A DNA stretch of 64,000 bases from positions 1 through 64,000 of the forward strand of contig NZ_AWNH01000038.1 of NCBI RefSeq assembly GCF_000482245.1, read 5' to 3'. Under the pieces are notes generated by a model. The model was given only the letters and a program-made list of their open reading frames with translations. It ran no database searches and was not told where the DNA came from. Below are positions 1 through 64,000 of the stretch, piece by piece. Each line of letters opens with the position of its first letter. Position 1 is the stretch's first letter. The position numbers and the translations under genes were made by a program. Origin of the DNA: Leptolyngbya sp. Heron Island J. Its GTDB lineage: Bacteria; Cyanobacteriota; Cyanobacteriia; Phormidesmidales; Phormidesmidaceae.

Positions 1-12
1 AGAGGATTTGAG

Positions 13-1071
13 ATGACCATTGCAATGGGCCGTGCTGGAGCTAATCGAGGCGTCTTCGACGTCGTCGATGACTGGCTCAAGCGCGATAGATTTGTCTTCG
101 TCGGCTGGTCCGGTTTGCTGCTGTTCCCCTGCGCCTTCTTGGCCATTGGCGGCTGGCTCACTGGCACCACCTTCGTTACGTCCTGGTATACCCATGGACT
201 CGCGTCTTCCTATCTCGAAGGCGCTAACTTTCTGACAGTTGCTGTCTCCTCTCCCGCTGACAGCATGGGCCACTCCCTGCTCCTGCTCTGGGGGCCTGAG
301 GCTCAAGGTGACTTCGTTCGCTGGTGTCAAATCGGCGGCCTCTGGGCGTTTGTCGCACTCCATGGTGCCTTCGCCTTGATTGGATTCATGCTCCGGCAGT
401 TCGAGGTCGCTCGGCTCGTCGGCCTGCGTCCTTACAACGCCATCGCTTTCTCGGCACCCATCGCCGTGTTCGTGTCGGTGTTCTTGATGTACCCCTTGGG
501 CCAATCCAGCTGGTTCTTTGCACCCAGCTTCGGTGTGGCCGCCATCTTCCGATTCCTGCTCTTTTTGCAGGGCTTCCACAACTGGACCCTCAACCCCTTC
601 CACATGATGGGCGTTGCCGGTGTCCTGGGCGGCGCACTCTTGTGTGCCATCCACGGAGCTACCGTGGAAAACACACTGTTTGAAGATGGCGAAGGGGCTA
701 ACACCTTCCGTGCCTTCGAACCCACTCAGGCCGAAGAAACCTACTCCATGGTGACGGCAAACCGCTTCTGGTCTCAGATTTTTGGTATCGCCTTCTCCAA
801 CAAGCGGTGGTTGCATTTCTTCATGCTCTTCGTCCCCGTGACCGGGCTATGGATGAGTGCCATTGGCATTGTCGGTCTCGCACTCAACCTGCGAGCTTAC
901 GACTTTGTCTCTCAGGAAACCCGCGCTGCGGAAGACCCTGAATTCGAAACGTTCTACACCAAGAACATTCTGCTTAACGAAGGTATTCGTGCGTGGATGG
1001 CTCCTCAGGACCAGCCCCACGAGAAGTTTGTATTCCCCGAAGAGGTACTGCCACGTGGTAACGCCCTGTAA
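13..1071 (+). CDS. psbD: Photosystem II D2 protein, divergent stand-alone copy
   Basis: Reaction-centre D2 subunit of photosystem II in the thylakoid membrane; with D1 it binds P680, pheophytin, QA and the non-haem iron. The 352-residue length equals that of canonical D2. Hallmark blocks are present: [13 protein letters not shown] with the P680 ligand His (about 197), [13 protein letters not shown] with an iron/QA-side His (about 214), NKRWLHFFM with His near 268, the Tyr-D region [10 protein letters not shown] (about 160) and the tail [18 protein letters not shown] precedes the ATG. Two oddities: psbC, which normally overlaps the psbD end, is absent, and residues 5-110 depart from the usual D2 as I remember it ([26 protein letters not shown]). 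It is therefore probably an accessory or far-red type copy. The family call is certain; the subtype is inference. Confidence 0.97.
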
Positions 1072-1094
1072 GGAATTACACGAAGTATAAGAAA

Positions 1095-1125
1095 AAGCTC
1101 TCAGTCATGACTGAGGGCTTTTTTA
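1095..1125 (+). terminator. Rho-independent terminator of psbD
   Basis: The self-complementary core CTCAGTCATGACTGAG, extended by flanking AAG/CTT pairs, is followed at once by a run of six T. It lies 24 bases after the psbD stop, so psbD is transcribed without a downstream partner. Confidence 0.88.
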
Positions 1126-1215
1126 TGCACTGACTTTTACACTTGTGCTATAGTCCAATCAGCACTAAGTGCTCCTGGTATTAAAAAACCGTTTAGGGAT
1201 AAGGAGGTGATGCCC

Positions 1216-1290
1216 ATGAGTGAAAGTAGCTGTATACGCATGGGTCTTCAGGTTGACGTGAGCTGGCTGTGTGCCGGGGCTGTTCTTTAG
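1216..1290 (+). CDS. Possible 24-residue leader peptide or small protein
   Basis: ATG at 1216 lies seven bases after a near-perfect Shine-Dalgarno sequence (AAGGAGGTGA); an in-frame ATG at 1210 is too close to that sequence to be favoured. The product starts MSESSCIRMG and ends WLCAGAVL. I know of no family. The support is the strong ribosome site and its location in a structured transcript, so the protein may be real, or translation may only serve regulation. Confidence 0.3.
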   Translation: MSESSCIRMGLQVDVSWLCAGAVL

Positions 1291-1367
1291 AACCAGCTTC
1301 AATATTTTGAAACTGACGAGCTAGAGTTCCTTCCGGCAGTCTAGTTTCAACCTAAGACCCCACTAGA

Positions 1368-1423
1368 CCGCTCCTATCCTCAGGCTGCTGCGGCACCTCC
1401 CTGATAGGAGCGGATAGTTTTTT
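1368..1423 (+). terminator. Terminator hairpin of the 1201-1423 transcript
   Basis: Arms CCGCTCCTATC (1368-1378) and GATAGGAGCGG (1403-1413) pair perfectly over 11 bp and are followed by TTTTTT at 1418-1423. The 24-base loop holds the CACCTCC sequence that mimics anti-Shine-Dalgarno RNA. Confidence 0.8.
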
Positions 1424-1481
1424 AAAAGGCACTTAATATTATTAATATTATTTCTGACAGCGCAACCATCGCTACCTACAG

Positions 1482-1763
1482 ATGCCAACACTTCTCAGCC
1501 CTAACGAAATCCAGGCTCGCCTCGACACATTGCCCGACTGGACCCTTGAAGGTAAATCAATTCAAATGATCTTGACCTTTAAAGACTTTATTGAAGCAAT
1601 TGCCTACATTAATAAAGTAGTAGAACCGGCTGAAACGGCTGGCCACCATCCTGATATTTCCATTTCCTACAATCGAGTAACCATAAGCCTTACTACCCAC
1701 GATGCAGGAGGCCTTACTCAGCAAGACTTTGCCATGGCAAAAACGCTATCAGCCTTGTCATAA
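1482..1763 (+). CDS. Pterin-4a-carbinolamine dehydratase
   Basis: Small cytosolic enzyme (93 residues, the usual family length) that dehydrates 4a-hydroxytetrahydropterin during pterin recycling; in cyanobacteria its physiological partner is often unknown. The family signature is clear: LPDWTLEG near the N terminus, then EPAETAGHHPDISISYN with the paired His, and TTHDAGGLTQQD near the C terminus. It stands alone between the structured transcript and a long perfect hairpin. The ATG at 1482 gives the expected N terminus (a short lead-in, then LSPNEIQARLDTLPDW). Confidence 0.92.
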   Translation: MPTLLSPNEIQARLDTLPDWTLEGKSIQMILTFKDFIEAIAYINKVVEPAETAGHHPDISISYNRVTISLTTHDAGGLTQQDFAMAKTLSALS

Positions 1764-1790
1764 CGGCTGCATACCGACTCAAGATTTTTA

Positions 1791-1832
1791 TGTCAAAGGT
1801 CCTCCCCTATGAATAGGGGAGGACCTTTGACA
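1791..1832. terminator. Perfect 20-bp inverted repeat, probable bidirectional terminator
   Basis: TGTCAAAGGTCCTCCCCTAT (1791-1810) and its exact complement (1813-1832) are separated by only two bases. It begins 28 bases after the pterin dehydratase stop. No long T-run follows, but TTTTTA precedes it, so reading from the opposite strand there is a short U-rich tail. It could also be a mobile palindromic repeat. Confidence 0.6.
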
Positions 1833-1885
1833 TATTTAGTACGGGGCACTCTTGCCAGCATGGCAATAAACCCAAACTTAACCAC

Positions 1886-2071
1886 CTAAGTACCTGGAAG
1901 AAGTCCTCTCAACATAACGGACTCATAAATATAGCGGGTCACCTTGGTTCGAACAAACCATATCCCGACGTCTGGGTATCTCCAAGATGATACAGGGTTA
2001 ATCTTCAGTAGCGATTTCTTGCCGTTACGAAGATCTATCCCCAAATAGAAGTCAGAAGCCAACCAGGTTTC
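1886..2071 (-). pseudogene. Possible remnant of an unrecognised gene
   Basis: The minus strand has an open frame of 61 codons that begins directly after a stop and has no start codon. Its translation looks protein-like (DFYLGIDLRNGKKSLL, then WRYPDVGIWFVRTKVTRYIY, ending GLLPGT). Just upstream, in another frame, MMLSCKDVVRK could be the shifted N-terminal end. I do not recognise the family. It may be a decayed C-terminal fragment or chance. Confidence 0.22.
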
Positions 2072-2100
2072 CTAACAACATCTTTGCAACTCAGCATCAT

Positions 2101-2127
2101 TGATCAATCACGCAATGTGATTGATCA
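2101..2127. repeat. Hairpin TGATCAATCAC with 5-base loop
   Basis: TGATCAATCAC (2101-2111) and GTGATTGATCA (2117-2127) are perfect 11-bp arms. AAAATTTTC follows, so it could be a weak terminator or a protein-binding palindrome. It separates the possible gene remnant from the AT-rich porin leader. Confidence 0.5.
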
Positions 2128-2365
2128 AAATTTTCTGTGGCCTTAAAAAAACTCTATCCACCCCTAGTAAATGAATGACCATTTTTAACAACAAGCAACC
2201 CTCTATTGAAACCCAAATAAAGGTTTCAGCTAATCAGCACATTCATTTATCGTCTCTCACATTCATCCATCAACGATTCACTCAGACAAAAACACAGAAA
2301 ATCTCAAATAACAACAACGTAGCTCTTCATACCAACTAAATACATATAAAATGCATTTTCAAATT

Positions 2366-2488
2366 ATGCAAAATCTACATAAAAATCATTCAAAAAACAG
2401 AACAAGGACCAAAAAACAAAAATTAAGGCACCAAATAGAAACACAAAATGTGCATTCAGAAATGATGCAAAACCTACATAGAAATCAT
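2366..2488. repeat. Two 24-bp direct repeats in the porin upstream region
   Basis: Copies at 2366-2389 and 2465-2488 share 22 of 24 positions (ATGCAAAA-CTACATA-AAATCAT), 99 bases apart. Weaker similarity extends to the left of each copy. They lie in an extremely AT-rich stretch (about 2160-2630) without genes. Possible operators, or the trace of a local duplication. Confidence 0.55.
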
Positions 2489-2530
2489 GAATAAATAGAT
2501 TTTCTCCGAAAAAATAGTATTCATTTAAAC

Positions 2531-2582
2531 ACATTAAAATCACATTAAATGCAGATTAAAATAGAATTAAATTTTGTATAAA
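2531..2582 (+). promoter_or_regulatory. Phosphate-box-like tandem repeats and porin promoter
   Basis: Four 8-base units at an exact 11-bp period: ACATTAAA (2531), ACATTAAA (2542), AGATTAAA (2553), GAATTAAA (2564). On the reverse strand they read TTTAATGT, TTTAATGT, TTTAATCT, TTTAATTC, close to the cyanobacterial Pho box PyTTAAPyPy(T/A), whose units are separated by 3 bp. A -10-like TATAAA follows at 2577-2582, so the repeats cover the -35 area, as expected for a PhoB-type activator. The start codon of the porin is 120 bases downstream. Confidence 0.5.
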
Positions 2583-2702
2583 AACACACGGAAAGCTCTC
2601 AGAATCCTCTGATAGCTTGTTTTTGAGATTTTTTAATTAATAGCCTTTCTTTTCAAAGAATTGCTGTTTATCTCATCAATTAGGTGTGAGGAATAATAAA
2701 TA

Positions 2703-4085
2703 ATGACCAATCTTTGGAAAGCCGTAATGGCTGGCCCACTGCTTTTAGGTGCAGTTTTTTCTAGTTCCAATATTGCTGCAGAAGCTGCCGAGACTGTCAG
2801 CGTTGATGCTCTAAGCAACTCTGACTCCATTCAGCTAGCTCAGGTTACAAGCGTTTCTGAGCTGTCTGACGTTCTACCTTCTGACTGGGCTTACACTGCA
2901 CTGCAGCGCCTGGTAGAAGAGTATGGTTGTATCGAGGGTTACCCCGATCGTTCTTTCCGCGGTAATCGCGCCATGACTCGTTATGAGTTTGCCGCTGGTT
3001 TGAATGCTTGCTTGGATGTAGTTGTTCAGCTGATTGATGCTTCCCCTGACGATCTAGATACTATTCGTCGTCTGCAGGAAGAGTTTGCTGCTGAGTTGGC
3101 AACTATCCGTGGTCGCGTTGACACTCTAGAAGCTGATGTTGCTGAGTTAGAAGCTAACCAGTTCTCTACAACAACTAAGTTGAAGGGGCAGTTGGATGCT
3201 CACCTGGTCGTTCCTTTTGATGGACCTGGGGATCTAGATGAACCCACCTTCCAGTATCGAACTCGTTTGAACTTGGATACTAGCTTTACAGGTGAGGACC
3301 GCTTGCGTACTCGTCTTCAGTTTGGTGATGCTAATAATGCTCTGAGTGGAGCTCCCGGTGGGTTCGCTGCAGCTGGTTCTGGTGGTTTCGTCGACGATGT
3401 TAGGATCGATGATGTGTACTACAGCTTTCCCATCGGTAGCCGTGTTTCCGCTATTATTGCCGCCAACAGCATTGTTTCGGATGACTTTGTAACTAGCACT
3501 ATTGTGCCTTTTGACGGCCCTTCCGTTGCTGATTACGGTGGTCCCATGTTCTACGATCAGCTAGGCCTTGGTGGACAGTCTTTTGCAGCTGGTTTCAACA
3601 TTGCTCTAACTGACAGCCTGATTCTGGACGCTGGTTATGCAACTAGCCAGGGTCAGGATGCAGACAAGGGTATTTTTGACGAGTATGAGTACCTCGTTCA
3701 ATTAAATTACTTAAGCGATGGCCTGATCGACGCTGCTGTAACCTACATGGATGGCGAAAGTGGCGATGGTAACGGCGCTGACGGCATCATTGCTGGTTTA
3801 CTAAGCCTTGACTTCGGAGGCTTCCAGATTGGTGGTTACTACGCTGACCAAGATGGCGATGAAAGCTGGCAGGCCGGTGTAGCTGTGTCCAACCTGTTAG
3901 GTACTGGTAACGCTGCTGGTGTCTATTACGTTGAGGACTTCAATGATGATGAGACTGCAGAAGCATACTACTCCATGCAGATCAACGAGTACTGGACTCT
4001 GACTCCTGCTGTCATCTACGGCCAGTTTGATGCCACTGGTGATGAGTCTTGGTATGGCGCTATCCGTTCCAGATTCAAGTTCTAG
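2703..4085 (+). CDS. SLH-domain outer-membrane porin (first of a tandem pair)
   Basis: Cyanobacterial porin of the SLH/OprB type, an outer-membrane beta-barrel for passage of small solutes and, in some relatives, iron. A signal peptide occupies residues 1-30 (MTNLWKAVMAGPLLLGAVF, then an Ala-rich cleavage region). An SLH domain follows at about 50-110 (LPSDWAYTALQRLVEEYG, GNRAMTRYEFAAGLNACLD), then a short coiled coil (RLQEEFAAELATIRGRVDTL), and from about 160 a barrel ending in RSRFKF, with the terminal Phe typical of outer-membrane proteins. The length of 460 is near normal. GTGAGGA precedes the ATG. Possible phosphate control comes from the repeats upstream. Substrate unknown. Confidence 0.9.
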   Translation: MTNLWKAVMAGPLLLGAVFSSSNIAAEAAETVSVDALSNSDSIQLAQVTSVSELSDVLPSDWAYTALQRLVEEYGCIEGYPDRSFRGNRAMTRYEFAAGLNACLDVVVQLIDASPDDLDTIRRLQEEFAAELATIRGRVDTLEADVAELEANQFSTTTKLKGQLDAHLVVPFDGPGDLDEPTFQYRTRLNLDTSFTGEDRLRTRLQFGDANNALSGAPGGFAAAGSGGFVDDVRIDDVYYSFPIGSRVSAIIAANSIVSDDFVTSTIVPFDGPSVADYGGPMFYDQLGLGGQSFAAGFNIALTDSLILDAGYATSQGQDADKGIFDEYEYLVQLNYLSDGLIDAAVTYMDGESGDGNGADGIIAGLLSLDFGGFQIGGYYADQDGDESWQAGVAVSNLLGTGNAAGVYYVEDFNDDETAEAYYSMQINEYWTLTPAVIYGQFDATGDESWYGAIRSRFKF

Positions 4086-4579
4086 GACATCTTCTTAGAT
4101 GTTGTGCATGGGGCTCTAAATTATCATCAGAACCCATGCCTAATTCTCATAACGCCTTAGAAACACACATAGACGATCAACTTCTGTGTAGAGATGTAGA
4201 TGAGCACTCGTTTACTCTCTATGCAGAATTTCATGCCTTAGAAAGCTAAATATCTTAAAACTCTCCTCTGAAAACCCATCTATTCACACTGGGTCAGCAA
4301 AGTAACTGTCACAATTCAGAGAAAAAGTTTAATTGAGTAGAGGACCATATGCCATGGTGGCAGCCTGAACCAGGCCCATTCAATTGACCTATGATTAGTC
4401 AATTGAATATTCTTGTGCCTACTGGTTCTTCCTGAAAGGATCTGCTAGCATGTCATCAAGAGTAATTCTTGCGTATTTTTATATGCATTTTTGCTCTTTC
4501 TATGTGTTTAATGGTCTGAGTTTTTCAGCAGTTTTGCTGGTTTTCAGTCTGTTTTCTAAGGTGTGAGGATAACTGAATA
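4086..4579. other. Inter-porin region with two hairpins
   Basis: This 494-base gap has no convincing gene. ACATCT/AGATGT forms a small hairpin just after the first porin stop, and TTCAATTGAC (4379-4388) pairs perfectly with GTCAATTGAA (4398-4407). Neither is followed by a T-run. The last 130 bases are T-rich and probably form the leader of the second porin, so that gene may have its own promoter. Confidence 0.5.
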
Positions 4580-5992
4580 ATGTCTAATCTGTGGAATGCC
4601 TTATTGGCTAGCCCTTTTGTAGTTGGTACTGTCCTGTCCAGCACTGGTATTGCCGCTGAAACTGTCAGCGTTGATGCTCTAAGCAACTCTGACTCCATTC
4701 AGCTAGCTCAGGTTACTAGCGTTTCTGAGCTGTCTGACGTTCTGCCTTCTGACTGGGCCTACACTGCACTGCAGCGCCTGGTAGAAGAATATGGCTGTAT
4801 TGAAGGATACCCCGATCGTTCCTTCCGCGGTAATCGCGCCATGACTCGTTATGAGTTTGCCGCTGGTTTGAATGCTTGTTTGGACGTAATCGTTCAGCTG
4901 ATTGATGGTGGTAGCCCTGACGATCTAGAGACTATTCGTCGTTTGCAGGAAGAGTTTGCTGCTGAGCTAGCAACTATCCGTGGTCGTGTTGACACTCTAG
5001 AAGCTGATGTAGCTGAGCTTGAAGCTAACCAGTTCTCCACAACTACCAAGTTGAAAGGTCAATTGGATGCCCACTTGGTAGTTCCTTTTGAAACTGGTGA
5101 TGATCTAGATGGTAATGATCTAGAAGATACAGACGAACCTACCTTTGAGTATCGTGCTCGTTTGAACTTTGATACCAGTTTCACTGGTGAAGACCGTTTG
5201 CGTATTCGTCTACAGGCTAGCGATCGCAATGATAACAGCGCGGTCAATGCTGGTTTCCCTGGTGGTCTAGCTAGCCAAAGTGGTCCTCAGGATGGTTCCG
5301 AGGACAACCTTGGTCTTGACGACGTTTACTACTCCTTCCCCATCGGTAGTCGCATTTCTGCGATCATTTCTGCTAACAGCACCGTTTCCGACGACTTCGT
5401 AACTAGCACTATCGTTCCCTTTGATGGTCCTAGCGTTGGTGACTTCGGTGGCCCCATCTTCTACGATCAGCTCAATATTGGTGGTGAATCGCTGGGCGTT
5501 GGCTTCAACGTTGCCTTCACTGACAACATCATTCTGGACGCTGGTTACGCGACTGGCAGAGGTCAAGATTCAACTAAAGGTATCTTTGACGAATATGAGT
5601 ACATCGTTCAGTTGAACTATTTAAGCGATGGTTTGATTGACGCTGCTGTCACTTATATGGATGGTGAAGAAGGTGATGGCAATGGTACTGATGGCATTAT
5701 TGCTGGTCTACTAAATCTTGACTTCGGTGGCTTCGAAGTTGGTGGTTATTTTGCTGACCAAGACGGCGATGAGAGCTGGATGGGTGGTGTTGCCTTCACT
5801 GACTTCCTTGGGACTGGTAGCTCCGCTGGTGCCTACATTGGTGAAGACTTTGACGATAACCTCGCCGTTGAAGGTTACTACAGCATCGAAGTTAACGAGT
5901 TCTGGAGCTTAACTCCTGCAGTTCTCTTCTCTGATCCTGACGACGGTGATGAGAATATCTTTGGTGTAATTCGTTCCACCTTCAGCTTCTAA
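4580..5992 (+). CDS. SLH-domain outer-membrane porin (second of a tandem pair)
   Basis: Paralogue of the preceding porin with the same order: signal peptide (1-26), SLH domain (LPSDWAYTALQRLVEEYG and NRAMTRYEFAAGLNACLD), coiled coil, and barrel ending in RSTFSF. It has 470 residues. The first 170 residues are nearly identical to the neighbour, whereas the barrel differs by many substitutions and by an acidic insertion near residue 175 (GDDLDGNDLEDTDE). This indicates duplication with either selection on the SLH region or gene conversion there. GTGAGGA precedes the ATG. A strong terminator follows, so the pair forms one locus with possibly two promoters. Confidence 0.9.
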   Translation: MSNLWNALLASPFVVGTVLSSTGIAAETVSVDALSNSDSIQLAQVTSVSELSDVLPSDWAYTALQRLVEEYGCIEGYPDRSFRGNRAMTRYEFAAGLNACLDVIVQLIDGGSPDDLETIRRLQEEFAAELATIRGRVDTLEADVAELEANQFSTTTKLKGQLDAHLVVPFETGDDLDGNDLEDTDEPTFEYRARLNFDTSFTGEDRLRIRLQASDRNDNSAVNAGFPGGLASQSGPQDGSEDNLGLDDVYYSFPIGSRISAIISANSTVSDDFVTSTIVPFDGPSVGDFGGPIFYDQLNIGGESLGVGFNVAFTDNIILDAGYATGRGQDSTKGIFDEYEYIVQLNYLSDGLIDAAVTYMDGEEGDGNGTDGIIAGLLNLDFGGFEVGGYFADQDGDESWMGGVAFTDFLGTGSSAGAYIGEDFDDNLAVEGYYSIEVNEFWSLTPAVLFSDPDDGDENIFGVIRSTFSF

Positions 5993-6015
5993 GTTTGAGA
6001 GTCTAGTACTCTAAC

Positions 6016-6047
6016 AAAAAAGGCCCCGCAGTTGCGGGGCCTTTTTT
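6016..6047. terminator. Strong bidirectional terminator
   Basis: AAAAAAGGCCCCGCA (6016-6030) and TGCGGGGCCTTTTTT (6033-6047) are perfect 15-bp arms with A- and T-runs on both sides. It ends the second porin and overlaps the last two bases of the convergent small gene at 6046-6231. Confidence 0.93.
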
Positions 6048-6231
6048 ATGAACTCAAAACCTTCATTTCCTGAGGTAATAGAGCCAAAATCATATCCTTG
6101 TCATCAGTGCGAACAAGCCAGTAACCTGTTTTCGAGCCATCTTGAAGCGTTTCTTGCTCCAAAACAACACCAGTTTCACCAACGGCATACTCGGGATATA
6201 GAATTTGAACTCTATCGCCTGGTTGTATCAC
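6046..6231 (-). CDS. Small conserved-looking protein, KOW/SH3-like
   Basis: Encodes 61 residues starting MIQPGDRVQILYPEYAVGET and including GVVLEQ and GYWLVRTD. The GDRV and GxxGxV pattern is that of small SH3/KOW-like beta barrels, so it could bind nucleic acid or protein; no function is assigned. It is convergent with the second porin, and its stop overlaps the shared terminator. It lies downstream of purF in the same direction as no other gene, so it is probably a single unit. Composition and clean frame support a real gene. Confidence 0.6.
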   Translation of the reverse strand: MIQPGDRVQILYPEYAVGETGVVLEQETLQDGSKTGYWLVRTDDKDMILALLPQEMKVLSS

Positions 6232-6381
6232 TATGGATATAGATGTCTGTACATGCTGTCTCAGAACACTATTCGACTAGTTTTGAAGTCCTTGAGGTTA
6301 TTGACAATAATTATCCAAAATTCAAGATGACTATCTTGCTGCCAAGTGGCTGAGCTATGTCAATATTTGAATGCTGGTGGC

Positions 6382-7902
6382 TCAAGCCTTGACCGGAGTT
6401 TTCTCTAGCATGAGTTTAGAGCGCTTGAACATTTCAGGAATCTCGACAGGGTAATCTCCTGTAAAGCAGGCGGAGCAGAATGTTTCAGTATCTTGCTGGG
6501 TAGCCTGTAGCATGCCTTGCCAGCTTAGATATGCCAGCGTATCTACACCAATTTGAGCTTCGATTTCTTCTACAGATTTTGTTGCGGCAATGAGTTGCGA
6601 CTGGCTGTCTGTATCAATGCCATAAAAGCAGGGGTGGGTGACCGGTGGCGATGAAATCCGCATATGAACTTCGGTAGCCCCTGCATCTCGCAAAGCTTTA
6701 ACAATTTTTCGACTAGTGGTTCCCCTGACAATTGAGTCGTCCACTAACAAAATTCGCTTCCCTTCCAATACATCTCTCAAGGGGTTTAACTTAATGCGGA
6801 TGCCCGCTTCGCGCATCAACTGGGTTGGCTGAATAAATGTGCGCCCAACATAGCGATTTTTGATTAATCCTTCTGCATAGGGGATGCCAGACGCTTCAGC
6901 AAATCCAATTGCAGCAGGAATTCCAGAATCAGGAACTGGCATAATCAGGTCCACATCGGCTGGGGATTCTTGAGCCAAAATATTACCCAGACGTTTACGA
7001 TAGCTGTATAAACTCTCGCCATGGTATACGCTATCAGGTCTGGCAAAGTAGACCATCTCGAAAATGCATAGACGGCGTTGCGGTTGAGCCCACTGCAAGG
7101 ACTTGATACCTGCTTCACTAATCCAGATCAGTTCGCCCGGTTGTACATCACGAATATGGTGGGCGTTAACAATATCTAAACCACAGGTTTCAGACGCAAC
7201 GGCATATTGACCAGGTCCATTTTTAGGGTCATCGCCACCAAAGTATCCCAGCACTAACGGACGAATACCGTTAGGATCTCGAATCGCCAGAATACCTTCA
7301 GGGGTGGCAATAGTCAGACTAAATGCTCCTTCACACTGCTTACAGGCGTCAATCGCTGCCTCAATCCAGTCTTTGCCGTCATTAACGGCATCAGCCATCA
7401 ACAATGCTATGAGTTCAGTATCAGTGGTGGTAAGCAGTGTATGGTTACGCTTGAGCAATTTTTCGCGTAGCTCAGCAGCATTGACTACATTGCCATTGTG
7501 GGCGAGGGCCATATCTCCCAATCGGGTAGATAATACGGCGGGTTGGGCATTGGCGACACGACTTGAACCCGTAGTGGAATAACGAGTATGCCCAACAGCC
7601 CATTGTCCAGGGAGACGCTGCAGTACCTCTTCATCAAAGACCTGAGAGACTAGCCCCATATCTTTGTGAACATTGAGGCTACCATGATCAAATGTAGCTA
7701 TACCAGCTGATTCTTGCCCACGATGCTGCAAAGCATACAGACCAAAATACGTTAGTGTCGCAACATCGTCTTTGGGTGAAAAAACGGCAAATACACCACA
7801 GGCTTCTTCTGGTTTGTCAGGGTGAACATCCACGGTAGAAGTGTGAGCAAAAGTCTTAGTGGGAACAGGCATCTTGAGTCCACTTAGGGGTAATGACAGC
7901 AA
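6382..7902 (-). CDS. purF: Amidophosphoribosyltransferase
   Basis: First committed step of purine synthesis: PRPP + glutamine to 5-phosphoribosylamine. The 506 residues comprise a class II glutamine amidotransferase domain (catalytic Cys35 in EEACGVFAVF, released by removal of the propeptide; LQHRGQESAGIATF; VGHTRYST) and a phosphoribosyltransferase domain (PRPP loop ILLVDDSIVRGTTS, about 385-400). Cysteines near the C terminus (ETFCSACF) and within CGVF fit the iron-sulfur type of the family. An alternative start ten codons in (MPVPTKTF, 7872) is equally possible, because the propeptide is variable. It follows purL by 153 bases on the same strand. Confidence 0.95.
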   Translation of the reverse strand: MLSLPLSGLKMPVPTKTFAHTSTVDVHPDKPEEACGVFAVFSPKDDVATLTYFGLYALQHRGQESAGIATFDHGSLNVHKDMGLVSQVFDEEVLQRLPGQWAVGHTRYSTTGSSRVANAQPAVLSTRLGDMALAHNGNVVNAAELREKLLKRNHTLLTTTDTELIALLMADAVNDGKDWIEAAIDACKQCEGAFSLTIATPEGILAIRDPNGIRPLVLGYFGGDDPKNGPGQYAVASETCGLDIVNAHHIRDVQPGELIWISEAGIKSLQWAQPQRRLCIFEMVYFARPDSVYHGESLYSYRKRLGNILAQESPADVDLIMPVPDSGIPAAIGFAEASGIPYAEGLIKNRYVGRTFIQPTQLMREAGIRIKLNPLRDVLEGKRILLVDDSIVRGTTSRKIVKALRDAGATEVHMRISSPPVTHPCFYGIDTDSQSQLIAATKSVEEIEAQIGVDTLAYLSWQGMLQATQQDTETFCSACFTGDYPVEIPEMFKRSKLMLEKTPVKA

Positions 7903-8055
7903 AAAGAAGCAACTGAATACTTACAACTCAAGACACTGTCGGCTAGCAAACCGGGTCGATGCTTGAGGGGAGTGAGCTTAATACTTTCTTAATCACCCTG
8001 ATCCTAGCACTCGAAGTTATTTGCGAGGGCTGATTCGCTAGATCAATCTATGTTG

Positions 8056-10422
8056 TTAAGCATTGAGAGCTTTTTCTATGGCGTAGCGCCAGCTATCGGC
8101 CATAGTGGCAACGTCTAGATTGATCAAGGGCTGTTGCTCAGGCCCCTGGATTGTCAACGGCGTATCAGCCTTAGTGACTGTACCAATATTGGCCCATTGG
8201 TCCTGTAGCTGGTCGCGCAGGTAGTTTTCCCACTGGGCTTGGTGGGTCGGCATTACAGTAACGAGAATACGGGCACCACCTTCGCCAAATAAGAGGGTAT
8301 CGTAACGTTGGGTAGTCTTTAGCAATGTAATGATTGCGCCTAGGTTACCACCAATAGAAGATTCGGCAAGTGCGATCGCAACTCCCCCTTCAGCACAATC
8401 ATGAGCTGCTGTAATCCATCCCTGGCGAATACCATAGCGGCAAGCAGCCTGAACCTTTAACTCCAAGTCAATATTCACCTTTGGAGGGCGGCCTGCGACT
8501 TGGTTATGAACTACTTTTAGATATTCTGATGCCCCCAGAGTCACCTCACCGGCAGCACTCTCCCCTAGAGGCGTTCCCAGCAAATAAATCTGGTCTCCAG
8601 GATTTTGCCAGCTTTGACCACAAATCTGATCCAAATCATCGATTACACCGACCATGCCAACTACTGGCGTGGGATAGATAGGCTGAGGCTGCCCTTCACC
8701 ATCAACAGTTTCGTTATAAAGCGACACATTCCCACCCGTGACTGGCGTATCAAAGGCACGACAGCCATCCGCTAGCCCCCGACAAGCCTCAGCCAGCTGC
8801 CAATAGCCCACAGGCTTCTCAGGACTACCAAAGTTCAAGTTATCAGTTACCGCAATCGGTTCAGCACCGACACAGCTCAGGTTACGAGCCGCCTCTGCCA
8901 CTGCCGCCAAGCCTCCCTCATAGGGGTTGAGATAGACATAGCGAGGATTACAATCCGTAGTGGCCGCCACACCCGAGTTACTACTGCTACCGTCATCTCC
9001 CTCTAGGGGGCGTAATCGTAAAATCGCTGCGTCGGCACCACCTGGCAGCATTACCGTGTTGTTTTGTACCTGATGATCATATTGGTGATATACCCACTGT
9101 TTTGAAGCAATGGTGGGCGTACCCAGCAGCGCCAGCATGACATTATTCCAAGATTGACCGTTGACACCAACTAAGGAATCATCCGGCAAATCGCTCTCTT
9201 GCCAGCTCCAGGCAGTTTGAGCATAGGCTGGGGGCTCTGATAGAATCTCGCGCTCATACAGCGGCGTATTATCCGCCAGGGCAGATGCCGGCACCTCAGC
9301 TGCCACCCCACCTTGAAATAAAATCCGCACAATGGGTTCTTCGATTACCTCACCGGCAACCACAGCATGGAGCCCCCAACGCTCAAAAATCTCGATCAGC
9401 TCCTGTTCACGGCCTTTTTCACCCACAAATAACATACGCTCTTGGGACTCGGAGAGCAGATACTCATAGGGCACCATGCCCGTCTCCCGCACGGGGATTT
9501 TATCCAGGTCTAATTCAATGCCAACACCGCCATTCACTGCCATCTCAGACGTGGAGCAGGTAATACCGGCAGCGCCCATATCCTGAGCAGCCACAACAGC
9601 GCCGGTTTTAAATGCCTCTAGACACGCTTCAACCAAAGACTTTTCTAAAAATGGATCGCCTACCTGTACGGCTGGGCGATCAGCCTCTGACTCGTCTGTT
9701 AGCTCGGCACTAGCAAAGCTTGCCCCACCCATGCCGTCGCGTCCGGTGGTAGACCCCACATAAAGCACTGGATTACCGATGCCCGATGCCCCAGATTTCA
9801 CAATCTCCTCGGTTTCCATCAGACCGATAGCCATGGCATTAACCAGGGGATTGCCAGCATAGGCCGGATCAAAGTAGATTTCTCCACCAACTGTGGGAAC
9901 ACCAAAACAGTTGCCATAGTGGGAAATCCCTGAAACCACCCCAGCAAAGATCCGCCGTGTGTTCGGATCATCTAGGGCACCAAAACGCAGAGCATTGAGC
10001 GCGGCTATGGGACGGGCTCCCATGGTGAAGATGTCGCGTAAAATGCCACCCACCCCTGTAGCAGCCCCCTGAAACGGTTCTACCGCCGACGGATGGTTGT
10101 GGGACTCAATTTTAAATACCAAGCGCTGACCGTGGCCGACATCTACAACACCAGCGTTTTCCCCAGGCCCCACTAGGATTCTTGGTCCTTCCGTCGGAAA
10201 CTGCTTAAGCAGGGGCCGAGAGTTCTTATAACAACAGTGCTCTGACCACATCACCCCGAACATACCCAGCTCAGCCCGATTGGGATGCCGTCCTAAACGT
10301 TGGACAATTTCATCATATTCGCCCGTTTTTAAGCCTTCAGAGGCAATTTCTTCGGCAGAACACGGAATTGAGGTGGGTACGGTCGTAGACATTAATAGGG
10401 AGGAGTTGACAGGGGTGGACAA
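8056..10422 (-). CDS. purL: Phosphoribosylformylglycinamidine synthase, PurL subunit
   Basis: Fourth step of purine synthesis: FGAR to FGAM with ATP and glutamine-derived ammonia. At 788 residues it is the small bacterial PurL, which needs separate PurS and PurQ partners, neither seen here. Motifs: [15 protein letters not shown] near residue 60, [20 protein letters not shown], and [16 protein letters not shown], all typical of the PurM/PurL ATP-binding superfamily; [19 protein letters not shown] lies in the second half. MSTPVNSS is the chosen start; MSTTVPTS, ten codons in (10392), is possible. purL leads into purF, probably as one transcript. Confidence 0.96.
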
Positions 10423-10534
10423 GGGTTGATTTTAAACCGTCTTTGGTGAATCTAGCGTGTCCTAGTCAGAACAGATACAGTTATTCCCCTAGCTATCAGG
10501 CAGGCACGGCCAGTGCCTAATGCTTACTCACATT

Positions 10535-10573
10535 AAAAAAAAACCGACAGAACTCCCGCGAGTCCTATCGGCT
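10535..10573 (-). terminator. Rho-independent terminator, minus strand
   Basis: On the minus strand CCGATAGGACTC pairs imperfectly with GAGTTCTGTCGG and is followed by nine consecutive T. It ends transcription from the right, before purL. Confidence 0.85.
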
Positions 10574-10614
10574 GGTTGTGTGTTCCCTGTAGATGACTCG
10601 GCTAGAGTTGAGTC
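10535..10614 (-). ncRNA. Candidate small RNA downstream of a CRP-like site
   Basis: Read on the minus strand this has the layout of a trans-acting small RNA. A 5' hairpin GATGACTC/GAGTCATC (10617-10592) is followed by an unpaired stretch rich in A and C (CAGGGAACACACAACCAG) and then a terminator CCGATAG...CTGTCGG with nine T. A -10-like CATACT at 10626-10621 predicts a start near 10614. A perfect CRP-type palindrome is centred about 64 bases upstream. No protein frame fits. It lies between purL and the HAS-barrel-like gene. Alternative: the terminator simply ends the HAS-barrel-like gene 180 bases upstream. Confidence 0.38.
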
Positions 10615-10670
10615 ATCCTTAGTATGCTGAATTTACCGGAGGCTGATGGCGATCTGAGTCATCGTTGACC

Positions 10671-10686
10671 TGTGATTTTGATCACA
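10671..10686. promoter_or_regulatory. Perfect CRP-type operator
   Basis: TGTGATTTTGATCACA matches the CRP/SyCRP1 consensus TGTGA-N6-TCACA at all ten conserved positions. Further half-sites (TTTGATCACA, GGATCACAAA) follow within 40 bases. It sits upstream of the small RNA candidate and of purL on the minus strand. NtcA (GTA-N8-TAC) does not match. Confidence 0.6.
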
Positions 10687-10755
10687 TTTGATCACATTTT
10701 TCTTGATTTGGATCACAAATGTCTGCAAGTCTTGACATTAAACGGTCTTAAAACC

Positions 10756-11388
10756 CTATCCCATAGCTCCTAGCGTATTTTTCCAAGTCAGCTCTTTGCA
10801 TAAGACTTGCAAGGCTCGCTGATCGGCATCCGAGAAGAGTCCTGAGTCTCCCAATTCAGTCAATACCTGCTGAGTCAGCTGATTGGCAAAGGTGCCACCA
10901 CAGTTGAGAAGATGTCCGTAATATTTGAACTGAGGCCGGTTGTCAGCGCTGAGGTGAAACTGATGGCGGCGTTTGGCATCCATCCGATAAACCGGTGTAT
11001 TCACAGGCACCACATGACGCGGAATTCCATGTTGGCCATAGGTTTGTTTGCCTTTGTGCACTAAGCTGCCGACCAGCACTACATTGAGCAGAGTTTTTGT
11101 CTCTTGAATGAGGTCGGGAGTAAACAACGGATCAGGCACTCCTGTCAGCTGAGGGCCACTGTTTAAAAAAGCAGGGTTAAATAGCTGTGAGTTATAGACA
11201 ATGCCCACAGCCCAATGCTGTTTCTCTGTCTCTAATGTGACAAACTGTCCAAAGCCATAATCACTAACTTTTGGTGGTTCTATCACATCCCTATCTGTAT
11301 GTAGCTGCACAACATAGTCACAGTGAGAATTTGACTTCACCACTGTGCCTAACTTGCAGTCTTGACCATTCTGCTTGACAGACACCAT
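10756..11388 (-). CDS. HAS-barrel-like protein of unknown function
   Basis: Encodes 210 residues and no signal peptide. The N-terminal 100 residues (KLGTVVKSN, YGFGQFVTLE, WAVGIVYNSQLFNP) resemble the small beta-barrel found at the start of HerA-type ATPases and ATP synthase subunits (HAS barrel), here without any ATPase domain. The second half (VVLVGSLVHKG, GIPRHVVPVNTPVY, QFKYYGHLLNCGG) has a conserved look but no motif I can name. It is a single gene between purL and apcD. The HAS-barrel assignment is a recollection of family pattern, not proof. Confidence 0.65.
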   Translation of the reverse strand: MVSVKQNGQDCKLGTVVKSNSHCDYVVQLHTDRDVIEPPKVSDYGFGQFVTLETEKQHWAVGIVYNSQLFNPAFLNSGPQLTGVPDPLFTPDLIQETKTLLNVVLVGSLVHKGKQTYGQHGIPRHVVPVNTPVYRMDAKRRHQFHLSADNRPQFKYYGHLLNCGGTFANQLTQQVLTELGDSGLFSDADQRALQVLCKELTWKNTLGAMG

Positions 11389-11523
11389 GTGGACACTATT
11401 TTCGACAGCGCCCTTAGCATACCTAAAATAAAGCGGAGAGCACGATCAAATGTACTTCCCGCTCTACAATTCCATTTTAAGACCACCCAACTAGTGACTG
11501 AGCCACCTACCTAAAGGTAATGA

Positions 11524-12012
11524 CTACCCAGCCATAGCTTGAATGATGTAATCAAAATAAGGAGCGGCCTCAGCGGCCTCAGCTTCAGTTAGTAATGCCA
11601 GAGATGCATCTTTAAGGCATTCAATAGCAGCAACCATGCCAGGTACTGGCACATCAAGGGCATTGTACATTTCACGGACACCTACCAGACCAATGCTTTC
11701 AATTGGGTCTTTATCACCTGCAATGATGCCATAGGTTATCAAGCGTAAGTACCAACCATAGTCACGCAGGCAAAGGGCTCTCTGTTTCTGGCCATAGGCA
11801 TTCCCTCCTGGTGCAATGAAGTCAGGACGCCGACGCCATAGAGCCTTACTGGCCTGGTCTACAACCTTCTTCTCATTTTCGGCCAGTTTTTGAGCGATTG
11901 TGAGACGCTGAGGACCTGTTTGCAAAAAATCTTGAATACCCTTGAGCTCGCCGCTGGTAGGATAGCGCAGCTCATCATCTGCATTGAGGATTACTTGGCT
12001 GACAACAGACAT
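11524..12012 (-). CDS. apcD: Allophycocyanin-B alpha-type subunit
   Basis: Minor phycobiliprotein of the phycobilisome core; it replaces an ApcA subunit and acts as a terminal emitter, passing energy mainly towards photosystem I. The 162-residue length is typical. Near-canonical ApcD sequence: [20 protein letters not shown] at the start, the phycocyanobilin-binding Cys in [19 protein letters not shown] (about 81), [15 protein letters not shown] and the tail [10 protein letters not shown]. It is a single gene, divergent from rlmD; a TTGACA on the minus strand at 12095-12090 may belong to its promoter. It looks like the standard ApcD rather than a far-red form. Confidence 0.95.
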
Positions 12013-12192
12013 AGCTTATTGAATGCGGTGACTCGTAATAACTACAGTGTAACGACTCTAGGGCACACAAGGAAGTATTTAGTTTTCCCTGTCAAAAGGA
12101 TTATTTGTCCTTTGAATAATAACTGGTCATGTGACCTTGCCTGAGAGCCATGTTAAGAGAGTTTACAAAGCTTAAGTCCATTAATTGGCCCC

Positions 12193-12208
12193 GGTGATGG
12201 TTATCACG
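12193..12208. promoter_or_regulatory. CRP-like palindrome between apcD and rlmD
   Basis: GGTGATGGTTATCACG contains the core GTGA-N6-TCAC of a CRP operator but lacks the outer T/A pair. It lies 75 bases before rlmD and 180 bases before apcD, so it could act on either. Confidence 0.35.
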
Positions 12209-12283
12209 TTCTTAGGTGCTTGCCATAGAATTTAGAAGCCTATTCGTAGCAAATGTCATTTGATCGCTTGAGCAAGTAGCCCC

Positions 12284-13666
12284 ATGACTCCATCAGTAAA
12301 TGTGCATCAGTGGCAACAGGGACAGGTGATCGACCTGACAATTGATGACTTGAGTAATAGCGGTGATGGCGTGGGGCGCTGGCAAGATCGAGTTGTATTT
12401 GTCGCTAATACAGTGCCAGGAGACAAGCTGCAAGTACGTCTAACGCGAGTTAAGCCTACTTATGGCTATGGCAAACAGCTGAATCTTCTGGAGGCATCTC
12501 CGGATCGGATACGCCCTGCCTGCATCGTGGCTGACAAGTGTGGGGGCTGCCATTGGCAAGCAGTTGCTTACCCGAGACAGTTGCAGGCTAAAGAATTGCA
12601 AATTGAGTCGGCGCTACAACGCATTGGGGGCTTTGAGAGCATTCCCATGCAGCCAATTTTAGGGACGACACAGCCTCTGGGATATCGCAATAAGGTGACC
12701 TATCCACTGGCGCGTGGGAGCGAAGGTACAGTCAAGGCGGGGTACTACCGTCAGGGCACTCATCAGATTGTGAACTTAAATCAGTGTCCAATCCAGCATG
12801 AGACGCTCAATCCGCTGCTGGTGAGCGCTAAAGTGGCAATTCAGGAACGGGGGTGGAGTCTTTATAACGAGAAAAAGCACCAGGGGCGGTTACGACACCT
12901 TGGGCTACGGATAGGACAGCATACGGGACAAGCATTGTTAACATTGGTGACCACAGGCTATCTACCGGATATTAAAGAGCAAGCTGACCAGTGGCTATCT
13001 GAACATACGGATTTGGTAGGTGTGTGTCTTAACATCAACCCAGAGCGGACAAATCGGGTATTTGGTGATGAGACTCGTTGTTTGGCAGGTCAACCATATT
13101 TGGAAGAAGTCTTTCTTGGGCTGAGGTTACACATTCAGTCCACCACGTTTTTTCAGGTGAATACGGTGCAAGCAGAAAAGCTGGTAAAGTCGATTTTGGC
13201 TCAGCTAGACTTGCAAGGTAACGAAACTGTGATTGATGCCTACTGCGGTATCGGTACTTTGTCATTGCCCCTGGCCCAGCGATCGCAACGTTGTATCGGT
13301 ATCGAGGTTCAGGCTGAGGCGGTGGCTCAGGCTCGGCAAAATGCAGCACTAAACGGATTACACAATACCGATTTTTTTGCTGGGGCGGTCGAGCACTTGT
13401 TGCTGGAGGTGAGCACTCAGCAATCTGCTCCCATTGACGTTGCTGTATTAGATCCACCCCGTAAGGGCTGCGATCGCAACGTATTAGAAGCTTTAGTCAA
13501 GATTACCCCTGGCCGTATCGTCTACATGAGCTGTAACCCAGCGACCCTGGCCCGTGACCTCAAGATTCTATGTAGCAGAGGATACACTCTCAACAGGGTT
13601 CAGCCTGCCGATTTCTTCCCCCAAACCGCTCATGTTGAATGCGTAGCTTTTCTGGAAAAAGTCTAA
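12284..13666 (+). CDS. rlmD: 23S rRNA (uracil-5-)-methyltransferase, RlmD/RumA type
   Basis: Methylates a uridine of 23S rRNA at C5 with S-adenosylmethionine. Domain order: TRAM RNA-binding domain (residues 5-70), iron-sulfur site (CIVADKCGGCHWQ plus CPIQ further on), RNA-recognition middle part, and methyltransferase domain with DAYCGIGTLSLPLA (SAM), LDPPRKGC and the catalytic Cys in YMSCNPATLARDL. The length of 460 is normal. ATG 12284 places the TRAM domain at the N terminus. It precedes lpxD by 68 bases and may share a transcript. RlmCD, a related specificity, cannot be excluded. Confidence 0.9.
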   Translation: MTPSVNVHQWQQGQVIDLTIDDLSNSGDGVGRWQDRVVFVANTVPGDKLQVRLTRVKPTYGYGKQLNLLEASPDRIRPACIVADKCGGCHWQAVAYPRQLQAKELQIESALQRIGGFESIPMQPILGTTQPLGYRNKVTYPLARGSEGTVKAGYYRQGTHQIVNLNQCPIQHETLNPLLVSAKVAIQERGWSLYNEKKHQGRLRHLGLRIGQHTGQALLTLVTTGYLPDIKEQADQWLSEHTDLVGVCLNINPERTNRVFGDETRCLAGQPYLEEVFLGLRLHIQSTTFFQVNTVQAEKLVKSILAQLDLQGNETVIDAYCGIGTLSLPLAQRSQRCIGIEVQAEAVAQARQNAALNGLHNTDFFAGAVEHLLLEVSTQQSAPIDVAVLDPPRKGCDRNVLEALVKITPGRIVYMSCNPATLARDLKILCSRGYTLNRVQPADFFPQTAHVECVAFLEKV

Positions 13667-13734
13667 TCAGACAGGCAGTGCCCACCACCTGGGACAATGA
13701 CAAACTGAGACGTCAGTGAGCAAACGAGGCATCC

Positions 13735-14814
13735 ATGAGATTTAGCGAGATCGTAGAGCAGTTAGGCATTGCTGAGGCATCTAGCTTAGAGTCTCAGCCA
13801 GACCTGAATCCCGACATTGTCGGGGTAACCGCAGTCCAAGACTCACAGCCTGGCACCCTCAGCTATGTTGAGGGCCAAAAGTTTGCCCCCTACATTGAGC
13901 AAACCGCTAATACAGCCCTCATTTTGCCCATGGATGAGTCGCTGCAGACTCAAGCCACAGAGCGGGGCATCGCCTGGGTGAGCACTCCAGAACCCAGATT
14001 AGGGTTTGCCCGTGCGATCGCACTTTTCTACCAACCTTTCCAGCTGCCACCAGGCATTCACCCCAGCGCCATTATTGACCCCACAGCCACTATTGGTAAA
14101 AACGTCGCCATTGGCCCCTACGCTGTGATTCACGCCGGAGCCACCATCGGTAATGACGTTTGCATTCATCCCCAGGTAGTGGTCTATCCTCAAGCCCACA
14201 TTGGCAACAGCACTACCCTCCATGCCAGCTGTGTCATTCATGAACGGGCACAAATAGGAGCCCACTGTGTGATCCACGCGGGTGCCGTCATTGGCTCCGA
14301 GGGATTTGGTTTTGTCCCCACTGCCCAGGGATGGGAAAAGATGCATCAGTCTGGCATTGTCATATTAGAAGAGCACGTCGAAATCGGCTGTAATACAGCC
14401 ATCGATCGACCCGCCGTAGGTGAAACCCGGATTGGTCGTAATAGCAAGCTAGATAATCTAGTCCATGTTGCCCACAACTGTGAACTTGCTGATAATTGCA
14501 TCCTGGCCGCCCAGGTCGGCTTAGCAGGGGGTGTAGAGCTAGAATCTTTAGTGGTTTTGGGCGGCCAGGTTGGCGTGGCCAACAATACCAAAATTGGCAA
14601 AGGCGCTCAAGCCGGGTCTAAAGCAGGATTACACAGTAGTGTCTCCCCCGGCAGCATCATGATGGGTATTCCAGCTAGCCCCTATCGCACCTATCTAAAA
14701 TCATCAGCCATTTACAACCGTCTGCCCGAGATGCATCGCACCCTAAAGCAGCTACAGAAACAAGTGGCTCAGCTAGAAGAGCAGCTGAGCCAAGTACAAC
14801 AAACCGACCAGTAG
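13735..14814 (+). CDS. lpxD: UDP-3-O-acylglucosamine N-acyltransferase
   Basis: Third step of lipid A synthesis: N-acylation of UDP-3-O-acyl-glucosamine. An N-terminal uridine-binding domain (MRFSEIVEQLGI onward) is followed by a left-handed beta-helix of hexapeptide repeats (HPSAIIDPTATIGKNVAIG, and so on, residues 100-290) with the catalytic His in HVAHNCELADN, and a C-terminal helix (LKQLQKQVAQLEEQLSQV). The 359 residues match the family. The start MRFSEI is the usual one. The gene shows that the organism makes an outer membrane with lipid A-like material. Downstream 350 bases are empty, so it probably ends the unit. Confidence 0.95.
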   Translation: MRFSEIVEQLGIAEASSLESQPDLNPDIVGVTAVQDSQPGTLSYVEGQKFAPYIEQTANTALILPMDESLQTQATERGIAWVSTPEPRLGFARAIALFYQPFQLPPGIHPSAIIDPTATIGKNVAIGPYAVIHAGATIGNDVCIHPQVVVYPQAHIGNSTTLHASCVIHERAQIGAHCVIHAGAVIGSEGFGFVPTAQGWEKMHQSGIVILEEHVEIGCNTAIDRPAVGETRIGRNSKLDNLVHVAHNCELADNCILAAQVGLAGGVELESLVVLGGQVGVANNTKIGKGAQAGSKAGLHSSVSPGSIMMGIPASPYRTYLKSSAIYNRLPEMHRTLKQLQKQVAQLEEQLSQVQQTDQ

Positions 14815-15165
14815 CTGTTAGCATAAACAGTCAAGTAGTGCATTTACAAAAAGACATAATCGCTACTGCAGCGGTTTACTTCTCAGACTTACAGTAGAGC
14901 TCAGCTATAGGGGGGAAAGGATTCCCACTCAGGCTGATTTCATTTGCTCTACCCGGCTCAGGAGATGCTTAAATTAGTGTAAAGATTTGATTTGCGATCG
15001 CTGTATCGTCACGGTTGGTTCTTATTCGGGTTTTCTTGACGATGGTCCGACGCCTTGACCTAAGTAACGTTTTCAAAGCCTTAATTTTCGAAGCTTACGT
15101 TCAAAGGGTTCAGACCAGCCTAGAAGTTTCCATAAGATGCTCACTTTCCAATAAAAGGTTGCCCT
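14815..15165. other. Intergenic region before the branching enzyme
   Basis: About 350 bases with no supported gene. It contains one HIP1 octamer (14994-15001) and probably the promoter of the GH57 gene. A possible frame across the end of the region runs into the GH57 gene in another frame and is not protein-like. No terminator with a T-run was found after lpxD. Confidence 0.5.
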
Positions 15166-16755
15166 ATGTCTCTCGGATATCTTGCTCTGGTGCTTCACGC
15201 CCACCTACCCTTCGTTCGGCACCCAGAGAGTGATTTTGTTTTAGAAGAAGAGTGGCTGTTTGAGGCAATTACCGAAACTTATATTCCTTTGTTGACCATG
15301 TTTGATGGTCTCAAGCGGGATGGCATCGACTTTAAAATGACCATGAGTATGACACCCCCACTAGTGTCGATGCTCAAGGACCCACTGCTGCAGGAACGCT
15401 ACGACGAACACCTGACCAACCTAGAGGAACTAACCGAAAAGGAAATTGAGCGGAACGAGCATACCGGCCACCTGAAGTACCTGGCGGGATATTATGCCAA
15501 CGAATTTAATCACACCCGTCAGGTCTGGGAAGACAATAAAGGGGATTTAGTCGCCGCCTTTAAGCAGTATGTCGATAGTAATAATCTAGATATCATCACC
15601 TGCGGTGCAACCCATGGCTATCTGCCGCTGATGAAAATGTACCCTGAAGCAGTGTGGGCACAGCTCAAGGTAGCCGTAGAAAGCCATGAGGAAAACTTTG
15701 GTCGCCCGCCCACCGGTATTTGGCTACCGGAATGTGCCTACTACGAAGGTCTTGAGCGCATGGTGGCCGATGTGGGGCTACGATACTTCCTCACTGACGG
15801 TCATGGTATTCTCTATGCTCGTCCCCGTCCCCGGTTTGGAGCCTATGCCCCGATTTATACAGAAACGGGGGTTGCCGCCTTTGGCCGTGACCACGAGTCC
15901 TCTCAACAAGTATGGTCTTCAAAGGTAGGATATCCAGGCGCATCAGAATATCGCGAATTTTATCGTGACCTGGGTTGGGATGCAGAGTATGACTACATCA
16001 AGCCCTATGTGATGCCTAACGGCCAGCGCAAAAACGTAGGCATCAAGTATCACAAAATTACTGGCAAAAACCTGGGGTTATCTGACAAGGAATGGTACGA
16101 CCCCTACTGGGCTCGGGAAAAGGCGGCCGAACATGCCGGTAATTTTATGTATAACCGGGGTCAGCAGATTGCTAACCTTAACGGCATGATGCAGCGCAAG
16201 CCCATCGTCATTTCCCCGTATGACGCCGAGCTGTTTGGTCACTGGTGGTATGAAGGTCCCTGGTTTATCGACTATCTATTCCGCAAAACCTGGTACGACC
16301 AAGACACCTATGAGATGACTCACCTGGCCGATTATCTACGGAACAATCCTACCCAGCAGGTCTGTCGTCCATCTCAGTCCAGTTGGGGCTATAAAGGGTT
16401 TCATGAGTATTGGTTAAATGAAACCAATGCCTGGATTTATCCTCATTTGCACAAAGCCGCAGAGCGGATGATTGATTTGGCCCGTCGTGAGCCGGTTGAT
16501 GAGCTAGAGTGGCGGGCTCTCAACCAGGCAGCACGGGAGTTACTACTCGCCCAATCCTCAGACTGGGCCTTCATCATGCGTACTGGAACGATGGTGCCTT
16601 ATGCAGTACGCCGAACCCGCTCCCATCTATTGCGGTTTGACAAACTGCGAGAAGACATCTTAGCCGGCAAAATCGACTCTGGCTGGCTGGAAAAAGTTGA
16701 GAAGATCGACAATATCTTCCCCAGTATCAACTATCGAACATATCGACCCTTATAG
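15166..16755 (+). CDS. Glycoside hydrolase family 57, 1,4-alpha-glucan branching enzyme
   Basis: Forms alpha-1,6 branches in glycogen. The 529 residues match GH57 branching enzymes. Motifs in order: GYLALVLHAHLPFVRHPE (family region 1), TCGATHGYLPLM, GIWLPECAYYEG (catalytic nucleophile Glu), SPYDAELFGHWWYEGP (acid/base Asp), and a helical C-terminal domain with conserved Trp (SSWGYKGFHEYWLNE). The ATG at 15166 starts directly at the conserved N-terminal strand. It is a single gene with a strong terminator 64 bases downstream. GlgB of family GH13 is the usual branching enzyme; this is the second, unrelated type common in cyanobacteria. Confidence 0.92.
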   Translation: MSLGYLALVLHAHLPFVRHPESDFVLEEEWLFEAITETYIPLLTMFDGLKRDGIDFKMTMSMTPPLVSMLKDPLLQERYDEHLTNLEELTEKEIERNEHTGHLKYLAGYYANEFNHTRQVWEDNKGDLVAAFKQYVDSNNLDIITCGATHGYLPLMKMYPEAVWAQLKVAVESHEENFGRPPTGIWLPECAYYEGLERMVADVGLRYFLTDGHGILYARPRPRFGAYAPIYTETGVAAFGRDHESSQQVWSSKVGYPGASEYREFYRDLGWDAEYDYIKPYVMPNGQRKNVGIKYHKITGKNLGLSDKEWYDPYWAREKAAEHAGNFMYNRGQQIANLNGMMQRKPIVISPYDAELFGHWWYEGPWFIDYLFRKTWYDQDTYEMTHLADYLRNNPTQQVCRPSQSSWGYKGFHEYWLNETNAWIYPHLHKAAERMIDLARREPVDELEWRALNQAARELLLAQSSDWAFIMRTGTMVPYAVRRTRSHLLRFDKLREDILAGKIDSGWLEKVEKIDNIFPSINYRTYRPL

Positions 16756-16818
16756 TATTGCTGCCGTCAGTGCAGTGGCCGTGGGCACCTACATCTATGT
16801 GTCCCTAGCTCAGTCAAA

Positions 16819-16848
16819 AAAGGCGTTGCTAAATTTAGCAACGCCTTT
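16819..16848. terminator. Bidirectional terminator between GH57 and comFB-like gene
   Basis: AAAGGCGTTGCTAAA (16819-16833) and TTTAGCAACGCCTTT (16834-16848) form a loopless perfect palindrome with extra A at the left. It lies between convergent genes and can serve both. Confidence 0.88.
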
Positions 16849-16911
16849 GCTTTGCGTCTTTGTATCCCTTAGCAATCTCTAAAGCCCAACCTGCAACCCC
16901 AATCCGAGCCT

Positions 16912-17460
16912 TTAGGCAGCTTGAGCAACAGGCTCAAATTTATGGGCGTAGTCTTTCAGCAGATCATTCATTTGACCCAGGAAGCCATCACTAGAACGCT
17001 TAATCCCTTCACGCTCAGGGAAGAAGTCAGGACGATTCAAGCTATTCGAGATGGCATCCTTCACCTGATCAGCAATCATGCCAGACAGCTCTTCACGGGC
17101 TTTATCTCGCTGATACGCAGCGCCTTCTTCAGTAGTGGCATACAGGGGAGGCAGCCGATTAAGTGCATATGCCGCAATATCCCCTAAATCGAGACTACAG
17201 TCGTTACTGGCCTCAATTTCCGCAACCCGTGCAATGGCTTCTGTGAGGACTAGTTCCTCCATTACATTAATAAACTGCTTGCGCGGAACAGCAACAACCT
17301 CGCCAGTCAGGAGTGATCCCATGAGGCGATCAAGGGCCATATATTCCTCAATGGAAAGCTCAGATGCCGTGTCGCAAATGCGACCCACTTCCGCTTCCAT
17401 CGCAGGGGTTAAATAACCATCCTGCAACGCTTGTTCAACAATTTTTTCAATACTGCTCAT
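16912..17460 (-). CDS. ComFB-family protein (late competence / c-di-GMP receptor type)
   Basis: Encodes 182 residues with a ComFB-like domain in the middle: NVMEELVLTEAIARV, then ALNRLPPLYATTEEGAA, the family core. In cyanobacteria ComFB proteins have been reported to bind c-di-GMP and to affect pili and motility; that role here is by family only. The N-terminal 60 residues are helical (IEEYMALDRLMGSLLTGEVV). It is a single gene; its upstream region is about 730 bases of AT-rich DNA. Start ATG 17460 gives MSSIEKIVEQALQDG; no better start is visible. Confidence 0.8.
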   Translation of the reverse strand: MSSIEKIVEQALQDGYLTPAMEAEVGRICDTASELSIEEYMALDRLMGSLLTGEVVAVPRKQFINVMEELVLTEAIARVAEIEASNDCSLDLGDIAAYALNRLPPLYATTEEGAAYQRDKAREELSGMIADQVKDAISNSLNRPDFFPEREGIKRSSDGFLGQMNDLLKDYAHKFEPVAQAA

Positions 17461-18193
17461 CCTGTCAAATGGCTCCGTTGCATATCTCTGTAAACAGTTT
17501 TAGATGTTGCTGAATGCTAAATGCACATGAGCACCGGTCGACCGTTTTTGACTTAACAATATAGTGAAATAACTATATTAAAAGTCCTAAAAACAGTCTG
17601 ACATTATAGCCCCATCACCTTGATTCAGGAGCGTTCCAAAAGCCATGAAAGATGGCGACAATGGAACATACAAACAACCTAATTAATTAGGTTGTTTGCG
17701 TTATCAGCAACTAGCAGTCCTGGTTAGAAATTGAGAAATTATCCCCAGAAACCACTTCGGCTTTATTGTGCCCGAGCGTCACTTAGCAAACACATTAACT
17801 GCTTAAAACCTCAAGCAACCTACCAACAAAAATAGATGAAAAAGCTATCAAACCTGCCAATAAAAGCCTTAAAGAGAGTTCCAAATCAGAGAAATTTAAT
17901 TTGGGTTAACTTGCAGCAAAAAACTCTAAAGAGTCAGCAATTAAGATACAAATTACTACGCAGTAAAAACCAAAAAACATAAAAACAAATAACAAAATTA
18001 TTTGATTAAATTCCTTGATATAGCTCTCTATAAAATACTTACTGCAGAAACCTACAAGGGTGATCATTTGAGACGATTCAATCTCACGAAAATCTTGAAG
18101 GGAAAAACCAAATTACACTGCAAAGATGAGGCCTCTCAATCGAGAGACCCCGTTGTATCACAGGTATATGGTATTAATCCTGATAGGCTGACA
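17461..18193. other. AT-rich gap with a 28-bp perfect palindrome
   Basis: CAAACAACCTAATT (17671-17684) and AATTAGGTTGTTTG (17685-17698) are self-complementary without a loop, between the comFB-like gene and hfq. Both flanking genes are read on the minus strand, so the palindrome is not an obvious convergent terminator. A short hairpin GGCCTCTC/GAGAGACC at 18130-18149 lies after the hfq stop. The rest (17700-18000) is very AT-rich and holds no supported gene. Confidence 0.5.
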
Positions 18194-18406
18194 CTAGCCC
18201 GTGATTTTGATATACGCCAGAGCCGCTCGCATAGTGAGTACTGTCTGGCCATCAACGCTCAGACAAATTGCTTGAGCATCCTGCCAAACAATGACGCCGC
18301 TAAATACGTCTCCCGTCAGTAGTTTGATTTCAAGGGTTTGTTGGTCACGGATGAGCATTTGTAGTTGACGGGTGCTGGGTAAACCTGTGTCAAATTCAGT
18401 AGCCAT
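18194..18406 (-). CDS. hfq: Hfq homologue, cyanobacterial type
   Basis: Encodes 70 residues with the Sm fold pattern. FDTGLPSTRQLQMLIRDQ, then EIKLLTGDVFSGVIVWQD and YIKITG follow the cyanobacterial Hfq, which lacks the standard KH-type RNA-binding motif and has been reported to act with the pilus motor PilB. It is divergent from dapF, with a 96-base shared promoter region. The start MATEFDTGLP is the family start. The Sm2 region (LTMRAALAYIK) is less conserved than in the best studied members. Confidence 0.88.
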   Translation of the reverse strand: MATEFDTGLPSTRQLQMLIRDQQTLEIKLLTGDVFSGVIVWQDAQAICLSVDGQTVLTMRAALAYIKITG

Positions 18407-18502
18407 AGCGGTCTCGGATAAAACAGTAATAACGTACCCGGTATACTACTTTCGGTAAGCTATTGACGCATTATTTCAACTCTTTTCTGATTCCTGCACA
18501 CC

Positions 18503-19360
18503 ATGGGGCTTTCCTTTAGCAAGTATCACGGACTCGGTAACGATTTTATTTTGGTAGACAATCGGCAGCAGACGTTGCCGTTGCTGACCCCTGCCCAAGC
18601 CATTGAGCTGTGCGATCGCAACTTTGGCATTGGTGCCGACGGCGTGATCTTTGCCTTACCCGGCGAACAGGATGCCGACTACACCATGCGCATCTTTAAC
18701 TCCGATGGCTCAGAACCGGAGATGTGCGGTAACGGCATTCGCTGTATGGCGAAATATCTAGAGGCCCTAGAGACTGAGGCTAGCCAACCGCCCCAAGCTC
18801 CCCATAGCTACAAAATCCACACCCTGGCAGGGCTGATTGTGCCGACACTGCAGCCCGATGGCCAAATCACGGTGGATATGGGAGAGCCAAGGCTGTTAGC
18901 AGGGGAAATTCCTAGCACCCTAGCCGTTGCTGACCAAAAAATCATTGATTCCCCCCTGACGGTGGCCGACAAAGCCTATCGGGTTACCTGTGTCAGTATG
19001 GGCAATCCCCACTGCATTACATTTGTGGACGATACGGCAAACGTTCCGCTAGCGGAAATTGGACCACTGTTTGAACAGCATCAGGTGTTTCCCCAGCGGA
19101 TTAATGCCGAATTTATTCAGGTAGTCCGCTCCGATTATCTCAAAATGCTGGTGTGGGAACGGGGGGCCGGACCGACACTAGCTTGTGGCACAGGGGCTTG
19201 TGCGTCTTTGGTGGCAGCAGTCCTCAATGGCAAGTGAGATCGCGCTGCCACCGTTGAACTACCCGGCGGACCTTTACACATTGAATGGTCTGCATCGGAT
19301 AATCATATTTATATGACAGGTCCTGCTGTCCTGGTGTTTTCAGGCGAAGCGATTTTGTGA
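18503..19360 (+). pseudogene. dapF: Diaminopimelate epimerase with an in-frame stop codon
   Basis: Converts LL- to meso-diaminopimelate for lysine and peptidoglycan. Residues 1-244 are a clear Dap[17 protein letters not shown], catalytic Cys75 in EMCGNGIRC, and second catalytic Cys228 in [11 protein letters not shown]. Codon 245 is TGA (19235-19237). The same frame then continues with the normal DapF end ([20 protein letters not shown], then [16 protein letters not shown]) and stops at 19358-19360, overlapping the GTG of surE. An intact gene would give 285 residues, the usual length. So a single nonsense codon removes the last 40 residues. It could be a pseudogene, a sequencing error, read-through, or a shortened protein. 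No frameshift is involved. Confidence 0.9.
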
Positions 19361-20061
19361 CTACTTCTACTATTGTCCTTACCAACGATGACGGCATTGA
19401 TGCGCCTGGCATTCAAGCCTTATATGATGCCACTACCCAGCTTCCGACTGGGAGAACCAGCATCGGTATTGTTGCCCCCGATCAACACCTTTCCGGCTGC
19501 AGCCATCAGATTAATCGGGGCGGCGCGATCTCAGTCAAACAGCAGACAGAGCAACGCTATGCCATTAGCGGTACCCCCGCCGACTGCACTCGGGTCGCCC
19601 ATCACCTCTATCCCCAGCTAAATTGGGTCATCTCCGGCATCAATGATGGCGGTAATCTTGGGGCTGATACGTATGTTTCTGGGACCGTGGCCGCTGTACG
19701 AGAAGCAACCCTGCTCAGGGTACCGGCCATAGCAATTTCCCATTACAAGTCCAGACATATGTCTATTGACTGGCAGATTGCCGCTCACCGTACAGCGCGA
19801 GTGCTCGCTATTTTAATGGATAAACCTCTTGAACCAGGACAGTTTTGGAACGTTAATTTACCGTCCGTAGCACCGTCTGCCCCTGAGCCTGAAATTGTTT
19901 TTTGTGCGGTTTGTACTCAGCCTCTACCTACCCAATCCAGCCTGGAAGCGGGTCAATTTCGCTATACTGGCGCATACCAAGACCGACAGCGTGACCCCGG
20001 ATCTGACGTAGATGTCTGTTTTTCCGGAAATATCAGCGTTAGCAAAGTGTCTCTATGGTAA
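19357..20061 (+). CDS. surE: 5'/3'-nucleotidase SurE
   Basis: Metal-dependent nucleoside-monophosphate phosphatase of stationary-phase and stress physiology. Motifs: [14 protein letters not shown] (metal-binding Asp pair), [12 protein letters not shown], and [18 protein letters not shown]. The 234 residues are normal. The start is GTG at 19357, whose last two bases overlap the original dapF stop (GTGA), a sign of translational coupling. Because dapF now stops 120 bases earlier, this coupling may be lost. ATG is absent near the conserved N terminus, which supports GTG. Confidence 0.93.
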
Positions 20062-20199
20062 ATATGTTGCCCCAGTTTTTATGCCATATATCAACAGAAT
20101 TGAAAACAATAGCCCATGGCTTTCTAACAAAACCGTGGCAGCTAATTCATTTCCTGTAGAATAGCTGGTCAGCGATAGACGTCTAACGTTTGCATATCT

Positions 20200-21195
20200 A
20201 TGGAACAACTGAGCAACGGCCTCACGCTTTTCTTTAGTCTGCTGGTAGAGGCTATTCCATTTCTGCTCATTGGTGTAGCGTTCTCAAGCTTGCTTCTGTT
20301 TTTTGTCGATGAGCGGACCCTGATTAAGCTGTTGCCAAAGACCCCTCTGTTAGGAGCCATAGCAGGCAGCCTCATGGGTGTCTTTTTTCCGGTATGTGAA
20401 TGTGGAAATGTGCCTGTGGCCCGGCGACTGATTGTTCAAGGGGCTCCCTCCTCAGTGGCTGTAGGTTTTTTACTGGCAGCACCAACCATTAATCCCGTTG
20501 TTTTTTGGGCGACCTGGGTAGCCTTTCGCGATCAGCCAGAAATTGTTTTTTTGCGGGTCATCTTTACGTTGATCATTGCCGTCACCATTGCTTGGGTTTT
20601 TAGTCGTCAGCCAGACATGCGACCCATTTTGCAATCGTCAGTGGCAAGACAAATGCCAAAAGTACGTCGAGTTGAGCCGGTGAATCCATTGCTACGCTCA
20701 GGTACATTTCTATTGCAAACCGACGGAGCAGCTCTACAGCTAGATGATCCAACTGCCATCCTCAGCCAGACTCCCGAGCAGCCTGTATCAGTGAAGCTGC
20801 AGCTCGTGGTTGAAAATATGATTCAAGAGCTGAAGGAACTCGGAGCAGTTTTGATTCTGGGTAGTGCTATTGCCGCGTTTGTACAGGTAGCTATACCCAG
20901 GGATTGGATCTTAACGCTGGGGCAAAACTTTATTACCTCTATTTTGGCGATGATGCTGTTGGCAGCCGTCGTCTCGATTTGTTCAACGGTGGATTCATTT
21001 TTTGCTCTTTCATTTGCCTCTACGTTTACAACAGGAGCCCAGTTAGCCTTCCTTGTATTTGGGCCAATGATTGATCTGAAGAACATTGGCTTGCTGATGA
21101 CGCTATTTAAGCCCAGGGCAATTATTTATATTTTTGCTCTGGCTGCACAGATGTGCTTTATTCTGACCTTATTTATGAATCTTTATGTCAGCTAG
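20200..21195 (+). CDS. Permease of the YraQ/YcgR type (DUF318)
   Basis: Inner-membrane permease with about eight predicted membrane segments in two halves joined by a polar loop (about 140-210). The signature FFPVCECGNVPVARRLI (residues 62-79), with Cys pairs, and FLLAAPTINPVVFW are the family hallmark. It overlaps the next gene by 11 bases. The pair resembles Bacillus YcgR-YcgQ, which is controlled by the zinc regulator Zur, so a role in metal or oxyanion handling is possible; the substrate is unproven. The start MEQLSNGLTLFF leads straight into the first membrane segment. Confidence 0.85.
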   Translation: MEQLSNGLTLFFSLLVEAIPFLLIGVAFSSLLLFFVDERTLIKLLPKTPLLGAIAGSLMGVFFPVCECGNVPVARRLIVQGAPSSVAVGFLLAAPTINPVVFWATWVAFRDQPEIVFLRVIFTLIIAVTIAWVFSRQPDMRPILQSSVARQMPKVRRVEPVNPLLRSGTFLLQTDGAALQLDDPTAILSQTPEQPVSVKLQLVVENMIQELKELGAVLILGSAIAAFVQVAIPRDWILTLGQNFITSILAMMLLAAVVSICSTVDSFFALSFASTFTTGAQLAFLVFGPMIDLKNIGLLMTLFKPRAIIYIFALAAQMCFILTLFMNLYVS

Positions 21196-21982
21196 ATCGG
21201 CTAAAAAGTCAGGTAGGGCGAATCGCCAAAGTCGTTCTCCCAAGATCCCTTGGTTTCGCACCAATTGGTTAGATGTTTTGGTACTCGGTGCCTGGAGTCT
21301 GACGCTGTTTAGGTATTGGATTACTGGCAAGATATTTTTGCTGCTGCATCCAGACTATATGTGGCTGGCGAATAGCGCTGCTATCGTACTGCTTGGTATG
21401 GCCATCTTTAAGCTGGTTCAGGGACGACGACCAAAGCGGGTGCAACCGCCTCCTAGCCACACCACCCTCCTGCCACCTCAGCTCAGCAGCCTGATTCTAC
21501 TGGGGGTAGCTGTACTGGGGTTTATCTATACGCCCCGAGCATTTGCCAGTGAGACCGCTATCCAGCGTGGTGTGGCTGATACGTTGACGATGACGCGATC
21601 GCAACCTCAGCGTTTTGTCAGACAGGCTGCATCAGATGAGCGCACTATCATCGACTGGATTCGCACCCTCAATGTTTATCCAGAGCCCGATGCTTACACC
21701 GGCCAAGCAGTTAAAGTATCAGGGTTTGTCATTCATCCCCAGGAGTGGCCTGAAGAGTACTTGATGATATCGCGCTTTGTCTTAACTTGCTGCGCTGCAG
21801 ATGCTTATCCAGTGGGCTTGCCAGTACAGCTAGCCGTCTCACGCCAGGCTTATGCCCCAGACAGTTGGTTGGAAATTGAAGGGGAAGTAGTAACAGCGAC
21901 CATTGATGGTCAACGTCAGCTCACCATTGAACCCAAACGGATTGAAACGATTCCTGAACCCCGTAACCCCTACGAGTACTAG
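21185..21982 (+). CDS. TIGR03943/DUF1980 protein, partner of the permease
   Basis: Encodes 265 residues with two N-terminal membrane segments (about 28-45 and 58-75), a third near 100-115 and a C-terminal extracytoplasmic domain. That domain carries VKVSGFVIHPQEWPEEYLMISRFVLTCCAADA, split here as VKVSGFVI and ISRFVLTCCAADAYPVGLP, the family signature with its Cys pair. It overlaps the permease end, so the two are translated together and probably form one membrane complex. A Bacillus counterpart is YcgQ. The N terminus is rich in Lys/Arg (RSAKKSGRANRQSRS), consistent with cytoplasmic orientation. Confidence 0.85.
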   Translation: MSARSAKKSGRANRQSRSPKIPWFRTNWLDVLVLGAWSLTLFRYWITGKIFLLLHPDYMWLANSAAIVLLGMAIFKLVQGRRPKRVQPPPSHTTLLPPQLSSLILLGVAVLGFIYTPRAFASETAIQRGVADTLTMTRSQPQRFVRQAASDERTIIDWIRTLNVYPEPDAYTGQAVKVSGFVIHPQEWPEEYLMISRFVLTCCAADAYPVGLPVQLAVSRQAYAPDSWLEIEGEVVTATIDGQRQLTIEPKRIETIPEPRNPYEY

Positions 21983-21994
21983 CTAGGTTTTCCA

Positions 21995-23464
21995 ATGACT
22001 ACCTCTCATCGTCAACCCCTTGATCGCTTAGCGCAAGCCTTGATGGTGCTGCTTGCGATCGTAATTAGCGCTATGGTTTTGCTAGGGGGTCCCGCCGCTG
22101 TCAGGGTCCGGAACTTTACGTGGAAAGATCGGCAGATTGGAGCGACCGATACCGCTTTTCTGCTAACGTTTAGCCGCCCCATGGATCAAGCTAGCGTTGA
22201 GCAAAATCTGACCATCGACCCACCACTGCCAGGCCGATTTAGCTGGGCTGGACGGCGGATGGCCTATACCCTTGATTTACCAGCCCCCTACGGCAATGAG
22301 TTCACGGTCAACCTCACCCAAGCCAGAGACCGTTTTAGTGGGCCGACAGGTACATTTGTGCCCTTTGAGGAAACCTTCCAGACCCGTGAGCGGGCCTTTG
22401 CCTACATCGGTATGGAAGGAGAAAACCAAGGACGACTGATGCTCTATAGCCTCAGTGATCAGTCAAAAACGGCTCTCACACCAGAGGGCTGGACTGTCAT
22501 GGACTACAGGCCCTATTCGCAAGGCAATCGCATCCTATTTGCCGCCATAGAAACGGGGCAAACCAATCAGCAAGACCAGCGTCTCTATACTGTCACTACT
22601 GGCATAGGAGACAGCTCAAGCGCGGAAAGCGGTCAGATTGAGACTATCTTAGACAGCGACGATTATCAAAACCTCAAGTTTGACCTATCACCCGATGGAG
22701 AAACCATCGTGGTACAGCGGGTTAATCGTAATAATCCTGGTGATTTTGGGCCTTGGGTCGTTAGCCAAGAGCAAGAGCCCCGTCGATTGGAAACTGAACC
22801 TGGCGGGGATTTCATGGTTGCTCCCGATAGCCAATCGCTACTGCTACAGCAGGGAGAAGGAACAGCGATTATTGCCTTAAATGATGCTCAGGACGAACAG
22901 AGTGGGGAAACATTAGATTTTTTACCCCAATATGGATTAGTAATGGATGTAGCTGACAATGGCTCTGCAGCTGCCATGGTCAGCTTTAATCAAGATGACC
23001 CGGAAAAACGGTACACTCAAACCTTATTTTGGGTATCGAGCCAGGGGGACGAAAAACCCCTCCTTGATGTTACGGGGTCAATTTTAGATGCTCAGTTTGA
23101 CCCTACGAGTGAACTGTTATTCTGCCTAACAAGTGAACTAATTGAGAGTGATACCTATCAAGTTCAACCCTCAATCTCAGCAGTGAACCTGGAAACTGGT
23201 GATCTAGAAACACTTTGGACATTACCACCACAGCCGTCGGTTCACATGAGCCTCGCCCCTGATGGTTTGGCTCTGCTATTTGATGAAACAACACCGGGTG
23301 GAGACAACTCGGTGGTTTTGGCTGATGGGATTGCGATCGCAAGCTCAAAACTCAGATTGCTACCGCTCTACCAAACTACAGATGATCGACTTAATAAAAG
23401 ACCGCAGCCAATTGAACCTCAGACATTTCCCTTTACTGGCATTAATCCTATCTGGATCCCGTAG
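21995..23464 (+). CDS. Membrane-anchored Ig-like plus propeller-like protein
   Basis: Encodes 489 residues. An N-terminal membrane anchor (residues 15-37, ALMVLLAIVISAMVLLGG) is followed by an SbsA/Big_5 Ig-like domain (FSRPMDQASVEQNLTIDPPL, about 55-130) and a region of repeated beta motifs (LYSLSDQSKTALTPEG, DLSPDGETIVVQRVNR, VAPDSQSLLLQQGEG, SLAPDGLALLFDE) like TolB-type propellers. It is probably on the periplasmic side. It begins 12 bases after the TIGR03943 gene and is likely in the same operon. I do not know a specific function; cell-wall or complex scaffolding is one possibility. Confidence 0.72.
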   Translation: MTTSHRQPLDRLAQALMVLLAIVISAMVLLGGPAAVRVRNFTWKDRQIGATDTAFLLTFSRPMDQASVEQNLTIDPPLPGRFSWAGRRMAYTLDLPAPYGNEFTVNLTQARDRFSGPTGTFVPFEETFQTRERAFAYIGMEGENQGRLMLYSLSDQSKTALTPEGWTVMDYRPYSQGNRILFAAIETGQTNQQDQRLYTVTTGIGDSSSAESGQIETILDSDDYQNLKFDLSPDGETIVVQRVNRNNPGDFGPWVVSQEQEPRRLETEPGGDFMVAPDSQSLLLQQGEGTAIIALNDAQDEQSGETLDFLPQYGLVMDVADNGSAAAMVSFNQDDPEKRYTQTLFWVSSQGDEKPLLDVTGSILDAQFDPTSELLFCLTSELIESDTYQVQPSISAVNLETGDLETLWTLPPQPSVHMSLAPDGLALLFDETTPGGDNSVVLADGIAIASSKLRLLPLYQTTDDRLNKRPQPIEPQTFPFTGINPIWIP

Positions 23465-23465
23465 C

Positions 23466-23495
23466 GCGTTAGCAATAGTTTTGGTCAGCTAACGC
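23466..23495. terminator. Hairpin between convergent genes
   Basis: GCGTTAGC (23466-23473) and GCTAACGC (23488-23495) pair over 8 bp with a 14-base loop. It lies between the propeller-like gene and the HTH gene. The T-run is in the loop, so it is a weak terminator candidate. Confidence 0.4.
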
Positions 23496-23512
23496 CATAA
23501 CAAAGAAGAGAA

Positions 23513-23776
23513 TTAACGATCAATTGTCGCCTCAGCACCACGTTCCAGATACATGCTGAGAAAGATGCTAGCCGCTGATGGCTCTAAGGTTTCTAGAGCA
23601 ACGATAATTTCTGGCACAGAATCTGCCAGTGGATCGCTAACTTCATTTACCCATTGATTTACCGTTGAACGGGCAACGCCCATTGTTACAGCTAAACGAT
23701 TTTGACTAATTCCGTACTGAGTAAGTACATGCTTTAGTGCTTTTCCTGCCCTTCCCATAGTGGTTATAAATCTCAC
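23513..23776 (-). CDS. XRE-type helix-turn-helix regulator
   Basis: Encodes 87 residues with an N-terminal HTH_3 domain: LKHVLTQYGISQNRLAVTMG, then VARSTVNQWVNEVSDP is the classic lambda-repressor-like helix-turn-helix. The remaining helical tail (EIIVALETLEPSAASIFLSM) has no known motif. A start at MGRAGKAL, six codons in (23758), is equally likely. It is a single gene with 500 bases of empty DNA upstream. Small single-domain XRE proteins act as repressors or as antitoxins, but no toxin-like partner is adjacent. Confidence 0.8.
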   Translation of the reverse strand: MRFITTMGRAGKALKHVLTQYGISQNRLAVTMGVARSTVNQWVNEVSDPLADSVPEIIVALETLEPSAASIFLSMYLERGAEATIDR

Positions 23777-24312
23777 AAAGATTACAACATCAACGGCAGG
23801 TCCATAGATTTATTGACCTGCCTACGTTCTTTCTTCCAAGCCTCTGAAAGGTTTCAGTATAAAACGGCTCTAGAATGTGTCTTTTGTCTCAAAAAGCTAC
23901 GCGGTTACCCTAGTTTTTAAGATTTCTACAAGGATCCAGCTGGAAAATAAAAGTATACCTGAATCTTTAACGAAGTGGTAAACCCCTTGTATCAAAAACA
24001 GGGATAATACGGAGTTCTTACGTACTATCGAGAACAAAATCTCAGAGCTTAAAACCCATTTAGGAAAGGCTTTCAAGAGTAATCAATTCAACCTTTGCTG
24101 CCAAGAAAAAATTTTATTTAGCACGACCACAGGCTCTACCGATACATCGGAGCCCAGTGAAATGACCATGAACAATATATACAAAACTCAATAAAAACTT
24201 GAGTCAGCCACCGAGCCTAGAAATGAGAACAGGTAGCTTTTTAATCACCCTGACATCAGCTGCCACACAGGAACTCATTTCAGCTATTCAACAACCTCAG
24301 AGTTGACAGACA
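23777..24312. other. Intergenic gap without a supported gene
   Basis: About 535 AT-rich bases. A composite hairpin (GGCT...CCGAT/ATCGG...AGCC, about 24131-24154) and a weak minus-strand terminator-like stem CTCAA/TTGAG with T-rich tail (24187-24203) are present; the latter may end the CapA gene. Nothing else was recognised. Confidence 0.45.
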
Positions 24313-26988
24313 TCAACCCAGGGGGCCCACTAGCGGCTCATCATGGGGAGAAATAGCGCCATCCTCTGAGCGACTATCCTCAGCCGTTTCACTATCAGCA
24401 TCAGGAACAGCCGTAGGCAAACCAATTGATGGTTCTAAAGGTAGTGCATCCAGACTATTGAGACGCTCTTGAATAGGGTTAAATTCTTTGTGAGGAGACG
24501 ACTTTTGGCCCCAGTCCTCTAATGTGTCATACCCGTCTAAAGGCTGCTCCGTAGGCACCAGGATGTCATCACTTGGCTCTGGCCAAGCCTCTAACCCCGT
24601 CTCGTCATCAAGGCGATTACCATCAAGCTTTGGGGCAGACATTGGTTTCTCGGGCTCAAATGTCCCCCAACCATCTTGAGGACTACTCCCATCTATGTTG
24701 GGTAGATCAGGTTGTGTATTAAAGCTGTCCAGAGAACCGCCAAACTGCTCTGGAAGTTGACTGTCTGCAGGTGCTGCTGGGAGGGCATCATTCCAACTCT
24801 CTGCCTCAAAACCACGGGGGTCAAACGTGCCTTGAGGGTCAAACTCAGACTCTTCTGATGCAGAGGGAGCTGCCTCTAGGGGAGCTAATTCAAGACCTTC
24901 TGATTCGGGAATAAAATCTTCAAAAGTGTCTAACTCAAGGCTTTCTGACTCAGGGGTAAAGTTGTCAAAGGTACCTGAGTCCAATCCTGCCGGGTTAGGA
25001 ACAAAGCCCTCATTAGGAATAGCCGGAGTTTCATAGGTAGGCACATTTAAGGGAGCTGGCTCTAGCTCACCCAAGGTTCTTAGAGGAGTTGCTGGCTTTT
25101 CGGGTTTGAGGAGAGGGTCTCGCGGAGAAGTCGCATCTAGGATGGTTGGAAAATGTAGCGGCGAGGATAATGATGCAGAGGCCTGGCGAATTTGCTTAAG
25201 AATAGCTTTAGCAGTTTCCCCATTAGCCGCTTTTGGTCGAGCTTCCCTGACGCTCACAGGCAGAAACTCAACCTTCATCTGTTGATCTCGCAAGGACACT
25301 CGTAGTGCCGCCGTATCGTGATCATCCAGGGGCGCATCCTCAAAGATAAAATCCCCTAAGGAATACACAATTGGGCGTGATTTATAGAGTTCTGCTCCTT
25401 GCAGCTGCCGAGGATGATAACCGACCACCAAATCGGCTCCGGCATCAATGGCAGATCGAGACAGCTTAACTTGCTGATCGCTAGGCTCGGCTTCTAAGTC
25501 GCCGTACCACCGATAGTTAACAACAATCCAATCCACACCCTCCCGCAAAGCAGCAATATCCTCAATAATGCCGTCTCGCTCCTGAATATTTAGACCGGCT
25601 CGCCCTAACGTAGCTACGTCATCACTATCCGGCGCATAGCTTAAGTATGCGATGCGCTGCCCCTTAACCTCTAAAACCTCTGGACGACGAGCTTCTTGAC
25701 GATTACGACCAGCGCCTACACGGTAAATACCTGCACTATCTAAGGTTTCTAGAGTTTCGATCAGACCTTGACGGCCAAAGGCCATCGTTTGGTCTCCAGT
25801 CAGCCCCACAATGTCAATACCACCTCTCAGCAGAGCATCAGCCGCATCAGGGCGAGACCGATCAAAGTAATTTTCTTGTAGGGAGGTATCGGCAGTCGCC
25901 AGAGAATTGCCCAGGCCAATCATGGCAATATCCGCTGCTTGAAATACCTCTAAGCCCCCCAATACTTGCTCAACAGCATCGGGGGTCTGTAATGGCACAT
26001 CCCCGACTGGAACTTCTCCACCAAACAGCAGAGTGACGGTGGGGTCTTGAGGATCGCTACTCGGCTGGTGGGGCATCACTGCCACCGATTCAAGGGCAGC
26101 AGGCACCGCTGAGCCACGTCTAGCTGATCGATAGTCAATTTCTTGGGTTTCCACATCGCTCAGGGTACGCCACCCGCCATTATTTGTGAAGGTCGGTAAA
26201 GAAGGTGATGCTTCTTTACGGGCAACTTGACCTCGTTGCGATAAAACGGCCTCAGTCACACAGCCCAAGATAAAGGCAGCTGCAGCAGAGCCGGTAACAA
26301 CGAAGGCTCTCATGTACTTGAATTGCTGCTCAATCGTTTCCTTGGGTGCCAGCCGACGACGATTGAGACGTCGCTGCTTCGACGTTTGATTTTTATCAAT
26401 ATTGGCCGGGCGAATTTGGACGATTGGAAAGGGAGCAACAGCCCGGTTTTGGCGGCGGCGGCGCTCTTGCGCATTGGTTTCTCGTGGAATCAAATACGAC
26501 GGAACTGCTTTAAGCACCTCGCTGCGATAGGTAGCCGCCGTAATGGTGTCGGTCTGGGGAGTGGTGGGCTGAGCACTAACAGCAGGCGTTGAACTTTCAG
26601 CCACCGGGGTAGTTGTCGTTACTGACGACGCTGGCTCATTATTGTCTACCGGCTTTTGGGCTGGCTGTTGACGCTGAGTCAACCGGACACGCTGCTGCCA
26701 TAGGGGTTGACTGGTACCAATTAAACGCCCTACCAAATAAACGCCACGAATGATGTTGGATTCTAACCGGCACAGACGATTGCAAACTAGCCGGATTAAA
26801 ACGTCCTTTTTAGGAGGTCGTTCAAACTCAACTAAAACCTGTAAGTAGCCTGGGTATTGATCGGTTTGAACTTGAGCATAGATAGACTGGGGGACTAGCA
26901 GATGATTTAGCCACAGGGCGATGGAACGAAAATGTCCGGTGGCAGCTGATTGTTTTACCTGGTTGATATCGACAGGTGTATTGACCAT
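24313..26988 (-). CDS. CapA/PGA_cap-domain membrane protein with long acidic tail
   Basis: Encodes 891 residues. Order: N-terminal conserved domain (1-100, with LVEFERPPKKDVLIRLVCNR), Pro/Thr-rich linker, basic stretch (about 175-220), one membrane segment (AFVVTGSAAAAFILGCVTEA, about 230), then a PGA_cap phosphoesterase-like domain (about 315-600: TLLFGGEVPVGD, IVGLTGDQTMAFG, VNYRWYGDLEAEPSDQQ, DLVVGYHPRQLQG, VYSLGDFIFED), and an acidic low-complexity tail (650-891) with repeats such as ESEGLEL and ESESLEL. The PGA_cap family includes enzymes of poly-gamma-glutamate capsules. Some usual metal-site residues look altered (GGEVPVGD rather than GDxM), so the catalytic state is open. GAGGA precedes the ATG. 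Confidence 0.82.
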   Translation of the reverse strand: MVNTPVDINQVKQSAATGHFRSIALWLNHLLVPQSIYAQVQTDQYPGYLQVLVEFERPPKKDVLIRLVCNRLCRLESNIIRGVYLVGRLIGTSQPLWQQRVRLTQRQQPAQKPVDNNEPASSVTTTTPVAESSTPAVSAQPTTPQTDTITAATYRSEVLKAVPSYLIPRETNAQERRRRQNRAVAPFPIVQIRPANIDKNQTSKQRRLNRRRLAPKETIEQQFKYMRAFVVTGSAAAAFILGCVTEAVLSQRGQVARKEASPSLPTFTNNGGWRTLSDVETQEIDYRSARRGSAVPAALESVAVMPHQPSSDPQDPTVTLLFGGEVPVGDVPLQTPDAVEQVLGGLEVFQAADIAMIGLGNSLATADTSLQENYFDRSRPDAADALLRGGIDIVGLTGDQTMAFGRQGLIETLETLDSAGIYRVGAGRNRQEARRPEVLEVKGQRIAYLSYAPDSDDVATLGRAGLNIQERDGIIEDIAALREGVDWIVVNYRWYGDLEAEPSDQQVKLSRSAIDAGADLVVGYHPRQLQGAELYKSRPIVYSLGDFIFEDAPLDDHDTAALRVSLRDQQMKVEFLPVSVREARPKAANGETAKAILKQIRQASASLSSPLHFPTILDATSPRDPLLKPEKPATPLRTLGELEPAPLNVPTYETPAIPNEGFVPNPAGLDSGTFDNFTPESESLELDTFEDFIPESEGLELAPLEAAPSASEESEFDPQGTFDPRGFEAESWNDALPAAPADSQLPEQFGGSLDSFNTQPDLPNIDGSSPQDGWGTFEPEKPMSAPKLDGNRLDDETGLEAWPEPSDDILVPTEQPLDGYDTLEDWGQKSSPHKEFNPIQERLNSLDALPLEPSIGLPTAVPDADSETAEDSRSEDGAISPHDEPLVGPLG

Positions 26989-27147
26989 ATTCCTCTAGCG
27001 CTGACAGGTATCAGAGTGTAGATGGACTACTAAACCCCCGAAACTTGTTTGAAAGGGTCTATCAAAGATGTCAATCTTGTCAACTGTGTTTGTACTGTTT
27101 TTAGCAAGTATTTGAGGGTGAAGGGGCATTTGCGTCTTACTTCTGAA

Positions 27148-28476
27148 CTACTCCTGAGATTCAGGAAATGTTGGTTCAGGTAATGTATTGTCGGACTGTG
27201 GCATAGATTGGGTATTGGTTTCAGTCGAGGCATCACTGGGCTTTAGGGTAGGGGCTTTGCTCATCGTCTGGTATACGGTCTGGGAAATCCGCCGAATTAG
27301 CTCTCGGGCACGTCCATCATTTTCAGGACGCTGTACCAGGGCTGCGATCGCATAGCGTTTACCATTGGCCAAATCCATCAACGCCACATCTCCTAGCACT
27401 GAGCCAATATCGCCAGTTTTGTTGTAGCTAACCGTTGTCTCACTCACTCCGGCAGGCAATAGTTTTTTGTTATAGGTACGCTGCAAAATATTCATCACCC
27501 GATCACGGGAGCGCAGACTTAAAATCTCCCCTTTGTGTAGATGAGCCAACATCCGTACTAGGTCTTGAGCACTGGTGGTATTAGTTCCCTCCAAATCCGG
27601 TAGCGGATTGCGCAGAACCGTCATCGTCAAGCCCCAGCTTGCAAACTGCTGGTTGAGTTCTGGTGCTCCCCCCAACAGGTCAATCATCATATTAGTGGCC
27701 GTATTATCACTGTTGATAATCATTTGAGTCGCCACTTCTAAAGCGGTATAGCGGGTGCCTGGAGGCTGTACCTGCATATCACCCGAACCGCCAGCAATTT
27801 GACTTGATTGCATGGCCAGGGTTTGGTCAACCGTGATCCGCCCATCATCTACAGCCTTAAAAAAGGCCACCAGAATAGGAAGTTTAATCGTACTGGCCGC
27901 CGCCACCTCGGCATTACCAGCAACATCCACATAGTTGCCCGTGTCTAAATCAAACATATAGATCGTGGGGGTGAGTTCAGGAATCAGCTCTTGCAGTTCC
28001 ACCAAGCTGTTCTTGATAGACTCTAATTCTTGTGTAGGCGTCAGCACATCATCGTTAGCTGTCGCCGTTGCCGTAACCGCCGATTGGGTCTCAGCCGCCG
28101 TGCTGCTGCTATTGGTCACCTGATCGTCAGCCGGTGTCAACACCGACAACACCGTACCGGCAATAGCCGCTACTCCCAGACCAATAATCAACAAACGAAT
28201 GCCATACACCAGGGGTAGGGGTAGCTTGGGTAGTAAGGACGCTCGGGGCTGGGGAGGCCAGGCAGACCGAGAACTACGACGAGTGCGACGCACATGGCGA
28301 GATGGATCGACCATGTCACCAAACATACCGGTCTTGGGATTCGACGGTGTTGATCGCTGAGATAACCGGACCGCACGGGGACGCTCTCCTGACCGACCCA
28401 TCGATGCAGAGCGCCGTGACCGTCGCGGTCGACCAGACCGGCGTGATTTAGGATTAGGCTGCTGTGAATCCGTCAT
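27148..28476 (-). CDS. Class A beta-lactamase-like serine hydrolase
   Basis: Encodes 442 residues. A long basic N terminus (RRSGRPRRSRRS and similar) precedes one membrane segment (LVYGIRLLIIGLGVAAIAGT, about 90-110), which places the enzyme in the periplasm. The catalytic motif STIK (in AAASTIKLPILVAFF, about 195) and an SDN motif (INSDNTATNMMIDLLGG) are the active-site Ser-X-X-Lys and SDN elements of class A beta-lactamases; the KTG motif is seen as NKTGDIGSVLGD. It could be a real beta-lactamase or a peptidoglycan-related hydrolase; the long acidic C-terminal tail is unusual. Single gene between CapA and trmJ genes. Confidence 0.85.
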   Translation of the reverse strand: MTDSQQPNPKSRRSGRPRRSRRSASMGRSGERPRAVRLSQRSTPSNPKTGMFGDMVDPSRHVRRTRRSSRSAWPPQPRASLLPKLPLPLVYGIRLLIIGLGVAAIAGTVLSVLTPADDQVTNSSSTAAETQSAVTATATANDDVLTPTQELESIKNSLVELQELIPELTPTIYMFDLDTGNYVDVAGNAEVAAASTIKLPILVAFFKAVDDGRITVDQTLAMQSSQIAGGSGDMQVQPPGTRYTALEVATQMIINSDNTATNMMIDLLGGAPELNQQFASWGLTMTVLRNPLPDLEGTNTTSAQDLVRMLAHLHKGEILSLRSRDRVMNILQRTYNKKLLPAGVSETTVSYNKTGDIGSVLGDVALMDLANGKRYAIAALVQRPENDGRARELIRRISQTVYQTMSKAPTLKPSDASTETNTQSMPQSDNTLPEPTFPESQE

Positions 28477-28532
28477 AGGTCTGAATACATTGCTAATCGT
28501 TGCCCCAAGCGTGATCGATCAGTAGGACTCAA

Positions 28533-29300
28533 CTAGGGGGCTTTAGAATCAATTCCCTGATGGATAGCCCAGTCTATTTGTCGTAGGATACCGCGTAGCA
28601 TGGCAACATCCTGATTAGACAGGGCAGCACGATGTCCCAGCTGTCGAAATTTACGCATTCGACTGGAAGCCGTATGGGGATAAAGATAGCCGATTTTTAA
28701 TAAAATCGACTCCAGATGGTGATAGTACCCATCTAGTTGATCCAGGGTAGCCGCTGCACTAGTAGTTGGAGGGGAAGTCAGCGGAACATGCTCGATGCCT
28801 TGAGGACGCTGCCCTACCCGAGCCAACTCATAACAGCAGATCGCAACCGCTTGAGCTAAGTTTAGAGACTCATACGGGGGACGGGTCGGAATTTTAATAA
28901 AGCGTTGAGCCTGAAGCATTTCATCGTTATTTAGGCCCCGATCTTCAGGCCCAAAGATTACCGCTGTAGGGGATGACTCAAGCACCCAAGGCAAGGCTAC
29001 CTCAGGAGATTCCAGCGGGGTTTGCAAATCGCGACTACGGGCAGTGGTCGCGATCGCACGCTGACACCCTACCAGGGCTTCCGGCAGAGTGGCTACTATT
29101 TGCGACGACTCAATCAGATCGTAGGCATGGACAGCCATTTGTCTGGCATCGTCACTATAGGGGTCACATTGAGGATTGACCAACATCAGCTGAGATAGGC
29201 CAAAATTTTTCATCACCCGAGCCGCTGAACCAATATTCAACGGTCCTGCTGGCTCGACTAAAACAATCCGGAGTTGGGCTAAGGAAGTGTCAGAGTGCAT
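28533..29300 (-). CDS. tRNA/rRNA 2'-O-methyltransferase, TrmJ-like
   Basis: SPOUT-class RNA methyltransferase of 255 residues. Motifs: RIVLVEPAGPLNIGSAARVM (motif 1), VIFGPEDRGLNNDEM (motif 2) and IPTRPPYESLNLAQAVAI (motif 3, the knotted SAM site). The C-terminal 90 residues form a helical extension (ESILLKIGYLYPHTASSRMR) as in TrmJ, which methylates ribose 32 of several tRNAs. TrmJ is the best fit by length; the exact target is inferred. HIP1 copies lie both inside the gene and just upstream. It is divergent from the DUF2256 gene. Confidence 0.85.
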   Translation of the reverse strand: MHSDTSLAQLRIVLVEPAGPLNIGSAARVMKNFGLSQLMLVNPQCDPYSDDARQMAVHAYDLIESSQIVATLPEALVGCQRAIATTARSRDLQTPLESPEVALPWVLESSPTAVIFGPEDRGLNNDEMLQAQRFIKIPTRPPYESLNLAQAVAICCYELARVGQRPQGIEHVPLTSPPTTSAAATLDQLDGYYHHLESILLKIGYLYPHTASSRMRKFRQLGHRAALSNQDVAMLRGILRQIDWAIHQGIDSKAP

Positions 29301-29401
29301 GCGATCGCAAACGTTTAAACCTAGACAGACAGCATCACGAGCTGGCCTTTAAGCTAGGTTTTGAGCATACCGTGAGCCCTGAATAACTACCTAACAAAAT
29401 A

Positions 29402-29569
29402 ATGGCCCGTCAACGTCGAAAGTCTGATTTACCCACCAAAACATGCGCTGTTTGCCAACGTCCTTTCACCTGGCGTAAAAAATGGGCCGACTGTTGGGAT
29501 GACGTTAAATACTGCTCTGAGCGATGCCGGAAACGACGTAATCAAAGCACCAACCCCAAGCCCCAATAA
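29402..29569 (+). CDS. DUF2256 small zinc-ribbon-like protein
   Basis: A 55-residue gene that is easily missed. It starts [20 protein letters not shown] and holds two Cys pairs (CAVC and CSERC, plus [10 protein letters not shown]) spaced like a treble-clef zinc ribbon, with a very basic tail ([13 protein letters not shown]). PFTWRKKW is the DUF2256 signature. The family occurs next to photolyase/cryptochrome genes in many bacteria; no such gene is adjacent here. It ends just before a 36-bp perfect palindrome. Confidence 0.85.
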
Positions 29570-29571
29570 CG

Positions 29572-29607
29572 CCATTTAGGAGCGTTGCATGCAACGCTCC
29601 TAAATGG
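29572..29607. terminator. 36-bp perfect palindrome, convergent terminator
   Basis: CCATTTAGGAGCGTTGCA (29572-29589) is followed directly by its exact complement (29590-29607), then TTTTG. It separates the DUF2256 gene from the convergent chorismate lyase gene and overlaps neither. Its length and lack of a loop are unusual. Confidence 0.75.
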
Positions 29608-29613
29608 TTTTGC

Positions 29614-30237
29614 CTATCGATAGCTAGTTTCGGAGCGCATCGGCCCTAAATAACGCATCAGGTAAGGCGAAAATACCTCGTAAATCAGAGTCAGGGGTTT
29701 ACCATGGTGCCAAAACAAATAATGGCGGCCCCAAAAGGGTCCTTTTTGGCCAAAGGCGGCTTCTAACGGTGGGCTCCAACCGTAGTAGATACCCTGAATA
29801 TCCCGATAAAGCTCAGTACGCAGGTTAGCCAGGCTAGCCCAAATTGGCAACGAGCGATTTTTGAGATATTCGTCCACATGGCTAGCCTCCCACCAGGATG
29901 TGGCATAGGCTAAACGCTGCCCTGAGGCTGTGCGTAACCACACCTGTCGTCTCAGACGTGGGCCGGGTACATAGCTAATCAGATCAGGAGCACCATCATT
30001 GGCCATACCCACTAGAGACATTTCAATGACATCAACCTCGGTGGGCTCGCGCGTCAGCAACTGTAGATGACGCGTGGGAGAGCCGTCACCCAGCATAAGA
30101 ATTTGCCATGCCGGTGATAGCTGGTCGTGGGGAAGCCCTTGTTTGACAACGGTTTCATCTCCTTGCCAGAGAACATCCAGAGAATGCCATCCCGTGGTTT
30201 CCTGAGCCTTTGGTAACGGTCCAAGCGTTGAAGTCAA
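29614..30237 (-). CDS. Chorismate lyase (DUF98/UbiC-like), plastoquinone pathway
   Basis: Splits chorismate into 4-hydroxybenzoate and pyruvate, the first step of plastoquinone synthesis in cyanobacteria; Synechocystis Sll1797 is the studied relative. Its 207 residues match. Conserved blocks: LTREPTEVDVIEMSLVGM, PRLRRQVWLRTASGQRLAYA, SWWEASHVDEYLKNRSLPIW, and PFWGRHYLFWHHGKPLTLIY. The start at ATG 30237 is reasonable. It is a single gene, near tRNA-Leu. Function by family; activity not shown here. Confidence 0.88.
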   Translation of the reverse strand: MTSTLGPLPKAQETTGWHSLDVLWQGDETVVKQGLPHDQLSPAWQILMLGDGSPTRHLQLLTREPTEVDVIEMSLVGMANDGAPDLISYVPGPRLRRQVWLRTASGQRLAYATSWWEASHVDEYLKNRSLPIWASLANLRTELYRDIQGIYYGWSPPLEAAFGQKGPFWGRHYLFWHHGKPLTLIYEVFSPYLMRYLGPMRSETSYR

Positions 30238-30463
30238 AGCTATTTACAAAAATTCATGACTGTTTTCATGATAGACGCTTGCCTCAAGCTCTGCAGATCA
30301 GACCAGGAGCTTTCTTAATTTGATGGGCTTTATTTGATGGGCTTTGATCGATATTGAGCAGTGCGATCGCAAAAACATCCTACTCACCCTGCTCTGGACA
30401 ATCACGGCAAAAGCACATGACCAAGCTGAGCAGCTACAGGCAAGCAACTATAAAACTAATAAA

Positions 30464-30545
30464 TGCGGATGGCGAGAATCGAACTCGCATGGCATAAGCC
30501 ACACGCCCCTCAAGCGTGCGTGTCTACCAATTCCACCACATCCGC
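30464..30545 (-). tRNA. tRNA-Leu (anticodon GAG)
   Basis: The 82-base cloverleaf on the minus strand has acceptor arms GCGGATG/CATCCGC with discriminator A, a Leu-type D region (GGTGGAATTGGTAGACAC), an anticodon stem CACGC/GCGTG with loop TTGAGGG (anticodon GAG at 30511-30509), a long variable arm (class II) and a T arm with GTTCGATTC. CCA is not encoded. It reads codons CUC/CUU. Confidence 0.95.
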
Positions 30546-30721
30546 AGGATGCCGTTAAGAACAACAGCATATAATAGTAAACCACAAACAGTCGCTTCAA
30601 TTAAGAGATTTTGTGCATCTAAATTTGAGGGGAATTATCCCAGGTAAGCCTGCGTGGTACGATCAGCTTCCGTCATATGATGCACATAGATAAAAAGTTT
30701 CCTTAAGGTAATGACTGGCTG

Positions 30722-32065
30722 ATGCGCTTTTCGAAAATCTTGATTGCGAACCGAGGTGAAATCGCGCTGCGGATTTTACGCACCTGTGAGGAAATGGGAA
30801 TCGCGACAGTGGCCGTCCATTCCACTATTGATCGCCATGCCCTCCACGTGCAGCTAGCGGACGAAGCCATCTGCATTGGTGAAGCCCCCAGCAGTCGTAG
30901 CTACCTCAACGTTCCCAATATTATTGCAGCGGCCATGACCACCGGAGCCAGCGCCATTCATCCTGGCTATGGTTTTCTGGCTGAGAACGATCGCTTTGTC
31001 GAAATTTGCGCTGACCATAAAATCGTTTTTATTGGGCCATCGGCTGCAGCCATGCGGGCTATGGGGGACAAATCCACAGCTAAGTCCACCATGCAGCGGG
31101 TCAACGTGCCGACAGTTCCCGGTAGCAAAGGTCTGCTAGATACACCCGATGAGGCCATGGCTCTGGCTGCTGATATTGGTTATCCAGTCATGATTAAAGC
31201 CACGGCGGGCGGTGGTGGCCGCGGTATGCGCCTAGTGCGGGAAGCAAGCGATATGACAAAGCTGTTTCTTTCGGCTCAGGGCGAAGCCGAGGCCGCTTTT
31301 GGTAACGGCGGCATTTATTTAGAAAAGTTTGTCGAGAATCCACGCCACATCGAGTTTCAGATTTTGGCCGACAGCTATGGCAATGTGGTACACCTGGGTG
31401 AACGGGACTGCTCGATTCAGCGTCGTCACCAAAAGCTGCTAGAAGAAGCCCCCAGCCCCGCCCTGACTCCAGAGCTACGTCAGAAAATGGGAGAAGCCGC
31501 TGTGCGAGCCGCCAAAGCCATCAACTATGTCGGGGCAGGCACCGTCGAGTTCTTGGTTGATAGCCACGGAAATTACTACTTTATGGAGATGAACACCCGT
31601 ATCCAAGTAGAACATCCAGTGACTGAAATGGTGACAGGCATTGATCTCATTAGAGAACAAATCCAGGTCGCTCAAGGAGAGCGGCTTTCATTTACCCAAA
31701 GTGAGATCACCCTCAAAGGACATTCGATTGAGTGTCGCATCAATGCCGAAGATCCTGACCATAATTTTCGCCCGAATCCAGGTCGGATTAGTGGCTATCT
31801 AGCACCAGGCGGATTGGGGGTGCGTATGGACTCTCATGTGTACACCGACTATGAGATCCCCCCCTATTATGATTCTCTCATTGGCAAATTAATTGTGTGG
31901 GGACCTAACCGCACAACGGCTATCCAGCGGATGAAACGAGCATTAAGAGAATGTGCCATCACTGGATTACCGACCACCATTGGATTTCACCAACAAGTAT
32001 TAGAACGACCCGAGTTTCTCAAAGGAGAGATCTACACTAACTTTGTCAACCAAATGATGGGCTAA
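30722..32065 (+). CDS. accC: Biotin carboxylase subunit of acetyl-CoA carboxylase
   Basis: ATP-dependent carboxylation of biotin on the carrier protein AccB, the first half of malonyl-CoA formation for fatty acids. The 447 residues match AccC. The N-terminal domain starts MRFSKILIANRGEIALRIL; the ATP-grasp domain has KATAGGGGRGMR (Gly-rich loop) and EAAFGNGGIYLEKFVENPRH; MEMNTRIQVEHPVTEM carries the metal ligand and active-site Arg; the C-terminal domain has GHSIECRINAEDP. A region of about 170 bases between the tRNA gene and accC holds its promoter. Followed at 23 bases by a gene of unknown function. Confidence 0.97.
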   Translation: MRFSKILIANRGEIALRILRTCEEMGIATVAVHSTIDRHALHVQLADEAICIGEAPSSRSYLNVPNIIAAAMTTGASAIHPGYGFLAENDRFVEICADHKIVFIGPSAAAMRAMGDKSTAKSTMQRVNVPTVPGSKGLLDTPDEAMALAADIGYPVMIKATAGGGGRGMRLVREASDMTKLFLSAQGEAEAAFGNGGIYLEKFVENPRHIEFQILADSYGNVVHLGERDCSIQRRHQKLLEEAPSPALTPELRQKMGEAAVRAAKAINYVGAGTVEFLVDSHGNYYFMEMNTRIQVEHPVTEMVTGIDLIREQIQVAQGERLSFTQSEITLKGHSIECRINAEDPDHNFRPNPGRISGYLAPGGLGVRMDSHVYTDYEIPPYYDSLIGKLIVWGPNRTTAIQRMKRALRECAITGLPTTIGFHQQVLERPEFLKGEIYTNFVNQMMG

Positions 32066-32088
32066 GTTGGTGAGCAAGAGAGAGTTTT

Positions 32089-32625
32089 ATGGCGGACTAT
32101 CCGGACCAGGTCAAAGTATTCCACCAGGCGCTCTATCGTTTTCGCGGCGTCATGGAGGTGAATACAGGGTTAAAGCCGTTAGATAAGATTCCCGTAAAAG
32201 ACTACGCACTACCCGGCAAGATGGGAGATCTTCCCCATGCGCTTCTGTATCGCACTCAAGGGGGATTAGCTAATGAAGCCTGGGCAAATACAGATGTGAT
32301 CTTGTCCTATGATCGGGCAGGCTGGCTAACCCTTGAGTTTCTTGCCTGGTGGGTTAGGGAACAATCGCGCAGCGGAGAACAGATTCAAATGCGCCCCCAG
32401 GCTCTATCACCGGTTGCAGGTGAGAACATTCAGTTGGGCCAGACGCTGAAATTTGTTGTCGATCACTTCTGTATCTTGTCTGACCAGAATCCTGAGGCCA
32501 TGCTAACAATGTTAGCCGTTCGGGGAAACTCTCTGAGTACGGCCATTGAGAGGCATGCTGATGTGCTGGGAGATTTACTGGTAGAGGAAACGACTGCATC
32601 AGATATCAGTAGTTCAGAAGAATAG
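32089..32625 (+). CDS. Unknown cyanobacterial protein following accC
   Basis: Encodes 178 residues and no membrane segment or signal peptide. Residues 20-100 have a conserved appearance (LKPLDKIPVKDYALPGKMGD, LSYDRAGWLTLEFLAWWVRE), then a helical stretch (FVVDHFCILSDQNPEAMLTM). Acidic end (VEETTASDISSSEE). I do not recognise a characterised family. It starts 23 bases after accC and is probably co-transcribed; a role tied to fatty-acid synthesis is only a guess from position. Confidence 0.7.
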   Translation: MADYPDQVKVFHQALYRFRGVMEVNTGLKPLDKIPVKDYALPGKMGDLPHALLYRTQGGLANEAWANTDVILSYDRAGWLTLEFLAWWVREQSRSGEQIQMRPQALSPVAGENIQLGQTLKFVVDHFCILSDQNPEAMLTMLAVRGNSLSTAIERHADVLGDLLVEETTASDISSSEE

Positions 32626-32721
32626 CTGCTAAAGCTTTGATGGTGAGTCGTTGGGGATTACGATAACCTCAAGTTGCGATCGCACAAACAACACAGAACC
32701 ACAACTAGATAGGGAATAACT

Positions 32722-34071
32722 ATGGAACAGGGGGACAATCAGTGGCAGGTAATTACAGGAGGAGTAACCGCTCCCAAAGGATTTACTGCCGCTGGCATTA
32801 GTGCTGGCTTAAAAGCATCGGGAGCCGCTGATTTAGGGCTGATTGTGTCAGAAAATGATGCGATCGCCGCCGCCGTTTACACCCAATCTCAAGTGCGCGC
32901 CGCCTGTATAGACTATTGCCAGCAACAGCTAGAAACCCAACCTTCCGCCCGAGCCATTCTCTGCAATTCAGGCCAGGCTAATGCTTGCACTGGTCCACAA
33001 GGTTGGGAAGATGCCGTGGCCATGGCCACCGCTGCAGCTAATACTCTCAACACCACCGCCGATCAAATCCTCATCGCCTCCACCGGGGTCATCGGTCAGC
33101 GCATCAAAATGGAGCCATTGTTAGCCCACATGCCACAGTTGGTCGACAAGCTCTCTGACCAAGGTAATGACGCCGTCGCCCAAGCCATTGTCACCACCGA
33201 TCTGGTCACCAAAACCTATGCCTTGGAAACCACCCTTGGCGATCGCACTGTGCGGATGGGGGGCATCGCCAAAGGATCGGGCATGATCCATCCCAATATG
33301 GCCACCATGCTCTCGTTTATCACCTGTGATGCCGCCATTTCACCCAGTTTATGGCAGGCCATGTTAGCCCGTGCCGTCGATCAAAGCTTTAACCAAATCA
33401 CCGTCGATGGTGACACCAGCACCAACGATACCGTCATGGCACTGGCCAATGGCCAATCACGAACCCCAGCCATCACCGCCCCAGGGCCAGACGCCGATCG
33501 GCTAGAAGCAATGCTGACAGAACTATGCACCTACCTAGCCAAAAGCATTGCCCGTGATGGAGAAGGAGCCACCTGTCTGCTCGAAGTGTCCGTATCAGGA
33601 GCCGCCAACAACCACGATGCTCGACAAATTGCCCGGACCATTGCCGGTTCATCCCTGGTAAAATCAGCCATTTATGGCCGGGACCCCAACTGGGGAAGAA
33701 TTGCAGGAGCCGCCGGTCGAGCCGGTGTCACCTTAGAGCAAACAGAATTAACGATTATGCTGGGGGATTTTACCCTACTTAAACATGGCCAGCCACAACC
33801 CTTTGATCACATGGCTGCCCACACCTATCTCAAGCGCTGTGCGGACTTAAGCTCACAAGCCTTTACCCAATTCCAAGGCTTAGAGCAAGCCAATGATATC
33901 GTTGCCGCTGACGGAGGTCAGACAATCGAGCGACAGCCGATTGAGCCTGAAGCCCTAGCACACCCAGTGCACATTGCCGTCAGCATCGGTAGTGGCACGG
34001 GTATGGGTAAAGCCTGGGGCTGTGATCTCAGCTACGACTACGTCAAGATTAATGCAGAGTATACAACGTAG
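32722..34071 (+). CDS. argJ: Bifunctional ornithine acetyltransferase / N-acetylglutamate synthase
   Basis: Transfers acetyl from N-acetylornithine to glutamate in the cyclic arginine pathway, and in bifunctional forms also uses acetyl-CoA. At 449 residues it is longer than the usual 400-415 because of an insertion near residues 370-405 (between LGDFTLLKHGQP and HPVHIAVSIGSG). Self-cleavage occurs before Thr in HPNMATMLSF. Other blocks: DGDTSTNDTVMALANG, GRDPNWGRIAGAAGR, CDLSYDYVKINAEYTT at the end. The start MEQGDNQWQVITGGVTAPKG matches the family. Single gene with AGGGAATA before ATG. Confidence 0.95.
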   Translation: MEQGDNQWQVITGGVTAPKGFTAAGISAGLKASGAADLGLIVSENDAIAAAVYTQSQVRAACIDYCQQQLETQPSARAILCNSGQANACTGPQGWEDAVAMATAAANTLNTTADQILIASTGVIGQRIKMEPLLAHMPQLVDKLSDQGNDAVAQAIVTTDLVTKTYALETTLGDRTVRMGGIAKGSGMIHPNMATMLSFITCDAAISPSLWQAMLARAVDQSFNQITVDGDTSTNDTVMALANGQSRTPAITAPGPDADRLEAMLTELCTYLAKSIARDGEGATCLLEVSVSGAANNHDARQIARTIAGSSLVKSAIYGRDPNWGRIAGAAGRAGVTLEQTELTIMLGDFTLLKHGQPQPFDHMAAHTYLKRCADLSSQAFTQFQGLEQANDIVAADGGQTIERQPIEPEALAHPVHIAVSIGSGTGMGKAWGCDLSYDYVKINAEYTT

Positions 34072-34178
34072 GAGACTTGGCAGAATCAGCTCTTTTCACC
34101 TGCTACTGCCTGATTACACAGATCAGCCACGCAACTTTGTCGTCACCCAGACCCCCAATAGCTCAAAACAACAACTCA

Positions 34179-34736
34179 TTAAGAGTAATGTCGCGCATGG
34201 AGAACCATTTCATCACGCGCACTAATTGCCCAGCTATTGTTAGGTTTTATTTTTAGAGAGAGATTAAAGTCTTGCAGAGCCTCATCATAATGACCCATGA
34301 GTTTAAACGTAGTACCACGGGAAATTAGCCACTGCCAACGCTTGGGTCGATCATGTTTGACCAAATAGCTAAAGTCACTGACCGCATTACCATAGTGACC
34401 CAAATCACGAAAGATAATCGCCCGATTAGCATAGGCCCAAATATTTTTAGGATCTAAATCAATTAATCGATCCAGATCAACTAGGGCTTCTCGGGTTTGT
34501 CCCAAGTGTACATAGGTCAAAGCACGATGCTTCAGCGCTCGCTGATGGTTAGGCTCAAGATCAAGCGCTCCAGTGAAATAAGCTAACGCTTCTGAGTGGA
34601 CTTGCTGTTTTGCAAGTGCTAAACCGGCATCTACAAGCTGATCAGGCGTTTGGGCAGCCGTTACAACATCAGTGGAAACCCTAGAACTACGACGAGCATG
34701 TCGTCTGTTGGAGTTTTTATTAAAAGGCGGGAACAT
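34179..34736 (-). CDS. TPR-repeat protein
   Basis: Encodes 185 residues. A basic N terminus (NRRHARRSSR) is followed by about four tetratricopeptide repeats (residues 30-180): LVDAGLALAKQQVHSEALAY, LKHRALTYVHLGQTREAL, WAYANRAIIFRDLGHYGNAV, and TTFKLMGHYDEALQDF. TPR units bind partner proteins; the partner is unknown. It is convergent with argJ (107 bases apart) and divergent from the NTF2-like gene at 35025. No signal peptide is visible, so it is likely cytoplasmic. Confidence 0.85.
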   Translation of the reverse strand: MFPPFNKNSNRRHARRSSRVSTDVVTAAQTPDQLVDAGLALAKQQVHSEALAYFTGALDLEPNHQRALKHRALTYVHLGQTREALVDLDRLIDLDPKNIWAYANRAIIFRDLGHYGNAVSDFSYLVKHDRPKRWQWLISRGTTFKLMGHYDEALQDFNLSLKIKPNNSWAISARDEMVLHARHYS

Positions 34737-35024
34737 CTGGTGACAAGCTCATCATTGTTGATTAAGCCTATTCTGGCAAAAACACTTAACTTCTTATATA
34801 AAAAAGTAAGAATCATCAGAAGATTTCAGGATAGCTTCAAGAAGATTAAAGTTCTTCCTAAGGGGCTAAACCCTAAATACAATAAGGTTTTCAAATACGC
34901 ACAGAACATCTGACAACAATCACAAATGGTTGTGACAACAATCACAGTGTTGCATCAGGAAGATTTTTTAGAAGATTCATCTTGTCTAAATGCAAAGAAA
35001 TGAAACCAGGACAAATAAATCGAT
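34737..35024. other. Divergent intergenic region with CRP-like repeats
   Basis: Upstream of the TPR gene (minus) and the NTF2-like gene (plus). It contains the 14-base direct repeats TGACAACAATCACA at 34911-34924 and 34933-34946 and a perfect CRP-type site (next entry). The left half, 34780-34880, is AT-rich without a supported gene. Confidence 0.5.
34931..34946. promoter_or_regulatory. Perfect CRP-type operator upstream of the NTF2-like gene
   Basis: TGTGACAACAATCACA has all ten consensus positions of TGTGA-N6-TCACA. The same 14-base 3' part also occurs 22 bases upstream, and TCACA-N6-TGTGA lies between. Its centre is about 86 bases before the start codon of the gene at 35025, within reach of a promoter with a 5' leader. 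Confidence 0.55.
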
Positions 35025-35462
35025 ATGAGTCAAGCAGTCAGTCAAATCCAGGCTATCTATGCAGCCATTAATCGCCGTGATATCGATCAGGCCGTGGCTC
35101 TTATTGATGAGCAATGCTGTTACGAAGACCTCAACTTTACTGCCACGTTTATAGGTAGAACTGCCGTCCAGGGCTTGTTTACGAAGTCATGTCAGTCTGT
35201 GCCAGAGGAGCTCAAATTTGTCATTGATGACATTGCGGGTGACGATTTAGCTGCCGGTGTTACCTGGCATGTTGAACTCAATGGCATCGCTTTTCCTAAC
35301 GGCCGTGGAGTTAGCTTTTATCGCTTTTCCCCAAGCGGTAAACTAACATTTGCCCGTGACTGCGTAGAACCCGCTATTAAGCCCGGTAAATCTGCATTTG
35401 CGATTATCCGCCTGGTTACCCCTCTAGTACGGTATTGGTTGGGACGTCAAAAGAATAGTTAG
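35025..35462 (+). CDS. NTF2/SnoaL-like fold protein
   Basis: Encodes 145 residues in the cone-shaped alpha+beta fold of the NTF2 superfamily: IQAIYAAINRRDIDQAVALI (N-terminal helices), then CYEDLNFTATFIGRTAVQGLF, and the strands LAAGVTWHVELNGIAFPNGR and GVSFYRFSPSGKLTFARD. Members may be enzymes or ligand-binding proteins; the active site cannot be told from the sequence. It ends two bases before the next gene's start region, so it is co-transcribed with the membrane protein at 35465. Likely under the CRP-like site upstream. Confidence 0.8.
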   Translation: MSQAVSQIQAIYAAINRRDIDQAVALIDEQCCYEDLNFTATFIGRTAVQGLFTKSCQSVPEELKFVIDDIAGDDLAAGVTWHVELNGIAFPNGRGVSFYRFSPSGKLTFARDCVEPAIKPGKSAFAIIRLVTPLVRYWLGRQKNS

Positions 35463-35464
35463 CC

Positions 35465-36226
35465 ATGAAAGACCCGACTATACCTCCTGGGCCTGCTTCA
35501 CCTGAATCTTTACCGCCATCAGCCCATACAGGACTATCTGTGCTGCTTTGGACAGCGACTGTAGGCTATGTAGGACTGCTGCTGCTATCACCTCCCAGCT
35601 GGTTACCAGGGGAACCATTATGGGCCATTCAACCAGAAACAATCGATGAGATTCTCAATGAATCTCTCAATTTCTTCTTCATTCTGCCATTTTTAAATAT
35701 TTTGGGTTTTAGCTATTTACCAGCACCGATGGTGAATCCAGCAGCCCAAGCATTTTTTAATCTGGCAGAAGCCTGGATTTTTATGTTTCTCCCCCTCATG
35801 CTCATGGACAAGCGTAGTCGGCACCTACCCAAGATGATGGTCTGGGGGCTAGCGATGTTTCTCACCAATGTATTTTTAATGCCCTATATGGCGTTACGGC
35901 TAAAGCAGGAGGTACCTGAGCCGCAAACTATGGTTAGCAAAGGATTACTTGCTCGTTTGTTTGGGGCATTGGGGCTGACCGTGGGTAACTTGGCGATCGT
36001 TTGGTTTTGCTTGAACCGACCTGAGTTAGGGGATGTGGCCAGTCGAGTTATCTATCTGGGGCAGCAGATAACTCACGATCGGGTTACCCTGGCGTTTACG
36101 GTCGACATAGCTTTGTTTTGGATATTTCAGATCTGGCTCATGGGGGCGATTATCCCCATAGGCCAACGGGTGCGAACCTTACGACTGGTGCCATTTTGGG
36201 GATTAGCGATCTGGTTATTGGCCTGA
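35465..36226 (+). CDS. Multi-pass membrane protein of unknown function
   Basis: Encodes 253 residues with about six hydrophobic segments (e.g. VLLWTATVGYVGLLLLS, FFFILPFLNILGF, WIFMFLPLMLMD, MMVWGLAMFLTNVFLMPYMA, LFGALGLTVGNLAIVWF, IALFWIFQIWLMGAIIPIG). No named motif. It begins three bases after the NTF2-like gene stop, so they form an operon. Similar proteins occur in cyanobacteria next to light-related functions, but I cannot assign one. The N terminus is Pro-rich (DPTIPPGPASPESLPPS). Confidence 0.75.
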   Translation: MKDPTIPPGPASPESLPPSAHTGLSVLLWTATVGYVGLLLLSPPSWLPGEPLWAIQPETIDEILNESLNFFFILPFLNILGFSYLPAPMVNPAAQAFFNLAEAWIFMFLPLMLMDKRSRHLPKMMVWGLAMFLTNVFLMPYMALRLKQEVPEPQTMVSKGLLARLFGALGLTVGNLAIVWFCLNRPELGDVASRVIYLGQQITHDRVTLAFTVDIALFWIFQIWLMGAIIPIGQRVRTLRLVPFWGLAIWLLA

Positions 36227-36703
36227 TCAAAACTACTTTTGGATACATACCGCTTAATGCCCCCAGTGATTTCCCTCACTGTTCAGCAGTTTTAACATCA
36301 CAAGGGGTCACCATCCATATCACCTAGATCAATCGGTAATATCACCGGTTTTCAACCATAGAAATCACATCGGAGACGGCGTATCTGAGTGATTATTAGA
36401 TTAATCCAATCAACGGATTCAATCCAAAAATTGGAGTTCCTGAAAAGCGACACACAGTAATTTCTGCGAATTTGCCGTGCGAGCTGTCTTCCTTGCATTG
36501 GGATCTTGCCTGGGCTATGCCCTTGACAAACTCTCCTCACATCGTTTCCTTCACACAGATCAAGAACAAATGCTCCTCTGACAACGTCAGGGGAGTTTTT
36601 TTTAGTCATGATTCATGCAAATCATAAAGATTTGCAATCTCCACTACAAATCGATCTAAGCTAGTCAGAATAGGGTTTTGAGCTGGAGGCCAACAGCGTT
36701 CTA
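36227..36703 (+). other. 477-base gap with a strong terminator; possible small RNA
   Basis: A strong terminator (36573-36603) lies 340 bases after the membrane-protein gene, too far to be its simple end, which suggests an additional transcript in between. ACTCTCCTCACAT at 36530-36542 recalls, but does not match, the Yfr1 core ACUCCUCACAC. A TTGACA at 36523-36528 is present, but no good -10 at 17 bases. No protein frame is convincing. Confidence 0.35.
36573..36603 (+). terminator. Rho-independent terminator
   Basis: CTCCTCTGAC (36573-36582) pairs with GTCAGGGGAG (36586-36595) over 10 bp (one G-T), 3-base loop, then eight T. Confidence 0.9.
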
Positions 36704-37876
36704 ATGAGTATCAAGTTAGCTGCTAGGGTGCAGCAAGTCACACCTTCGATGACGTTAGCAATTTCTGCCAAGGCTAAGGCTATGCAGGCCGAAGGAATAG
36801 ATGTTTGCAGCTTTAGTGCTGGTGAACCTGATTTTGATACTCCGGAGCATATTCGGGCCGCCGCTAAGCAAGCCTTGGACGAGGGAAAAACACGCTATGG
36901 TCCAGCAGCGGGGGAACCTCGGCTGAGAAGCGCGATCGCAAACAAACTACGCACTGAAAACCAGCTACCCTATAACGCCGAAAATATCATCGTTACCAAC
37001 GGCGGCAAGCACTCCTTGTATGCCTTGATGATGACCACCATTGAAACCGGGGACGAGGTTCTGATCCCAGCCCCCTACTGGGTAAGTTATCCAGAAATGG
37101 TCAAGCTGGCTGGCGGTACCCCAATCATTATGCCAACTACAGCTGAAAACGATTATAAAATCACCCCTGAGCAGCTCCAGCAGGCCATCACCCCTAAAAC
37201 CAAGCTACTGGTCTTTAATTCCCCGTCTAACCCAACGGGCATGGTCTATAGCCCTGACGAAGTTCGCGCCTTGGCCGCCGTAGTTTTGGCTAATAATATT
37301 TGGGTCGTCGCCGACGAAATTTACGAGAAAATTCTATACGACGGGGCTCAGCACCTCAGCATTGGCGCAGTGAGTGAGGCCATGTTTGAGCGCACCATTG
37401 TCAGCAATGGCTTTGCCAAAGCTTATGCCATGACCGGCTGGCGACTAGGTTATTTGGCGGGTCCGGTTGAACTGATTAAGGCCGCCAATACATTGCAAAG
37501 TCAGAGTACATCGAACGTATGTACCTTTGCTCAGTATGGTGCGATCGCAGCTTTAGAATCCTCCCAGGACTGCGTTGAAACCATGCGCCAGGCATTTGCC
37601 AAACGCCGTACCGCCATTATCGACCTGGTCAATGCTATTCCTGGTCTCAACTGCACCATCCCCGAGGGCGCATTTTATTTATTTATAAACATCAGCAAAA
37701 CCGGTTTAACATCCCTGGACTTTTGCACTCGACTACTGAACGAGAGATATGTAGCAGCGGTTCCAGGCGTCGCCTTCGGCGCTGACAGCGGCATTCGCAT
37801 TTCCTATGCCACTGACATGGCCACCATTGAGAAAGGCATAGAACGTCTCAATGATTTTGTACAACAGATTGCTTAA
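36704..37876 (+). CDS. Class I PLP-dependent aminotransferase (aspartate/prephenate type)
   Basis: Amino-group transfer between aspartate (or prephenate) and 2-oxo acids. The 390 residues match the 1b-type aspartate aminotransferases of cyanobacteria. Motifs: [76 protein letters not shown]-binding Lys in [17 protein letters not shown], and [19 protein letters not shown] precedes ATG 36704. Single gene; aspC or a prephenate aminotransferase cannot be separated by sequence alone. Confidence 0.9.
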
Positions 37877-38505
37877 ACGGGCATCAGATCTGAATTCTGA
37901 ATTGGACGAATAAACATTGCAAATGAGTAGTGAATGAGGGCTAACATCTAGCCTGTCAGACCATAACTAACTAAGCGCCTATCCTCTCCTTCGCAGGAGA
38001 ATCCAAGAGCTGAGCATGGAGACGTTAGCTAGACATTAGCGCTATGAAAAAGTAGAGAATGAACCTAGGCATATCCCTTGATATTGCTAATGCAACAACA
38101 GCCATAACAGGCTGCAAGTAAGCATATATCAATGGGTTTAATCATCTAAAGGATGCTGATACCGTGATATCCATAACAGTGATTAGAGCACAACAATGAG
38201 TCAACGTGTGTCACTCATCTCCATGCTACTATGAACGTTCTACAGAAGTTTTGAGGTGTTCCCGGAGAATTGTTGTTAGTTTGCCTCCAGGTTTCACACA
38301 GGGCATTCTCAAAATTGTTGAGGTATTACATGCTCCTACTGAAGCCATAAGCTTTTTCAAGCCTTTGAAAATTGTTGAGTTTAAATAGATAAATGTTGTT
38401 AGCCTGAAAATTCTTAGAAGAATTTAATCCAGAAATTCCGGACAACAAGGATATTTCAGGTAAATTCAGAGCTTGACCCTGATCAAAGAGCACTAACACA
38501 GCCAT
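37877..38505. other. Gap with no clear gene, next to a permease remnant
   Basis: About 630 bases. A small hairpin TCTCCT/AGGAGA lies at 37985-38000. Short frames on both strands (for example 38206-38388 plus) are not protein-like. The region continues into the peptide-permease remnant at 38506 and may be the decayed rest of the same locus. Confidence 0.45.
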
Positions 38506-38730
38506 CTAATTTGCATCCAGGTTGTCCTGCAGACCGTCACCGATACAATTAATATTCAAAAAATTACTACTCCAAACAGTCAGAAAAATTGCAGCTCCTG
38601 GAAAAACAGCCATGTGGGGAGCGCTGTCTAAATAATCTTGAGCGGGATAGAGCATCCGCCCCCAGGTTGTCACATTGGACGGAAGGAAAGCCCAACCCCA
38701 GAAAAACCAGCATCGCCTCGGTCAGAACAG
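38506..38730 (-). pseudogene. Remnant of a peptide ABC-transporter permease (DppC/OppC C-terminal part)
   Basis: On the minus strand one frame gives [15 protein letters not shown], and after a one-base shift near 38676-38690 the next gives [20 protein letters not shown], then [12 protein letters not shown] and [11 protein letters not shown] before a stop at 38506-38508. This is the characteristic end of DppC/OppC permeases (SFLGLG, WG, APW-type, FPG-AIFLTV, GDGLRD-LD). The N-terminal two thirds are missing: to the right lies the universal stress protein gene. So this is a truncated, frameshifted leftover of a transporter operon. Confidence 0.75.
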
Positions 38731-38805
38731 TATCGCAAACAAACACAGATGCTGAAGATGCCTTTTCCAACTGAAGCAACAGCAGCGTCACTCAAGCTAC
38801 TAATA

Positions 38806-39672
38806 CTAACGGAACAATAATACCGGCACCTGAACACTTCTTAGGAGCTGAACCGTAGTGCTGCCGATCACCAGATGGCGTATGCGATTGTGGCCATAGG
38901 CACCCATCAACAACAGGCTGATCTGATGCTGCTCGATATAGTTACCGATGACTTTTTCAGGATCGCCGCTGATCAGTTGAGTAGTTGAGCTAAGTCCCGC
39001 CTGTTGCAGTGTAGTTTGGGCAGCCGCTAGCTCCTGGGATTTCACAGTATCCGAGTCGGACTTAGCTACCGTTAACAAATGAATCTCGACATCCTTGAAC
39101 CCTGCGGCACTATCCACCATAAAGTTCAACACCCGTTTGCTCGTTGGGCTACCGTCATAGGCCAGCAGCAGTCGCTCAATCGGCATAAATTTCTGAGGTG
39201 TGACCAGGCAAGGCTTGGTACTACTACGCACAATGCGATCGATGTTGGCCCCCAGGTGCCCTGAGGCAAAGTCTGCGGCCTCGCCCCGCTTACCCAGCAC
39301 CACCATGTCAGCGTCCGCCTCAAAGTCATGGAAGCAGTCCACCAAGAAACCAGTGGGGTTGAGTAGTTCTATATCGCTTAGCCCTTCCGCTTTGAGTATC
39401 TGGTCAGCGTTTTGCAAAATTAGCCGCGCTCGTTGGTTATTGAGTTTGGCTTTTTCATGCTCCAGGTTGACCAAATCATTCAGTAGCTGATCTGATGCTC
39501 CCAGACCAATGCTGCCACTGAAATTACCAGTAGAAACGACCTTTTGGCTACGAATATCGGTAACGTACAGAACCTTGGTTTGAGCCTGGAATTTTTGAGC
39601 AAACCAGGCTCCATAGCGGTAAATGCCCTCTGCAAAGGCAGACCCGTCGGAGCACAGCAGAATCGTTTTCAT
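38806..39672 (-). CDS. Tandem-domain universal stress protein
   Basis: Encodes 288 residues with two UspA domains. The first starts MKTILLCSDGSAFAEGIYRY and has VVLGKRGEAADFASGHLGAN, the second starts RLLLAYDGSPTSKRVLNFMV and ends MGAYGHNRIRHLVIGSTTVQ with the G-2X-G-9X-G(S/T) ATP-binding pattern. It follows the SulP gene by about 110 bases on the same strand and is probably co-transcribed, a common SulP-USP arrangement. Likely role: stress response or control of the transporter. Cytoplasmic. Confidence 0.9.
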   Translation of the reverse strand: MKTILLCSDGSAFAEGIYRYGAWFAQKFQAQTKVLYVTDIRSQKVVSTGNFSGSIGLGASDQLLNDLVNLEHEKAKLNNQRARLILQNADQILKAEGLSDIELLNPTGFLVDCFHDFEADADMVVLGKRGEAADFASGHLGANIDRIVRSSTKPCLVTPQKFMPIERLLLAYDGSPTSKRVLNFMVDSAAGFKDVEIHLLTVAKSDSDTVKSQELAAAQTTLQQAGLSSTTQLISGDPEKVIGNYIEQHQISLLLMGAYGHNRIRHLVIGSTTVQLLRSVQVPVLLFR

Positions 39673-39751
39673 AGGGGGATGTTTTCTTGAAAGAATGCGG
39701 TCTAGCGCAGCGATGCTAGTAGTTTATCAGGACGTTTTTATGGTTCGGACT

Positions 39752-39795
39752 ACCCCTCGGTAGGGGCATTCCATGGAATGCCCCTACCGAGGGGT
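39752..39795. terminator. 44-bp perfect palindrome overlapping the SulP gene end
   Basis: ACCCCTCGGTAGGGGCATTC (39752 onward) continues into a loopless 22-bp inverted repeat centred on CCATGG at 39773. It includes the SulP stop codon and its last three codons. It lies between SulP and USP genes on the same strand and may attenuate the distal gene. No T-run. Confidence 0.6.
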
Positions 39796-41283
39796 GGCAA
39801 CAAGTTCCTCATCAGTCGCGAGGCGGTTCAGCAGAGTAGCACTGGCTTGATTGAGCCCCACCACAGTCACATCTACCCCTTTACGGCGAAATTTTTGTAC
39901 TGTTTTGTCTAGAACTTCCACAGCTCCCTGGTCCCAGAGTTGGGCACTGCTTAGGTCAATGGTGACCTGCTCAACAAATTCAGCAAAGTTGAAGGATGCC
40001 GAAAATTCATCGCGAGACAAAAAGAAAATTTGTCCAGATACTTTGTAAATGCGGTGGGTTCCGTCTTCGCTCAGTACCTTATCGACAAATACCAGCTTGG
40101 CCACTTTACGGGAGAAAAACACCGTACTCATAACAATGCCCGTCGCCACCCCCAGGGCAAAGTTGCGGGTAAAAATGATCACAAACATCGTCGTCAACAT
40201 CACAGCCACTTCACTGCGGGGAACGCGGCGCATATTGGTAAACGACGACCAGCGAAAGGTACCGATGGACACCATGATCATGACCGCCACTAGAGCCGCC
40301 ATCGGCATCTGTCGCACCCAATCTTGCAAGAACAAAATGGCAATTAGCAAAAACACCCCAGCCGATAGGGTGGAAAGACGACCGCGACCGCCGGACTGCA
40401 CGTTAATTACCGACTGACCAATCATGCCGCATCCGGCCATACCGCCAAAGAAAGCAGTGACTATATTGGCGACACCCTGTCCCTTTGCTTCCTGGTTTTT
40501 GTCACTGGGGGTATCGGTAAAATCATCCACCAGCGAGGCGGTAAGAAACGAAGCTAGCAGCCCCACAACCGCCAAAGTTAGAGAATAAGGCAGGATAATT
40601 TCCAGAGTTTCCAGGGTGAAGGGAATCTGGGGCAGGGCAAACACAGGCGGTGCGGTGGGCAGCTCACCCATATCGCCTACGGTGGGTACGTCTAAACGCA
40701 GCGCGATCGCAGCAATCGTCATGACCGCCAGCGCCACCAGTGGGGAAGGCACTACCTTCGTAAAGCGCGGCAGAATATAGATAATCCCCAGGGACAACAC
40801 CGTAAGCACATAGACCATCGGGGGCACATTTGTCAGCTGAGGCAGCTGCGCCAGAAACAGCAGCACTGCCAGAGCATTGATATAGCCAATCATCACCGCT
40901 CGGGGCACAAACTTCATCTGACGCCCTAGTTTGAGCAGCCCAAATATCACCTGGAAAACGCCGGTCAAAAAAGTAGCCGCTAGCAAATATTGCAGTCCGT
41001 GCTCCTTAACCAAATCCACCATCAGTAGGGCCATGGCCCCAGTCGCCGCTGAGATAGACGCCGGTCGTCCACCGAGGAAAGCGGTAATCACCGCAATAAT
41101 GAAGGAAGCATATAGACCCACCTTGGGGTCAACCCCAGCAATGATCGAAAAGGAGATGGCCTCCGGAATCAGCGCCAAACCCACCAGAGCCCCGGCCAGA
41201 AGGTCATCCTTGGGATTAAGCAACCACTCCCGTTTAAGGGCACGCAAATTTAGGGACCGAACGTTGAGATTGGAAATATTCAA
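39784..41283 (-). CDS. SulP-family anion transporter with STAS domain
   Basis: Encodes 499 residues, inner membrane. The transporter part (residues 20-390) has about ten to twelve segments, with [20 protein letters not shown], the family motif, and [20 protein letters not shown] (the DXXGC-like anion site region). A C-terminal STAS domain (about 410-495, with [19 protein letters not shown]) follows. In cyanobacteria SulP proteins include BicA, the low-affinity sodium-bicarbonate transporter, and sulfate transporters; this one could be either. The next gene on the strand is a universal stress protein, consistent with regulation. Confidence 0.9.
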
Positions 41284-41744
41284 GGGTTCTCCTTCAGCCT
41301 GAAAAAATAAAATCTGGGTGGATAATGAAAGCTGTCTGCCCGCAAGCCAGACACGTTAAAACCTCAAACGGTAGGTTTGAGTCTTGGTAGCGATCGCAAC
41401 GCACAGCCCATGGGACCTAGCATCAGCTGAAACGTTGTAGCGGTAAGACAGGAAGTTGCGACCTCAATTCTTGATCTCGACTAAAACAGCCAAGAGAGCA
41501 CCGTTGCTCATGAGTACATTTACTTAACATTTCTTTGCCTATTTATATCTAAAGGCAAATTGGCAGCAGTGTCTAGGGGGAAAGAAGCAAGAGAAGCGTT
41601 CCCTGAGTAGAGTCGAAGGGAACGACTCCGCTCAGGGAACGCCGGTCGTGTTGGCTTCGGCTCTGCTCAGGGAACGGGATGCAGGTTTGAGCAAAATGGT
41701 AGGGTGAGCATTGCCCACTATTCCTGATAAACATCCCACCCGCA
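41284..41744. other. Divergent gap with a dispersed repeat
   Basis: Divergent promoter region for SulP (minus) and TlyA (plus). It contains a hairpin CTCAAAC/GTTTGAG near 41365-41383, one HIP1 site, and the palindromic repeat at 41596-41680. No supported gene. Confidence 0.5.
41596..41680. repeat. Palindromic dispersed repeat (CCCTGAGCAGAGTCGAAGGG type)
   Basis: GCGTTCCCTGAG (41596-41607) and CTCAGGGAACGC (41631-41642) are perfect inverted ends with an inner stem AGTCG/CGACT. A second copy of the right half (CTGCTCAGGGAACG) lies at about 41666-41678. This sequence type is scattered through many bacterial genomes, including cyanobacteria. Confidence 0.7.
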
Positions 41745-42560
41745 ATGGCCAAACAACGCTTGGATATGTATTTGGTAGAGCACGGGCTGTGCGAGTCGCG
41801 GCAGCAGGCTCAGCGCTGTATTCGGGCGGGTGAGGTCAAGGTGAATGAGGTGGTAATTGATAAACCGGGCACCCCCATTAAAGAGGGAGCCGTCGTGGTC
41901 CTCAAGCAAAAGTCACCCTATGTATCACGGGGTGGGGAGAAGCTGGTAAAGGCAATAGAGCAATTTGGCGTGGAGGTGGAAGGACGCATTTGCTTAGACG
42001 GCGGTATTTCCACCGGCGGCTTTACTGACTGTCTACTACAAAACGGAGCCCAACAGGTTTATGGCATTGACGTAGGCTATGGTCAAGTCGCCTGGAAAAT
42101 TCGCCAGGACCCGCGAGTTATCCTACGAGAACGTACTAATCTACGGCATCTCACACCGGAGGAGTTATATGACAACACCGCTCAGCGACCAGACCTGGGG
42201 GTGATGGATGTATCGTTTATCTCGCTGACAAAAGTTCTCCCTGCCTTTTGGCACCTGATGACAGGCGTAAGAGAATGTGTTTTGTTAGTGAAACCCCAGT
42301 TTGAAGTGGGAAGAGAGAAAATTGGCAAGAAAGGTGTAGTACGCGATCGCAAGGCCCATGGAGAGGCGATCTGGCAGGTATATGAGGCAGCGCAGCAACT
42401 GGGCTGGCAGGCCAAAGGACTGACCTGGTCACCGATTCGTGGACCAGCCGGTAATATTGAGTATTTGCTATGGCTGGTAGCTAATGGAGGAACGATAGAG
42501 TTAAGTGAGGATGCAGTTATGGAGCTAACCCAGACCGCCTGCGAGTCATTGACTAGTTAA
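41745..42560 (+). CDS. tlyA: TlyA-family rRNA 2'-O-methyltransferase
   Basis: Methylates ribosomal RNA at cytidine 2'-O (16S and/or 23S), by family. Encodes 271 residues. The N-terminal S4 RNA-binding domain (residues 1-65, RLDMYLVEHGLCESRQQAQR) is followed by a FtsJ-type methyltransferase domain with the SAM site CLDGGISTGGFTDCLLQNGA, then GIDVGYGQVAWKIR, and LVKPQFEVGR. The start MAKQRLDMYLVEHG is the family start. Single gene. The old label haemolysin A applies to the same family and should not be read as toxicity. Confidence 0.92.
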   Translation: MAKQRLDMYLVEHGLCESRQQAQRCIRAGEVKVNEVVIDKPGTPIKEGAVVVLKQKSPYVSRGGEKLVKAIEQFGVEVEGRICLDGGISTGGFTDCLLQNGAQQVYGIDVGYGQVAWKIRQDPRVILRERTNLRHLTPEELYDNTAQRPDLGVMDVSFISLTKVLPAFWHLMTGVRECVLLVKPQFEVGREKIGKKGVVRDRKAHGEAIWQVYEAAQQLGWQAKGLTWSPIRGPAGNIEYLLWLVANGGTIELSEDAVMELTQTACESLTS

Positions 42561-42604
42561 CTGACGCTACAATCAAGCATGTGTAGAAGCTCAATCTAAT
42601 TGCT

Positions 42605-43219
42605 ATGGTTGCCTTACCCGAGCAGTATATAAGCGTCGATGAGTATCTGCGACTTGAGGCCGAAAGCCCCATCAAACATGAGTATATTGATGGTCAGATC
42701 TATGCCATGGCCGGGGCAAGCGATAGCCATGTGACGATTGCAGGCAATCTATTTGCATTGCTTCGATCACACATACGAGGGACTGGCTGTCGTGTGTATA
42801 TTTCTGACATGAAGGCTCGGGTTGACATGCGTAATCGCTTTTTTTATCCGGATGTAATGGTGACTTGCGACCCCCAGGATCAGGAAACGTCCACTTACAA
42901 GCGGTTTCCAAAGCTGATTGTTGAGGTGTTGTCTAAGTCAACAGAAGCGTTTGATCGAGGAGATAAGTTTTTAGCGTATCAAGCATTAGAGAGTTTGCAA
43001 GAATATGTGGTGATCAACACTCGACACCAGCGGCTAGAAATTTTTCGTCGCAATGAGTCTGGCCTGTGGGTATTACAGGTTTATAGTGCAGAGAATGAGA
43101 CTTTTGAATTAAAGACAGTTGATTTCATGGGCACCTTTGCTGAGCTATACGAAGATGCTGTTTTGGAGCCTACTGAAATTCCTGATGAGGTGCGAATAGA
43201 ATACGACATATTCGAGTAA
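42605..43219 (+). CDS. Uma2-family (DUF820) putative endonuclease
   Basis: Encodes 204 residues in the PD-(D/E)XK nuclease fold. The domain starts ISVDEYLRLEAESPIKHEYI and has DGQIYAMAGASDSHVTIAGN, VYISDMKARVDMRNRFFYPD (PD), and LIVEVLSKSTEAFDRGDKF (the EVLSxST hallmark with E). These proteins are very numerous in cyanobacteria and move often; no function is established. It starts 45 bases after tlyA. A short gap and a small unknown gene follow, at the edge of the accessory patch. Confidence 0.85.
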   Translation: MVALPEQYISVDEYLRLEAESPIKHEYIDGQIYAMAGASDSHVTIAGNLFALLRSHIRGTGCRVYISDMKARVDMRNRFFYPDVMVTCDPQDQETSTYKRFPKLIVEVLSKSTEAFDRGDKFLAYQALESLQEYVVINTRHQRLEIFRRNESGLWVLQVYSAENETFELKTVDFMGTFAELYEDAVLEPTEIPDEVRIEYDIFE

Positions 43220-43367
43220 GATGCGTTGCAACACACCTTATCGCCAAGGAGGCTGACTACCATGGATAGTGGGCCAATACAGGTAAGCGAGGATCCGAAT
43301 GTTTATATGTAGTGTGTAATGTTAGCAATGCACACCTTGGCTGCGCTATCTGGGCTTGGAGCAATAG

Positions 43368-43688
43368 ATGTCATCACTTGACAATCGCTTCGGCATAGAA
43401 TCAAGCTATTCTAATTATCAAGTTGCTCTGGCTAAAAGCAGCAACTCGATAGGAATTTCAGAAATCATCAATTCTCTCAATAAAAATGGAACGATCACTA
43501 TCATTCCTTCAGAATCGAATATCTTAGAAAGAACTAGTTATTTAGTTGCTTACACTCTAAAAAGTTATAAGGCTCTTCGGGATCTAGTTTGGGGTTTGAA
43601 TCAGGGCAACAAGCTGATAGTTCGTTCTGAGGGTAATACTTTAGAAACTAGCGACTTTCAAGACATAGTATTGGTTCAAATTGATTGA
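43368..43688 (+). CDS. Unknown small protein next to the CRISPR locus
   Basis: Encodes 106 residues: helix IGISEIINSLNKNGTITIIP, then SYLVAYTLKSYKALRDLVWG, then LIVRSEGNTLE. I do not recognise it. Its A+T content and Asn/Ser-rich composition (SSYSNYQVALAKSSNSIG) are unlike the neighbouring genes, which suggests transfer. Upstream, TGGAGCAATAG is a weak ribosome site. It could be an accessory gene of the adjoining Uma2/CRISPR patch or a leftover. Confidence 0.5.
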   Translation: MSSLDNRFGIESSYSNYQVALAKSSNSIGISEIINSLNKNGTITIIPSESNILERTSYLVAYTLKSYKALRDLVWGLNQGNKLIVRSEGNTLETSDFQDIVLVQID

Positions 43689-43794
43689 GAAAAGGTTTTA
43701 GCGTCTTGTTTCAGCCTGCACCAGAATTACGATTAGCAGAGGTGCGTTAATGGTTGGAGGCATTGCGTTGTGAGTAAAAAATTACCGAAACACC

Positions 43795-43997
43795 GTAGGT
43801 TGGGTTGAAATATCTCTTGAATCACATCCAACCCTGATCACCACCCCAAAACCCAACATTCTGACAAGGGAAAAAACCACTCGTGATTTGGATAAAAAGG
43901 TGCGCTCTCATTATGGGCAATGATATTGGAGTTGTTGGGTTAATAGAAGCTTTTGCGGAAGAGCACAAAATTTGGGAGAGGTGTTAACCCAACCTAC
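43795..43997. repeat. Dispersed repeat with 12-bp terminal inverted repeats, left copy
   Basis: A 203-bp element bounded by GTAGGTTGGGTT (43795-43806) and AACCCAACCTAC (43986-43997). Inside, AACCCAACATT at 43850 and GTTGTTGGGTTA at 43931 form a second inverted pair. No coding frame. The layout resembles MITE-like elements of cyanobacteria. A related copy lies at about 45895-46091 in the same direction. Confidence 0.65.
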
Positions 43998-44027
43998 GAG
44001 GTAATTTTTGAGAGCCAATATGCGGTC

Positions 44028-45048
44028 GTTTCCGTCCCCGTGAGGGGTTTTGGGTATGAAAGTATCTCGCTAATTGAGATATCGAAGATCAGCCGTTTTG
44101 AGGGGTTTCCATCCCCGTGAGGGGTTTTGGGTATGAAAGACGCAATTCTAAACTGATCCTTTAGCTACGCCAAAGCGGGTTTCCGTCCCCGTGAGGGGTT
44201 TTGAGTATGAAAGTGAACTTAGAAGTAAGGGGTATATAGTCTAATGCCACCAGAAGTTTCCGTCCCCGTGAGGGGTTTTGGGTATGAAAGTCCATCCAAT
44301 ACAACCGTTTAGTGAAATGAAAGGGAGTAAGATGTTTCCGTCCCCGTGAGGGGTTTTGGGTATGAAAGCATTGCGATGTCGAGCAATACGATCAGTTAGG
44401 GGATCTTGCGTTTCCGTCCCCGTGAGGGGTTTTGGGTATGAAAGATATTGATTGGCAACCAAAGTGGGTGGACAACCCAGAGCTTCCGTCCCCGTGAGGG
44501 GTTTTGGGTATGAAAGTCTTGAAGATGGCCGTGTAACCCCCAGTGAAGTGGCCACAATGGCATCAGAAGTCGCTGCAAGTTTCCGTCCCCGTGAGGGGTT
44601 TTGGGTATGAAAGAGAAACAACGGTTAGCTAAGGAACGTGCTGCAATGTGGGTTTCCGTCCCCGTGAGGGGTTTTGGGTATGAAAGCACCTGAGCTTAAC
44701 GTTGGCTCAGAGGGCTCTAGGTTTCCGTCCCCGTGAGGGGTTTTGGGTATGAAAGTATAAAGCGGTACAAAGAAACAACCACAAGCGCTATTAGTGTTTC
44801 CGTCCCCGTGAGGGGTTTTGGGTATGAAAGGGGATATGCCGGGAGATGATGATATCGTTTCATACGACTGTTTCCGTCTCCGTGAGGGGTTTTGGGTATG
44901 AAAGATATCTTCGTAATGAGGTAGTTGAAAAAGACTACCGTTTCCGTCCCCGTGAGGGGTTTTGGGTATGAAAGTAAAAACCTTTTGCCCTTGGAGGCTC
45001 AAATAAATCTTTTGTTTCCGTCCCCGTGAGGGGTTTTGGGTATGAAAG
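44028..45048 (-). CRISPR. CRISPR array, 14 repeats of 35 bp, 13 spacers
   Basis: The repeat (as printed) is GTTTCCGTCCCCGTGAGG plus GGTTTTGGGTATGAAAG; it contains CCCC-GTGA-GGGG. On the minus strand it ends in GGAAAC, the usual end of cyanobacterial repeats, so transcription is probably from right to left. Repeat starts: 44028, 44105, 44179, 44256, 44334, 44410, 44482, 44579, 44652, 44721, 44796, 44870, 44940, 45014. Single-base variants occur in repeats 2, 3, 7 and 12; two of these lie near the left, presumed old, end. Twelve spacers measure 34-43 bases; spacer 7 (44517-44578) measures 62. No cas gene lies within the window. Confidence 0.97.
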
Positions 45049-45372
45049 GCTTCCCTGAAGAGCCCTTGCCTGGTAGGAATCCTGGCGGACAAATCGACGC
45101 ATGTCAATTTTGACAACGGAACATTCTACAAAATCGCCCTGCTTGCCCTCCGTTCAGCAGCTGAACGCCAGGTATAACAAGGCATCGACGCACATCGACG
45201 AAATTATAAGGTTTTCAAGGTTCAAGGGGAGTGCGTAGAAACCCCACTTCTATAGGTAAAAATACCTCAGAAATTACCGCGCCAGCCTATATTTTAACCT
45301 TCATTAATACAATTGCTCAGGGTCAGCATTTTTTGGCTTGACTAAACCCTAAAACCCGGTCTACAGTTACCC
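45049..45372 (-). promoter_or_regulatory. Probable CRISPR leader
   Basis: The region to the right of the array would be the leader if it is read on the minus strand. It contains TGTCAATTTTGACA, a perfect 14-base palindrome near 45101, and a TTATAAT on the minus strand near 45215 that could be a -10 element. No coding frame. The assignment rests on repeat orientation and on repeat decay at the other end. Confidence 0.45.
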
Positions 45373-45434
45373 AATGCCAGTAGGGGCATTGCATGTCCTT
45401 ACAGACAAACCGACTAGAACCTAATATCTTGGCA

Positions 45435-45468
45435 CCGTCGGCAGGTGTTCGCACCACCTGGCCGACGG
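45435..45468. repeat. Strong hairpin downstream of the leader region
   Basis: CCGTCGGC (45435-45442) pairs with GCCGACGG (45461-45468); inside, GGTG/CACC with TTCG loop extends the stem. Such a structure may be a terminator-like or mobile-element end; no T-run follows. Confidence 0.5.
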
Positions 45469-45601
45469 CTACCCACGGATTCGCAAGCAATCCATGGGAT
45501 TGGGTTATTATGCCCTACCCCCTGCGATTTGCCATGTCTTTTTGTGGGGGGCTAGGGTTTAGGTTCTGGCTTTCCTTCCACTTCAATGGAGAACCAGACC
45601 C

Positions 45602-45841
45602 ATGTTTCAAGACCCAACTTCCGGCGCAGCCGCGTCGACAAATCAGCCTGCACCGTTGCCAGAGTATGCCTACGAATCCGGACGGCATCTGCTGTTTGGC
45701 AGTCTCAGCTTTGTTCAGGCAAACATTAAGCTGTTGCATAAGCTGCACTATGCCGAGCCTAACGACTGGAGCTGTCCGTTGCCGACAGGGCAACCCAACG
45801 AGGTGATGGCGATTTTGATCAAACGGGTGCGGGTGGATTAA
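45602..45841 (+). CDS. Small conserved-looking protein beside the CRISPR array
   Basis: Encodes 79 residues starting MFQDPTSGAAASTNQPAPLP, then YAYESGRHLLFGSLSFVQAN, a helix KLLHKLHYAEPNDWSCPLP, and ending ILIKRVRVD. The frame is clean, with a better protein character than overlapping frames on either strand (45393-45806 plus, 45515-45868 minus). No family is known to me. ATG 45602 follows CAATGGAGAACC. The short region is bounded by the CRISPR leader and a dispersed repeat. Confidence 0.5.
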   Translation: MFQDPTSGAAASTNQPAPLPEYAYESGRHLLFGSLSFVQANIKLLHKLHYAEPNDWSCPLPTGQPNEVMAILIKRVRVD

Positions 45842-45894
45842 TCGCTGCTTGAGAATGGTGGGTAACAAAGGGTTTGGTGCATTGTTAAAGGTGT

Positions 45895-46091
45895 GCCGGA
45901 AGGGGTGTTACTCACCCTACAAACTATCAACCTTTTTGCTTCCCGAAACCCAACATTGCTCACACTCCGCCCCTCAATGGATAACCCTATGGGAGCGTGA
46001 ATCTCCTCATTGGTGAAACATATTGATTTGTTGGGTTACGAGGAATGTTGCAGGGTGCGAAAGATACAGGAGTGGGTTTAACCCAACCTAC
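45895..46091. repeat. Dispersed repeat, right copy (partial)
   Basis: Shares with 43795-43997 the ordered blocks AACCCAACATT (45947), GTTGGGTTA (46030) and AACCCAACCTAC (46080-46091), at nearly the same spacings (82/81 and 55/53 bases). The left end is degenerate. Its right end supplies the stop codon of the ABC transporter gene. Confidence 0.6.
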
Positions 46092-47896
46092 TCCAATAGC
46101 TCGCCGGTTTCTTGGAGCTGATGTAACCGCTGATAAAGACCGCCTTGGGTCAATAGCTCACCATGACTGCCCACTTCGCTGATGCGGCCCTGGTCGAGTA
46201 CAACAATCTGATCGGCTTCACGAACGGTGCTCAGGCGGTGGGCAATGATGATCAGGGTGCGAGTACCGAAGAGCGATCGCATCGCCACCTGAATTGCCCG
46301 CTCCGATTCATAGTCTAAACTCGAAGTTGCCTCGTCAAATACCAGCACATCTGGATTCATAATCAAGGCCCGAGCAATGCCAACCCGCTGCCGCTGACCG
46401 CCCGACAGCCGCACACCCCGCTCACCCACCGTTGTCAGATAACCATGGGGCATTTGCTGAATAAAGTCATGGGCCTGGGCGATTTTACAAGCCGCCTGCA
46501 CCTGCTCCACCGTCGCCTCTGGATTACCGTAGAGTAGGTTTTCCATCAGCGTGCCATTAAAAATATCCACCTCCTGATGAACAATGGCCAACCGCCGTCG
46601 ATAGCCAGTAATGTCTAAACGCCGTAGATCTTGACCATCCATTAAAATGGCACCAGATTGGGGCTCAAAATAACGAAACAACAGCTTCACCAACGTCGAT
46701 TTACCCGACCCCGAACGCCCCACTAACGCCACCGTCTGTCGGGGCTGAATCAGCAGCTCAATATCCTTGAGAACAGGTTTGTTGGACACATAGCCAAAGG
46801 TTACCTGGTTAAAGTGGACCTTGCCAGTAAATCGATAGCCAGGGATATCGTCACTCAGCTGCCCCGCGTCCATCCCAGGCGGTAACGACACAAACTCCTG
46901 AAACCGAACCATCGCCCCATAGCGGCGCACAAACATTTCCGCCAGGTCACAGATGGGGTCAACCTCGGCATAGGCCATACTGGACAGCGTCAGAATAGTC
47001 ACAAAGTGACCGAGGGAAATACTGCCTTGTAGGGTGGCCCAGAGAGTTAGGGCCAACACCGCAAAGGTACAGCTTTGCACAAATGTACGTTGCCAGGTAC
47101 TCAGTTTGATGTAGCCCAGGTGAATGCGATAATCAACCACCTTAAATTCTCGATCTAAACGCTGTTGTTGGCGTTTTAGCTCACGCATTTCTGTCGCAAA
47201 AGCCTTGACCGTTTTGATATTGGTGATAATTTCCGAGGTGCGACTCTCGGTGTTTTCCATGTACTTATCAAGCTTTTCTTCTTGAAAGGATAAGTGCATT
47301 AGGCGGGTGAAACTGTAGCCAATAATGACTAAAAATGAACACAGCACCACCAGAGCAATCGGCCAGTCCATGCAGGCAATCACGACGAAAATGCCAAATA
47401 CGCGGATCAGCTTGGGGATAAACTGGCCGACAATTTCTGGATAGGTCCAGGTGTAATTTGCCAGCCCCTTGGCAACTCTAGCAGCAATACGCCCAGGATT
47501 GTTTTCATCATAAAACTCTAACGGTAGCGTCAAAATTTTCTCTAGCGAACGCCGTGATTTATCTCGCCGTGCCCGCAACGCCGTATCCCAATTAAACCAG
47601 GGACCAATCCATGGCTGTAGGGGAGCTCGACCAATGGAGAGTATCCCCACTAATCCTAATAACACTAACAGGGAAAACGTAGAGGTGATGGGCTGTTGCA
47701 AGATTCGGGCTACAAGCGCAATCACGTTCTCTAATGGCCGATCTAATGGCTGTTGTGAGAGCACATTAAGAATTTGACCGATGGCATAGGGAACGAAGAG
47801 ATCCAGAATCTCAAATAGACCCATAGCAGTGGCATTCAGCAGCGTAATCAGCCAGTATTGCCGATAGTATTGGAGAATCTTGAACAGCTTAGCCAC
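46088..47896 (-). CDS. ABC exporter with fused membrane and ATPase domains
   Basis: Encodes 602 residues, a half-transporter that works as a dimer in the inner membrane. The N-terminal membrane domain (about 15-330, six segments, e.g. WLITLLNATAMGLFEILDLF) and the ATPase domain (370-590) are complete: Walker A VGRSGSGKSTLVKLL, Q-loop IVHQEVD, signature RLSGGQRQRVGIARAL, Walker B VLVFDEATSSLD, His switch IIAHRLSTV. The substrate is unknown (lipids, peptides or drugs are usual). The final codons and stop lie inside the dispersed repeat, so the C terminus (LQETGELLE) may have been altered by it. Single gene. Confidence 0.9.
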   Translation of the reverse strand: MAKLFKILQYYRQYWLITLLNATAMGLFEILDLFVPYAIGQILNVLSQQPLDRPLENVIALVARILQQPITSTFSLLVLLGLVGILSIGRAPLQPWIGPWFNWDTALRARRDKSRRSLEKILTLPLEFYDENNPGRIAARVAKGLANYTWTYPEIVGQFIPKLIRVFGIFVVIACMDWPIALVVLCSFLVIIGYSFTRLMHLSFQEEKLDKYMENTESRTSEIITNIKTVKAFATEMRELKRQQQRLDREFKVVDYRIHLGYIKLSTWQRTFVQSCTFAVLALTLWATLQGSISLGHFVTILTLSSMAYAEVDPICDLAEMFVRRYGAMVRFQEFVSLPPGMDAGQLSDDIPGYRFTGKVHFNQVTFGYVSNKPVLKDIELLIQPRQTVALVGRSGSGKSTLVKLLFRYFEPQSGAILMDGQDLRRLDITGYRRRLAIVHQEVDIFNGTLMENLLYGNPEATVEQVQAACKIAQAHDFIQQMPHGYLTTVGERGVRLSGGQRQRVGIARALIMNPDVLVFDEATSSLDYESERAIQVAMRSLFGTRTLIIIAHRLSTVREADQIVVLDQGRISEVGSHGELLTQGGLYQRLHQLQETGELLE

Positions 47897-48082
47897 GGGA
47901 TACCTCCTGATGTCATTTCACTCATGACGTTTTTTGTATTACACACAGACTACATATCGTAATTCGCAAACTATGGATCGACAAGGTGGTTAGGCAGTGG
48001 TGACCACCTACATTGGGTTTTACCAGGGAAACCCCTGTAGTTCATGTGCGCTTTGGTAGCGGTTTAAGCAGTCGCCTACGAC

Positions 48083-48778
48083 TTACATGATCTCGCTTTG
48101 ACTCAGGCGTTTTAATGCTAGCGTTTGATCGGTTTGGATGGAGATCTGTAGATCCGACAGGTCCTGGAGCTGCTGCTGCAGCGCTTCTGCTTTTTTCTTG
48201 GCATCACGACGTTTGTATAATGCTGCCCGAGCAAGATCGTCACGACCACGATTGAGGGCGGCTTGGGCCACCTTTTTCCACTGCTCACTATCAGCCTGGG
48301 CTTGCTCGTATTCTGGTAGAACGGTGTTGGTTGCGATCGCAATATTCTCCAACGCCCTGGTAAATAAATCCAAAATTGCCTGAGGACTTTGTTGTTGAGC
48401 CGCTTGCCGTGTTACCCCTCTAGGCAGCTTGATTTGATCTGCCCGCAGCCCAAACTCATTCAGCTGTGGACTCACATTTTTTCCCGTTTTACACCAATTG
48501 GCAAAATGCTCACAGTTATTAAAAAACAAGTTATAGCGCTGCTCTCCCAAACGGCTTTCAGCCCGGCTGAGCACCACATCCGGAATAAAGGAGACCGGCT
48601 GAGTTAGCGTATATACCGGATTGCCGCGAGCAAATCCATCAAAACTGGTGCAAGCCACGGTTGCTGTACCCACCTTACGATAGTGAATAATGCTGCCGTC
48701 ACCACAATCGATACCATGATGCTTGTAGGGAACACCCATCACATCCCGCATCACATAGACCTGATCGCCTCTGGCCAT
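48083..48778 (-). CDS. LRAT-like domain protein with PspA-like C-terminal helices
   Basis: Encodes 231 residues. Residues 1-110 are an LRAT/NlpC-type papain-like thiol fold: HHGIDCGDGSIIHYRK (conserved His) and NNCEHFANWC (the NCEHF catalytic-Cys motif). Residues 145-225 are helical, and QWKKVAQAALNRGRDDLARA followed by ALYKRRD matches the central helix of PspA/Vipp1 (AKKWEDRAKLALTNGEENLA, then REALARKK in Synechocystis Vipp1 as I recall it). LRAT proteins transfer acyl groups to or from lipids; PspA helices bind membranes. A membrane-lipid enzyme is a plausible reading. It follows two FHA genes on the same strand (24 bases apart). Confidence 0.75.
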   Translation of the reverse strand: MARGDQVYVMRDVMGVPYKHHGIDCGDGSIIHYRKVGTATVACTSFDGFARGNPVYTLTQPVSFIPDVVLSRAESRLGEQRYNLFFNNCEHFANWCKTGKNVSPQLNEFGLRADQIKLPRGVTRQAAQQQSPQAILDLFTRALENIAIATNTVLPEYEQAQADSEQWKKVAQAALNRGRDDLARAALYKRRDAKKKAEALQQQLQDLSDLQISIQTDQTLALKRLSQSEIM

Positions 48779-48802
48779 AGGAAATGCACCTAGGAAATGT
48801 AC

Positions 48803-49288
48803 CTACGCCAGCCCTTGAGCATCGTCCTTAGATTTTGGATTGCTATTATCAGGCGGCGTTCTATCCCGAATATCTGTCTTGACTACGTCAAGATCAGTTC
48901 TGACCGGCTGTCTTGGTGAACCATGGCCAAATTGCTGTTTACGACGGGCAAGGAGTTCCTTAATCGAAGCCGCCGATGATTTCTCCGGCTGATCAATACT
49001 AATTTGTAGGTTAGGCCCCGAGCGAGCCAGCCGCACCACAAGACCATCCTCAGCCGTAACCTGCTTTATGCGCTTCCCGTCTAGATAGGTGCCATTAGTA
49101 CCTATACTCTGAATCGCCCAACCAGCTACATCTTTATGAATCTCCAAATGGTGTCGAGAAACAACTGCGCTGTAAAGAACAACATCATTGTCAGTAGAAC
49201 GGCCAATCCTAATGACGTCTTGTTCCTCAAAGGACCAGTTTTGTATGGGAGTTTTATTCAGCGGGTGGAGTAACGATAGGGTAATCAC
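48803..49288 (-). CDS. FHA-domain protein
   Basis: Encodes 161 residues. The FHA domain (residues 20-90) has the phosphothreonine-binding set IRIGRSTDNDVVL, then SRHHLEIH, and GTNGTYLDGKRI. The C-terminal part (95-161) is disordered-looking, charged and Pro-rich, and may carry sites for Ser/Thr kinases. It lies between the zinc-ribbon FHA gene (100 bases upstream) and the LRAT-PspA gene (24 bases downstream), probably in one operon. Partner kinase not seen in the window. Confidence 0.85.
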   Translation of the reverse strand: MITLSLLHPLNKTPIQNWSFEEQDVIRIGRSTDNDVVLYSAVVSRHHLEIHKDVAGWAIQSIGTNGTYLDGKRIKQVTAEDGLVVRLARSGPNLQISIDQPEKSSAASIKELLARRKQQFGHGSPRQPVRTDLDVVKTDIRDRTPPDNSNPKSKDDAQGLA

Positions 49289-49387
49289 GTTAATACATCG
49301 AAGGGCAATGTAACAAGACTGACAGTTTCCAGGTGATAGCTAGATTAGTAGATCCATACCTTTGATGGCCTTTAGGCAAGTTAACCT

Positions 49388-50209
49388 TTAGGCAAGTTGA
49401 AAAATAAAGCTCACCTTATCACCTTTTCCAAGGGCAATACGATCTCCAGGGCGCAAACGATGTCGATTACCTGCGGCAAGCGGCAGATTATTGATGTACG
49501 TACCGTTGGAACTGCCAACATCCTCAATATAGTAGACATCGCCCTCAATACGGATATTGGCATGCACCCGAGATACAATTTCTGACTCTGGAAAGCCAGA
49601 AACGTCTATATCTGGCGGTATGCGATCATTGGGCTTACCAATATGGACTACGTCCAGTCCAATAGGTAACTCCACTGGCGTATCGGTTTGGACATGGAGT
49701 AGCTTGGCCGTCAGACTCTGAATTTGGGTCTGGGGGGCGATCGCATTAGCCGCTGGCTGGGTAATGGGCGGCTCGGTATAAATATCGACAGCCGTAGGAA
49801 TGTTTGCAGGAATCGGATCGTCTGGCAGTGGTGGTGGTGGCACCACGAGTAGCGGGTCCAGTGAGACTAAAGGGTCGAGTTCTATCGGTTCTGACGAGGG
49901 TTCAGCGAGTGCCGCTGAAGGCTCAGCTGGTGCCGATGAGGACTCAGCTGAGACAGGAACTGGCGGCACTGCTGCCGTTACGGGTTCCGGTTCCAGCACT
50001 TGTGGCTCCGGTAGTGAAGAGTTGGATACTGGAGCTGCAGCAGGTTGATTGGCTAAGCTATGACCGCACTGACCGCAAAAACTGGCATCTGCCTGAGCTG
50101 TTGCACCACAGTTGGAACAGGTGATTAAAGCAGGTAATGGAGTGTAACAAGCCTCACATTGGGAAGCACCATCTGGATTCTGATAATTACAGTTTGGGCA
50201 AATAATCAT
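49388..50209 (-). CDS. Zinc-ribbon plus FHA-domain protein
   Basis: Encodes 273 residues. It opens with a double zinc ribbon (MIICPNCNYQNPDGASQCEA, then CSNCGATAQADASFCGQCGH), followed by a long Pro/Ala/Glu-rich linker (55-165) and a C-terminal FHA domain (about 195-273: SEIVSRVHANIRIEGD, VYYIEDVGSSNGTYIN). FHA binds phosphothreonine; the ribbon probably binds protein or nucleic acid. It is the first gene of a three-gene set, 49388-48083. Start ATG 50209 leads directly into the first Cys pair, as expected. Confidence 0.88.
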   Translation of the reverse strand: MIICPNCNYQNPDGASQCEACYTPLPALITCSNCGATAQADASFCGQCGHSLANQPAAAPVSNSSLPEPQVLEPEPVTAAVPPVPVSAESSSAPAEPSAALAEPSSEPIELDPLVSLDPLLVVPPPPLPDDPIPANIPTAVDIYTEPPITQPAANAIAPQTQIQSLTAKLLHVQTDTPVELPIGLDVVHIGKPNDRIPPDIDVSGFPESEIVSRVHANIRIEGDVYYIEDVGSSNGTYINNLPLAAGNRHRLRPGDRIALGKGDKVSFIFQLA

Positions 50210-50398
50210 AGCGGTCGGGTTTGCGCTCTAGCCATGTATAAACTACACGGTTTCGACGATTTTCTGCGGATGGTTTGGGAGAACTATAGGCAATCTTTGA
50301 CTTTAGTCCGTATTCATAGCCTACATAAGCTACATGGAGACAGAGGGGCATCCCCCCCGGAGGCGGCCCTTTCTCCAGGAGGGACAAGATCTAACGGG

Positions 50399-51175
50399 TT
50401 AATGCACCGTGCGTTCAATAGCGGCGGGGAGTCCCTGGCTGGCGTCTAAATCCAGCAGCCACCGGAGTTCACCGACGGGTGCAATCAGCCGAGCTGGGTA
50501 TGCTGCACTATCAGCAGTGGGGGCAAATACCTGGGAAAGGGCTGTTTGTTTGTTGGCACCTGCCACTACAAACAGGACATGACGAGCTTGATTAATCACT
50601 CGACTGGTTAATGTAATTCTGGGCTGCCCATCTTTATTGCCGACAGTCACCCAACGATCAAATTCTTTGAGGGCCAAGGTATGGGGAAATAGGGAGGCAG
50701 TATGGCCGTCATCTCCCATGCCTAGCAACATCAGGTCAAACTGCGGCAGCTCGTCTTTGGAGGAGGTGTTAAAGCTACCCATCAGGCTCTGCTGATAACG
50801 CTCGGCTGAAATTTCAGGAGAATCCGTGTCGGTGGGAACAGCAAAGATATTATCTGCCGGGATAGCAACGTGGTCGAGCCAGGCGTCACGGGTCATTTTG
50901 GCATTGCTGTCAGGGTGGGTGGCAGGCACGTAACGTTCGTCTCCCCAATAGACATAGAGCTGGTCCCAGGGTAACTCCGTTTGGGCTAAGGCTTGATAGA
51001 GCGGCTTGGGGGTACTGCCACCGGAGAGGGCAATGGAGCAACGGCCACGGGTTGCGATCGCATCACGGATCAGTTCAATCACCTGGTCGGTGGCAGCGGC
51101 CACAAGCGCCGCTTTATCGGCATATACATGCACTAACGGTACAGATTTTTCTGAGGAGGGTGGGGCGACAGTCAT
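50399..51175 (-). CDS. pgl: 6-phosphogluconolactonase
   Basis: Hydrolyses 6-phosphogluconolactone in the oxidative pentose phosphate pathway, which supplies NADPH at night. The 258 residues match. Motifs: CSIALSGGSTPKPLYQAL, VYWGDERYVPATHPDSNAKM and LLGMGDDGHTASLFPHT. Cytoplasmic. Single gene, starting MTVAPPSSEKSVPLVHVYAD; a later start is not suggested. Convergent with no gene; 190 bases of spacer separate it from the FHA gene start. Confidence 0.95.
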   Translation of the reverse strand: MTVAPPSSEKSVPLVHVYADKAALVAAATDQVIELIRDAIATRGRCSIALSGGSTPKPLYQALAQTELPWDQLYVYWGDERYVPATHPDSNAKMTRDAWLDHVAIPADNIFAVPTDTDSPEISAERYQQSLMGSFNTSSKDELPQFDLMLLGMGDDGHTASLFPHTLALKEFDRWVTVGNKDGQPRITLTSRVINQARHVLFVVAGANKQTALSQVFAPTADSAAYPARLIAPVGELRWLLDLDASQGLPAAIERTVH

Positions 51176-51308
51176 AGGTCACAATCAAAACGTATTCTCT
51201 GAACGCTACCTCAGCTAATCCAGACTGCTCACGACTCTTAATAGACTTTGTATTATTCTGAGCAGTCGTAGCGTTAACCAAGATGTGCACCTAAAGTTGA
51301 CAACCCCT

Positions 51309-51350
51309 CAATGGGATCTGAGCAATGGGATTTGAGCAATGGGATTTGAG
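51309..51350. repeat. Three tandem copies of a 14-bp unit
   Basis: CAATGGGATYTGAG occurs at 51309, 51323 and 51337 without gaps. It lies in the short region between pgl and the glycosyltransferase gene. A slipped-strand array, possibly variable between strains. Confidence 0.75.
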
Positions 51351-51417
51351 CGGTTGTATCAAACCGCTCGCTAAGGGCGTAACATCTGCGTTAGCCATGC
51401 CAGGAGAGCAATAGGTA

Positions 51418-52152
51418 GTGAGTGTAATTTCTGTTGTTTTGCCTTGCCTTAATGAAATCAGACATGGCTATTTGCCACGCATTCTGGACAATCTAGCCCT
51501 ACAGTCTGGAGCCAAGCAAATCATCATCGTCATCAGCCCGAGCACTGACGGCACCCACGATGTGATTATCCAACATCCAGCTGCGGCAGATTTTAAGCTC
51601 GTTTATACAGATGCCACCAATCGCGCCCAGCGGCTTACCGTTGGCATTGAAACCAGCCAGGGCGACGTTGTGCTGCTGCACCATCCAGCTACGCTGCTGC
51701 CACCGGATGCCCTCTCTCAAATTAGGGCGCTCATGGCTAATGACACGGTCACCTGGGGAGGGTTTCGCCATAGCTTTGATGTGGACCACTGGCTGCTGCG
51801 GTTTACCTCCTGGTATTCGACTACCCAACGGCCCCGCCTAAGCCAGATTCTTTATCTTGACCACTGCATTTTTGCCCGCCGAGGGGCACTGATGGACATT
51901 GGTGGAGTTCCGGATATGGACATTTTTGAAGACACGGCCCTAAGCAATGCCCTGAGTCAGTTTGGGCCACCGTACCTGGCACCGGGGACCATTGTGACCT
52001 CCGCCCGTCGCTTTAAAGAACGCGGTATTTATAAGCATGCGGCCCTCAATCAACTCCTCAAGTTGATGTATCACGCTAGGTTAGATCCTAAAAAGATGAA
52101 CTGGCTCTATGAAGGTAAGAGCCAAATCAACGTAAACTACGACCAAAAATAA
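51418..52152 (+). CDS. Family 2 glycosyltransferase (TIGR04283-like)
   Basis: Encodes 244 residues with a GT-A fold. VISVVLPCLNEIRHGYLPRI starts the Rossmann part, STDGTHDVI contains the DG pair, and GDVVLLHHPATLLPPDA replaces the usual DxD region with HH. The start is GTG at 51418; the downstream ATGs would cut the first strand, so GTG is right. The variation from DxD suggests an atypical donor or metal site. It precedes recO by 14 bases and is probably co-transcribed. Family assignment is by pattern. Confidence 0.8.
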   Translation: MSVISVVLPCLNEIRHGYLPRILDNLALQSGAKQIIIVISPSTDGTHDVIIQHPAAADFKLVYTDATNRAQRLTVGIETSQGDVVLLHHPATLLPPDALSQIRALMANDTVTWGGFRHSFDVDHWLLRFTSWYSTTQRPRLSQILYLDHCIFARRGALMDIGGVPDMDIFEDTALSNALSQFGPPYLAPGTIVTSARRFKERGIYKHAALNQLLKLMYHARLDPKKMNWLYEGKSQINVNYDQK

Positions 52153-52166
52153 GTTTTGCGCGCTGA

Positions 52167-53018
52167 ATGTCCCGCACCTACAAAGCCACTGGTATTAATT
52201 TGAAAGCCGCGCCGATGGGAGAAACCGATCGACTGGTGACTATTTTGACCAAAGAACATGGTCTGCTGCGTGCGATCGCACCTGGAGCCCGAAAACACAA
52301 GTCTCGTTTGGGGGGCCGCAGTGGTCTATTTGTGGTGAATGAACTCATGTTGTCTAAAGGCAAATCCCTAGACAAAATGATTCAGGCTCAAACCCAGCGC
52401 TCTTTTCCAGGTCTCAGCCGAGATTTAGCTCGACTAACCGCCGGGCAATATTTAGCAGAATTAGTCCTGTGTGAAGCCAGTGAGCAACCCCAGGAAGCCC
52501 TATTTGCACTGCTAGTCGCCCACTTAGAACGGCTGGAAACTGCCCCCAGTGGAGCCGTACTGGCCTGTTTAGCCCATGGCACGTTTCACATTTTGGCCCT
52601 GGCGGGGGTCGCCCCAGAGCTGAACCGCTGCTGTTTAAGTCGCACCCCAATTCAACCCCAGCTCGGCAGCCAGTGGCAAATCGGGTTTAGCATTCCAGCA
52701 GGCGGTGTGATTACGCTAGAGCAGCTAGAAAACCTAGAAAATAATGTTAACCGCACATCCACCGGATACCGTGGCTCCTTAACCACAACTATTGGAGCCC
52801 CAGAATTAGCGCTTTTGCAACAATTAGGTCAAGCAGAGCTTGTATTCACCCAGGCTAGTTCTTTACCATCTATAGAGGGAGCTAGTGCAGCTCCTCACAG
52901 CCTATGGCGTCGTGTAGAACGTCTGCTGAGGAACTATGCTCAGTTTCATTTTGATCGACCGATTCGATCCGCTGCACTAATCGACAGCTGCTTTGCGTCA
53001 CCTACTTATGCTTCGTGA
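52167..53018 (+). CDS. recO: DNA repair protein RecO
   Basis: Mediator of RecA loading in the RecFOR recombination pathway. Encodes 283 residues. The N-terminal OB fold (MSRTYKATGINLKAAPMGET, LVTILTKEHGLLRAIAPGAR) and the helical part (YLAELVLCEASEQPQEALFA, LAHGTFHILALAGVAPELN) are typical. It starts 14 bases after the glycosyltransferase, and the MFS gene overlaps its end by 11 bases if ATG 53008 is used. Cysteine spacing suggests no zinc ribbon. Confidence 0.92.
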   Translation: MSRTYKATGINLKAAPMGETDRLVTILTKEHGLLRAIAPGARKHKSRLGGRSGLFVVNELMLSKGKSLDKMIQAQTQRSFPGLSRDLARLTAGQYLAELVLCEASEQPQEALFALLVAHLERLETAPSGAVLACLAHGTFHILALAGVAPELNRCCLSRTPIQPQLGSQWQIGFSIPAGGVITLEQLENLENNVNRTSTGYRGSLTTTIGAPELALLQQLGQAELVFTQASSLPSIEGASAAPHSLWRRVERLLRNYAQFHFDRPIRSAALIDSCFASPTYAS

Positions 53019-54450
53019 GTCCGACTCAAGTGAATCTAAAATTTCTGAGGCTTTTGGTAACTCGCCAGAAGCTGCAACGGTTGGGACAGTTGAACTCTCT
53101 GATGACATAGCAACAACCCCCCCCTCTCAGGTGACCGATTCTGAGCCAGTGACCGGCTTTTGGCCGGTCTTACAAAACCGCAATTTTCTGACTCTATGGG
53201 GTGGCCAGGTATTCTCCCAGTTGGCCGATAAAGTGTATCTGGTGCTGATGATTGCCATCATTGCCAGCCAGTATGAAGTGCCAGGCCAAACCATTAGTGG
53301 CTGGGTATCAGCCGTGATGATTGCATTTACGATTCCAGCCGTTCTGTTTGGGTCACTGGCCGGGGTCTATGTCGATCGTTGGCTCAAGCAACCCGTGCTG
53401 GTGCTGACCAATGTATTGCGAGGTGTCTTAGTTATTCTGCTGCCTTTGGGGCTGTGGCTCAGCCACGACTTGGGGAATTTGGCAGGTGTGCCCGTGAGCT
53501 TTTGCCTGCTGCTGCTGGTGACCTTTCTGGTATCCACACTGACTCAGTTTTTTGCCCCGGCAGAACAGTCTGCAATTCCCTTAATTGTTAACGATCAGCA
53601 TTTACTATCGGCCAATTCCCTATATACCACCACCATGATGGCGTCGGTGATCATTGGGTTTGCAGTAGGGGAACCCTTGCTTGCGATCGCAGACCAGCTG
53701 CTCGCCCCTTTTGACCACGGTAGCGGCATTGGCAAGGACATCCTGGTAGGGCTCAGCTATTGTCTAGCCGGGTTGATTCTCATGCTCATGCGCACCCACG
53801 AATCACCCGAAAACCTGACCCGTGATAGTCATGTGTGGACTGACATCAAAGACGGCTTCAGCTACATCAAACAGCAGCCCCCGATTCGTAACGCCATCAT
53901 TCAACTAGTACTGCTATTTTCAGTATTTGCCGCTCTGGCCGTTCTCTCCGTACGTCTGGCGGAAGTCATTCCTACCCTAAAGTCTTCTCAATTTGGCATA
54001 TTACTAGCCGCCAGCGGTGTCGGCATGGGCATAGGAGCCACCCTGATCGGCCATTTTGGCCATCGGTTTGCCCGCCGTCGGCTCAGCTTGCTGGGCCTAG
54101 TTGGCATGGGAGCCAGCCTGGGGACCTTATCCATGACCATTCATAGCCTGTGGGGTAGTCTGGCTCTAATTGCCCTTCTGGGAATTTTTGCAGCTACAGT
54201 GGGCATCCCCATGCAGACCACAGTGCAGGAGCAAACCCCTGAGGACATGCGCGGCAAGGTATTTGGGCTACAAAATAATGTCGTCAATATTGCCCTAAGT
54301 CTGCCCCTGGCCCTGGCAGGCGTAGCAGAAGCCTTCTTAGGGCTGCGACTAGTACTGCTGGGTCTGGCCGTCATCGTGATTTTAGGCGGTCTGCTCACCC
54401 AAACTGTCTTTACCGTCACCACCGCACCATCCTCCCAAAGCCAAGACTAA
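53008..54450 (+). CDS. MFS transporter
   Basis: Inner-membrane major-facilitator transporter with twelve predicted segments. After an N-terminal polar part (1-45) the domain starts WPVLQNRNFLTLWGGQVFSQ and has the motif-A-like VYVDRWLKQ in loop 2-3. The frame is open from a TTG at 52993, but ATG 53008 (MLRESDSSES) is the better start. It overlaps recO, indicating co-transcription. The MFS_3/Ent-like type often exports small molecules; substrate unknown. The polar leader is unusual but common in cyanobacterial members. Confidence 0.85.
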   Translation: MLRESDSSESKISEAFGNSPEAATVGTVELSDDIATTPPSQVTDSEPVTGFWPVLQNRNFLTLWGGQVFSQLADKVYLVLMIAIIASQYEVPGQTISGWVSAVMIAFTIPAVLFGSLAGVYVDRWLKQPVLVLTNVLRGVLVILLPLGLWLSHDLGNLAGVPVSFCLLLLVTFLVSTLTQFFAPAEQSAIPLIVNDQHLLSANSLYTTTMMASVIIGFAVGEPLLAIADQLLAPFDHGSGIGKDILVGLSYCLAGLILMLMRTHESPENLTRDSHVWTDIKDGFSYIKQQPPIRNAIIQLVLLFSVFAALAVLSVRLAEVIPTLKSSQFGILLAASGVGMGIGATLIGHFGHRFARRRLSLLGLVGMGASLGTLSMTIHSLWGSLALIALLGIFAATVGIPMQTTVQEQTPEDMRGKVFGLQNNVVNIALSLPLALAGVAEAFLGLRLVLLGLAVIVILGGLLTQTVFTVTTAPSSQSQD

Positions 54451-54592
54451 GGTGCAGCTACTCGTTAACGACCTCGTTAATGACACAGTATGGGGTGAAT
54501 CACCCGCTAACCCGCAAATTTCCATCTCCCTCCGCACTCATCGCCAAGTAAATCCTAAAATCCTGATAAAGTCATATAAAGCATTCGTACGG

Positions 54593-54638
54593 TTGCTTAA
54601 GTAGCATTAAGTTAAGTTACTTAATGCTACTTAAGCAA
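54593..54638. terminator. 20-bp perfect hairpin after the MFS gene
   Basis: TTGCTTAAGTAGCATTAAGT (54593-54612) and its complement (54619-54638) flank a 6-base loop. No T-run. It may be a terminator for the recO-MFS unit or a palindromic repeat. It lies in a 296-base gap that otherwise holds nothing recognised. Confidence 0.55.
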
Positions 54639-54746
54639 ACAAGGGTTCCTAAGGGGCGTCTTGCCAAACGGTTGAATTCGTGAAGCCGTTCATGTCTGCT
54701 TTTGAAAACGCCCTTTAATGAACGTCTGATTTATAGACACCTTTAG

Positions 54747-55907
54747 ATGCACATTGCATGGATTGGTAAAAAGTCTCCATTTTGTGGAAATGTCACCTAC
54801 GGCCGAGAGATTACAAACGCTCTGTTAGAGCGCGGCTATCGAGTGACGTTTCTCCACTTTGCTACTGATGCAGAGTCTGGCGGCGAACACGGTGGCTATG
54901 AAGAGGTTTCCCTGCCTTTTATCTTCAAATCTCAGATCCTGATTATCCCCAGCTTTAGCTCGGCGCGACGTCTGGCTGAGGTGCTGGCGGAACTTAAACC
55001 GGATCTAGTGCATGCCTCACTTTCCTTATCACCGCTGGATTTTAAGCTGCCAGAAATTTGCCACGAGTTAGGCATTCCACTGGTGGCCACATTCCATCCG
55101 GCCTTTGACCGCAAACGTCGTAACCTGACATCAGGTACTCAGCATTTTACCTATCAGCTCTATGCCCCACGGCTAGCCAACTACGACCAGGTAATCGTAT
55201 TTTCCCGCATGCAGCAGGAGCTGTTGGTTAAGCTTGGCGTACCGGCGGAGCGAGTCGCTGTGATTCCCAATGGCGTTGATGTCTATCGATATGCTCCTGG
55301 CCCCTCTCGGATTAAACAGGAATTTCGAGCCAAGCAAATTTATGTCTATCAAGGTCGGCTAGCCATTGAGAAGAATGTAGAGTCGCTGCTCAAGGGTTGG
55401 AAGCTTGCGAATATGGGGTCTGAGAACAAACTGCTGATCGTGGGCAGTGGACCTTTAGAAATGGCTTTAAGGACAGCCTATGGAGCCGATGATTCAGTCA
55501 TCTGGCTGGGTTTTATCGCCGATGAGCGTCGCCGCATCGAAATTTTGCAGGGAGCGGATGGGTTTATTTTGCCGTCCTTGATTGAGGGGCTATCTTTATC
55601 ATTGTTGGAAGCAATGGCCTGTGGCACAGCCTGTATCGCAACTGATGCCGGAGCAGATGGAGAGGTCTTGGAAGATGGCGCGGGCATTGTCATTGGCACC
55701 CAGCGAGTAACTCAACAGCTACAGACAATCTTGCCGCTGCTGCATAACCATCCTGAAATGCTTTCAATTTTGAGCAGTAAGGCAAGACAGCGGGTGCTAG
55801 ACCGCTACACTCTGAGCACAAACATTACTCAGCTCGAAAACCTGTATGCTCGCATGGTCCCTAGTAAAGCTCGGTATTCTTTACCGCAACAGGTCAGCCG
55901 AATTTAA
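54747..55907 (+). CDS. Family 4 glycosyltransferase
   Basis: Encodes 386 residues, GT-B fold. N-terminal half MHIAWIGKKSPFCGNVTYGR, then GIPLVATFHPAFD; C-terminal half YVYQGRLAIEKNVESLLKG and the donor-binding GFILPSLIEGLSLSLLEAMA, with the EX7E pattern (E in SLIEGLSLSLLE). Acts on a lipid or polysaccharide acceptor; sugar donor unknown. Single gene, convergent with the TIGR04282 gene, separated by a palindromic terminator. Confidence 0.9.
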   Translation: MHIAWIGKKSPFCGNVTYGREITNALLERGYRVTFLHFATDAESGGEHGGYEEVSLPFIFKSQILIIPSFSSARRLAEVLAELKPDLVHASLSLSPLDFKLPEICHELGIPLVATFHPAFDRKRRNLTSGTQHFTYQLYAPRLANYDQVIVFSRMQQELLVKLGVPAERVAVIPNGVDVYRYAPGPSRIKQEFRAKQIYVYQGRLAIEKNVESLLKGWKLANMGSENKLLIVGSGPLEMALRTAYGADDSVIWLGFIADERRRIEILQGADGFILPSLIEGLSLSLLEAMACGTACIATDAGADGEVLEDGAGIVIGTQRVTQQLQTILPLLHNHPEMLSILSSKARQRVLDRYTLSTNITQLENLYARMVPSKARYSLPQQVSRI

Positions 55908-55933
55908 GCCTGAGCGGGTTAACCCGCTCAGGC
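55908..55933. terminator. 26-bp palindromic terminator between convergent genes
   Basis: GCCTGAGCGGGTT (55908-55920) and AACCCGCTCAGGC (55921-55933) are fully complementary without a loop. It serves GT4 and, from the other strand, the TIGR04282 gene. No T-run. Confidence 0.6.
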
Positions 55934-55990
55934 ATCTGCTTCATGCCTCTGTCCTCATACTTTCTGTCTTTCGCCATCCACCAAGGGGCA

Positions 55991-56608
55991 TTAAATACAA
56001 ATCGGCATTTGCTTGAGTAATGCCAGGTCTTCTGGCCGATCCACATCTCGCAGCTGCTCCAGGGTGGCGATGGATAAGTTGAGCTGGGTTGCGATCGCAA
56101 CCGTTCGCTCAAACACTTCCCCAGTGCCCCAGGGAATGTTTTCAAACAGTTGGGCCTGGGGGCGACTTAACCCAATTAAGTAGTAGCCCCCATCCGCTGC
56201 CGGTCCCAACACCACATCATGAGTCTGCAGTTGCTTAAATGCCTGCTCTAAATGACAACTACTCAGCTCAGGGCAATCGGCACCAATCGCCACCACAGCC
56301 TCCATTCCCGACCGAAAATTTGCCATAAAGGCCTGGTGCAAGCGATGGCCCAAACCACCTGCAAACTGTGGCAAATAGTTAAACTGTCGTCCTAACCAGG
56401 CCTGCATCTGCGACAAACCACCTCCAGAAAAATGGATTTGCCGATCAATCTCCGGACATAGCTCAGCCATTTCCCTGGCCATGGATGCCGTCATCCATCG
56501 CTGTAGTTCAGCCGCCCGCTCTGCCCCCAAATGGGGAATCAGTCGAGTTTTGGTATTACCAGCTTCGGGGTACCGTGTGAACAACATCAGACAAGCATTC
56601 CTATCCAC
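55991..56608 (-). CDS. TIGR04282-family nucleotidyl/glycosyl transferase-like protein
   Basis: Encodes 205 residues of the family once linked to arsenosugar synthesis and radical-SAM/selenodomain neighbourhoods (DUF2064, GT-A fold). Motifs: LMLFTRYPEAGNTKTRLIP, AIGADCPELSS and VVLGPAADGGYYLIGLS. The last gene of the minus-strand set (59619 to 55991). No radical-SAM or ArsM gene is in the window, so an arsenic role is unproven. The glycosyltransferase role fits the fused GT2/GT-C gene of the same set. Confidence 0.85.
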   Translation of the reverse strand: MDRNACLMLFTRYPEAGNTKTRLIPHLGAERAAELQRWMTASMAREMAELCPEIDRQIHFSGGGLSQMQAWLGRQFNYLPQFAGGLGHRLHQAFMANFRSGMEAVVAIGADCPELSSCHLEQAFKQLQTHDVVLGPAADGGYYLIGLSRPQAQLFENIPWGTGEVFERTVAIATQLNLSIATLEQLRDVDRPEDLALLKQMPICI

Positions 56609-56643
56609 GATGTGACCCCTCGTTTCTTAATATTTCATTTAGA

Positions 56644-57489
56644 TTATTTCTGATCGTTGAGAGACCAGTCGTAGTTGAAGTAACTAAGCTTGTATTCCCC
56701 AGCTTCTAAATACGCCCGATCTTCTTCACTGACATACTCGCTGATAAAGTTCAGCACAGCCTGTTCTTCTTTGCTGCCAGTAAAACCGGATTCCACACCA
56801 TAGCTAGGAATCCAGTCGCCACCAAACCAGCTAAAAATCTTGGATACCTTAACTTCACCGGCTTCCTTATCGATTTTTAAGCCATCCGGTCTGGCCAGCC
56901 ATTGCACTACCTGCTCATCCAGCTGAGCATCTAAATTTTCTCCATTAAAGGCTTCATTGCGTAATGGGGGGCAGCTAATGGCCGCACAGACAATGGCCGC
57001 ATGCAGGCGAGGTTCATCAAAATCAACCCGCAGCACATCGTGTTCGATGTTGTTTAAGGTCTTTTCTGTCTCATTGATCGGATGCTTACGCAGACGCCAT
57101 ACACCTGTAATATCCTTGATGCTGGGCTTGATAGGAGTTTGGTCAATAATTGACTTTAAGGTCAGGGAGTTATAAGCATTAATCCAAAATGCAATCTGTT
57201 CCTCCTCACTCCAGCCCCCTAAGGTGGCATCATCAACGCTGGCTAGCCCATTGTTGAATGTGTCTAGCTGTTGCCGAGATGCTTGTAAGTCAGCATAGTT
57301 AACCCAGCCAGAGTCATCGACGTAGGTACTCAATACATCGTCATAAATTGAATAATCCACACCCTCAGCCGATGCAATAGCTATCTGCTCAGAAGATCCG
57401 TTGGACGATGTGGTTACAGCAGCTGTAGAACAACCGGCCAAACCAATGGAGCAAGCCAGAAAAAGAGCAGATAAATACTTACGTTTCAT
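56644..57489 (-). CDS. DUF547 lipoprotein
   Basis: Encodes 281 residues. A lipoprotein signal (MKRKYLSALFLACSIGLAGC, Cys 20) anchors it on a membrane, outside the cytoplasm. The DUF547 domain (60-265) has SLTLKSIIDQ and AAIVCAAISCPPLRNEAFNG, plus FFDWSLNDQK-type end (NYDWSLNDQK). DUF547 is of unknown biochemistry; some members have a papain-like fold with Cys/His, and here CAAISCPPL offers Cys. It lies between the GT2/GT-C gene and the TIGR04282 gene, 35 and 84 bases apart, in one operon. Confidence 0.85.
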   Translation of the reverse strand: MKRKYLSALFLACSIGLAGCSTAAVTTSSNGSSEQIAIASAEGVDYSIYDDVLSTYVDDSGWVNYADLQASRQQLDTFNNGLASVDDATLGGWSEEEQIAFWINAYNSLTLKSIIDQTPIKPSIKDITGVWRLRKHPINETEKTLNNIEHDVLRVDFDEPRLHAAIVCAAISCPPLRNEAFNGENLDAQLDEQVVQWLARPDGLKIDKEAGEVKVSKIFSWFGGDWIPSYGVESGFTGSKEEQAVLNFISEYVSEEDRAYLEAGEYKLSYFNYDWSLNDQK

Positions 57490-57573
57490 AATTAGTTTCT
57501 AGGTGAAGAGTTAGTGCAATCAGCCTTCACTGGTAATTTCTCACTGCCAACTGAACAAAGGCTGAGAAGTGCA

Positions 57574-59619
57574 TTAAGTTCTGGTCAATTTTGGTGCTAC
57601 TGCTAGCCCAGGCCAAGTTACTCGAGCACTGCTCCAGGCAATCCCTAGGATAAATGGCCACCACAAGATATGGCGTTGAGCAGCTGGCAAAAGCCAGCTA
57701 TAGTTTCCTGCAGAAGCCATATAGAGCAGGGTGAAGTACGTATAGGCGGAGAGACTAATTAGCCGCAGGCCCAAATTGCGACTCAACACTAAAAAGGGCA
57801 TCAGCCAGCTGAGATACCAGAAATGGACAATCGGTGAAATCACCATCAGGCCAATTAGATACCATTCGGTAAATTTGTGAAAGGTGCTTGCTCGTAGCAG
57901 CAGCCACACCACTACCAGAGCCAATGGAAACGCATAAAGCCAGTTAGCTGAGCGGGATGGGTCCCAAAACTGTCCAACAATATGGGGAATTAGTTCAGCA
58001 GAACGTCCTGTGACCACAAAGGACGAGTTGACTTGGACTAGAGGGCATGACGTCAGGCTGCAATAGGGTATTGCCGCTAGTACCATGGGTAGTAGGCCCA
58101 TGATGCCGCTCAACACGGCTATGCCGATGCGCTTTCGCCGTATTGCATGCCATACCAAGAAGGTCAGAATTGGTAGCGAAATCCATTTAACAGCTATGCT
58201 AATACCGACCAATAGGGAGCTACCTAGGTAGGTTAAAGGAGGGAAAGGCTTGTCGAAGGTATCTCCGCCGGGGCGATCAAACCAGAACCAGGCCATTACC
58301 AGCGGCAGCACAAACCAGCTGTCATAGTGACCACCACCGGCAAAACTGTAGAGCACCAGAGGATTCCAGGCATAGAGTAGGGTGGCTCGCCGACCAAAGC
58401 GATGGCCGAGCAGCCAACAAATGGCTAAATCAGCGGCGGTAAATGCGGCTTTGAATAGGGACACCCATAGCCCAATGCTGGCTAAGGTACGAAATCCAAG
58501 CTGGGTGATCGGCGGATAAATTGCTGAAGCGTAGGGATGGTTGATTTCACCCCACCATTCTGGACGGAAGGATTTGAGGACATCAGCCAGGGGGGCAAAA
58601 TCATAGGGACTATACCCCTGGAGTTGAATGTGGCCCTCCCAAATGTAGCGCCAGATATCGTCGCCGGGATACATAGTGATCAACAACAGCCGAGTCACTA
58701 TGGCAACACTCCAAAACCAAAAGCTCGGAATGCTACGCAGCCTCCAGGACAGAACAAAACCGGATCCCATACAGGCGCTACCAACCCAAAAGTGAGGAAC
58801 AGCAAACGGTTCTTTAAAGTTGCCGTAGGGCAAGATGTAGACGGTACCTGCTAACAACAATAAGGTACTGAGAAAAAGTAGGATAGGCTGGCGTTTTTCG
58901 TGACTGAAGTCAACTGCATCACTTGGCCAGAGAGTTTTCCAATACAGAGCAGCCAGGGTGGATAGAATGATGGTGCCAGCCTTAAAACTGCCGACAAGAG
59001 TGCCTGAGATTTTGGATTGCCCCCCCTGGCGAGGTAAATAGTTAACCGGTAGCTCACAAATGCGGAGTCCGCATTCTATGGCACGAGCCTGCATTTCTAC
59101 GGTCCAACCAAAGTTGCGATCGCACATCCCGATCTGATCCAGCGCCGTTTTTCGCACTAATCTGAGCGGTCCCAAATCATGAAAGCGATAGCCCCATCCC
59201 AGGGCAATCAGCGTGCCTGACAAGCAGTTACCAAAATTTTGCACCGAGCTCAGCTGCTGACGCCCCGTTTTAGTCCCTCGTCGATTCCCTAAAATCAGAT
59301 CGTGGCTTTCTCGTTGGGCAAAAAACTCGGGCAATTGCCTCAGGTCGTCACTACCATCGGCATCGCAAAACAAAATCCATTCAATACCATCAGGAATAGC
59401 TTGCAACCCTCGCCAACAGGCCTGTCCATAGCCCTTGATCGGCTCCTGCACCACCTCAGCTCCGGCTTGGGCGGCCTCAGCTGCCGTCCCATCCTGGCTG
59501 CCGTTATCCACCACGCGAATATGAATTAAGCCTTGCTCTCGTAGTGCTTGAACTACATTGGCAATCGTGGCCGCTTCATTGAGCGCTGGCATCACGACTA
59601 ACGTATTATCTAAATCCAT
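57574..59619 (-). CDS. Fused GT2 and GT-C-type glycosyltransferase
   Basis: Encodes 681 residues. The N-terminal part (1-230) is a GT2 domain: LVVMPALNEAATIANVVQAL, VDNGSQDGT, and DADGSDDLRQLPEF with the DxD-like metal site. The C-terminal part (245-681) has about ten membrane segments and TMYPGDDIWRYIWEGHIQLQ, a GT-C-type acidic loop (GDD), plus INHPYASAIYPPITQL. It may use a polyprenyl-phosphate sugar made by its own GT2 half. First gene of a minus-strand set with the DUF547 lipoprotein and TIGR04282 gene. The fusion is the notable feature. Confidence 0.85.
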   Translation of the reverse strand: MDLDNTLVVMPALNEAATIANVVQALREQGLIHIRVVDNGSQDGTAAEAAQAGAEVVQEPIKGYGQACWRGLQAIPDGIEWILFCDADGSDDLRQLPEFFAQRESHDLILGNRRGTKTGRQQLSSVQNFGNCLSGTLIALGWGYRFHDLGPLRLVRKTALDQIGMCDRNFGWTVEMQARAIECGLRICELPVNYLPRQGGQSKISGTLVGSFKAGTIILSTLAALYWKTLWPSDAVDFSHEKRQPILLFLSTLLLLAGTVYILPYGNFKEPFAVPHFWVGSACMGSGFVLSWRLRSIPSFWFWSVAIVTRLLLITMYPGDDIWRYIWEGHIQLQGYSPYDFAPLADVLKSFRPEWWGEINHPYASAIYPPITQLGFRTLASIGLWVSLFKAAFTAADLAICWLLGHRFGRRATLLYAWNPLVLYSFAGGGHYDSWFVLPLVMAWFWFDRPGGDTFDKPFPPLTYLGSSLLVGISIAVKWISLPILTFLVWHAIRRKRIGIAVLSGIMGLLPMVLAAIPYCSLTSCPLVQVNSSFVVTGRSAELIPHIVGQFWDPSRSANWLYAFPLALVVVWLLLRASTFHKFTEWYLIGLMVISPIVHFWYLSWLMPFLVLSRNLGLRLISLSAYTYFTLLYMASAGNYSWLLPAAQRHILWWPFILGIAWSSARVTWPGLAVAPKLTRT

Positions 59620-59817
59620 GAAATGCCACGCAACGAGGTCCAGCCCTATTAAATAGGAATTGGATGAAATTCCGCTGAACTCGTTACCAGCAAATTCTCA
59701 GACTCGTGGGGCTCACATCTCAGCATATGGCTAAAATCAACTGAGAGCACAGCGAAGCCCTTAGACAACTTCCACTATGCTCTACAGCCTAAAAGAACCA
59801 AATTGTTTTGAAGGCGA

Positions 59818-60123
59818 TTAATCGTCCTTCGTATCATCCAAAGGATTACCACCACCCGATGACTCATAGATGGCATCCAATTGCTCGCGAGCATCCTTGA
59901 TAGAAATAGAGCGCATCACTAGCAAGGGCTCATCTAAAACATTGCCATCCTCGTCTAGCAGCTCAGGATGAGGAACTCGACGGGACTGACCTTGGGTTGA
60001 TTCAGCCGTCCTACCACCGACTCGTCTGGTTTCAATACCCAGGCTAATCAGGTTGCGTACCAAATTGACAATTGCCAATACGGCCAGGATGGTGAAAGCG
60101 AAGATATAGAGTAAATGCAGCAT
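59818..60123 (-). CDS. DUF2973 small membrane protein
   Basis: Encodes 101 residues. An N-terminal membrane segment (LLYIFAFTILAVLAIVNLVR) is followed by a polar, cytoplasmic-looking tail with HPELLDEDGNVLDEPLLVMR. This is the cyanobacterial DUF2973 pattern; function unknown. It starts 17 bases after DUF2605, so the two are co-transcribed. In several cyanobacteria the two families are neighbours. Confidence 0.85.
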   Translation of the reverse strand: MLHLLYIFAFTILAVLAIVNLVRNLISLGIETRRVGGRTAESTQGQSRRVPHPELLDEDGNVLDEPLLVMRSISIKDAREQLDAIYESSGGGNPLDDTKDD

Positions 60124-60140
60124 AGGGAAAAGCGATCGCG

Positions 60141-60497
60141 CTAATTATCCTCTTGGAGTTTTCTTGGGGCCGATTGGGCTTGCTGCTGTCGAAGGCGGAA
60201 ACCCACATTCCAACATTCATGAACCAGCTGATGCCAAGACATTACAACAGCCATATCCACACCTGCTTGGTTACCAGTAGCCTGAGATAAAGACTGAGAT
60301 GCACTCACCAGCTGTTGAGCTTGACGCACCCGGTTGAGTAAATCCTGCTGCTCGTACTCGCCAAGAAAATCAAGAGTTTCAGATTCAAGCAAATCAATGG
60401 AGCGACCAAACCAATGCTGAAAATCATTCAACAGGGGTTGGAGAACCGCTTTCATTAATTCAGGTTCGGGAGCATTAGAGCTGTACATTAATCGCAC
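60141..60497 (-). CDS. DUF2605 small protein
   Basis: Encodes 118 residues, helical: LMKAVLQPLLNDFQHWFGRS, then LNRVRQAQQLVSASQSLSQA, and MSWHQLVHECWNVGFRLRQQ. Cyanobacterial DUF2605 pattern; function unknown. The start MRLMYSS may be three codons too long, since MYSSNAPEPE (60488) also fits. First gene of a pair with DUF2973. Confidence 0.82.
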   Translation of the reverse strand: MRLMYSSNAPEPELMKAVLQPLLNDFQHWFGRSIDLLESETLDFLGEYEQQDLLNRVRQAQQLVSASQSLSQATGNQAGVDMAVVMSWHQLVHECWNVGFRLRQQQAQSAPRKLQEDN

Positions 60498-60684
60498 TTA
60501 AGCTAAAAAGTTTCCGAAGGCTTATGCAATCACTGAAGAAACATAAACCACTACTAGCTTAAACAGAACCTTTAGTGAACGCTACTCAGGATGTGCCTTT
60601 TATGGACAAAAGACAAACCCGATGCACCTTCTGTAAAGATTATTACTCAATCAATATATTAGCGCCATTTTCAAAGAGTAATGG

Positions 60685-60975
60685 TTAAGATATGCCATCA
60701 ATTTTGCTGCAACTATCGGGTTGACCGTCAGCAATTTGATCCATAGTTTGCCAGCCTGCTCGCCAGAGCTGACGGTTCTTCAACACATTGGCATTAATCC
60801 AAAATCGAACCGTTGGATCGCACGAAGCCACGAGCTCAGCAAAAACGAGCTTACCCTGATTTTTACGATTGGTAACTTGAAAATGCCGCCATCCCATGGT
60901 GCGTTGCTGGGCTGTCCACTTGGAACCCAAGAGATGGGGAAATTTTTGCTTTTTAGGTTTAGACATTGCAATCAC
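60685..60975 (-). CDS. Trp-rich small protein (TIGR02450)
   Basis: Encodes 96 residues; the core KFPHLLGSKWTAQQRTMGWR, then HFQVTNRKNQGKLVFAELVA and RFWINANVLKNRQLWRAGWQ, is the Trp-rich family found in cyanobacteria and some marine bacteria, function unknown. The start at MIAM may be shifted to MSKPKKQ (60963). It overlaps the start region of the next minus-strand gene (60972) by four bases, suggesting co-translation. Confidence 0.85.
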   Translation of the reverse strand: MIAMSKPKKQKFPHLLGSKWTAQQRTMGWRHFQVTNRKNQGKLVFAELVASCDPTVRFWINANVLKNRQLWRAGWQTMDQIADGQPDSCSKIDGIS

Positions 60976-61502
60976 TCAAGCGCTCGTTTTAACCCACGAA
61001 TATGAACGGCTCGACTCGTAATGTATGCCGTCTTCGCATCCAGACGGATGTACACCTTTCCAGACAGTATCCCCCTCAGGTTGCGGCGAGCATAAACAAC
61101 GATATCAGCGGGCATGCTGTCATCCTCAACTTGGGTGTAGCCTAACTTTTCTAGCGGCTGGCTAATCTGATTGAGAAATACTTTATGCCCTTTAATCGTT
61201 TGTTTGAGGGTAATGGAGCGATTAAAGTACAGTCCCAGCATGCCACCCGCCAACCCCATCGCCAAACCCAGCTGATTAGGCAAACCACTCATAGGGCTCA
61301 GGTGAAGCACCACGCTGGCCAGCATAATCGTAATTAAGGTGGTAGTGCCAAAGTAATAGAGAAAGGTAAGGGAATGCTCAGGGCCTAAATTATTACTGGT
61401 CATAATGGGCTGATGCGTTCTTTCCGTATAGGGTTGCACAATTTCGTGGCCACCGTTATGAATATTCAGTGGCAGAATGGTCAAGCGATACTTAATCGCC
61501 AT
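60972..61502 (-). CDS. Membrane protein of unknown function
   Basis: Encodes 176 residues from ATG 61502; an internal ATG (MTSNNLGPEH, 61403) gives a shorter 143-residue protein that fits the hydrophobic core better, so the true start may be there. Two membrane segments (YYFGTTTLITIMLASVVLHL; LGLAMGLAGGMLGLYFNRSI) precede a soluble part with KLGYTQVEDDS and GKVYIRLDAKTAYITSRAVH. The family is not recognised; a distant similarity to CCB-type cytochrome-assembly proteins is only a thought. It is divergent from the ABC ATPase gene. Confidence 0.7.
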   Translation of the reverse strand: MAIKYRLTILPLNIHNGGHEIVQPYTERTHQPIMTSNNLGPEHSLTFLYYFGTTTLITIMLASVVLHLSPMSGLPNQLGLAMGLAGGMLGLYFNRSITLKQTIKGHKVFLNQISQPLEKLGYTQVEDDSMPADIVVYARRNLRGILSGKVYIRLDAKTAYITSRAVHIRGLKRALE

Positions 61503-61550
61503 TGTTTGATACTTAGCTTGATATTTGGCGTCTAATAGGGCTGGTAAACC

Positions 61551-62555
61551 ATGATTGAGGTAGAGCAGCTTAGCAAAGCTTACGGCTCGACCGTTGCTAT
61601 TAGCGATGTGTCCTTTAAGGTAGAACCTGGAGAAATTTTAGGGTTTTTAGGTCCCAATGGGGCTGGCAAAACCACAACTATGCGTATTTTGGCAGGGTAT
61701 TTGCCAGCTACCAGTGGCACCGCTCGCATTGCCAACCACGAGGTTCATAGTGACTCCATGGCAGTGCGGCAAAAGATTGGCTATCTGCCAGAAACGCCAC
61801 CGTTATATCCAGAGATGACTGTGGAGGCATTTCTATATTTTGTCGCTCGTATTAAGGGGCTGCCTATTGGTGACCGGGGCAAGCAAGTTGCCTCCGCCAT
61901 GGAGCGGTGTAACCTCAGCGAAAAGAAACATGTATTGATTCGTAAGCTCTCCAAGGGATTTCGACAGCGAGTGGGTATCGCCCAGGCAATTGTCCACGAT
62001 CCGCCAGTGATTATTTTGGATGAGCCGACGGTGGGTCTGGACCCTAAGCAGATTATCGATGTGCGCAATCTGATCAAAGGGTTGGCCGGTCAGCATACCA
62101 TCATTCTCTCAACGCACATTTTGCCTGAGGTGAGTATGACCTGCGATCGCATCACCATCATTAATAAAGGTCACATTGTCGCCACAGACACCCCAGACAA
62201 TTTAACGGCCCGCCTGGCCGGACAGCTCGGCTATGCCCTTGAGGTAGCTGGCGACCCAGAACAGGCACAAGCCACACTTAATCAGCTGCAACAGGTGGAC
62301 TCTGTTAAAGCGTTACCGGCTGAAAGCCTGGCTGACAACCACCATCGCTTTCAGGTAATGGCGGCCACTGAGCAAGATCCAGGCAGTGCGATCGCAGAAG
62401 CGATTATCAATGCCAATCTCGGTCTCTATGAACTTTCCCGCAACCGAGTCAGCCTGGAAGACGTATTCATTAACCTGACAACGGAAGAAGCAACCTTTAG
62501 CGACACGCCCACCGATACGCCCACTGCAGATAGTCCCTCGGATACCGATGAATAG
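61551..62555 (+). CDS. ABC-2 ATPase (GldA-like)
   Basis: Encodes 334 residues: Walker A GFLGPNGAGKTTTMRILAGY, signature RKLSKGFRQRVGIAQAI, Walker B VIILDEPTVGLDPKQIID, His switch ILSTHILPEV. The C-terminal 90 residues (regulatory ABC-2 tail) end in a Thr/Asp-rich tract (SDTPTDTPTADSPSDTDE). It overlaps the permease by 8 bases and belongs to a gldA-gldF-gldG-like set. Such systems export polysaccharide- or envelope-related cargo and, in Bacteroidetes, serve gliding; the substrate here is unknown. Confidence 0.92.
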   Translation: MIEVEQLSKAYGSTVAISDVSFKVEPGEILGFLGPNGAGKTTTMRILAGYLPATSGTARIANHEVHSDSMAVRQKIGYLPETPPLYPEMTVEAFLYFVARIKGLPIGDRGKQVASAMERCNLSEKKHVLIRKLSKGFRQRVGIAQAIVHDPPVIILDEPTVGLDPKQIIDVRNLIKGLAGQHTIILSTHILPEVSMTCDRITIINKGHIVATDTPDNLTARLAGQLGYALEVAGDPEQAQATLNQLQQVDSVKALPAESLADNHHRFQVMAATEQDPGSAIAEAIINANLGLYELSRNRVSLEDVFINLTTEEATFSDTPTDTPTADSPSDTDE

Positions 62556-63357
62556 CATTATTACCGTTATTAGCAATATTCTTGCCATCTACCGTCGAGA
62601 GCTACAAAGCTACTTTGCCTCACCGCTGGCCTACGGTATTGCCACTATTTTTTGGTTACTCGCTGGTTTTTTCCTAGTCATCATCGTCTTTGGCCCCCAG
62701 GGAATTTTAGCTCAGACAGCCTTTGCCGATCAGGCTGGTCTGCAGACATCCCCCCTCGATCTGCCCTATGAGTTCACCCAGCTGTATCTGGGTCTTTTAG
62801 GGTCTCTGGCCATGTTTATTCTGCCTGCTTTGTCCATGGGTCTCTACACAGAAGAACGTAAGCAAGGCACCCTGGAGCTGTTAGCCACATCCCCCGTCAC
62901 TAATTGGGCCGTTGCCCTGGGTAAGCTGCTGGGTGTAGTCACCTTCTTTTTCACCATGGTGCTACCTCTGCTTGTCCTCGAATCATTAATCGTCGGAGCA
63001 TCGGATCCACCGTTTGACATGCGGTTGTTATTTTTAGGTCACGGCGGTCTGATCTTGCTGGCCGCAGGTGTTCTTTCCTTGGGTATGTTTATCTCGTCAC
63101 TTACCGAAAGCACAGTGCTCGCCGCAATTTTAACCTTTGCACTGGTCTTAGTTTTATTTGTAATTGAAGGTGTGGCCAGTGGACTGCCAGGCCCTCTGGG
63201 CGAGGCTATCAGCCATTTGTCTCTGCTCAAACACTATAACGATTTTATTCAAGGTGTTTTTGACATTAGCGGGCTTGTTCTCTTTCTCTCCTATTGTCTT
63301 TTGGGTTTGTTCCTAACGGCTCAATCTATTGAGGCATTCAGATTCCAGAGAAACTAA
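62548..63357 (+). CDS. ABC-2 permease (GldF-like)
   Basis: Encodes 269 residues with six membrane segments: IYRRELQSYFASPLAYGIAT at the N terminus, then FILPALSMGLYTEERKQGTL, LATSPVTNWAVALGKLLGVV and others. It works with the overlapping ATPase. The YFASP motif near the start and LYTEERKQGTLELLATSP are typical of this ABC-2 subgroup. Inner membrane. Confidence 0.9.
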   Translation: MNSIITVISNILAIYRRELQSYFASPLAYGIATIFWLLAGFFLVIIVFGPQGILAQTAFADQAGLQTSPLDLPYEFTQLYLGLLGSLAMFILPALSMGLYTEERKQGTLELLATSPVTNWAVALGKLLGVVTFFFTMVLPLLVLESLIVGASDPPFDMRLLFLGHGGLILLAAGVLSLGMFISSLTESTVLAAILTFALVLVLFVIEGVASGLPGPLGEAISHLSLLKHYNDFIQGVFDISGLVLFLSYCLLGLFLTAQSIEAFRFQRN

Positions 63358-63483
63358 GTTTAGTTGTTAAGTTCAGTTGTAAATTGTCCGTTCACAGTTA
63401 ATTCCTCTTTACAACTCAGCAACCGCTCATAACCCAAAACTCTCTTACTCCCTCTGATCATTCTTCTTCATGCCTCTCATCAT

Positions 63484-64000
63484 ATGAAAGCGCTATCTAC
63501 CTCTCGTAAATATCTTCGTTGGCTCATATGGCCTGGATTAGCTTTAACCACAGCTGGCTTGGTAGCTGGCTTTGTTGATAGCTGGAGCGTTCTTCCCATT
63601 GTTCTTCTGGCATTAGGGTTAGTGCTAACCCTGAGCAGTCTCATCTTGGGAGGATTCGGCTACCGCAGCTTCTGGCAAAGTCGCTCCACCCAGGCAGGCA
63701 CCAATGCCATCCTGGCCACAGTATCAGTGTTATTGATTCTGGGCATCATTAACTTTTTGGCAGTGCAATACGGCCCTCGTCTTGACCTGACCGAGGGCGG
63801 GCTGTTTACACTGTCACCTGAATCAATCTCTGTCGTCAGAAATCTCGACCAACCCGTTAAGGTTGTGATTTTTGACTCGGCGCTAAATCCTAACGATCGA
63901 CAGCTACTAGAGAGTTATCAAAAGCTGAGTAACCAGCTCACTTACGAACACATTAATCCCATTCAAGATCCGACAGCCGCTCGTGAATTTAATCTCAGTG
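63484..64000 (+). CDS. Gldg-family ABC-associated protein, N-terminal part
   Basis: The window end cuts this gene after 172 codons. It starts MKALSTSRKYLRWLIWPGLA and has three hydrophobic segments (up to about residue 95), then the extracytoplasmic start FTLSPESISVVRNLDQPVKV of the GldG/DUF4350-like domain. It lies 126 bases after the permease and completes the ATPase-permease-GldG set. Stop and C-terminal part lie outside the window. Confidence 0.85.
   Translation, partial: MKALSTSRKYLRWLIWPGLALTTAGLVAGFVDSWSVLPIVLLALGLVLTLSSLILGGFGYRSFWQSRSTQAGTNAILATVSVLLILGIINFLAVQYGPRLDLTEGGLFTLSPESISVVRNLDQPVKVVIFDSALNPNDRQLLESYQKLSNQLTYEHINPIQDPTAAREFNLS

Follow-up and report, generated by a model that had tools for sequence, protein, structure and literature searches.

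An autonomous gene for a non-coding small RNA (sRNA), controlled by a cAMP-receptor protein (CRP) and yielding a base-pairing product, was predicted on the minus strand at 10614..10535 of the analysed window (64,000 nucleotides of Leptolyngbya sp. Heron Island J); the probability of this reading was put at roughly 0.83. A sigma-70-type promoter would be controlled, most likely activated, by CRP bound at −63.5/−64.5, with weaker binding at −41.5. The product of approximately 80 nt would stop at its own terminator, and its unpaired core (AUCUACAGGGAACACAC) would most likely base-pair with other RNAs. The features are collected in Table 1.

Table 1. Features of the predicted sRNA gene, its promoter and its neighbours (window coordinates), and candidate partner genes.
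Feature	Position	Strand	Basis and remarks
Predicted sRNA gene	10535..10614	−	~80 nt, starting at or close to G10614; block conserved in other genera; no start codon
CRP box TGTGATCAAAATCACA	10671..10686	−	10/10 match, centre −64.5 from G10614; position kept in 91/99 non-redundant relatives
Second, degenerate CRP-like box GATGACTCAGATCGCC	10648..10663	−	6/10, centre −41.5
Further CRP-like box TGTGATCCAAATCAAG	10702..10717	−	8/10, centre −95.5; window's genus; similar sequence in L002–L007
−10 hexamer CATACT	10621..10626	−	CATACT/GATACT at −12..−7 in 77/99 relatives
5′ hairpin GACUC-AACUCUAGCC-GAGUC	10595..10614	−	Folding; paired in 98.5% of cells across 108 sequences
Unpaired stretch AUCUACAGGGAACACACAACC, 21 nt	10574..10594	−	Folding, alignments
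Near-invariant core GGGAACACAC	10587..10578	−	Alignments; core retained in divergent families f26 and f32
Intrinsic terminator	10535..10573	−	Stem 10573–10542 (14 bp), T-tract 10543–10535 (nine T)
purL	8056..10422	−	ORF; downstream neighbour, same strand, outside the RNA
HAS-barrel-like gene	10756..11388	−	ORF; upstream neighbour, same strand; name from the first-pass annotation
Leader-site genes of genus g14 (L239, L241, L242, L281)			

Structure of the predicted RNA

A hairpin, an unpaired stretch and a nine-T terminator within approximately 80 bases, without a fitting protein frame, had been described in the first-pass annotation, and this gene structure was recovered. The predicted 80-nt RNA, whose transcription is inferred, folded with −28.7 kcal/mol (z = −4.2; matched by 0 of 200 shuffles), its terminator was called independently by a mechanical terminator search, and no ATG, GTG or TTG was present anywhere in the 80 nt 10614..10535. 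The core of the hairpin, GACTC/GAGTC, extends to GATGACTC/GAGTCATC given a transcription start slightly upstream.

Comparison of hairpin and loop in related genomes had been proposed as a check, and its outcome was favourable: 11 of the 14 modelled pairs varied on both sides (3.4 in shuffles, 1–6 in slid controls), with changes on both sides at 4 of 5 pairs of the 5′ hairpin and at 7 of 9 modelled pairs of the terminator stem, and the unpaired core GGGAACACAC was almost invariant across the aligned loci. The covariation alignment had been fitted to the same structure, so the counts are biased towards it; selection also contributes to the invariance of the core, because many of the aligned loci were retrieved using the core motif.

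Distribution and genomic setting

Judged from the window alone, the CRP box is weak evidence and not decisive, with 5 motif matches at no more than one mismatch observed in the 64 kb against 2.0 expected. Conservation across genera was taken as the decisive test for the predicted element. Using blastn with a 281-nt query, matches outside the genus started and ended at approximately query positions 135–226, equivalent to 10626..10535, and the flanks of this conserved block diverged between genera. A covariance model (R1), built from 22 sequences, matched the window at 10538–10614 with 94.1 bits and gave matches in 187 of 388 genomes of the class and 87 of 159 genera, often in multiple copies; the count of 187 includes two marginal matches in family f2 (E 0.03 and 0.09). 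The exact core pattern was found in 106 stretches in named records, and carriers include Leptothoe kymatousa, Adonisia turfae, Nodosilinea nodulosa PCC 7104, Leptolyngbya sp. PCC 6406, Stenomitos and Microseira. Divergent forms occurred in families f26 and f32 (the f32 form reads AACTGAACTCTAGCCGAGTCATTAATAGGGAACACAC), and tandem copies were seen at L123 (four), L138 (four) and L021 (two), most of them with their own CRP box. Rfam (release 15) returned no match to E ≤ 1 across 9500–11800, none at gathering score over the window RNA, and none over the RNA at six divergent loci of homologues. No description was found in the literature searched on the core motif, purL or apcD, SyCRP1 together with sRNA, and sRNAs or sponges of Leptolyngbya and Thermosynechococcus. 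On sequence evidence, the element is a new, uncatalogued and broadly conserved sRNA family, with its expression remaining a prediction. As a separate observation, one divergent f26 genome encodes 6S RNA (L192, 2770–2952) approximately 1.2 kb downstream of its sRNA.

Most lineages have purL transcribed away from the sRNA on one side, and the HAS-barrel-like gene and apcD transcribed towards it on the other. Within the window's genus (L001–L008), sRNA, CRP box and terminator are inverted relative to both flanks, and it is owing to this inversion of the whole cassette that the sRNA lies on the purL strand. At 93 loci, the HAS-barrel-like gene or a homologue adjoins the sRNA, in either of two orientations; the 210-aa ORF of the window (10756–11388, −) had no match in Pfam. 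In Nodosilinea, the sRNA was located at a different locus, beside other genes.

From the window alone, the element could also be regarded as a purL leader with a transcription attenuator, in which the terminator (10542–10573) controls read-through into purL: it precedes purL on the same strand, and by sequence the 5′ arm of the terminator could pair with the 3′ arm of the first hairpin. Such a leader was considered very improbable, since purL faces away in most other lineages, where sequence, CRP box and terminator nevertheless persist, the Nodosilinea element is at another locus, and the first hairpin is itself conserved and covarying. Inversion of the cassette argues against both a purL leader and a 3′ UTR. 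The latter reading, in which the terminator belongs solely to the HAS-barrel-like gene upstream and the RNA is that gene's 3′ UTR, can draw on the adjacent, same-strand position of this gene in the window, but in most relatives the gene converges on the RNA and the promoter elements directly upstream of the RNA are conserved as such, which leaves it barely credible.

A self-contained transcription unit explains the arrangement, whereas neither a purL attenuator nor a 3′ UTR of the HAS gene accounts for it. The element has its own promoter, its own terminator and no coding capacity, as expected of a trans-acting base-pairing sRNA, all of them at the level of sequence; at that same level, the small-RNA reading of the first-pass annotation is supported by a cassette that is conserved across many genera, keeps a fixed CRP box and was inverted as a unit. 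On sequence evidence, the annotation was right about the kind of object, and the evidence is now much stronger than what was visible to its author.

Promoter, putative regulator and known sRNAs

The perfect CRP palindrome which had been recognized before a predicted minus-strand start was confirmed at 10671–10686 (TGTGATTTTGATCACA on the plus strand), and a TGTGAN6TCACA box (at least 8/10) was found at −65.5 to −62.5 in 91 of the 99 non-redundant promoters (0.14 in shuffles). The spacing of approximately 64 bases also held, with the box centred at −64.5 in the window and at −63.5 in most relatives; its likening to the −61.5 class I position did not, as −63.5 departs from the classical class I spacing. 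Over the 99 upstream regions, GTGA and TCAC carried approximately 1.9 bits per base, the immediate flanks near zero. A second, weaker box (at least 6/10; conserved as TGATc...aGATCGC) was present 22 bp downstream, at −41.5, in 81 of 99 relatives versus 8.4 in shuffles. Published cyanobacterial CRP promoters carry theirs at this position, with TGTGAN6TCACA approximately 22 bp before the −10 box (PMC2633013), and this motif is bound by SyCRP1 and AnCrpA (PMC2633013, PMC4284465). Activation rather than repression was inferred from the upstream position of the CRP box. Elsewhere in the window, at 34909–34946 (+), two CRP-like boxes were observed 22 bp apart (TCTGACAACAATCACA and the perfect TGTGACAACAATCACA), approximately 80–115 bp before the ATG of a 145-aa ORF (35025–35462); by its sequence, this is another candidate CRP promoter with the same 22-bp spacing.

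A matching CRP-type protein (L197) is encoded in the genome, carrying PRST (phosphate-pocket residues RS) and the recognition helix RETVTR and resembling solved CRP/CAP proteins; the other CRP/FNR-family proteins examined, including NtcA (L196; helix RVTVTR), have different helices. As read from the alignment, L197 appears to carry V/N at the positions of T127/S128 in E. coli CRP. T127 of E. coli CRP adjoins adenine, and because V apparently replaces it, the cAMP affinity of L197 is unproven. Dependence on cAMP was inferred from the CRP site and the CRP-type protein, without transcription data. The regulator could instead be NtcA or another CRP/FNR-family protein, given that NtcA and further family members are encoded, that the sites of the family look alike and that the apparent V/N in L197 leaves its cAMP affinity unproven. 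This was judged improbable: the box GTGA...TCAC, at approximately 1.9 bits per base, is the SyCRP1/AnCrpA motif, which has experimental backing (PMC2633013), and not GTAN8TAC, and a CRP-type helix RETVxR was found in L197 alone among the family proteins examined. A CRP ortholog was detected in 326 of 388 genomes at a loose cut-off, a far wider spread than that of the sRNA, and a few near-complete sRNA-positive genomes gave weak CRP matches only (e.g. G301, G346, G180); because CRP is nearly universal, its co-occurrence with the sRNA is uninformative.

CyaR is a short intergenic enterobacterial sRNA with a CRP-controlled promoter and targets in trans (PMC11795201). A CRP site at a fixed place of the promoter, a feature of CRP-controlled sRNAs such as CyaR, is present here in a likewise short intergenic sRNA; the two nevertheless share no sequence relation (no Rfam match), and the genes described here have CRP boxes at −63.5 and −41.5 and are often in tandem. 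Yfr1 is similar in size and in its order of hairpin, invariant unpaired motif and terminator, occurs cyanobacteria-wide and likewise lies beside a purine gene (guaB for Yfr1). Its invariant motif CACUCCUCACACC (PMC4734099) is, however, absent from 10614..10535 and from the alignments, where the motif is GGGAACACAC, and its usual locus is guaB/trxA instead of the purL/HAS/apcD locus with a CRP box, so identity with Yfr1 was rejected for want of CACUCCUCACACC and for the wrong locus. The Yfr2 RNAs are likewise widespread, multi-copy cyanobacterial sRNAs; the element is provisionally set apart from them by the lack of an Rfam match, by a different locus and by a Yfr2 motif that is described as nearly complementary to that of Yfr1 (PMC6778093), which the motif here is not. 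NsrR1 of Nostoc sp. PCC 7120 is also a cyanobacterial sRNA under a CRP/FNR-family protein; it comprises approximately 110 nt, carries an NtcA site GTRN8TAC over the −10, is located between alr1709 and all1710 and is found almost only in heterocystous strains (PMC6166021). Identity with NsrR1 was rejected, as no GTRN8TAC was seen over the −10 (CATACT/GATACT) and the CRP box is at −63.5. NsiR1 shares the organization in tandem repeats, but is HetR-dependent and heterocyst-related, its tandem array lying upstream of hetF (PMC3610870).

Candidate pairing partners

Base pairing and the identity of any target are inferred. Seed searches with GTGTGTTYYYTG, GTGTTYYYTGTAGATGA and TGTWGATGACTCGGC gave no shared target in the window's clade: matches beyond the sRNA itself were about equal to the reversed-pattern control for GTGTGTTYYYTG and TGTWGATGACTCGGC and more than twice the control for GTGTTYYYTGTAGATGA, which composition may explain. 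No target recurred when complements of the core were sought within the window's genus and family, and single matches, e.g. in the leader of an MFS gene in G000 and G004 (L248, L250), were weak.

In genus g14, the leaders of four paralogous genes (Table 1) for a secreted protein of approximately 165 aa, one of which was tested against Pfam without a match, were complementary to the sRNA over 15–25 nt. The sites are located 10–35 nt before the start codon and are the complement of sRNA nt 13–37. The G020 site comprised 25 nt, including a single G-U pair (−49.8 kcal/mol, as against about −18 in shuffles), a shorter form was found in G020:C19 (−36.2 kcal/mol), and two G027 genes had one further mismatch in the leader site. 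A complement of the sRNA was also seen inside an inverted repeat of G027:C90 (L255, ~2679–2720; duplex −45.6 kcal/mol), which may be a decayed copy.

An anti-sRNA element with several core complements was located 200–300 nt after yebC, on the strand of yebC, in 11 of 11 genomes of the Thermosynechococcus-like genus g41 and in one genome (G100) of the sister genus g58 (loci L383–L392, L393, L394). Its longest complement includes GTCGGCTCGTGTGTGTTCC and also covers the 5′ arm of the sRNA terminator, and the element stays with yebC where the next gene differs (G164, G131). In G100, it contains five TGTTCC motifs, whereas shuffles gave 0.27 (0 of 500), and the same strand also bears a terminator-like hairpin with a T-run; Rfam gave no match over the element. 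The yebC element fits a possible RNA sponge or a 3′-UTR target. Read from the opposite strand, it would instead be an RNA containing repeats of GGGAACACAC, and the strand of the transcript is undetermined. Neither the g14 leader site nor the yebC element was found in the window's organism, and the region downstream of yebC was without the element in G000 and other families.

A near-invariant unpaired core, the lack of a detected shared mRNA target and the tandem, multi-copy genes would also suit a protein-binding or decoy RNA, in which GGGAACACAC is a protein site. This was considered unlikely, since two lineages have independently conserved complements (15–25 nt in leaders; an element of approximately 20–30 nt after yebC) and the variable sites of the core show mostly C/U and A/G substitutions, which are wobble-compatible and can, as judged from sequence, preserve pairing to one partner base. 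With a base-pairing sRNA as the preferred reading, the wider proposal of a widespread, uncatalogued cAMP-CRP sRNA family, with a dedicated yebC-3′ sponge acting against it in Thermosynechococcus-like species, remains possible, and is put forward tentatively.

The sRNA family merits its own database entry, and the yebC element provides a concrete sponge hypothesis. In cyanobacteria, cAMP-CRP has been linked to motility and nitrogen-related genes (PMC4284465); in the literature searched, no paper reporting an sRNA within a cyanobacterial cAMP-CRP regulon was found. If the proposed reading is true, cyanobacterial cAMP signalling would be joined to RNA-based, post-transcriptional gene control.
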